Part shown: positions 1-30,319 of the stretch, piece by piece
Position numbering within the stretch: position 1 is the first letter of the stretch
Layout: every line of letters starts with the position of its first letter
NCBI GenBank assembly: GCA_945639745.1
Contig: CALZEK010000001.1
Span: 1 to 30,319 of the forward strand
Direction: 5' to 3'
Source of the DNA: an uncultured Bacillaceae bacterium
GTDB taxonomy: Bacteria; Bacillota; Bacilli; Bacillales; Amphibacillaceae
Length of the DNA stretch: 30,319 nt
Notes under the pieces: generated by a model
The model's database searches: none
The model's input: only the letters and a program-made list of their open reading frames with translations
Told to the model about the DNA's origin: nothing
Position numbers and translations under genes: made by a program

Positions 1-1
1 A

Positions 2-538
2 GCTAACTTGTATGTAATACCAGCGACTATTCAGTTAGCTGGTGCAGAAGTAGAATTGGTCTCAGCAACGTCGCGTGAAGGTAAGTTAAAAGCGGCTTTA
101 GCAGATGTTAGAAAATCTTATGATTTTGTTTTAATTGATTGCCCACCTTCGTTAGGTTTATTAACTATTAATGCACTTACAGCTGCTGATAGTGTATTAA
201 TTCCTGTGCAATGTGAATATTATGCACTTGAAGGTTTGAGTCAATTATTAAATACAATTCGTTTAGTACAAAAACACTTAAATACAGAGCTTATGATAGA
301 GGGTGTTTTGTTAACGATGTTAGATGCAAGAACAAATTTAGGGTTACAAGTGACTGAAGAAGTGAAAAAGTATTTTCAAGAAAAAGTCTATAAATCAATT
401 GTTCCAAGAAATGTACGTTTGGGAGAAGCACCTAGTCATGGTAAGCCAATTACCTCATATGACCCTAAATCAAAAGGTGCAGAAGTATATCTTGAATTAG
501 CAAAGGAAGTGATTGCACATGGCGAGAGGGTTAGGTAA
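2..538 (+). CDS. parA: ParA/Soj chromosome-partitioning ATPase, C-terminal part (5' end outside window)
   Basis: This is a deviant-Walker ATPase that acts with ParB at parS sites in origin segregation and, in Bacillus, in control of DnaA. The reading frame is open from the first bases of the window (…[14 protein letters not shown]), so the P-loop lies upstream. Visible family motifs are the Walker B-like [18 protein letters not shown], the region around [13 protein letters not shown], and the C-terminal [18 protein letters not shown], which is typical of Soj/ParA. The stop overlaps the start of parB by 20 bases, so the pair is translationally linked. Identification is very secure; only the truncation limits it. 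Confidence 0.96.
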
Positions 539-1355
539 AGGTATAAATGCACTGTTTCCAGACGTTGATATGAATGAAGCAAAAATTCATAAGATACCAA
601 TCGAAGAATGTAGGCCCAATCCCTATCAACCAAGAAAAACATTTGATGCAGATGCAATTGAAGAGCTTAAAATATCTATTTTAGAATATGGTATTATTCA
701 ACCACTAATATTAAGGAAGAGTATTAAGGGTTATGAAATAGTTGCTGGAGAAAGAAGATTTAGAGCAGCCAAAGAAGCTAATTTAACAGAGGTACCAGCA
801 ATAATTCAAGATTTAACGGATCAAAAGATGATGGAAATAGCGTTATTAGAAAATTTACAAAGAGAAAATTTATCAATTATTGAAGAAGCATTAGCATATA
901 AAAACTTACTAGAGGAATTGAAACTGACACAAGAAGAACTTTCTGAAAAACTTGGTAAAAGTAGATCACATATAGCTAACACCGTAAGATTGTTAACTTT
1001 ACCAGAAGAAGTCATTACGCATATTAACAACGGTGATTTAAGTATGGGACATGGTCGCGCGATTTTAGGACTTAAAAACAAAGCACATATCAAAAGAGTT
1101 GTTGAAAAAACATTAGAAGAAAAATTAAATGTAAGACAAATTGAAAAAATGATTCTGAGTTTAAATGAAAATAAAGTTAAAACTAAGCAAGTAACGCCAA
1201 AAAGAGATATTTTTATTGTTAAGCAAGAAGAGGAACTAAGAAACGTCTTAGGAACAGCTGTAAAAATACAAAAAAATAAGAATAAAGGCAAAATTGAAAT
1301 TGATTTTTATAATGATGATGATTTAGAGAGATTACTCACCTATCTAAAAAAATAA
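519..1355 (+). CDS. parB: ParB/Spo0J chromosome-partitioning CTPase, parS-binding protein
   Basis: ParB loads on parS as a CTP-dependent clamp and organises the origin region. The 278-residue protein begins [13 protein letters not shown], the usual ParB start; ATG at 519 is chosen over TTG at 513 because AAAGGAAGT lies 8 bases upstream of it. The CTP-binding boxes are visible as GERRFRAA and ENLQRENLS, followed by a helix-turn-helix ([24 protein letters not shown]) for parS recognition, GHGRAIL, and a C-terminal dimerisation domain. The start lies inside parA. Its close relative Noc is the alternative, but the adjacent perfect parS and direct linkage to parA favour ParB. Confidence 0.96.
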
Positions 1356-1364
1356 CTAATTAAA

Positions 1365-1400
1365 GGCTGACGAAAGCTCATTTGTCAGCCTATTATTTTT
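1365..1400 (+). terminator. Rho-independent terminator after parB
   Basis: GGCTGAC at 1365-1371 pairs with GTCAGCC at 1384-1390 around a 12-base loop, followed by TATTATTTTT. It starts 9 bases after the parB stop and separates parAB from mscS. Confidence 0.88.
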
Positions 1401-1405
1401 CCAAA

Positions 1406-1421
1406 TGTTCCACGTGGAACA
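1406..1421. promoter_or_regulatory. parS: parS centromere site
   Basis: TGTTCCACGTGGAACA is a perfect 16-base palindrome that fits the bacterial parS consensus TGTTnCACGTGAAACA with a single substitution, which restores full symmetry. It lies in the gap between the parB terminator and the mscS promoter. I found no comparable second site in the window. Confidence 0.93.
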
Positions 1422-1436
1422 TTTAGAAACGTAATG

Positions 1437-1466
1437 TTACGATAATTACCTTAAAAATGTTATAAT
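1437..1466 (+). promoter_or_regulatory. Promoter of mscS operon
   Basis: An extended -10, TGT-TATAAT (1458-1466), is preceded at 18 bases by a weak -35, TTACGA (1437-1442). It lies 43 bases before the mscS start and just downstream of parS. Confidence 0.65.
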
Positions 1467-1509
1467 ACCAATGGTGTAATGACGCGTAGTTTATTAAAGG
1501 AGTGTTATT

Positions 1510-2388
1510 TTGCAGTTTGTAGAACAAGAATTCAATAAAGTTCTTGGAATATTAGGAAGTGGCGAGTTTTGGTTTAGCATATTTAGTTTCTTTTTTAAAA
1601 TAGCTATAATTTTAATTGCAGCTTCTATTATAATAAAAGTTTCAAGGAAGATAATCAGACGAGTCTTTTCTCAGAATAAAAAGAAAGCTATGAGAATGAC
1701 AGAGAGACGAGAAAAAACCTTAAAAAAACTAATTGAGAATGCTTTAGTATATACAATTTACACATTGGTGATCCTAACACTATTAGAAACAGTAGGTATA
1801 AAAATAGGCCCATTACTTGCAGGTGCAGGGATTGCAGGTTTAGCAATTGGTTTTGGTGCACAAAGCCTTGTGAAAGATGTTATTTCAGGCTTTTTCATTG
1901 TCTTTGAAGACCAGTTTGCTGTAGGAGACTATGTGTATGTAGCAGGAGTAGAAGGTGACGTTGAAGAAATTGGTTTAAGAACAACGAAAATTAAAGATTG
2001 GACTGGCGAAAGATATGTTATTCCAAATGGTAATATTACACAAGTGACTAATTATTCAATTCATAATGGTGTGCCTGTTATTGATATTAATATTCCATAT
2101 GAAAATGACGTCTATGAAGCAAAGAAAGTTATTGAAGACATAAATCGAACGGTGTTTCAGACATCTGATATGTTTCTTACTGAACCAGAAGTTATTGGTG
2201 TACAAACTCTAGATGTCTCACACTACATCATTAGAGTTATTGCTGAAACAGAACCTGGTGAACAATGGTCTGGAGAGCGATATTTACGAGAAGTCATTCA
2301 ATCAGAGTTATATAGTAGAGGCATTGCTATTCCAGCACCAAGATTAGTTATGTATTCAGAAGAAGAAAAACAAGAAAAAGGAGATTAA
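1510..2388 (+). CDS. mscS: Small-conductance mechanosensitive channel, MscS family
   Basis: This membrane channel opens under hypo-osmotic shock to release solutes. The 292-residue protein has an N-terminal transmembrane helix (about residues 15-40), a second around 75-95, and the glycine/alanine-rich pore helix LLAGAGIAGLAIGFGAQSLV followed by KDVISGFFIVFEDQFAVGDYV, the MscS signature at the start of the beta domain. The start is TTG at 1510 with AAAGGAGTG 5 bases upstream. It ends 3 bases before the DUF951 start, so the two form an operon. An MscS gene between parB and ychF is typical of staphylococci. The family is certain; the precise paralogue (YkuT/YggB type) is not. Confidence 0.93.
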   Translation: MQFVEQEFNKVLGILGSGEFWFSIFSFFFKIAIILIAASIIIKVSRKIIRRVFSQNKKKAMRMTERREKTLKKLIENALVYTIYTLVILTLLETVGIKIGPLLAGAGIAGLAIGFGAQSLVKDVISGFFIVFEDQFAVGDYVYVAGVEGDVEEIGLRTTKIKDWTGERYVIPNGNITQVTNYSIHNGVPVIDINIPYENDVYEAKKVIEDINRTVFQTSDMFLTEPEVIGVQTLDVSHYIIRVIAETEPGEQWSGERYLREVIQSELYSRGIAIPAPRLVMYSEEEKQEKGD

Positions 2389-2391
2389 CTT

Positions 2392-2589
2392 ATGTCAAAA
2401 AAAGAGTTTGCCTTGAATGATGTCGTTGAAATGAAAAAAGGGCATCCTTGTGGAGAAAATAAATGGAAAATTATTAGAGTTGGTATGGATATAAGAATTA
2501 AGTGTATGGGTTGTGATCGAAGTGTTATGTTACCAAGAAAAGAATTTGAAAGAAAATTAAAACGTATAATAATCAAGTATGAAGAATAA
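2392..2589 (+). CDS. DUF951 family small protein
   Basis: This is a 65-residue protein of the DUF951 family, found in Firmicutes directly upstream of ychF. Conserved features are DVVEMKKGHPCGENKWKIIR near the N terminus and a later CMGCDRSVML, so three cysteines could form a small metal or nucleic-acid binding fold. That role is inferred; no function is established to my knowledge. It has a good site (AAAAGGAG) and follows mscS by 3 bases. Confidence 0.87.
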   Translation: MSKKEFALNDVVEMKKGHPCGENKWKIIRVGMDIRIKCMGCDRSVMLPRKEFERKLKRIIIKYEE

Positions 2590-2618
2590 TGATAGTTAAA
2601 AACATTAATAACTATCAT
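2589..2618. repeat. Inverted repeat at the end of the DUF951 gene
   Basis: ATGATAGTTA (2589-2598) and TAACTATCAT (2609-2618) are perfect 10-base arms with a 10-base loop, starting on the last base of the stop codon. No T-run follows, so it is either a weak terminator or an mRNA-protecting hairpin. Confidence 0.6.
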
Positions 2619-2669
2619 GAATAAAGCATTATCGTAAAGAAAATTATCTTAAAATATAAAAATAATCAT

Positions 2670-2698
2670 TTGAGCTTTATTAATATAAAGAATATAGT
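2670..2698 (+). promoter_or_regulatory. Promoter of ychF
   Basis: TTGAGC (2670-2675) and TATAGT (2693-2698) are separated by 17 bases, 52 bases before the ychF start. Confidence 0.68.
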
Positions 2699-2750
2699 TA
2701 GTTTGTTCGAGCTCATAATGAATTAAATCCCTAAGGAGTGGAATTAATAA

Positions 2751-3851
2751 ATGTCATTAACAGCTGGTATCGTAGGTCTTCCAAACGTAGGTAAATCAAC
2801 ATTATTTAATGCAATTACACAAGCAGGAGCAGAGTCAGAAAACTACCCATTCTGTACAATTGATCCAAACGTAGGAATTGTTGAAGTTCCGGATGAACGA
2901 TTAGTAGAATTAACAAAGCTTGTAGAACCTAAAAAAACAGTTCCAACATCTTTTGAATTTACAGACATTGCTGGAATTGTTGAAGGTGCAAGTAAAGGTG
3001 AAGGTTTAGGTAACCAATTTTTATCACATATTCGTCAAGTAGATGCTATTTGTCATGTTGTAAGATGTTTTGAAGATGAAAACGTGACACACGTATCTGG
3101 AAAAGTAGATCCAATTGATGACATAGAAACAATTAACTTAGAATTGATATTAGCAGATTTAGAAACAGTTACAAAACGCTATGAAAGAACCGAAAAATTA
3201 TCAAGACAAAAAGATAAAGAAGCATTAAAAGAGTTTGAAGTAATGAAAGTGTTAAAAGAAGGTTTAGAAAAAGAAATTCCTGCACGTGCACTTGAATTCA
3301 GTAAAGAACAAGAAGTGTTTGTAAAAGGATTACATTTATTAACTTCAAAACCAGTTCTATATGTAGCAAATGTTGCAGAAGACGAAGTTAGTAATGAAGA
3401 AGAAAATAATTATGTTAAGCAAGTCAGAGATTTTAGTGCTAAAGATGATGCAGATGTTATTGTCATTAGTGCAAAAATAGAAGAAGAAATAGCTGAGCTT
3501 AGTCAAGAAGAAAAAGAAATGTTTTTAGAAGAGTTAGGAATAAAAGAATCAGGACTTGATCAATTAATTCGAGCAGCATATGAATTATTAGGATTTGGAA
3601 CTTACTTTACAGCAGGTGTTCAGGAAGTAAGAGCATGGACGTTTAAAAAGGGAATGACTGCGCCACAAGCTGCAGGGATTATTCACACAGATTTCGAACG
3701 TGGTTTTATTCGAGCAGAAACGGTCTCATATGAAGATTTAAAAGAAGCTCAATCTATGGTTCAAGCAAGAGAAAATGGTAAAGTAAGGCTAGAAGGAAAA
3801 GATTATATTGTTCAAGATGGCGATGTTATTCATTTTAGATTTAATGTTTAA
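2751..3851 (+). CDS. ychF: Ribosome-associated ATPase YchF/OLA1 (Obg-related)
   Basis: YchF is a universally conserved, ribosome-binding P-loop protein of the Obg superfamily that prefers ATP. The 366-residue length is normal. The P-loop GLPNVGKSTLF is at residues 9-19, the G3 region is FTDIAGIVEGASKGEGLGNQFL, and the G4 motif reads NVAE, the NxxE form that shifts specificity from GTP to ATP. A coiled-coil insertion around residues 130-170 and a C-terminal TGS domain ending KDYIVQDGDVIHFRFNV complete the family layout. It starts 15 bases downstream of AAGGAG and appears to be transcribed alone. Confidence 0.98.
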   Translation: MSLTAGIVGLPNVGKSTLFNAITQAGAESENYPFCTIDPNVGIVEVPDERLVELTKLVEPKKTVPTSFEFTDIAGIVEGASKGEGLGNQFLSHIRQVDAICHVVRCFEDENVTHVSGKVDPIDDIETINLELILADLETVTKRYERTEKLSRQKDKEALKEFEVMKVLKEGLEKEIPARALEFSKEQEVFVKGLHLLTSKPVLYVANVAEDEVSNEEENNYVKQVRDFSAKDDADVIVISAKIEEEIAELSQEEKEMFLEELGIKESGLDQLIRAAYELLGFGTYFTAGVQEVRAWTFKKGMTAPQAAGIIHTDFERGFIRAETVSYEDLKEAQSMVQARENGKVRLEGKDYIVQDGDVIHFRFNV

Positions 3852-3884
3852 TAAATATAACGTAAAATCAGATCTCCTTAAAGG

Positions 3885-3914
3885 TTGATTTATAATGTGT
3901 TATTTGGTATAATA
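3885..3914 (+). promoter_or_regulatory. Promoter of rpsF-ssb-rpsR
   Basis: TTGATT (3885-3890), an 18-base spacer, and a TATAAT (3909-3914) preceded by TGG make a strong extended -10 promoter 82 bases before rpsF. Confidence 0.82.
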
Positions 3915-3948
3915 CTTGTCTGTGAGTAATTTAAAAAATTATTCCTTG

Positions 3949-3995
3949 CTCTTTTTATTAAAAAGGGCCGCATAGACCAAAAGGAGGTGTATAGG
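3949..3995 (+). promoter_or_regulatory. Possible S6:S18 autoregulatory leader of rpsF
   Basis: GCTCTTTT (3949-3956) can pair with AAAAGGGC (3961-3968) around a TATT loop, and a CCG triplet (3968-3970) sits at the base of the stem just before the ribosome binding site AAGGAGGTG. In many bacteria the S6:S18 complex binds a CCG-containing hairpin in its own mRNA, so feedback control is plausible. I could not fit the complete published motif by eye. Confidence 0.4.
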
Positions 3996-4283
3996 ATGAC
4001 AAAATACGAAATAATGTATATCATCCGTCCAGATATTGAAGAAGACGCACACAACAAGCTGATTGAACGTTTCAATGGTATTCTTACTAATAATGGAGCG
4101 GAAATTGCTAAAGTTGATGAATTAGGTAAACGTAGATTTGCTTATGAAATTAATGACTTACGTGATGGATATTACGTAGTTATTAACTTTTCTAGTGAAG
4201 CAGATGCAGTTGATGAATTCACGCGTCAAGCAAAATTCTCAGATGATATAATTCGCCATATGGTAATTCGCATAGAAGAATAA
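3996..4283 (+). CDS. rpsF: 30S ribosomal protein S6
   Basis: S6 binds S18 in the platform of the 30S subunit. The 95-residue protein ([16 protein letters not shown]… ending [11 protein letters not shown]) has the usual length and the conserved [18 protein letters not shown] segment. ATG at 3996 is chosen because AAGGAGGTG ends 6 bases before it, rather than an in-frame upstream codon at 3987 that would overlap that site. It is the first gene of the rpsF-ssb-rpsR operon, an arrangement conserved in Firmicutes, with a strong extended -10 promoter upstream and a structured leader. Confidence 0.98.
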
Positions 4284-4305
4284 AAAATAGGGAGTGGTTC
4301 TATTG

Positions 4306-4791
4306 ATGAATCGAGTCGTTATCGTAGGTAGACTAACGCGAGATCCCGATTTACGTTATACGCCAAATGGTGTTGCAGTTGCTAATTTTACAGTTGCATC
4401 TAACCGTCCTTTTAAAAATCAGCAAGGTGAACAAGAAGCTGACTTCATTAACTGTGTTGTCTGGAGAAATGCTGCAGAAAACCTAGCTAATTATATGAAA
4501 AAAGGAAGTTTAATTGGAGTAGATGGGCGCATTCAAACACGTTCATACGATGATAAAGATGGAAAAAGGGTATTTGTCACAGAAGTTTTAGCTGAAAATA
4601 TTCAGTTCTTAGAACCTAGAGGAACGTCTAATCAAGGTCAAGGTGGTTATGATCAATCAAATAATAACCGTGGACAATTCTCTCAAGGTCAAGGACAAAA
4701 ATCAGAATCATTTAGTAATCAAAATACAAATGAGCCATTTAAGACAGATGGCGAACCAATAGATATTTCAGATGATGATTTACCGTTTTAG
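4306..4791 (+). CDS. ssb: Single-stranded DNA-binding protein
   Basis: SSB coats single-stranded DNA in replication, repair and recombination. The 161-residue protein has an N-terminal OB fold ([20 protein letters not shown] through about residue 105, with [35 protein letters not shown]), a glycine/glutamine/asparagine-rich linker, and the acidic tip DISDDDLPF that recruits partner proteins. ATG at 4306 follows GGGAGTGG by 8 bases; an upstream in-frame start at 4294 lies inside that site. Its place between rpsF and rpsR marks it as the housekeeping copy (SsbA type). Confidence 0.98.
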
Positions 4792-4822
4792 AATAAAGTA
4801 ATAACAGAAGGAGTGGATCCAA

Positions 4823-5056
4823 ATGGGTGGAAGACGTGGAGGAAGACCTAGACGTAAGAAAGTATGTTATTTCACAGCTAATGGAATAACATATATTGAT
4901 TATAAAGATACAGAGCTATTAAAACGTTTCATTTCTGAACGCGGTAAGATTTTACCTCGTCGTGTAACTGGAACATCAGCTAAATATCAACGTAAATTAA
5001 CAATAGCTATTAAGCGTGCTCGTAGTATGGCATTGTTACCTTTCGTAAGCGAGTAA
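4823..5056 (+). CDS. rpsR: 30S ribosomal protein S18
   Basis: This 77-residue basic protein contains [38 protein letters not shown], the S18 signature, and ends with [10 protein letters not shown]. It partners S6 in the 30S platform. The single cysteine is the usual one. It is the last gene of the operon, preceded by AGAAGGAGTGG, and runs into a strong terminator. Confidence 0.98.
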
Positions 5057-5103
5057 AAAAAATTCCTTTTCGCTGTCTTTTAGACAATGAAAAGGAATTT
5101 TTG
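5057..5103. terminator. Bidirectional terminator between rpsR and the minus-strand membrane gene
   Basis: AAAATTCCTTTTC (about 5059-5071) pairs with GAAAAGGAATTTT (5089-5101). An inner TGTC/GACA stem sits in the loop, and T-runs are available on both strands. It begins at the rpsR stop. Confidence 0.88.
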
Positions 5104-5108
5104 TTTTA

Positions 5109-5588
5109 TTATTTTCTTTTGGGATAGATAGTAATAATTTTGTATAGTAAGAAAAAAGTATAGATAAATGAAAACCATAAGAAGTTATCGTTAAGATTAT
5201 AAAAGAAAGCTAAAATAGTGTAAAGTAAGAAGGGTAATGTTGTTGAAAAAGCTGTCATTTTCCATAGAATGGAATAATGTAACCTTCTACCTGAAGAATG
5301 TGAGATTTTCGTCGTAAAAAATGCAATTATTGAAATAACGATAAAAATTAAGACAACAATTACTAAATAATGAAAAATAAAGAAATAAATTAAATAAAAA
5401 AACGATCCGATTTTAATATTCAATGCACTGCTATTTGTCATTTGCTCAATTAGAGTAGGTAAGGAGACAAATGCAAGCATTATAAACATATAAAATACAA
5501 CAAAATCCATACCAATCCGATTTAATTTAAAAACAGACTTTTTCTTTGGAAGTTGAAGACTTTCGATAAAAATATTTAAAAAAATCAT
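5109..5588 (-). CDS. Small multi-pass membrane protein, function unknown
   Basis: This 159-residue, strongly hydrophobic protein has about four transmembrane segments: near residues 28-46 (MDFVVFYMFIMLAFVSLP), 63-93, 112-126 and 137-152. Between them lies a basic cytoplasmic-looking stretch, KISHSSGRRLHYSILWKM. It recalls DUF1189-type membrane proteins of Firmicutes but is shorter, and I do not claim that family firmly. ATG at 5588 has AAAGGA 9 bases upstream. It is monocistronic, convergent with rpsR and divergent from yybS. Its promoter overlaps a PerR-box-like palindrome, so metal or peroxide control is possible. Confidence 0.75.
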   Translation of the reverse strand: MIFLNIFIESLQLPKKKSVFKLNRIGMDFVVFYMFIMLAFVSLPTLIEQMTNSSALNIKIGSFFYLIYFFIFHYLVIVVLIFIVISIIAFFTTKISHSSGRRLHYSILWKMTAFSTTLPFLLYTILAFFYNLNDNFLWFSFIYTFFLLYKIITIYPKRK

Positions 5589-5629
5589 CCTGTCAAATCC
5601 TTTAATATTAGTTTTAGAGTCTTAAAATA

Positions 5630-5661
5630 ACTATACCATGTAATTATTATAATTATAATAA
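5630..5661 (-). promoter_or_regulatory. Promoter of the membrane gene with a PerR-box-like element
   Basis: Read on the minus strand, TGG-TATAGT gives an extended -10 (TATAGT at 5635-5630). The element TTATAATTATAATAA at 5647-5661 matches the PerR box TTATAATnATTATAA at 13 of 14 defined positions and covers the expected -35 position. The stretch is almost pure A/T, so chance similarity is a real possibility. Confidence 0.45.
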
Positions 5662-5686
5662 AGTAACTTAATATTACTAAGTTACT
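5662..5686. repeat. Inverted repeat in the divergent promoter region
   Basis: AGTAACTTA (5662-5670) and TAAGTTACT (5678-5686) are perfect 9-base arms with a 7-base spacer, between the divergent membrane gene and yybS. No T-run follows on the plus strand. It could be an operator for either promoter. Confidence 0.6.
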
Positions 5687-5716
5687 CAATATTATAAATG
5701 TATTTTTTTAAAAATC

Positions 5717-5725
5717 TGCTATGAT
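5717..5725 (+). promoter_or_regulatory. Extended -10 promoter of yybS-gdpP-rplI-dnaB
   Basis: TGC-TATGAT (5717-5725) sits 34 bases before yybS, with no good -35 at 17 bases. It overlaps a short palindrome, CTATGATTATAG. Confidence 0.55.
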
Positions 5726-5759
5726 TATAGTAGATTATTGTTAGATTGAGGTGTAATAA

Positions 5760-6707
5760 ATGAATAACTCAAAAAGAGTCACAGATGGTGCTTTACTGAT
5801 GGCTATATATATCGTGTTATTAATAATGTCAGTGTTTATACCACTATTTATTTTAATAGGTTTGTTTATTTTGCCAATACCTTTTATAATATATGCAGCA
5901 AAATATAATTGGAAACCAACATTATTAATAATTATTTTATCATTGGTTTTATCATTAATGTTTGCTACAATTGTATCTTTACCACTCACAATACTATCAA
6001 GTTTAGGTGGTTTAGCAATCGGTACAGCCTTATATAATAAAGAAAATTCTCATCAAGTATGGGCTAAAGGCACACTGGGATTTATTATAGGTATGATGTT
6101 AGTATTTATATTCGCTCAATTATTCTTAGGAATTAGTTGGGAAAAGGAATTAAATACAATGATTGATGAATCATTTGAGATGACAGCAGAGATTATGGAA
6201 CAAACGGGTACGGCTAATCAGGTAGATGAACAATTAACGTTAATCAAAGAACAAATGCAAAATCTTACATTACTCATTCCAGCAAGTATGACAATAATGA
6301 GTATATTTCTATCAATTATAACAATTTTTATTAGTTATAAAATAATGAATCGAATAAATAAAGAGAAGTATAAATTTATACCTTTTAAAAATTTAAATTT
6401 ACCTACCTCTGTATTTTGGCTTTACTTTATTGCTATTATTATATCGTTTTTTAATCCAGATACATCGACAAGTCTGGGTGTAATAGTAATAAATAGTGTT
6501 GTTATATTAACAGCATTAATGATTATTCAAGGATATTCTTTTGTTTTCTTTTATGCAAATGAAAAAAAATGGCCTAAAGCAATTCCAATTATAATTGTTA
6601 TTATTTCAATTTTAATTCCTTTAATAATGATGTTAGTTATTCGACTTTTAGGTATAATTGATATAGGTTTCGGCTTGAAAAAAAGAATAGGTTCACAAGC
6701 TAAATGA
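5760..6707 (+). CDS. yybS: YybS-like DUF2232 integral membrane protein
   Basis: This is a 315-residue membrane protein of the DUF2232 family, found just upstream of gdpP in Firmicutes. Roughly eight hydrophobic segments are visible. The first cluster covers residues 10-110 (LLMAIYIVLLIMSVFIPLFI onward), a hydrophilic loop follows at about 128-170, and further helices near 175-200, 215-235, 240-270 and 275-305. The N-terminal NNSKRVTDGALLMAIYIVLL is typical of the family. Its biochemical function is not established. Fold similarity to small-molecule (ECF S-component-like) carriers has been suggested, but that is inference. It is followed 27 bases later by gdpP in the same operon. Confidence 0.87.
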   Translation: MNNSKRVTDGALLMAIYIVLLIMSVFIPLFILIGLFILPIPFIIYAAKYNWKPTLLIIILSLVLSLMFATIVSLPLTILSSLGGLAIGTALYNKENSHQVWAKGTLGFIIGMMLVFIFAQLFLGISWEKELNTMIDESFEMTAEIMEQTGTANQVDEQLTLIKEQMQNLTLLIPASMTIMSIFLSIITIFISYKIMNRINKEKYKFIPFKNLNLPTSVFWLYFIAIIISFFNPDTSTSLGVIVINSVVILTALMIIQGYSFVFFYANEKKWPKAIPIIIVIISILIPLIMMLVIRLLGIIDIGFGLKKRIGSQAK

Positions 6708-6734
6708 TTTATCACCAAATTAGGAGTTGAAAAC

Positions 6735-8765
6735 ATGAAAGAGATAAAAGAAAAACCGATTATTACTAATCATTTATGGATTATTTATATCGTTGCACTT
6801 TTAGCGATAGGATTTTTAGTGTACTTTAATTGGTTAGTAGGATTACTAATTGGTGTTCTAGTAACATTATCATTTCTATATATGTATATATCAGAAAGAA
6901 GCTATCAGTTTGAACAACTCGAGTATATATCTAATTTATCTCATCGTGTTTCAGGTGTAGGAAACGATGCATTATTAAAAATGCCTATAGGCATTATCTT
7001 ATACAATGATAACTATGAAATTGAATGGATTAATCCTTATATGAGGGGATTTACAAACAAAGAAAATGTATTTGGTAAATCCTTAGAAGTTATTTCAGAA
7101 AAATTAATAGAAAAAATAGAAGAAGAATCTGAACAAACAACAGAAGAAGATATTGATAGTGATAAATCACCGAAAAAAGAAATAAAAAAACAATTTAATA
7201 TTAAAATAGATAAATATGAGTATGAAGTTAATTTAGATAGAAAACGTCAACTACTTTATTTTATTGATAAAACAGAACAATTAAAATTAGAACGTGAAAA
7301 TTATAATGAAAAAACAGTTATTGCTTTAATTTATTTAGATAACTATGAAGAAATATCTCGTAATATGACTGATAGTGTTAAAAGTCAATTAAATTCTAAA
7401 GTAACTGAAGCATTAAATAAATGGGCTAATAATTATGGTTTCTATATAAAAAGAACAAGTCAAGATAGATTTATGGGGATTTTAACGCGAGAAGTTTTAG
7501 AGAGTGTTGAAAATTCTAAATTTGAAGTATTGGATGAGGTTAGACAATTAGTTATTGATGAGGGTCAACGAAATCCAATTACTTTAAGTATGGGAATTGG
7601 TACAGGAAATGTTGCTGTACCAGAACTTGCTCAACTTGCGCAATCAGGATTAGATTTAGCACTAGGTCGTGGTGGTGACCAAATTACTATTAGAGATGAA
7701 TCAGGTAAAATTAGTTTCTATGGCGGTAAAACAAACCCTATGGAAAAAAGAACGCGTGTGCGGGCAAGAGTCATTTCTCACGCATTAAAAAATCTGGTAG
7801 AAGATAGTGATAATGTTGTGATTATGGGACATAAAGCACCAGATATGGATTCACTAGGTGCAACAATTGGTGTTTTAAATATCGCAAGATCAAATAATAA
7901 AGAAGGTTATATTGTTTTTGATGAAGATGATGTTATGACTGGTGTATCGCGAGTGGTTGAAGAAATTAAACAAGATGGAGAAATTTGGAAGCATTTTGTT
8001 TCACCAGAAGATGCTGAAGCAGTGATTACTGAAAAGAGTTTATTAGTCGTTGTAGATACGCATAAACCATCAATGGTAGCACATTCACCTTTATTGAATG
8101 CAACAGATCATATTGTTGTTATTGATCATCATAGACGTGGAGAGGACTTTATTGATCAACCAGTCTTAGTTTATATGGAACCTTATGCTTCTTCAACAGC
8201 AGAATTAGTAACTGAATTAATTGAATATCAACCTAAAAAGAAAAAACTAAATGCACTTGAAGCAACTTCGTTGTTAGCAGGAATTATTGTTGATACGAAA
8301 AGTTTTGCCCTTAGAACAGGGTCGAGAACCTTTGATGCAGCGTCCTATTTAAGAGCAAAAGGAGCAGACCTTGTTTTAATACAAAAGTTTTTAAAAGAGA
8401 ATTTAAGTACTTATGTTAAAAAAGGTAAACTAATTGAAAAGTCATATTTATACAAAGATGCATTGGCAATTGCTAAAGCAGAAAAAGGAGATGTATTTAA
8501 TCAAGTATTAATTGCACAAACAGCCGATACATTACTCACAATGAATGATGTTAAAGCTTCGTTTGTTATTTCCGAGCGAGATGATAAAATGGTTTCAATT
8601 AGTGCGAGATCCTTAGGTGAAGTCAATGTTCAAATTATTATGGAAGCTCTTAATGGTGGTGGGCATTTAACGAATGCTGCAACTCAAATAAAAGATAAAA
8701 CAATTGATGAAGTAGAAACATTACTTATCGAGGCAATTGATGAATATATAGAGGGGAGAAAATAA
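6735..8765 (+). CDS. gdpP: Cyclic-di-AMP phosphodiesterase GdpP
   Basis: GdpP hydrolyses c-di-AMP to 5'-pApA and so affects osmotic balance, wall stress and beta-lactam tolerance. The 676-residue protein has two N-terminal transmembrane helices (about 14-50), a PAS-like region (about 80-180), a degenerate GGDEF domain (about 195-320, no intact GGDEF), and a DHH-DHHA1 module. Catalytic motifs visible are [12 protein letters not shown] (365-376), VVVDTH (438-443), the DHH triplet at 464-466, and NGGGH near the C terminus. An acidic/basic low-complexity stretch at about 124-153 interrupts the PAS-like region. It sits 2 bases ahead of rplI, whose ribosome binding site lies inside gdpP. Confidence 0.97.
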
Positions 8766-8767
8766 TT

Positions 8768-9214
8768 ATGAAAGTTATATTTTTAAAAGATGTTAAAGGC
8801 AAGGGTAATAAAGGTGAAATAAAAGATGTGCCAACGGGGTATGCGCATAATTATTTATTTAAAAATAATTTAGCCGAAGAAGCAACACCTGGTAATGTGA
8901 AGAAGCTAAAAACACAACAGAAAAAAGCAGCTGCTAATGCAGCAGAAGTTAAGCAAGAAGCAGAAGATTTAAAAAACACTTTAGATAGTATAAAAGTAGA
9001 AATTAAAGCAAAGTCAGGGGATACTGGACAACTTTTTGGATCAATTACTAATAAACAAATTGCAGAAGAGTTAAAGAAGCAACATAAACATGAAGTTGAT
9101 CGTAGGAAGATAGAACTAGATGAACCCATTCGAACTCTAGGAACAACAAAAGTACCAGTTAAATTACACCCAGACGTTACAGGAACGATTACAGTGGCTG
9201 TTGTAGAAGAGTAA
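8768..9214 (+). CDS. rplI: 50S ribosomal protein L9
   Basis: L9 is a two-domain protein bound to 23S rRNA. The 148-residue product begins [20 protein letters not shown], followed by [13 protein letters not shown], the L9 signature. The long alanine/lysine/glutamate connecting helix (about 40-75) and the C-terminal domain with [20 protein letters not shown] follow. It starts 2 bases after the gdpP stop with GAGGGGAG inside gdpP, so the two are likely translationally coupled. dnaB follows after 37 bases. Confidence 0.98.
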
Positions 9215-9251
9215 GATAAATACTTATTAAGTATGTTTAGGAGGTAAAAAA

Positions 9252-10613
9252 GTGAATGCACCATTTAATGAACGCATTCCTCCACATAATGTAGAGGCTG
9301 AGCAAGCTGTTATAGGGGCTATATTTTTAGAACCAGAAGCATTTTCTACAGCATCAGAACGATTAGTCTCAACTGATTTTTATCGTGCAAATCATCAAGC
9401 GATATTTGCGACGATGTCTTCTTTGTCAGATAAAGGAGAACCTATAGATGTTATCACAGTAACAACGAACTTAGCTAACTCAGATCAATTAGAGCAAGTT
9501 GGTGGTGTGACCTACTTAACAGATCTTGCTAGTAGTGTACCTACAGCTGCTAATATTGAATATTATAGTAAAATAGTAGAAGAAAAAGCTCTTTTACGTC
9601 GATTAATCAAATCTGCAACAGATATAGTAACAAATACATTTGCTAAAGAAGATGCTGTTGAAGAAGTTTTAGATGAAGCTGAAAAAACAATATTAGAAGT
9701 ATCAAGCCGAAAAAATTCTGGGGCTTTCAAACCAATAAAAGATGTATTAATAGATGTTTATGATAATATTGAGCAGCTCCACAACAGTGATAACGATGTG
9801 ACGGGTATTGCAACTGGTTATCGTGGTTTAGATCGTATGACTTCAGGTTTTCAAAAAAATGATTTGATTATTGTTGCAGCACGTCCATCAGTTGGTAAAA
9901 CTGCATTTGCACTGAATATTGCACAAAATGTGGCTATTAATTCAGATGAAAATGTCGCTATTTTTAGTTTGGAGATGGGGGCAGACCAATTAGTACAACG
10001 TATGTTATGTGCAGAAGGTAATATTGATTCACAACGTCTTCGAACTGGTGCTTTACAATCGGAAGACTGGGGAAAATTAACTATGGCAATGGGGAGTTTA
10101 TCTCATGCAGGTATATTTATTGATGATTCACCTGGAATTCGTGTCAGTGATATTAGATCTAAATGTCGTCGTTTGAAGCAAGAACATGGTTTAGGGATGA
10201 TTATTATTGATTACTTGCAACTTATATCTGGAAGTGAGAGTTCGCGTGATAACCGTCAACAAGAGGTTTCTGAAATATCACGTTCGTTAAAAGGGCTTGC
10301 ACGTGAATTAGAAGTTCCTTTAATTGCACTATCGCAGCTTTCTCGTGGAGTTGAACAACGTCAAGATAAACGACCAATGATGTCAGATTTAAGAGAGTCA
10401 GGAAGTATTGAGCAAGATGCTGATATTGTAAGCTTTTTATATCGTGATGACTATTATGATGAAGAAAGTGAGCAACAAGATATTATAGAAATAATTATTT
10501 CTAAGCAACGTAATGGTCCAACTGGAACCGTTGAATTAGCCTTTAAAAAAGAATATAATAAATTTGTTGATTTAGATCACACATATGGAGATAGTGGTGC
10601 ACCTCCTGCGTAA
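9252..10613 (+). CDS. dnaB: Replicative DNA helicase DnaB (DnaC of Bacillus)
   Basis: This is the hexameric helicase that unwinds DNA at the replication fork. The 453-residue protein has the N-terminal DnaB domain (RIPPHNVEAEQAVIGAIFLE…) and a RecA-like C-terminal domain. The Walker A motif is RPSVGKTAFALN (K216), the Walker B region is LGMIIIDYLQLI, and the family motif LRESGSIEQDADIVSFLYR follows. The start is GTG at 9252, with AGGAGGT 6 bases upstream. It is the last gene of the yybS-gdpP-rplI-dnaB operon. The usual downstream neighbour purA is missing. Confidence 0.98.
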   Translation: MNAPFNERIPPHNVEAEQAVIGAIFLEPEAFSTASERLVSTDFYRANHQAIFATMSSLSDKGEPIDVITVTTNLANSDQLEQVGGVTYLTDLASSVPTAANIEYYSKIVEEKALLRRLIKSATDIVTNTFAKEDAVEEVLDEAEKTILEVSSRKNSGAFKPIKDVLIDVYDNIEQLHNSDNDVTGIATGYRGLDRMTSGFQKNDLIIVAARPSVGKTAFALNIAQNVAINSDENVAIFSLEMGADQLVQRMLCAEGNIDSQRLRTGALQSEDWGKLTMAMGSLSHAGIFIDDSPGIRVSDIRSKCRRLKQEHGLGMIIIDYLQLISGSESSRDNRQQEVSEISRSLKGLARELEVPLIALSQLSRGVEQRQDKRPMMSDLRESGSIEQDADIVSFLYRDDYYDEESEQQDIIEIIISKQRNGPTGTVELAFKKEYNKFVDLDHTYGDSGAPPA

Positions 10614-10618
10614 TAGAA

Positions 10619-10671
10619 ACGAGCAATTCATAAGTTATTCATATTTAACTTAGTGTCTTGCTTGTTTTTTT
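10619..10671 (+). terminator. Terminator after dnaB
   Basis: ACGAGCAA (10619-10626) pairs with TTGCTTGT (10658-10665), with one G-T pair. An inner AAGTTA/TAACTT stem lies within the loop, and the structure is followed by a run of T residues to about 10671. Confidence 0.75.
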
Positions 10672-10778
10672 GTATTTAAATATACTAAAAGACATTTTGA
10701 TGAAAATACGATAAGATAGAGTAATAAGAGAACATTTAAATATCTGAAATATAAAATAAAACTAAAGGAGTTTTATAA

Positions 10779-11486
10779 ATGAAGCAAAAAATTCTTGTTG
10801 TTGACGATGAAAAGCCAATTGCTGATATATTAAAATTTAACTTAGAAAAAGAAGGTTATGATGTAACGTGTGCACATGATGGAAATGATGCCATTGCTTT
10901 AGCAGAAGAAATCAAGCCCGATATCATCTTACTTGATATTATGTTACCAGGTAAAGACGGCAATGAAGTGTGTAGAGAAGTTAGAAAAACTCAATCCATG
11001 CCAATAATCATGTTAACAGCTAAAGATTCAGAAATAGATAAAGTAATCGGTTTAGAGCTAGGTGCAGATGATTATGTCACAAAACCTTTTAGTAACCGTG
11101 AATTAATTGCTCGAGTAAAAGCTAATTTACGCCGCCATCAACACGTAGAAGAAGATGATGGTGTTCCTACAAAGAAAGATATTATCATTGGTAATTTAAC
11201 AATTCATCCAGATGCCTATAGTGTTTCGCGTAATGGTGAACATATTGATTTAACACATCGTGAATTTGAATTATTTCATTACTTAGCAAGACATATCGGA
11301 CAAGTAATGACGCGCGAACACTTACTTGAAACAGTATGGGGTTATGATTATTTTGGAGATGTGCGAACGGTGGATGTTACAGTCCGTCGTTTAAGAGAAA
11401 AAATTGAAGAAAATCCAAGTAATCCAAATTGGATTGTAACGAGACGTGGAGTAGGCTATTATTTACGTAGTCCAGACGAGGAGTAA
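10779..11486 (+). CDS. walR: Response regulator WalR (YycF/VicR)
   Basis: WalR is the essential OmpR-family response regulator of peptidoglycan metabolism. The 235-residue protein has a receiver domain with the phosphoacceptor D53 in [13 protein letters not shown] and the acid pocket D9-D10. T101-K102 lie in VTKPF; T101 is the position reported as a Ser/Thr-kinase target in WalR orthologues. The C-terminal winged helix ends [17 protein letters not shown]…RGVGYYLR. It has a strong site, AAAGGAG, and is the first gene of walRKHIJ. Promoter elements upstream are weak (TTGATG at 10697 is the best -35). Confidence 0.98.
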
Positions 11487-11492
11487 AAAACA

Positions 11493-13322
11493 ATGAAAAA
11501 AGTTGGTTTTTTTAGATCTATTCAATTAAAATTTATAATAATTTATATATTACTCTTATTAATAGCTGTACAAGTAATAGGTTCTTATGTTGCGCGTGAA
11601 CTTGAAACAGAATTACTTGATAATTATAAAGAGACAATTAACGATCGAATAGATCTATTGAGCTATAATTTAGAACTTACTTTTGAAAAAGATAGAAGTG
11701 AAAATAATGAAGAGCCTACTATGCAAGAAGAAGTCCAAGCAATAATTAATGATGTAAATTTAGGGGGACAGAATACACTCCAAGTTATTAATAATCAAGG
11801 ACGCATTCTTGGAACAAACGATTATAATCAAGATATTGTAGGCAAAAAAATTACTGATGAAATTATTCAAAAAGGAATTAAATCAGGGACTTCTGTTGAT
11901 AGTACTTATATAAAAAGTAAAACAGGGGATCGTATCCTTGTACGTGTTGAGCCAATCCTTGATCAAGACAGACAAATTACAGGAGTTGTTTATTTAGAAA
12001 CATCATTGGAAAGTGTTTATACACAACTTTCGAATATTAATGATATTTTCCTTAAGGGATCGATCATAGCTTTAATTATTTCCGTTTTAATAGGAATCCT
12101 AGTGGCAAGAGCAATTACCAAACCAATTATTGAGATGCGTCGACAAGCTCAAAAGATGGCCAGAGGAGATTTTTCTCAAAAAGTTAATGTTTATGGCTCA
12201 GATGAAATAAGTCAATTAGCAGTAACCTTTAACCATTTAAATGATCGTTTAAAACATTCAATGGCTACAATCGAAAAAGAAAGAAGTAAATTGAGTTCAG
12301 TTTTAGCCAATATGTCAGAAGGTGTTATTGCTACAGATAATGAAGGGCAAATTACGTTAATAAATGAAGCTGCTGGAAAATTATTAGGTAAAAATCCTAA
12401 TTATTTAATTAATCAAAGTTTGATTGAACATCTTGAATTAGAAGAAAAAGTTTTAGGTATGTCAGAACTTCAAGAAGGGGGTTCAATCATCCTTGATTTT
12501 AGTACAGAAGAAATATATTTAGTTAGAGCAAACTTTTCAACAATCTATGATGATTATGATAAAATAAGTGGTTTTATTACCGTTTTAAGTGATGTGACGG
12601 AAGAAGAAAAAATTGAAAGAGAACGAAGAGAGTTTGTTTCGAATGTTTCACACGAATTAAGAACTCCATTAACTACCTTAAGAAGTTATTTAGAAGCATT
12701 GACAGATGGTGCATGGAAAGACGAAGAAATAGCCCCCCACTTTTTAGAAGTGACTCAAAATGAAACAGAACGAATGATTCGTATGGTTAGTAGCTTATTA
12801 GAATTATCTAGAATGGATAGTAAGGCTGACACGCTTCATAGAAGACGTGTAGATTTCACACCTTTCTTTCATGAAATTATCGATCGCTTTGATATGAATC
12901 TCAAAGATGCTGATATAGTCTTAAGTCGTGATATACCGAATGAAACGACTTATGTTTGGATCGATAAAGATAAAATGACTCAAGTACTTGATAATATTAT
13001 ATCTAACGCTGTTAAATATTCACCTGATGGTGGTTTGATAAACTTTAAACTTGAAAAAAGCAGACGACAAATTATCGTCAGTATTAAAGATAATGGAATT
13101 GGAATCGCCTATGATAAACTTGATAAAATATTTGATCGATTTTATCGAGCAGATAAAGCAAGAACAAGAGAAATGGGTGGGACAGGATTAGGTTTAGCTA
13201 TCACTCAAGAAATTGTTGAAGCACATTATGGAAAAATTTGGGTTGATAGTAAAGAAGGTAAAGGAACGACAATATACTTTAGTTTACCGCTCATGAATGA
13301 GATGCGGAGGAGACAGATATGA
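11493..13322 (+). CDS. walK: Sensor histidine kinase WalK (YycG/VicK)
   Basis: WalK phosphorylates WalR in response to cell-wall state. The 609-residue protein has a first transmembrane helix (about 14-33), an extracellular PAS/Cache sensor, a second helix (about 185-206), HAMP (ARAITKPIIEMRRQAQKMARGDF…), a cytoplasmic PAS (about 266-370), the H-box FVSNVSHELRTPLTTLRSYL with H387, and an ATPase domain with N-box DNIISNAVKYS, G1 DNGIGI and G2 GGTGLGLAI. It follows walR by 6 bases, and its stop overlaps the walH start as ATGA. A complete, apparently functional WalK. Confidence 0.98.
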   Translation: MKKVGFFRSIQLKFIIIYILLLLIAVQVIGSYVARELETELLDNYKETINDRIDLLSYNLELTFEKDRSENNEEPTMQEEVQAIINDVNLGGQNTLQVINNQGRILGTNDYNQDIVGKKITDEIIQKGIKSGTSVDSTYIKSKTGDRILVRVEPILDQDRQITGVVYLETSLESVYTQLSNINDIFLKGSIIALIISVLIGILVARAITKPIIEMRRQAQKMARGDFSQKVNVYGSDEISQLAVTFNHLNDRLKHSMATIEKERSKLSSVLANMSEGVIATDNEGQITLINEAAGKLLGKNPNYLINQSLIEHLELEEKVLGMSELQEGGSIILDFSTEEIYLVRANFSTIYDDYDKISGFITVLSDVTEEEKIERERREFVSNVSHELRTPLTTLRSYLEALTDGAWKDEEIAPHFLEVTQNETERMIRMVSSLLELSRMDSKADTLHRRRVDFTPFFHEIIDRFDMNLKDADIVLSRDIPNETTYVWIDKDKMTQVLDNIISNAVKYSPDGGLINFKLEKSRRQIIVSIKDNGIGIAYDKLDKIFDRFYRADKARTREMGGTGLGLAITQEIVEAHYGKIWVDSKEGKGTTIYFSLPLMNEMRRRQI

Positions 13323-14605
13323 CATATGAAACAGTAAAATCATATATCTTAGTAATCCTAATTGGGTTAAGTATATTGTTATCAGTTGCTTTATGGACTT
13401 ATCAACCTAACTACGAACAATTCCAAAATCCAGACTATGTAAATGAAGTAGACATAGGTGGCGAAGTAAAAGAAAAGAAAGATTTAATTAATCCAAGTTC
13501 GATTATTTTTCATGATCATCCAAGGTTATTAGGATTTGAAAATTTAAAAGATCAAATAGAATTACACCAATCTATAAATGAATGGATCATGTATGATTTG
13601 GAAGAGACTGAAAGTAAAGGGAAACCTAATCAAGAAAAATTTGTAGAAATTTTATATCCGAATCCACTCCCAATAGGTGTAGCTTCAAGTTTATTCACTT
13701 TTAATAATGAAATTGAGCTACCAGATTGGGAGTTTGATCGACTTTATTTATCGTTTAATGTTCAAAAGTCATCATTGGAAGTTCAAATAATTTCTGTAGA
13801 TAAAGAAAGGGAACTTTCAGCGACAATAGATAAGCGTGAGAATTATGATATGTTATTTGATTATGCGGTGAACCATACAGAGTTAATTGATTATATAAGT
13901 TTCGATACAAAAAAAGGTCAGATTTATATTCCGAGTCGAGATAAAAAATTAGACTCTAAAACACTCGTGATTAGTAAAATAGCACCAGAAAAACTTGTTA
14001 ATGCATTATTTAGAAACCCGTCTCAAGTAACACCAAATAATGCTGAGGCTTATTTTACAGATGGACAACGTGGCATGAGCATTTTAAATAATAATAAAAT
14101 AGAGTTTATTAATCCAATCCAAACAAATTCAGAAGAATTATCGGCTATAAACGCTCTAGATCAAAGTATTATTCATATTAATGAACACAAAGGTTGGACG
14201 AATGATTATATATTAGAACGGATTATATCTGCCCAAAGTAAAGTGAGATTTAGATTAATATATAAAGGTTTGCCTGTTTTTGACCAAAATAATTTGACTC
14301 TCATCGAACAAAGATGGCGTAATATCGAATTATATGAGTATAATCGTCCTTTAATTCAATTAACCCATGAAATTGATTCGACACAAACAACGCTACCTTC
14401 AGGTAAGAAAGTAATTAATTATATTCAAAATAAAAGCTTATTTGATTTAGATAACATTAGTCAAATGCAAATAGGTTATAAGTTGAATTTTTTATCTGGT
14501 ACATCAGATAATGTTGTACTACTTGAGCCAAATTGGTATGTAAAAGATAAAAATCAATGGAAAATTGTTGATTTAAGTGAATTAGCAGACAAGGGAGGCG
14601 AGTAA
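13319..14605 (+). CDS. walH: WalK regulatory membrane protein WalH (YycH)
   Basis: WalH is a single-pass protein that, with WalI, contacts WalK through transmembrane helices and adjusts its activity. The 428-residue product has an N-terminal helix at about 9-27 (SYILVILIGLSILLSVALWT) followed by WTYQPNYE, a common YycH start, and a long extracytoplasmic domain with no cysteines. It starts in the ATGA overlap with walK and ends immediately before walI. Sequence identity is low across genera, so the assignment rests on the start, size and position. Confidence 0.93.
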   Translation: MTYETVKSYILVILIGLSILLSVALWTYQPNYEQFQNPDYVNEVDIGGEVKEKKDLINPSSIIFHDHPRLLGFENLKDQIELHQSINEWIMYDLEETESKGKPNQEKFVEILYPNPLPIGVASSLFTFNNEIELPDWEFDRLYLSFNVQKSSLEVQIISVDKERELSATIDKRENYDMLFDYAVNHTELIDYISFDTKKGQIYIPSRDKKLDSKTLVISKIAPEKLVNALFRNPSQVTPNNAEAYFTDGQRGMSILNNNKIEFINPIQTNSEELSAINALDQSIIHINEHKGWTNDYILERIISAQSKVRFRLIYKGLPVFDQNNLTLIEQRWRNIELYEYNRPLIQLTHEIDSTQTTLPSGKKVINYIQNKSLFDLDNISQMQIGYKLNFLSGTSDNVVLLEPNWYVKDKNQWKIVDLSELADKGGE

Positions 14606-14606
14606 G

Positions 14607-15527
14607 TTGCAGTGGGGACAAATTAAAACATTGTTAATACTCAGTTTCCTAATTCTAGATATATATTTGTTAATTCAATTTACAGAAAAACAACAGCAAG
14701 CAGATTTATCTGTTTTAGAACATAGTGAATCAACAATAGAAGAGCAATTAAAAGCTGAAAATATTGAAGTGCCTGTGTTGTCTAATAAAGAATATAAAGA
14801 AACATTTATTTCAGTAGAACCGCGTTTGATGTTAAAAGAGGAATTAGAAGCATTAAGTGATTTAGAAAATCAAAACAATGAAGTGATTCAAAATAAATTA
14901 ATCATTTCAAAACTGATTAATCCAATAAGTATACCAAAAGAAGCATCAAAGGATAACATGGAAGATTTTATAAAAGATTTAACTTTATTTTCGGATGAAT
15001 ATTCTTTTTGGGAATGGGATAAAAAAGCTAATATACTCGTTTATTTTCAAGACAAATTAAATCGGCCAATTTATTACAATCAAAATGGTTTATTACTCTT
15101 ATATTTAAATGATGAAAATGAAGTTGTTTATTATACTCAAACAGTTTTAGGCGACCATGAAAAAAATAATGATAAGAGAAGATTAATTACACCAATGAGA
15201 GCAATTGAAACACTCTATGAAGCAGAAACATTTAATAGCAATGATGAAATAAATTCTGTTGAAATTGGTTTTCATACACGAATTCCATTAGATAGTGGGG
15301 TACAGGTATTTGCACCAACTTGGAATATAGAAGTAAACGGCCAATCACATTACTTTGTAAATGCGATTGAGGAATTTATTTTTTCTAGCCATCATCAAGA
15401 ATTTTTTAAAGATACTTTAACAAATATTGAAGAAAAAGCGAGTTTAATAAACAAAACAGAAATTAAAAAAGAAGAATTTATTAAAGAGTTAGATCGAAAA
15501 AATGATTTTATTGAGCGGAGTGAATAA
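14607..15527 (+). CDS. walI: WalK regulatory membrane protein WalI (YycI)
   Basis: WalI acts with WalH on WalK. The 306-residue protein has one N-terminal helix ([19 protein letters not shown], about 7-25) and a YycI-like extracytoplasmic domain containing [15 protein letters not shown] and ending near VNAIEEFIF. The start is TTG at 14607 with AGGGAGG 8 bases upstream; the [14 protein letters not shown] beginning matches the YycI style. It lies 1 base after the walH stop and ends 1 base before walJ, showing a tightly packed operon. Confidence 0.92.
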
Positions 15528-15528
15528 G

Positions 15529-16332
15529 ATGAGTTTACAATTTAGCGTACTTGCTTCAGGTAGTACGGGAAATGCTTTTTATATTGAAGCAGACAAGACT
15601 AAATTATTAGTTGATGCTGGATTAAGTGGTAAACAAATAGAAAAACAATTTTTAGAAATAGAAAAAGACATAGCAGAAATAACGGGAATTCTTGTCACAC
15701 ACGAGCATAGTGACCACATTAAAGGTCTGGGTGTCTTGGCCCGCCGTTACAATTTACCAATATATGCAAATGCAAAAACGTGGGATGCAATGTTACCAAA
15801 AATAGGTAAAATAACAACAGATCAAAAATTTCATTTTGAAGCAAATCAAATAAAAACATTTAATCAATTAGATGTAGAATCATTCTCGGTTTCACATGAT
15901 GCAGTAGATCCGATGTTTTTTACCTTTCATTATAATAATCAAAAAATAGCTTTAGTGACTGATTTAGGGTATGTATCTGAACGTATTAAAAAAACAATTG
16001 AGGGTGCAAATGCATATATATTTGAAGCAAATCATGATGTAAATATGCTACAGATGAGTCATTATCCATGGAGTGTTAAACAAAGAATATTGGGTGATTC
16101 AGGCCATATCTCTAACGAAGATAGTGGTTTAGCACTGAGTGAAATAATATCAAACGATACTGAACGTGTTTATTTAGCTCACTTAAGCCAAGATAATAAT
16201 ATGAAAGACTTAGCGCGTATGTCTGTTGATCAAGTATTGCAAGAACGTGGGATAAACTTAGATTTATTCGATACAGATCCATTAAAACCAACAGAATTAT
16301 TTAAAATAAATCAAAAGAATCCGATTTTATAA
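15529..16332 (+). CDS. walJ: Metallo-beta-lactamase fold exonuclease WalJ (YycJ)
   Basis: WalJ belongs to the metallo-beta-lactamase hydrolases; YycJ-type proteins are double-strand 5' exonucleases linked to mismatch repair and wall/replication coordination. The 267-residue product begins [20 protein letters not shown], and metal ligands are visible in THEHSDH (57-63). Further conserved elements are [21 protein letters not shown] and LAHLS. ATG at 15529 is chosen over the upstream in-frame start at 15502 because the family begins at MSLQF and GGAGTG lies just upstream. It starts 1 base after walI. Confidence 0.96.
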
Positions 16333-16351
16333 TAAAGTCAGGTGAGAAAAA

Positions 16352-17548
16352 ATGGATGAAAACGATGATTTAAAAATAAGTGAAGATACAATTATTGAAC
16401 GGAATCAATCAATACCTAGAAATAAAGGAAGATTTTTCTTTATATTTCTAATCGGCATAATGATTGGTTTAGTCATTATGTTTTTAATTAACGACAAGCA
16501 AACTAAAGAAGTAGAGCAAAAGGAAAGTAAAACTAAAAACGAATCAATTATTGTAGATATAACAACGCAAATAACTGAGATTGTAGAAGAAGTAACCCCA
16601 ACAGTTGTCGGAATAACTAATGTGCAAACTTCAGGTGAGTTTTGGAGACAAGAAAATAATCAAGCTGCCGAAGCGGGAACAGGATCAGGTGTTATCTATA
16701 AAAAAGAAGGAAATAAAGCATTTATTATTACAAACCATCATGTTATAGAAAGCGCAGATGCTTTAGAAGTTATTTTATCAAATGAAAAAACATTAGAAGC
16801 TGAATTACTTGGTAGTGATTTGTTTATGGATCTTGCAGTGCTTCAGGTAGAAGCTGATGAAATAGATGATGTCGTTAAAATAGGTTCATCAGAAAGCATA
16901 AAAGTGGGAGAACCAGTGATCGCAATTGGAAATCCATTAGGACATATGTTTTCAGGATCTGTTACGCAAGGAATTATAAGTGGGAAAAAGCGTAGTATTC
17001 CTCAAGACTTTAATCAAGACGGTCAAGCAGACTGGCAAGCAGAAGTTATTCAAACAGATGCAGCGATTAATCCAGGGAATAGTGGTGGTGCGCTTATTAA
17101 TATAATGGGTGAATTAATCGGGATTAATTCAATGAAAATTAGTCAAACAGTAGCAGAAGGAATTGGTTTTGCAATACCAATAGATGACGCATTACCGATT
17201 ATAGATGAGTTAGAAACAGAAGGTGAAGTGACTCGTCCCTACTTAGGTGTTGAACTTTATTCACTAGATGAGATACCTAAGAGTGAATGGCACACCTCAT
17301 TAGAATTACCGACTGATATCACTGGAGGGGTTTATATTTGGTCTATTGAGCCAGGTTCTCCAGCAGATAAAGCAGGTTTGGAACGTTTAGATATTATTAC
17401 TGAATTAAAAGGCAAAAAAATAGAAAATGTTGTTGATTTAAGAAAGATACTTTATCAAGAAACATCAATTAATGATAAAATAGCTATTACAGCATATCGT
17501 CAAGGTGAAATATTTGAAACAGAAGTTACTTTAACTAAACAAGAATAA
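16352..17548 (+). CDS. htrA: Membrane-anchored HtrA/DegP-type serine protease
   Basis: This is an S1C family quality-control protease acting on misfolded extracytoplasmic proteins. The 398-residue protein has a cytoplasmic N terminus, one transmembrane helix (about 28-46), a linker, a trypsin-like domain with the triad H130 (TNHHVI), D160 (MDLAVL) and S244 (NPGNSGGAL), and a C-terminal PDZ domain (about 295-395, GVYIWSIEPGSPADKAGL). It lies 19 bases after walJ, the position of htrC (yyxA) in Bacillus, so it is probably transcribed with wal. The gene ends at a strong bidirectional terminator. The symbol is generic; HtrA and HtrC cannot be separated here. Confidence 0.96.
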   Translation: MDENDDLKISEDTIIERNQSIPRNKGRFFFIFLIGIMIGLVIMFLINDKQTKEVEQKESKTKNESIIVDITTQITEIVEEVTPTVVGITNVQTSGEFWRQENNQAAEAGTGSGVIYKKEGNKAFIITNHHVIESADALEVILSNEKTLEAELLGSDLFMDLAVLQVEADEIDDVVKIGSSESIKVGEPVIAIGNPLGHMFSGSVTQGIISGKKRSIPQDFNQDGQADWQAEVIQTDAAINPGNSGGALINIMGELIGINSMKISQTVAEGIGFAIPIDDALPIIDELETEGEVTRPYLGVELYSLDEIPKSEWHTSLELPTDITGGVYIWSIEPGSPADKAGLERLDIITELKGKKIENVVDLRKILYQETSINDKIAITAYRQGEIFETEVTLTKQE

Positions 17549-17549
17549 T

Positions 17550-17586
17550 AAAAAAGAACCTAGTAATTACACTAGGTTCTTTTTTT
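17550..17586. terminator. Bidirectional terminator between htrA and the winged-helix gene
   Basis: AAAAAAGAACCTAGT (17550-17564) pairs with ACTAGGTTCTTTTTT (17571-17585) around AATTAC. The T-run on each strand serves the convergent genes. Confidence 0.93.
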
Positions 17587-17587
17587 A

Positions 17588-17806
17588 TTAAATTAAAGAA
17601 ACAGCCTGTGGATGAATTAGATATTTCTCATCATTTTGATTAACAAAGCCTACTTCAATTAAATGTCGGAGATTACTACGAACTATAAATAATGGAAGTG
17701 TGGTTTTCCTGACGATTTCATCTACTGTTAAAGCTTTGTCTTTAATTGCTTTTAATAATTTTTTAGCAGTAGGGGTTAAATCTTTTGGATCTGTTACACA
17801 AGCCAA
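17588..17806 (-). CDS. Small winged-helix protein, function unknown
   Basis: This 72-residue protein starts at TTG 17806, with AGGAGG 7 bases upstream (MACVTDPKDLTPTAKKLL…). Residues 10-68 form an apparent winged helix: TPTAKKLLKAIKDKA, then LTVDEIVRKTTLPLFIVRSN as the putative recognition unit, then RHLIEVGFVNQNDEKYLIH as the wing. It recalls MarR/ArsR or TrmB-type minimal DNA-binding domains, without any sensor domain. It follows the peroxiredoxin by 18 bases in the same operon, so it may control that operon or merely be co-expressed; that is inference. Confidence 0.8.
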   Translation of the reverse strand: MACVTDPKDLTPTAKKLLKAIKDKALTVDEIVRKTTLPLFIVRSNLRHLIEVGFVNQNDEKYLIHPQAVSLI

Positions 17807-17824
17807 TAGGATACCTCCTAGATT

Positions 17825-18487
17825 TTATAAATCGCGTTTACAGAAATAGAAGTCGACACATTCATAATCTTTATTATTCATGCGCTCTTCAGCACCTTCT
17901 TGAGTTGCAGCAGGTGGAACAATAACTTTTTCACCAGGCTGCCAATCAGCAGGTGTTGCAACTTGATGCTCATCAGCTGTTTGTAGTGCTTTTACTAGAC
18001 GTAGGATTTCATCCATATTGCGTCCTGTTGATAGAGGATAATAAATAATTGATCTGACAACTTGTTTCTCATCAATTACAAATACAGCACGTGAAGCTTC
18101 TGTTGAACTTTCATTAGGCATAATCATGCCATATTTTTTTGAAACATCCATTGAAAGGTCAGCAATGACTGGAAATTCAATTTTTGTACCAAAATTTTCT
18201 TCAATATTTCTAACCCAAGCAATATGTGAACTAATACTATCCACACTTAAGCCGAGTAATTCTGTATTCAATTCTTTTAAATCAGCCGAAATATTTTGGA
18301 AGCCAATGAATTCGGTTGTACAAACGGGTGTAAAGTCAGCCGGATGTGAAAATAAGACAACCCAACTCCCCTTATAATCTTCTAATTTCAAATTACCATG
18401 TGTTGTTACAGCTTCAAATTGTGGTGCGGCATCACCAATTCGTGGTAGTGAACGAACTTCAGTATTGTTTACGTGTTCTTCAGTCAT
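17825..18487 (-). CDS. Peroxiredoxin, Prx6-type (AhpC/TSA family)
   Basis: This enzyme reduces hydrogen peroxide and organic peroxides. The 220-residue protein has the peroxidatic motif PADFTPVCTTE with Cys56, the family's partner Arg within MIMPNESSTEASRAVFVID, and the long C-terminal arm of the Prx6 group (QTADEHQVATPADWQPGEKV…). The arm ends ECVDFYFCKRDL, so there are two more cysteines, C210 and C216. These are spaced as in archaeal Prx6 enzymes, where one acts as a resolving cysteine, so this is probably not a true 1-Cys enzyme. A clear AAAGGAG precedes the ATG. The promoter overlaps a PerR-box-like element. Confidence 0.94.
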   Translation of the reverse strand: MTEEHVNNTEVRSLPRIGDAAPQFEAVTTHGNLKLEDYKGSWVVLFSHPADFTPVCTTEFIGFQNISADLKELNTELLGLSVDSISSHIAWVRNIEENFGTKIEFPVIADLSMDVSKKYGMIMPNESSTEASRAVFVIDEKQVVRSIIYYPLSTGRNMDEILRLVKALQTADEHQVATPADWQPGEKVIVPPAATQEGAEERMNNKDYECVDFYFCKRDL

Positions 18488-18504
18488 TTAAAATCCATCT
18501 CCTT

Positions 18505-18519
18505 TTTAGATAATTATAA
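18505..18519 (-). promoter_or_regulatory. Peroxiredoxin -10 with PerR-box-like element
   Basis: On the minus strand TATAAT (18518-18513) is a perfect -10, 26 bases before the start codon. It lies within TTATAATTATCTAAA, which fits the PerR box TTATAATnATTATAA at 11 of 14 defined positions. The -35 is weak (TTATCT, 18 bases upstream). Peroxide regulation would suit the gene, but the AT-rich match is modest. Confidence 0.45.
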
Positions 18520-18576
18520 ATTAAGCTTACTTTAAAGATAATAGAGGTAAATGTTCTTAACAAGTTAATAGCTCAA

Positions 18577-18752
18577 TTATTCACAAAATTCAGATAAACT
18601 TTCACAAGTTATCCACAATTAATGGTTAGTTACACACAATAGGTGGATAACTTTTGGGAATGTGTGTTCTTAGTACATGTTATGGAATGTTAATAAGTTT
18701 AAATGTCTACATGTATACAAAAAATATTTTTTGGGGATTGTTTTGTGGATAA
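18577..18752. promoter_or_regulatory. DnaA-box cluster in the peroxiredoxin-GNAT gap
   Basis: Two perfect DnaA boxes (TTATCCACA at 18609-18617; TGTGGATAA at 18744-18752) are joined by TTATTCACA (18577-18585), GGTGGATAA (18642-18650) and the weaker TTACACACA (18630-18638). A/T-rich DNA follows, including a 16-base A/T palindrome at 18718-18733. The 282-base gap has no gene. It resembles the DnaA-titration clusters of Bacillus more than oriC, because dnaA and dnaN are not adjacent. Confidence 0.8.
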
Positions 18753-18769
18753 AAGTAAATTTAATTTAT

Positions 18770-19315
18770 TTAATTAACATTCCACTCGTTTTTTAACAAT
18801 CCAAATACTAGATGATCGACATAATGATTGCCTAACCATTCGGCTTGTCTAAGCTGGCCTTCTAATTTAAAATTAAGTCGTTTAGGGATTGCTTGGCTTT
18901 TCTTATTTTCAAAGGCTGTTCGAATGTCTATTTTATTTAAATTTAATTCAGTAAAACCATAATCAATTAAAGCTGAAACAGCTTTTGTCATAATGCCTTT
19001 ACCTTGATAGTCCTCAGCTAGCCAATATCCTATATATCCAATGTTATTTTGCCAATCGAATTCATTAAAGCTAATAATACCTACTAATAAATTATCAATA
19101 AATATACCTGCTCTTAGTTCTAATCTATTCGCATAAGTATGAAAAGAGTTGGTAATAGAAGTTTTTACATCTTGTAAGTTTTTAGAATCATTTAACCAAG
19201 GCAACCATTCTTCTAAGTATTGACGTGATGAATCAATAAGCTCAAATAATCTATTTGCATCACGAATAGAAAGCATGCGTAGTGTCATTTCTTCATCAAT
19301 ATCTAGGATAAACAT
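18770..19315 (-). CDS. GNAT acetyltransferase, RimL/ribosomal-protein-serine type
   Basis: This is a GNAT-fold N-acetyltransferase that uses acetyl-CoA. The 181-residue protein follows the RimL/YdaF pattern: LRMLSIRDANRLFELIDSSR, then YLEEWLPWL, the acetyl-CoA-binding stretch IGYWLAEDYQGKGIMTKAVSAL (Q/RxxGxG-type loop QGKGIM), and ENKKSQAIPKRLNFKLEGQLRQAEWL. The substrate is unknown; ribosomal proteins, peptides or toxins are all possible. AAGGTGAT precedes the ATG. It follows the TSUP gene by 21 bases on the same strand and is probably co-transcribed. Its transcript has no obvious terminator before the DnaA-box region. Confidence 0.9.
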   Translation of the reverse strand: MFILDIDEEMTLRMLSIRDANRLFELIDSSRQYLEEWLPWLNDSKNLQDVKTSITNSFHTYANRLELRAGIFIDNLLVGIISFNEFDWQNNIGYIGYWLAEDYQGKGIMTKAVSALIDYGFTELNLNKIDIRTAFENKKSQAIPKRLNFKLEGQLRQAEWLGNHYVDHLVFGLLKNEWNVN

Positions 19316-19336
19316 TTTATCACCTTCAATTAGAGT

Positions 19337-20122
19337 TTATAAACTAAATAATTCAAACCAAATTTTTATAGCACTGGCTAAAATAAGAGCGGCTAAAATC
19401 CATTGCAAATATTTAGTATTCATTTTTTTACCTATTCTAGCTCCTAGTGGCGCTCCAATAATACTTGCAATAATCATAATAATGGCTGGTATTAATAATA
19501 CCTGGCCAGTAGCGATTTTACCAGCAGCTGTTCCAATTGAAGAAATAAAAGTAATTGCAAGTGAACTTGCAATTGTGATTCTAGTAGGAATCTTTAAGAC
19601 AACAATCATAATCGGTACTAAAACAAATGCACCAGCGGCACCAACAATACCAGAAGCAACCCCAACAATAAGTGCAAGAATAGAAGCAAGTGGTTTATTA
19701 AATGTTACTTCTGATAAATCAGTTACCCCATCATCATTAGATTTAGGAAGAAACATCATAACAACTGCAATCGTCGCTAAAATAGCGTAGACAGCATTAA
19801 TACCTATTTCTGGCATGAAATTCGAAAAGAAACTTCCAAATAATCCACCAACTAACACGCTTGCTCCCATATAAATAATTAAATCTTTATTTAAATAACT
19901 TCCCTTTCGATAAGCTAAAACGCCACTAATCGAAGCAAATAAGACTTGAATAGCATTTAATCCAGATACTTCATGTGCTGAAAAAGCAGCGAGTCCAACT
20001 AAAGGTGGAATGTATAATAGCATTGGATATTTTATGATTGATCCTCCAATACCAACCATGCCAGAAATATAAGAACCAACGAACCCGATTAAAAATAAAG
20101 TTATTAAAAATGTAAAACTCAT
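19337..20122 (-). CDS. TSUP (TauE/SafE) family membrane transporter
   Basis: TSUP carriers move sulfite, sulfonates or related sulfur anions. The 261-residue protein has about eight transmembrane helices in two similar halves, each with a glycine-rich motif ([20 protein letters not shown] and [19 protein letters not shown]). ATG at 20122 is chosen over in-frame upstream codons because GGGGAG lies 7 bases before it and the family begins near the first helix. It is divergent from a rhodanese, and both promoters contain TACCCCTATAA. This recalls the staphylococcal cst sulfide-stress locus, where a TauE gene neighbours rhodanese genes, so sulfite export is the likely role (inference). Confidence 0.92.
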
Positions 20123-20137
20123 AATTACTCCCCTTCC

Positions 20138-20180
20138 CATACCCGTACCCCTATAATAGAACAATAAACGAAAAAGACAA
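20138..20180 (-). promoter_or_regulatory. TSUP promoter with C-tract operator-like element
   Basis: Minus-strand TTGTCT (20180-20175), 16 bases, and TATTAT (20158-20153) form the promoter. Overlapping the -10 and start site, the plus strand reads CATACCCGTACCCCTATAAT (20138-20157), two C-tracts of the sort bound by CsoR-family repressors such as CstR. Confidence 0.55.
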
Positions 20181-20242
20181 AATATATTGCTTATGAAATA
20201 AGTTTTTAAGTAATTACATGCTAAATTTAAGTAAAATAAGCC

Positions 20243-20260
20243 TTATTTCCCAGGAAATAA
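20243..20260. promoter_or_regulatory. Noc-binding-site-like palindrome
   Basis: TTATTTCC-CA-GGAAATAA has perfect 8-base arms around a CA centre. The inner 14 bases differ at a single position from the nucleoid-occlusion Noc site ATTTCCCGGGAAAT. It ends 3 bases before a -35 box, so an activator or repressor site is the alternative. Confidence 0.55.
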
Positions 20261-20263
20261 TCG

Positions 20264-20306
20264 TTGACATATGAATGTATCTACTATAAGATACCCCTAT
20301 AAGTAT
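20264..20306 (+). promoter_or_regulatory. Rhodanese promoter with C-tract operator-like element
   Basis: A perfect -35 TTGACA (20264-20269) and TAAGAT (20287-20292) are 17 bases apart. ATACCCCTATAAGTAT (20291-20306) begins on the last bases of the -10 and shares TACCCCTATAA with the divergent TSUP promoter, which is consistent with a common repressor. Confidence 0.6.
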
Positions 20307-20321
20307 AAAAGAGGTGAAGAA

Positions 20322-20675
20322 ATGGAATATATTATCTTGATTATTTTTGTCTTATTTATTATCAGTCGCATGTTACCTGTCAAAGATGTGAAAAATTTAG
20401 CACCTGAAGAAATTAAACATAAATTAAAAAACAAAGACATTCAATTGATTGATGTACGAACTCCTGGTGAATATCAAAATGGTCATGTGAAAAAATTTAA
20501 GAATATACCCTTGCAATCTTTAAAAGATCAATCAAAACAATTAAAAAAAGACAAAGAGGTTGTTGTTATTTGTCGATCAGGTAATAGGAGTATGAGAGCT
20601 TGTCGGATTTTAAAGAAACAAGGTTTTGAAAATTTAACAAATGTTCGTGGTGGTATGAACATGTGGAGAGGCTAA
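20322..20675 (+). CDS. Membrane-anchored single-domain rhodanese
   Basis: Rhodaneses carry sulfane sulfur on a catalytic cysteine. The 117-residue protein has an N-terminal transmembrane anchor (residues 3-18, YIILIIFVLFIISRML) and one rhodanese domain with LIDVRTPGEYQNGHVKKFKNIP and the active loop CRSGNRS, followed by NVRGGMNMW. ATG at 20322 follows GAGGTGA; an upstream in-frame ATG at 20271 lies within the promoter and is rejected. The divergent TSUP transporter and shared promoter element suggest a part in sulfide or thiosulfate detoxification. A paralogue lacking the cysteine lies 1.9 kb downstream. Confidence 0.92.
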   Translation: MEYIILIIFVLFIISRMLPVKDVKNLAPEEIKHKLKNKDIQLIDVRTPGEYQNGHVKKFKNIPLQSLKDQSKQLKKDKEVVVICRSGNRSMRACRILKKQGFENLTNVRGGMNMWRG

Positions 20676-20692
20676 TCAAGCCTCTTTTTTTT
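20667..20692 (+). terminator. Terminator overlapping the rhodanese stop codon
   Basis: AGAGGCT (20667-20673) pairs with AGCCTCT (20679-20685) around AATCA, followed by a T-run. The last codons and the stop lie within the hairpin. Confidence 0.92.
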
Positions 20693-20735
20693 GAGGAAAA
20701 GTGCTGTAATGGTAAGGCTTATAAAATTTACAACC

Positions 20736-20783
20736 TTGACAAATAGCCCAAATATTTGTATAGTTAATTCAACAAAGTTGAAT
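20736..20783 (+). promoter_or_regulatory. HMG-CoA lyase promoter with start-site palindrome
   Basis: TTGACA (20736-20741) and TATAGT (20759-20764) are exactly 17 bases apart. Two bases later comes the palindrome ATTCAAC-AAA-GTTGAAT (20767-20783), covering the likely start site, as expected for a repressor operator. A further half-site-like GTTGAAC follows near 20800. Confidence 0.78.
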
Positions 20784-20834
20784 GTGAATAAATAAAGGTT
20801 GAACAAGATAAATTAAATATAAGGGGGTTGTATA

Positions 20835-21845
20835 ATGCGTTGGCCTAAAGAAGTGGAACTAAAAGAAGTTGGACCGAGAGATGGACTACAAAATGAACCA
20901 GGTTGGGTAAATACGGAACATAAGGTAGCTTGGATTAATATGTTATCAAATACTGGTATCAAAGAAATAGAATATTCTTCATTTGTACACCCGAAGTGGA
21001 TTCCAGCTTTAAAAGATGCAAGAGAAGTAGGAAGACAGATTAAACGAAATCCAAATGTTACTTATTCTGCACTTGTACCAAATCAAAAAGGTTTAGAACA
21101 TGCATTAGAAGCAGGTATAGATAGAGCCTCAGTATTTATGTCAGCAACAGAAACCCATAATCTTAAAAATATAAATAAATCGATTGATGAAACGTTACCG
21201 ATAATGAAACAAGTGATTCAAGATGCAAAAGCAGCTAATAAAAAAGTAACAGCCTATGTGTCAACTGTGTTCGATTGTCCGTTTGAAGGGAAAACAGATG
21301 TTAATCAAGTATTAAAGGTTGCAGAAGCCTTGTTTGAATATGGGGCTGATGATATTTCACTGGGTGATACCATTGGATCAGCAGTACCTAATCAAATCGA
21401 AGAAGTCTTAGAAGTAGTCAATCAATACTTTGCTAATAAAGATATTATTATGCATTTTCATGATACAAGAGGAATGGCAATTGCTAATATTGTCACGTCA
21501 ATGAATTATGGTATGACAAGATTTGATACATCAATTGGTGGACTAGGCGGTTGTCCATATGCACCAGGAGCAGCGGGTAATGTTGCTACGAATGATGTAC
21601 TATATTTAATGAACGGTTTAGGCATTGAGACGAATATAGACGAAGAAAAATTACTCAAAGCCGCTTTTTATATTCAAAATAAGTTAAATAAAAAGTTGCC
21701 AAGTCGTTCATTGATGTATGAACTCAGTCAGATGAGCGAAGGAATTGATGCAGATGTGCTTGAGCAAAAGCGTCGGAGAAAGCGCGACATGATGTATGAT
21801 TTCCTGAAATATCAGTATGATATCTTTAAAAAAATGGCACAATAA
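20835..21845 (+). CDS. mvaB: Hydroxymethylglutaryl-CoA lyase
   Basis: HMG-CoA lyase cleaves 3-hydroxy-3-methylglutaryl-CoA to acetyl-CoA and acetoacetate, the last step of leucine breakdown. The 336-residue DRE-TIM metallolyase has R15-D16 in GPRDGLQNE, H207 and H209 in HFHDTRG, C240 in GGLGGCPYAPG, and N249. These match the metal ligands and catalytic residues of the human enzyme at a constant offset of 26. No other leucine-degradation gene is nearby, so the physiological route is unclear. AAGGGGGT precedes the ATG, with a strong promoter and operator-like palindrome upstream. Related homologues such as citramalate-type lyases are less likely given the conserved GGCPYAPGA. Confidence 0.92.
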   Translation: MRWPKEVELKEVGPRDGLQNEPGWVNTEHKVAWINMLSNTGIKEIEYSSFVHPKWIPALKDAREVGRQIKRNPNVTYSALVPNQKGLEHALEAGIDRASVFMSATETHNLKNINKSIDETLPIMKQVIQDAKAANKKVTAYVSTVFDCPFEGKTDVNQVLKVAEALFEYGADDISLGDTIGSAVPNQIEEVLEVVNQYFANKDIIMHFHDTRGMAIANIVTSMNYGMTRFDTSIGGLGGCPYAPGAAGNVATNDVLYLMNGLGIETNIDEEKLLKAAFYIQNKLNKKLPSRSLMYELSQMSEGIDADVLEQKRRRKRDMMYDFLKYQYDIFKKMAQ

Positions 21846-21858
21846 TAAATAAAACTGA

Positions 21859-21888
21859 AACTAGAACAGTTAACTGTTCTAGTTTTTT
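21859..21888 (+). terminator. Terminator after HMG-CoA lyase
   Basis: The arms AACTAGAACAGTT and AACTGTTCTAGTT form a perfect 26-base palindrome (21859-21884), followed by TTTT. It probably folds with a TTAA loop. Confidence 0.93.
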
Positions 21889-21892
21889 AATG

Positions 21893-21938
21893 TGAGCTTG
21901 ACGGATGCGAAACTCTTTTATATGATAAAACAAGCTCA
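21893..21938 (+). promoter_or_regulatory. Promoter of the XRE-cupin operon flanked by inverted arms
   Basis: TTGACG (21898-21903) and TATGAT (21921-21926) are 17 bases apart. The 8-base arms TGAGCTTG (21893-21900, overlapping the -35) and CAAGCTCA (21931-21938, at the start site) flank the promoter with a 30-base gap, suggesting an operator pair for autoregulation. Confidence 0.7.
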
Positions 21939-21965
21939 TATTACTTGATGAAAGGAATGAAGAAA

Positions 21966-22526
21966 GTGACATTAAGTCAAATGGGCATTAAAATTAAACA
22001 ATTAAGATTAAGACAACAAAAGACGCAACAACAGATTGCTGATGCATGTGGTATTTCAAAGAGTTTATTATCTAAAATTGAAAATGGTCAAACATCATCA
22101 GCTATTGCAACATTATCAAAAGTGTCTAGAGAACTAGATGTTCCTTTATCATGGCTATTAGAAACTAAACCAGAACAAGATCTTGTTTTACAAAGAGCAA
22201 ATGAGCGTGAATCAAAAATGAGCGATATTCATATGGGGTATTCTTATGAGTTATTGGCTAATAAATCAAAATACTCAGGTGTTGAACCAACAATCGTTTA
22301 TGTTACGCCAAAAAACATCAATAAAAGAGAAGAAACATATACTCACTCACACGATGAATTTATTTATGTTTTAAAAGGATCTATCGACCTTTTATATGAT
22401 GATAAGAAATATAGAATACATCAAGGTGATACCGCATATTTTAAAGGTACGATACCACATTTATTTATCCCGATTGATAATCAAGGGGCTGAAGTACTAA
22501 CATTATTTATTGAAATTAGTGAATAG
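21966..22526 (+). CDS. XRE-family regulator with C-terminal cupin domain
   Basis: This is a HipB/PuuR-like transcription regulator. The N-terminal helix-turn-helix (KIKQLRLRQQKTQQQIADAC, GISKSLLSKIENGQTSSAIA) is followed by a cupin sensor (about 110-186) with HSHDEFIYVLKGSIDLLYD and HQGDTAYFKGTIPHLF, which could bind a small ligand through metal-binding histidines. GTG at 21966 is preferred because AAAGGA ends 9 bases upstream; ATG at 21948 or 21957 would overlap or crowd that site. The product is then 186 residues. It is followed 12 bases later by a rhodanese-like gene. Arms flanking its promoter suggest autoregulation. The ligand and targets are unknown. Confidence 0.88.
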   Translation: MTLSQMGIKIKQLRLRQQKTQQQIADACGISKSLLSKIENGQTSSAIATLSKVSRELDVPLSWLLETKPEQDLVLQRANERESKMSDIHMGYSYELLANKSKYSGVEPTIVYVTPKNINKREETYTHSHDEFIYVLKGSIDLLYDDKKYRIHQGDTAYFKGTIPHLFIPIDNQGAEVLTLFIEISE

Positions 22527-22538
22527 ATAGGAGTAAGC

Positions 22539-22928
22539 ATGATGAATCCACAAATTGTATTAGAATTAGTCTTATTAGTAGTTATTTTTGGTTTTGGCTT
22601 TTATATATTAAGAAAAATTATTCCTAGTAAGGCAGTAAAGCAGATTAGAAGCGATGAATTACAAGAAATTTTAGAAACAGATGAAGCAATTTTTATTGAC
22701 GTTAGAAGAAAAAGTCAATTTGCTCAATTCCATATTAAAGGATTTAAAAATATCCCACTTAAACAAATAAAAAAAGCTGGTAAAAATATAGACGATAAAA
22801 GTAAAGAAATAGTAATCATGTCACAAACTGGTATGGCAGGTAATGAAGCTTGTAAAAGATTGAAAAGACTAGGGTTTACTAATTTAACAAATGTACAAGG
22901 TGGTATGGTTTCAATTGATATGAATTAA
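22539..22928 (+). CDS. Rhodanese-like membrane protein lacking the catalytic cysteine
   Basis: The 129-residue protein has an N-terminal transmembrane helix (about 6-25, IVLELVLLVVIFGFGFYIL) and a rhodanese fold with IFIDVRRKSQFAQFHIKGFKNIPL and LGFTNLTNVQGGM. Aligned with the paralogue at 20322, the active-site cysteine of CRSGNRS becomes serine in the segment MSQTGMAGNEAC. It is therefore unlikely to transfer sulfur and may act as a binding or regulatory domain (inference). It is 12 bases after the XRE-cupin gene, with TAGGAGT as ribosome binding site, and ends at a terminator. Confidence 0.88.
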   Translation: MMNPQIVLELVLLVVIFGFGFYILRKIIPSKAVKQIRSDELQEILETDEAIFIDVRRKSQFAQFHIKGFKNIPLKQIKKAGKNIDDKSKEIVIMSQTGMAGNEACKRLKRLGFTNLTNVQGGMVSIDMN

Positions 22929-22930
22929 TT

Positions 22931-22964
22931 AAAAAAGGCAATTCACATAAGAATTGTCTTTTTT
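22931..22964 (+). terminator. Terminator after the rhodanese-like gene
   Basis: AAAAAAGGCAATTC (22931-22944) pairs with GAATTGTCTTTTTT (22951-22964) around ACATAA. Only 23 bases separate it from the next gene, which has no clear promoter of its own, so some read-through is likely. Confidence 0.88.
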
Positions 22965-22987
22965 AATTTTAAAAGGTGGCATTTAAA

Positions 22988-23281
22988 ATGGAGTTAATTG
23001 TAAAGCATCCCTATATTAAAGTAATTAGAGAAGTTACTAAACTTGAAAAGAAAGAAATAAAAGAAAATCGTGAATTAAAATTATATGAAAATAAATTAAC
23101 AACACGTCATCGTGAGTTTTCAATTGATGATTTAATCAAAGTAGCAACACGGAAAATAGGCGAAACAGGTGGACTTATTTTTATCCACACAGAAAGTGGT
23201 GTTTTTACTTATACGGTAGAAAAAATTGATAAAAACTTTATCCACATTGTTAATAACTTAATTTGGGAGAGAAAAAAATGA
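22988..23281 (+). CDS. Hypothetical protein, 97 residues
   Basis: I do not recognise this family. ATG at 22988 is chosen because AAAGGTGG lies 8 bases upstream; GTG at 22976 lies in that site. The protein is soluble, charged in the first half (KLEKKEIKENRELKLYENKL) and beta-rich in the second (TGGLIFIHTESGVFTYTVEKIDKNFIHIVNN), with no signal peptide or cysteines. Its stop overlaps the threonine dehydratase start in ATGA, so translation is coupled and a shared role is plausible. The gene carries two perfect DnaA boxes (23181 and 23238) in its coding sequence. Confidence 0.78.
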   Translation: MELIVKHPYIKVIREVTKLEKKEIKENRELKLYENKLTTRHREFSIDDLIKVATRKIGETGGLIFIHTESGVFTYTVEKIDKNFIHIVNNLIWERKK

Positions 23282-24222
23282 ATCTTGAAATGGTTTATCA
23301 TGCACAAGAAAATTTATCAGGTATTCTTAATCAAACACCTTTATTAGAATCTCAGCAGTTATCACGATTATCAGACAATCATGTGTATTTAAAAAGTGAA
23401 CATTTACAAAAGTCTGGCTCATTTAAAATTCGTGGTGCATACAATGCCGTTAAAGCTGCTGTTGAAAAAGGTGCGAAACTCGTTGTTGCCGCGTCATCTG
23501 GTAATCATGGACAAGCAGTTGCTTTAGCAGCTAAATTATTAAATATTAAAGCGATTATTGTTATTCCCGAAAATGCTGCGACATGTAAAAAAGACGCAAT
23601 TACTGCTTATGGCGGTGAAATTGAGTATTGTGGCTTAACATCTTCAGAAAGAATCCCGCGTGCAATTAAAATTGCCAAAGAAAAATTGGGTGAATTTATT
23701 CCACCCTATGACCATCCACTTATTATAGCGGGGCAAGCTACGGTTGGACTTGAAATTATTGAATCATTACCAGAGACAGACGCAATTATCGTGCCTATCG
23801 GTGGAGGAGGATTAATTGCAGGTGTTTTAACAACAATTAAAGCATTACATCCTGGAATTAAAGTTATTGGGGTAGAACCAGAGCTAGCTAACGACACATA
23901 TTTATCATTAAAAGCAAATGAAAGAGTAGAAGTTAATGCAACAAAAACAATAGCAGACGGTTTAAGAACAACGACGCCTGGAGATATGACCTTTCCAATT
24001 TTGCAAGAACACTTAGATGATCTTGTATTAGTAAGTGAGTCAGAAATAAAAACAGCCTTTAAATTCGTCTTAGAACGCATGAAACAATTAATCGAACCTT
24101 CAAGCGCAACAACAATTGCAGCTTTAATGCATCATAAAATTGATCTTAAAAATAAACATGTCGTTTGTCTGGTATCGGGCGGAAATATTGATTTAGATGA
24201 AATAAATGCTTTAATTAAATAA
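23278..24222 (+). CDS. tdcB: Threonine dehydratase, PLP-dependent, catabolic type
   Basis: This fold-type II enzyme deaminates threonine (and serine) to 2-oxobutyrate (or pyruvate) and ammonia. The 314-residue protein has the PLP lysine K50 in KSGSFKIRGAYNA, the substrate loop SSGNHGQAVA, and the phosphate-binding GGGGLIAG. There is no C-terminal ACT regulatory domain, so it is the short catabolic (TdcB) or serine-racemase-like form rather than biosynthetic IlvA. ATG at 23278 overlaps the previous stop, with GGGAGAG upstream. It runs into a strong terminator. Serine racemase or another deaminase is the alternative. Confidence 0.9.
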   Translation: MNLEMVYHAQENLSGILNQTPLLESQQLSRLSDNHVYLKSEHLQKSGSFKIRGAYNAVKAAVEKGAKLVVAASSGNHGQAVALAAKLLNIKAIIVIPENAATCKKDAITAYGGEIEYCGLTSSERIPRAIKIAKEKLGEFIPPYDHPLIIAGQATVGLEIIESLPETDAIIVPIGGGGLIAGVLTTIKALHPGIKVIGVEPELANDTYLSLKANERVEVNATKTIADGLRTTTPGDMTFPILQEHLDDLVLVSESEIKTAFKFVLERMKQLIEPSSATTIAALMHHKIDLKNKHVVCLVSGGNIDLDEINALIK

Positions 24223-24258
24223 AAAAGAGTTAACCGTCAATTGGTTAACTCTTTTTTT
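24221..24258. terminator. Bidirectional terminator between threonine dehydratase and abgT
   Basis: AAAAAAGAGTTAACC (24221-24235) pairs with GGTTAACTCTTTTTT around GTCAATT. The A/T tails serve both convergent genes. Confidence 0.94.
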
Positions 24259-24260
24259 AA

Positions 24261-25778
24261 TTATTGATATAAAATTGGAGAACCTGGTCCAAGATCGATT
24301 CCAAAGAACATCCAAACGATTAACATGATTGTCCATGTAATTAAGAAGAAAATAGAATAAGGGAACATAACAGAAATTAGCGTACCAATACCCATTTTCT
24401 TATCATACTTTTGTGCAAATGCGATGATGAGTGCAAAGTATGTCATTAATGGCGTAATAATATTTGTCGAAGAGTCAGCAATACGATAAGCCATTTGTGT
24501 AAGTTCTGGTGAATAACCTAATTGCATCATAATCGGTACAAAAACAGGTGCCATCATTGCCCATTTAGCTGAAGCACTTCCAATAAATAAGTTAATAAAT
24601 CCAGCAATAAGCACAAATAAAATAATTAGTGGAATTCCTGTTAAACTAATTGATTGTAAAAATTCAGCTCCATATACACCAAGGACAAGTCCCATATTAC
24701 TTTGAGAGAAGAATGCGACGAATTGTCCAGCTGTAAATGCTAATACAATGAATAATCCCATTGTCCCCATTGTTTTAGACAATTGTTCAGCAACATCTTT
24801 ATCATTTTTAATTCCTTTTGTAACAATTCCAAAAATTAAACCTGGAACAAAGAACATTAATGCAATAATCGGAACTAAAGAGCTCATAAATGGTGATTCT
24901 AAGAATCCAGTACCTTCAGGCCATAGCGGTGCATTATTTGGTAGAACAAGTAAAAGTACACCAATAACAACAACTAAAAATCCACCAATAGCCCATCCTA
25001 ATCCTTTTTTCTCAACAGGTTTTAATCCTTCGAGTTTTTCTTTATAAATTCCTGTGTAATTACCTAACCTTGGTTCAACAATTCGTTCAGTAACCCAAGC
25101 GCCTACAATTGTCAGTAAAATCACTGAAGCGGCAATAAAGTAATAGTTCATTGCAACGTTCATACCTTCAGCATATGTTGGATCAATTATTTTTGCTGCA
25201 TCAATTGTCATTTCTCCAAGCATAGGATCTGTTGCTGAAAGGAAGAAGTTAGCACTAAATCCACCTGATACCCCGGCAAATGCAGCTGCAAGTCCAGCCA
25301 AAGGATGACGACCAAGTCCAGCAAATATTGCAGCACCAAGCGCTGGGAGAACAATATATCCAGCATCTGAAGCAACACTAGACATAACACCTGCGAATAC
25401 TAAACCAGCAGTAATTAGCCTTTTAGGAACAGATAAAACAAATCCACGTAAAACGGCACTAATTAAACCGGTAGTTTCGGCAAGCCCAATACCTAACATT
25501 GTAACGAGTACCACACCTAAAGGTGCGAAACCAATGAAGTTTTCTGTCATACTAGTGAAAATATGCGCAATTCCCTCATTAGTCAGTAAATTTGAGACAG
25601 AAACAATTTCCCCTTCAATCCCAGGGTGTTCAACAGCAATATTAAATTGAGAAATAATGGCTGATAAAACAAGTACTAGTAAAGCAAGTAAAGCAAACAA
25701 CGTAACTGGATGAGGTAGCTTATTCCCTATAAATTCTACTCTATCAAGTGATCGTTGGAAAAATCCTTTTTTCTTCAT
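24261..25778 (-). CDS. abgT: AbgT-family transporter
   Basis: AbgT proteins take up p-aminobenzoyl-glutamate or export sulfonamide-like antimetabolites. The 505-residue protein has about 11-13 transmembrane segments, a short basic N terminus (MKKKGFFQRSLDRVEFIGNKLPHPVTLF), the family stretches MTENFIGFAPLGVVLVTML and GIGLAETTGLI, and a C-terminal half with GSASAKWAMMAPVFVPIM and ADSSTNIITPLMTYFALI. ATG at 25778 has AGGAGG upstream and is preferred to the in-frame start at 25808, which lies before that site. It is monocistronic. The substrate cannot be read from the sequence, and the symbol denotes the family. Confidence 0.92.
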   Translation of the reverse strand: MKKKGFFQRSLDRVEFIGNKLPHPVTLFALLALLVLVLSAIISQFNIAVEHPGIEGEIVSVSNLLTNEGIAHIFTSMTENFIGFAPLGVVLVTMLGIGLAETTGLISAVLRGFVLSVPKRLITAGLVFAGVMSSVASDAGYIVLPALGAAIFAGLGRHPLAGLAAAFAGVSGGFSANFFLSATDPMLGEMTIDAAKIIDPTYAEGMNVAMNYYFIAASVILLTIVGAWVTERIVEPRLGNYTGIYKEKLEGLKPVEKKGLGWAIGGFLVVVIGVLLLVLPNNAPLWPEGTGFLESPFMSSLVPIIALMFFVPGLIFGIVTKGIKNDKDVAEQLSKTMGTMGLFIVLAFTAGQFVAFFSQSNMGLVLGVYGAEFLQSISLTGIPLIILFVLIAGFINLFIGSASAKWAMMAPVFVPIMMQLGYSPELTQMAYRIADSSTNIITPLMTYFALIIAFAQKYDKKMGIGTLISVMFPYSIFFLITWTIMLIVWMFFGIDLGPGSPILYQ

Positions 25779-25808
25779 GATAATCCTCCTATAAAAACTA
25801 ATGTACAT

Positions 25809-25837
25809 ATTATAACCGCTTTCTTTAGTTAATTAAA
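25809..25837 (-). promoter_or_regulatory. abgT promoter with weak cre-like element
   Basis: The minus-strand -10 is TATAAT (25814-25809), with a weak -35 near 25832-25837. The minus-strand AGAAAGCGGTTATA (25824-25811) matches the CcpA cre consensus TGWAANCGNTWNCW with two mismatches and overlaps the -10. Confidence 0.42.
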
Positions 25838-25908
25838 TAGATAAGTAAAAGTGTTAATAATGGGACTTTTCGTAATATTCGGTGTAAGGAAAGATTCATG
25901 AATTATAT

Positions 25909-25958
25909 TTGATTTTTATTGTTTAAAGATGATAACATTTCCAATGGAAACGATTTCA
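25909..25958 (+). promoter_or_regulatory. cstA promoter with cre site
   Basis: TTGATT (25909-25914) and GATAAC (25931-25936) are 16 bases apart. TGGAAACGATTTCA (25945-25958) matches the cre consensus TGWAANCGNTWNCW at all positions but one (G for W). Its place just downstream of the -10 predicts repression by CcpA when preferred sugars are present. Confidence 0.75.
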
Positions 25959-25984
25959 TTTGAAGAAACTTAGGAGGCACTAAA

Positions 25985-27412
25985 ATGATAACATTTTTTA
26001 TATCGCTGATAATTTTGATTGTTGGATATTTTACATACGGAAAGATAGTTGAGAAAGTATTTGGAATTGATGATTCACGAGCAACACCAGCTATTTCTAA
26101 TCGTGATAATGTGGACTATGTACCGATGAAAAAACAAAATAATGCAATGATTCAATTACTAAATATTGCAGGCACAGGTCCAATATTTGGTCCAATCATG
26201 GGGGCTTTGTTTGGTCCAGTTGCATTTGTTTGGATTGTTTTAGGTTCGATTTTTGCAGGTGGAGTTCATGACTATTTAACGGGTATGATTTCGATTCGTA
26301 ATCAGGGTGCGCATATACCTGAATTAGCAGGTAAGTTTTTAGGAAAAGTTTCAAGACATATTGTAAACTTGTTTTCATTATTATTACTCTTATTAGTAGG
26401 GACGGTATTTGCAACAACATCAGGTTCTTTATTACATGTTTTACTAGATGGTCAAGTAACATTATGGGTTATTACCGGAATTATATTTTTCTACTTCTTT
26501 TTATCTACGATTTTACCGATTGATAAAATAATCGGAAAAATTTATCCTATTTTAGGAGCTATTTTAGTTATAGGTACTGTTGCAGTAGGTATTACATTAT
26601 TTACTTCTGGAAATGGCATGAATATACCAGAACTTACATTTGAAAATATGCATTCAGACAATCTGCCGATATTCCCAATTCTATTCTTAACAATTACATG
26701 TGGTGCTTTGTCAGGGTTCCATGCAACGCAGTCACCGATTATTTCTCGAACAGTCGAAACAGAATCACAAGGACGTTACATATTTTATGGCATGATGATT
26801 ACTGAAGCGGCGATTGCGATGATATGGGCAGCTGCGTCAATGAGTCTTTTTTACGGAGAGAATTTAAATGAACTTATTAATGCTGGAACACCATCAGCTG
26901 TCGTTAATGAAGTCTCTGTGACATTACTTGGAGCAATAGGCGGTACCATCGCTATTTTAAGCGTAATTGTTCTACCAATTACTTCTGGAGATACTGCCTT
27001 TCGCGCAGCGCGATCAATCATTGCCGATTACATTAAATTTAATCAAAGTAAAGTGTTTAACAGATTGATTATTGCTATACCTTTATTAATCGTTTCGATT
27101 ATTTTAACTCAAGTCGATTTTGATGTTTTATGGCGTTATTTCTCTTGGGCAAACCAAACAACAGCAGCGCTTGCCTTATGGATTGCGACCATGTATCTCT
27201 TAATTAAAGGTAAACAATTTTGGATTCCACTTATTCCAGCACTCTTTATAACATATATGGTATTTATCTACATACTGAATGCTAAAATTGGTTTTAATTT
27301 GTCATTAAATGTATCCTATGTTGGTGGAATTATTTTAACACTAATTTTTGCTTTATGGTTCTTTAAAAAAGCAAAAGAAAATAAACACAATCAGATTCAA
27401 ACTGATTTATAA
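25985..27412 (+). CDS. cstA: CstA-family carbon-starvation transporter (short form)
   Basis: CstA-type permeases import peptides or pyruvate when preferred carbon is scarce. The 475-residue protein is the short Firmicute form, against about 700 in E. coli CstA, with roughly 12-14 transmembrane segments. Conserved stretches are GTGPIFGPIMGALFGPVAF, GGVHDYLTGMISIRNQG, SGFHATQSPIISRTVETESQ and TSGDTAFRAARSIIAD. ATG at 25985 follows AGGAGG by 8 bases. The cre site in its promoter fits catabolite repression. The name should not be confused with the staphylococcal CstA rhodanese. Substrate is not predictable here. Confidence 0.95.
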   Translation: MITFFISLIILIVGYFTYGKIVEKVFGIDDSRATPAISNRDNVDYVPMKKQNNAMIQLLNIAGTGPIFGPIMGALFGPVAFVWIVLGSIFAGGVHDYLTGMISIRNQGAHIPELAGKFLGKVSRHIVNLFSLLLLLLVGTVFATTSGSLLHVLLDGQVTLWVITGIIFFYFFLSTILPIDKIIGKIYPILGAILVIGTVAVGITLFTSGNGMNIPELTFENMHSDNLPIFPILFLTITCGALSGFHATQSPIISRTVETESQGRYIFYGMMITEAAIAMIWAAASMSLFYGENLNELINAGTPSAVVNEVSVTLLGAIGGTIAILSVIVLPITSGDTAFRAARSIIADYIKFNQSKVFNRLIIAIPLLIVSIILTQVDFDVLWRYFSWANQTTAALALWIATMYLLIKGKQFWIPLIPALFITYMVFIYILNAKIGFNLSLNVSYVGGIILTLIFALWFFKKAKENKHNQIQTDL

Positions 27413-27453
27413 AGGACATCAGATCCTAAAAAGAATAATAGAGATGAGAAATA

Positions 27454-27462
27454 TGGTATAAT
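27454..27462 (+). promoter_or_regulatory. Extended -10 promoter of yjdM
   Basis: TGG-TATAAT (27454-27462) lies 26 bases before the start, without a good -35. It supports separate transcription of yjdM from cstA, after which no terminator is visible. Confidence 0.68.
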
Positions 27463-27488
27463 AGAGAAAACTTACTGGAGGAAGATGA

Positions 27489-27830
27489 ATGGCTCAATTT
27501 CCAAATTGTCCAAAATGTGATTCAGATTTAACCTATGAAGATGGAAGTTTATTTGTTTGTCCAATGTGTGCTCATGAGTGGACGACTGAAACAGAAGCAG
27601 AAGAAGTCCCAGAAGAAAAAGTATACCGTGATGCAAACGGAAATGTTTTAGTCGATGGTGATGATGTATCTGTTATTAAAGACTTGAAAATAAAAGGTGC
27701 TTCATCAGTTGTTAAACAAGGAACGATTGTAAAAGATATTAAATTGATTGATGAAGATCATGATATCGACTGTAAAGTCCCTGGTCACGGACCAATGAAA
27801 TTAAAAACAGAATTTGTTAAAAAGCTATAG
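27489..27830 (+). CDS. yjdM: YjdM/PhnA zinc-ribbon family protein
   Basis: The 113-residue protein begins MAQFPNCPKC, with a zinc ribbon formed by C7-C10 and C24-C27 (CPMCAHEW), then the PhnA domain (VYRDANGNVLVDGDDVSVIKDLKIKGASS and the later DCKVPGHGPMKLKTEFVKK). Despite the name alkylphosphonate-operon protein, no phosphonate gene is nearby, and the family's biochemical role is not settled. It has its own promoter (extended -10 at 27454), GGAGGAAG as binding site, and a long terminator, so it is monocistronic. Confidence 0.95.
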   Translation: MAQFPNCPKCDSDLTYEDGSLFVCPMCAHEWTTETEAEEVPEEKVYRDANGNVLVDGDDVSVIKDLKIKGASSVVKQGTIVKDIKLIDEDHDIDCKVPGHGPMKLKTEFVKKL

Positions 27831-27868
27831 AACAAAACGCCTTGTATACATATACAAGGCGTTTTGTT
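27831..27868. terminator. Long perfect hairpin terminator after yjdM
   Basis: Arms of 18 bases, AACAAAACGCCTTGTATA and its complement, form a 38-base perfect structure centred on CA (27849-27850), directly after the yjdM stop. The right arm ends with the T-rich GTTTTGTT. Confidence 0.85.
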
Positions 27869-27890
27869 TATTGAATAGCGCTAATCTTAA

Positions 27891-27919
27891 TTGCCTTATT
27901 AGTTCTTCTTGGCTAAAAT
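27891..27919 (+). promoter_or_regulatory. Promoter of the NUDIX-helicase operon
   Basis: TTGCCT (27891-27896) and TAAAAT (27914-27919) are 17 bases apart, 32 bases before the NUDIX start. Confidence 0.65.
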
Positions 27920-27951
27920 AAAGGCAGAATTGATTTATAAGGAGATTCGAG

Positions 27952-28350
27952 ATGACTAAGAAAAATATTCACGTTGTTGGTGCAGTTATAATTGAGGATA
28001 AAAAAATATTATGTGCTCAAAGAGGGGCAGATAAATCTTTACCGCTCATGTGGGAATTCCCTGGAGGTAAAATTGAAGCGGGTGAAACACCAAAAGAAGC
28101 ACTTATTCGCGAAATAGAAGAAGAAATGCTATGTCGTATTGAAGTTGGTGAAAAAATCGACTACACAGTCCACGAATATGATTTTGGAATTGTACATTTA
28201 ACAACATATCTAAGCAAGGTGACAAGTGGTGAATTAAAGCTTACAGAACATGAACAGATAAAATGGCTTGCTCCCCATGAAATTGGTAAATTGAACTGGG
28301 CACCGGCTGATATTCCAGCGATTAAGAAGTTAGAGGCAATGACGTTTTAG
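27952..28350 (+). CDS. NUDIX (deoxy)nucleoside triphosphate pyrophosphohydrolase
   Basis: The 132-residue MutT-like enzyme probably hydrolyses a modified or free NTP/dNTP to the monophosphate. VVGAVIIEDKKILCAQRG is followed by FPGGKIEAGETPKEALIREI, which is the first part of a NUDIX box (G39, E45, R53, E54, E57, E58). The final glycine of the box is leucine (L60), a variation that also occurs in CTP/dCTP-type NudG relatives. AAGGAG lies upstream of ATG 27952. The stop is followed 14 bases later by the start of a PLD-helicase, so the two form an operon. Confidence 0.93.
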   Translation: MTKKNIHVVGAVIIEDKKILCAQRGADKSLPLMWEFPGGKIEAGETPKEALIREIEEEMLCRIEVGEKIDYTVHEYDFGIVHLTTYLSKVTSGELKLTEHEQIKWLAPHEIGKLNWAPADIPAIKKLEAMTF

Positions 28351-28364
28351 TAGGAGGAGTACAC

Positions 28365-30319
28365 TTGGATAATTTAGTTCAATCATTTAAAGATTCATTA
28401 CATAAAGGCTTTATCGATCAAAATATAGTTGAACGAACAATGTATAAGCCAGAATTACTAATTAATAATGAAACTAAAAATATCAATGTCTTAAATAATC
28501 TTATTCATGAGTTAAGAATGTGTAAATCATTTATATTTTCAGTAGCATTTATTACAGAAGATGGATTAGCTACTTTAAAAACACATTTATTAGAGTTGAA
28601 AGAAAAAGGTATCCAAGGCCGTATTCTTACTTCTGATTATTTATATTTTAATACACCAGAAATGTTTAAAGAATTATTAAAATTAGAAAACGTTAGTTTA
28701 CGTGTAACAAATACTAAAGGGTTTCACGCTAAAGGATATATATTTGAACAAAAAAATTATCATTCACTCATTATTGGCAGCTCTAATTTAACAACATCGG
28801 CTTTAAAAGTGAATTACGAATGGAATGTAAAATTAAATTCATTAAATGAAGGCGAATTTGTAAATCATTTTAAGCAACAGTTTGAAGATATATGGTCTGA
28901 ATCAACAATATTAACTAATGAGTGGATCGAAGCATATAAGATAAATTATGAAAAGTATTCGATTAAACAAAACTTTACAAATAAAATAAATACAACATTT
29001 AATGAAATATATGAAACAAAGAATAGTATTGAAACTGCATATGAAATCAAACCAAATAAAATGCAAGAAACGGCATTAATACAAATTGAAGGCTTACGTA
29101 AAAAGCATTTAGATAAAGGGTTAATCATTTCAGCAACAGGAACGGGGAAAACATACCCTTCTGCATTCGATGTTAGAGCTTACCAACCTAAACGAATGCT
29201 TTTTATTGTACATAGAGAACAAATATTATTGAAAGCATTAGAAGACTTCAAACGTGTATTAGGTGGAAAAGATGAGGACTTTGGAGTTCTATCTGGCAAT
29301 AGCAAAGATTATAAAGCCAGATATTTATTCGCGACTATTCAAACAATCTCTCGAGATAATTACCTCTTACATTTTTTGCCAGAAGATTTTGATTATATTT
29401 TGATTGATGAAGTTCATAAAGCTGGAGCAGCATCCTATGAAAGAGTTTTAAATTATTTTGAACCAAACTTTTTATTAGGTATGACAGCAACACCAGAAAG
29501 AACGGACGATTACAATATCTATAAATTATTTGATTATAATATTGCGTATGAAATTAGATTACAAGAAGCATTAGAAGAAGATATGCTTTGTCCATTCCAT
29601 TACTTTGGTGTAACAGATTTGGAGTATGTAGGTGAAGTGACGAATGATGCTCAGTTAATTTCGAAGTTAATTGCTGAAGAAAGAGTAGAGCATCTTATCG
29701 AAAAGATAAGCTATTATGGATACTCAGGTAAACAAGTGCAAGGTTTAATTTTTTGTAGTCGTAAAATAGAGGCAGTCGAACTTTCAAAAGTGTTAAATGC
29801 AAGAGGGTATAGAACACGTGCTTTAACTGGAGCGAATAGCCAAGAAGAGCGAGAAGAAGCAATTGAAATGTTAGAAAATGGAGCGCTTGAATATATTTTA
29901 ACGGTAGATATATTCAATGAGGGAATTGATATTCCGAGCTTGAATCAAATAGTAATGTTACGCCAAACAGAATCAAGTATTATTTTCATACAACAGTTAG
30001 GGCGTGGCTTAAGAAAACATGAGTCAAAAGAATATGTAACTATTATTGATTTTATAGCTAATTATAATAATAATTATTTAATACCTGTAGCATTATCAGG
30101 AGATGAGTCACAAAATAAAGATAATTTGAGGCGACATGTACAAGATACTAGTTATATCAAAGGTATATCCAATATAAATTTTGAAGAAATCGCTAGGAAG
30201 CGGATTTTCGAATCAATTAATCGAGCTAAGCTAACAACAATGAAAGTTTATGATGAAGCTTATAGGAATTTAAAAAATAAAATAGGTCGAGTACCATACT
30301 TACGTGATTTTTATGAATA
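28365..30319 (+). CDS. PLD-nuclease/DEAD-box helicase (HKD nuclease, DUF3427-type), C terminus outside window
   Basis: At least 651 residues are open to the window edge with no stop. TTG at 28365 has AGGAGG 7 bases upstream and gives MDNLVQSFKDSL. An N-terminal PLD-like domain shows H121-x-K123 and GSSNLT (138-143). The superfamily II helicase part has Walker A ATGTGKT (257-263), DEVH (348-351), LGMTATPER, and motif VI QQLGRGLRKHE. Proline at 265 follows GKTY, where hydrophobic residues are usual. The missing C terminus would be DUF3427 in this family. Roles in DNA repair or phage defence are possible but unproved. It is not an R subunit of a type I system, since no partner genes are seen. 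Confidence 0.88.
   Translation, partial: MDNLVQSFKDSLHKGFIDQNIVERTMYKPELLINNETKNINVLNNLIHELRMCKSFIFSVAFITEDGLATLKTHLLELKEKGIQGRILTSDYLYFNTPEMFKELLKLENVSLRVTNTKGFHAKGYIFEQKNYHSLIIGSSNLTTSALKVNYEWNVKLNSLNEGEFVNHFKQQFEDIWSESTILTNEWIEAYKINYEKYSIKQNFTNKINTTFNEIYETKNSIETAYEIKPNKMQETALIQIEGLRKKHLDKGLIISATGTGKTYPSAFDVRAYQPKRMLFIVHREQILLKALEDFKRVLGGKDEDFGVLSGNSKDYKARYLFATIQTISRDNYLLHFLPEDFDYILIDEVHKAGAASYERVLNYFEPNFLLGMTATPERTDDYNIYKLFDYNIAYEIRLQEALEEDMLCPFHYFGVTDLEYVGEVTNDAQLISKLIAEERVEHLIEKISYYGYSGKQVQGLIFCSRKIEAVELSKVLNARGYRTRALTGANSQEEREEAIEMLENGALEYILTVDIFNEGIDIPSLNQIVMLRQTESSIIFIQQLGRGLRKHESKEYVTIIDFIANYNNNYLIPVALSGDESQNKDNLRRHVQDTSYIKGISNINFEEIARKRIFESINRAKLTTMKVYDEAYRNLKNKIGRVPYLRDFYE

Follow-up and report, generated by a model that had tools for sequence, protein, structure and literature searches.

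How Bacillus and its relatives prevent a second start of replication without the machinery of Escherichia coli is an open question. In B. subtilis, the removal of six DnaA-box clusters outside oriC is reported to cause early initiation (PMC5295017 and PMC13220808, reviewing Okumura et al. 2012), the phenotype being strong only when all six are removed (PMC5295017), and for the role of these clusters a single deletion study stands behind the reviews (PMC5295017, PMC13220808). DnaA is also described as binding upstream of the B. subtilis gene yydA, at seven sites spanning yyzF and with an apparent Kd of 0.16 µM for ATP-DnaA (PMC4447404), and the cluster near yydA to which the original prediction had pointed is therefore real. 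The question raised by the locus analyzed here, a group of DnaA boxes downstream of walRKHIJ-htrA in an uncultured bacterium of low GC content, is whether it is the counterpart of that site, as proposed when it was called a conserved titration site. The window, that is, the whole stretch of DNA that was analyzed, comprises 30,319 nucleotides, and the features needed below are the following.

10779..17548, +: walR, walK, walH, walI, walJ, and htrA, the syntenic anchor (walJ with metallo-hydrolase matches)
17825..18487, -: peroxiredoxin gene between htrA and the cluster, with the same arrangement in locus L032
18488..18769, no strand: gene-free gap with the cluster, containing no ORF of at least 80 codons (shorter ORFs are not listed)
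18577..18585, +: upstream DnaA box TTATTCACA, 32 bp upstream of box 1, outside the genus geometry and with no aligned box in L032
18609..18617, +: box 1, TTATCCACA, perfect, position conserved in the genus
18630..18638, +: box 2, TTACACACA, two mismatches, the counterpart in the geometry of the yyzF + box of other families, identical in L032 of the same genus
18642..18650, -: box 3, TTATCCACC, one mismatch, 12 bp from box 2
18732..18740, -: position of box 4, eroded, three mismatches (one or none in the other six genus genomes searched)
18744..18752, -: box 5, TTATCCACA, perfect, 12 bp from box 4
18770..19315, -: GNAT acetyltransferase gene (family match) on the far side of the cluster

The cluster and its chromosomal setting

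The genes of the window are, in order, parA (cut), a parB/noc-type gene, mscS, ychF, rpsF, ssb, a gdpP-type gene, rplI, the replicative helicase gene, walR, and walK. Next come two ORFs with no family match, at the positions of walH and walI, then a metallo-hydrolase ORF at that of walJ, and finally htrA; the names walH, walI, and walJ are presumed from position. About 1.06 kb past htrA, the boxes lie, as had been stated, in a gene-free gap, which is flanked by the peroxiredoxin and GNAT genes. Of the two perfect and three near boxes first counted in 176 bp, the perfect ones at 18609 (+) and 18744 (-) and those with one mismatch at 18577 (+) and 18642 (-) were found again in the letters of the window, but the third near box, at 18630 (+), has two mismatches.

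The estimate of fewer than one perfect box by chance in 30 kb, against the four present in the window, was borne out by Markov windows, in which the mean was 0.38, 0.42, and 0.35 at order 1, 2, and 3, respectively. At least four boxes including two perfect ones within 176 bp occurred in 0 of 1000 such windows at each of the three orders, and the cluster is thus real and dense beyond chance, as is characteristic of a site of the B. subtilis yydA type. For the window taken as a whole, near boxes showed no enrichment (15, with a shuffle mean of 10.6 and 14 of 100 shuffles as high), and a genome-wide enrichment was rejected, with 25 perfect boxes in the 1.58-Mb genome against 31 for the reversed-motif control; the signal is therefore local. 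The remaining two perfect boxes of the window, at 23181 and 23238, were rejected as members of the cluster because they are coding (small ORF 22976–23281) and 4.4 kb distant. This pair, 57 bp apart (23181–23246) in an ORF of 101 codons with no Pfam match, has an equally spaced pair of perfect boxes in L032, at 18746 and 18803. Elsewhere in the same genome, on contig C40 (3013–3171; L288 1514–1672), two perfect boxes 21 bp apart and two one-mismatch boxes nearby, all on one strand, lie between a regulator-like ORF and an 870-codon ORF and form a candidate second cluster outside oriC.

DnaA boxes beside A/T-rich DNA could also mark a secondary or displaced replication origin. The gene dnaA, however, is on contig C10 (6477–7787, -), with one perfect and three one-mismatch boxes upstream of it (8028–8192). 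Over most of the window, the GC skew has positive values. It drops below zero at 18–20 kb and 24–26 kb, where both negative stretches coincide with genes on the - strand, and then recovers; a lasting switch of the origin type is absent at the cluster. With dnaA and its own boxes on C10 and no lasting switch, the cluster is not oriC itself, a point that the original prediction had left to GC skew and to the location of dnaA, and a second origin at this place is extremely unlikely. C10 carries a 280-codon ORF with the size of noc and then breaks off within an apparent parA start, and the window opens within parA; presumably about 40 bp are missing at the junction. If the contigs are neighbors, about 26.4 kb separate the cluster from the dnaA-upstream boxes, so that the position of the cluster, after walRKHIJ-htrA, would be near oriC yet outside it.

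Conservation of the boxes and of their spacing

Within the genus, an htrA search was made over seven genomes, the window's own included. Downstream of htrA, the box geometry +<20/21>+<12>-<90/91>-<12>- was recognizable in all seven (7/7), the criterion being that three of the four positions 2 to 5 lie within one mismatch of TTATNCACA. The mismatches at positions 2–5 were 1,1,3,0 in the window, 1,1,1,2 in G003 (the same as L032), 0,1,0,0 in G006, 1,2,0,1 in G004, 0,1,0,1 in G001, and 0,1,1,0 in both G002 and G005, with all four positions within one mismatch in 4 of the 7 genomes. In the window, this site alone satisfied the criterion, and a single additional match was found, on the opposite strand of L118. 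The GNAT region had matches in G002, G003, G005, and G006.

The weakened boxes are box 4 (three mismatches) and box 2 (two) in the window, box 5 in L032 (two), and box 3 in G004 (two). The window's copy of the cluster is thus partly eroded and weaker than in most relatives, and it may be under relaxed selection. With two of the five conserved positions degraded in the window and one in L032, the site could be taken for a decaying relic, functional in relatives and no longer so in this lineage. This we consider improbable, as boxes 1 and 5 have remained perfect, a single mismatch is present in box 3, and the segment that runs from box 1 to box 3 shows good conservation when the window is compared with L032. 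The region upstream of the organism's own dnaA, moreover, is itself poor in good boxes, so that a small number of them need not mean that function was lost.

For a wider set, one scan for relatives of walJ yielded 80 named loci. In 75 of these, all but L032, L054, L068, L074, and L105, the densest 300-bp box cluster of the locus was at most 1.7 kb after htrA. A triple, composed of a + box, - boxes at +92 to +95, and then a further one after 12–13 bp, was present after htrA in 67 of the 78 loci that remain when L061 and L074 are set aside for their short flanks (L061 does have the triple). Together with the seven genus genomes, this confirms that the boxes are conserved in relatives at the syntenic place, as had been supposed. 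As controls in the same loci, the reversed motif gave no triple and the opposite orientation three, while the remaining 1,474,278 bases held two, both in loci without a triple at htrA. These displaced triples are found 5.7 kb (L054, at 17767) and 4.3 kb (L068, at 16743) past htrA, an arrangement that would fit an insertion of DNA between the gene and the cluster. The triple was missing near htrA in 11 of the 78 loci (L032, L054, L068, L069, L083, L096, L101, L102, L103, L105, and L109), eight of which, that is, all but L054, L068, and L105, kept at least two boxes at other spacings. No DnaA box was found in the 0.6 kb covered after htrA (12030–12668) in L105, from Terrihalobacillus insolitus. 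This stretch contains repeated units.

Among the 69 loci without yyzF, two - boxes were 12 bp apart in 65 and 8 bp apart in 56, and the distance from + to - was 12 bp in 57, 106 bp in 38, and 94 bp in 29, the mean being 3.4 loci per + to - distance. Where a + box is followed by a - box at 93–95 bp, as in 61 loci, the + box starts anywhere from 20 to 1380 bp from htrA; the internal spacing is held and the placement drifts. The yyzF-type spacing, with - boxes near +93/94 and +106 of the + box, is present in other genera, while in the window's genus these boxes are at +102/103 and +114/115, the first being eroded in the window, and box 3 is separated from box 4 by 90–91 bp instead of the approximately 82 bp of related genera.

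The gene yyzF and the neighboring genes

In Bacillus-type loci, the + box is inside an ORF of about 50–60 codons. Three such ORFs were scanned and belong to NCBIfam TIGR04129 (CxxH/CxxC protein), and by its position this ORF is the yyzF of B. subtilis. It was detected by regular expression in 9 of the 80 loci and also by eye in L092, with Ile for Leu. Over the order, 250 of 299 genomes had a yyzF match, and those listed are all outside the window's family; in that family no match was found, 12 of its genomes, the window's own included, being among the non-matching ones listed (29 additional non-matching genomes are outside the list). From this spread in the order, we infer that yyzF was lost, not gained, in loci without the ORF. 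In such loci, the 3' end of yyzF is still readable. L095, which has no ORF, reads ISTACE*GYG*VAYMVAN in the same frame where L094 gives LSTGCEYCGERSVYMVAN, and its first stop comes from TGTGAATAA, simultaneously a match to box 3.

Codon use was compared in 110 fetched yyzF loci, which are the best or listed matches of the 250 genomes and no random draw. The box site reads Leu-Ser-Thr in 91 of the 110 genes. It was written as TTATCCACA in 40 of the 91, against 1.5 expected from the codon use of neighboring ORFs, and was within one mismatch of the box in 84, against 11.1; Thr was ACA, and Ser was TCC or TCA, in all 91. By the commonest form per genus, 20 of 44 genera had a perfect box and 41 one within one mismatch, and the p-values per gene and per genus assume independence and are not to be taken literally. 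The 19 genes counted as deviating, all outside the 91, include at least three (L129, L131, and L153) that do read Leu-Ser-Thr, as well as one LFT equal to TTATTCACA, three IST equal to ATATCCACA, and one MST equal to ATGTCCACA. In genus g81, the site reads SEF or SGF, and no box is present there.

The synonymous entropy was zero bits for the Thr codon in the box and 1.23 bits for the next Thr, and it was 1.11 bits for the Leu in the box against 2.17 for the Leu at position 6. Low values were also seen elsewhere in yyzF, at Cys +4 (0.39), Glu +5 (0.31), and Tyr +13 (0.39), each of 1 bit, the first two being the expected place of box 3; many conserved sites of the gene, though not all, are freer in synonymous codons than the box. 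These counts show that the predicted DnaA box in yyzF is under selection at the codon level. Relative to the Leu-Ser-Thr site, - boxes peaked at +93 (69 of 110), +106 (62), +72 (53), and +85 (36).

Several other elements were seen in this part of the loci. In G001 (L116 2594–2818), a small cysteine-rich ORF follows htrA, its end overlapping the boxes, and contains Leu-Ser-Thr twice, each time written as a perfect box. The conserved stretch between boxes 3 and 4 was tried as a covarying dyad or hairpin, and this was dropped because the folds were weak and inconsistent in many sequences and because, in Bacillus-type loci, much of the stretch is the yyzF 3' end. A long perfect inverted repeat lies between boxes 3 and 4 in L110 (Gracilibacillus dipsosauri, 12131–12171), and in some other genera the dyad at this place has arms that differ yet pair, for which yyzF ancestry alone is no explanation. 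Next to the stretch, CGAACATTTGTGC was at first read as an SOS-like box, a reading that was set aside. In many Oceanobacillus/Virgibacillus-type loci, strong conservation is also seen for TACGAACATTTGTGCATATG, which lies immediately upstream of box 4 and is similar to a degenerate SOS box; it is found in neither the window nor L032.

The first downstream ORF of at least 110 codons was grouped for 75 of the 80 loci (without L054, L061, L068, L074, and L105) and fell into 17 groups on both strands. One group holds 32 of the 75, so that the neighbors are not all different, and a few singletons look spurious (L051 and L060). The gene rlmH (yydA) was this ORF in six loci, each with yyzF. It had no match in the window's own genome, which is 80% complete, and L257, the sole rlmH locus read from the window's family, had no upstream box. 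Outside the order and within the class, 20 of 31 rlmH loci, taken from the better matches and with L261, in the wrong frame, counted as a miss, had at least three boxes in the 450 bp upstream. Where resampled upstream stretches were tested, they contained on average no more than 0.03 perfect boxes and 0.39 boxes with one mismatch. Loci with at least three boxes belong to families f49, f51, f55, f58, f62, f66, f73, and f85; at most one box was found upstream of rlmH in f50, f54, f57, f59, f64, f68, and f69, and two in f78. The variety of downstream ORFs shows that the site survives beside different genes. The window's cluster itself neither spans yyzF nor lies upstream of rlmH, and with no yyzF in its own genome or in the family genomes listed, and no rlmH match in its own genome, it is a variant and no plain member of the yydA-type site.

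Bound DnaA might instead regulate an adjacent gene. The cluster is upstream of the peroxiredoxin gene, whose start is about 90 bp from the nearest box, and B. subtilis yyzF-yydABCD is given among the genes directly regulated by DnaA (PMC8203912). Such a transcription-control site is nevertheless unlikely, since the downstream ORFs are so diverse and on either strand (even with 32 of 75 in one group), of the loci examined, only the window and L032 have the peroxiredoxin gene beside the cluster, and the window's family has no yyzF match among the genomes listed. Because the boxes keep their place and spacing where the surrounding genes were lost or swapped, the evidence points to a role in timing DNA replication rather than in the control of one gene.

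Proposed role and comparison with known systems

The reading that we favor, and hold to be likely, treats the window's site as orthologous to the yydA cluster of B. subtilis, a site outside oriC that holds several DnaA molecules and thereby restrains initiation. The binding of DnaA in this species and its effect on initiation are what we infer from this relationship, and a titration role would follow by analogy with the genetics of B. subtilis as reviewed (PMC5295017, PMC13220808). At about 26 kb from oriC, the site would be copied almost at once after initiation and, being close to oriC and copied early, its doubling would take up free DnaA and make a second start less probable. In relatives, a tandem - pair 12–13 bp apart is preceded at about 94 bp by an opposed + box, and spacing as fixed as this suggests that DnaA forms a defined complex at the site and that the site is no loose sink. 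The roughly 94 bp of the relatives are close to nine helical turns; in the window's genus, however, the distance of 102–103 bp does not exceed this by whole turns, so that phasing can be no more than suggested.

A broader proposal, possible though on balance doubtful, is that the cluster is an ancient regulatory DNA element of the Bacilli with a fixed architecture, that yyzF is partly its carrier, and that the defined DnaA complex is a functional counterpart of datA or DARS. Selection would then hold the box in the codons of yyzF, and the gene would have dissolved in the window's family and in several related genera while boxes and spacing stayed. A further reading is a nucleotide switch, in which the site, as the Bacilli equivalent of datA or DARS, would alter the ATP/ADP state of the DnaA that it binds and not only hold it. 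The fixed spacing and orientation, with a tandem pair and an opposed box, are as described for datA and DARS (PMC5742627), and the B. subtilis yydA region is one of two reported to have a slight preference for ADP-DnaA, at one concentration only (PMC4447404). We regard a switch as very unlikely, however, as B. subtilis is described as being without IHF and without the datA and DARS loci (PMC13220808) and as the DARS2 boxes of at most one mismatch do not share the spacing, a weak comparison because the scan was confined to boxes of this quality.

A cluster kept for its spacing through the loss of its housing gene would mean that one such site matters in nature, and the conserved boxes and distances provide named targets for mutation. 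The yyzF genes also offer a case of selection for a protein-binding site within coding sequence that is readable at the codon level. On the conservation or spacing of this cluster outside B. subtilis, no paper was found by title or start of abstract, in a search that covers the subscription literature thinly.

Compared with oriC on the dnaA promoter side, the cluster is alike in its +<12>- box pair, which is also found upstream of dnaA in the same genome (C10 8028/8040), and unlike in having no dnaA beside it. With the B. subtilis cluster upstream of yydA (rlmH), it shares the place after the wal genes and htrA/htrC near oriC, the presence of several boxes, and a + box whose counterpart sits in yyzF. 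It differs from that cluster in the lack of a yyzF match in its own genome and of an adjacent rlmH, in two eroded box positions, and in the peroxiredoxin gene that separates it from htrA. Like E. coli datA, it is a non-coding site outside oriC, here with predicted DnaA binding, in which spacing and orientation are constrained; datA, however, is described as needing an IHF site and as having essential boxes that point one way (PMC5742627), whereas here they point both ways. The E. coli sites DARS1 and DARS2 likewise combine, at a fixed spacing, two boxes with a third in the opposed orientation, but no nucleotide exchange is known for the present site. Finally, E. coli DnaA is reported to favor paired boxes 2–3 bp apart (PMC11317965), and a gap of 3 bp corresponds to the 12-bp start-to-start spacing of these clusters.
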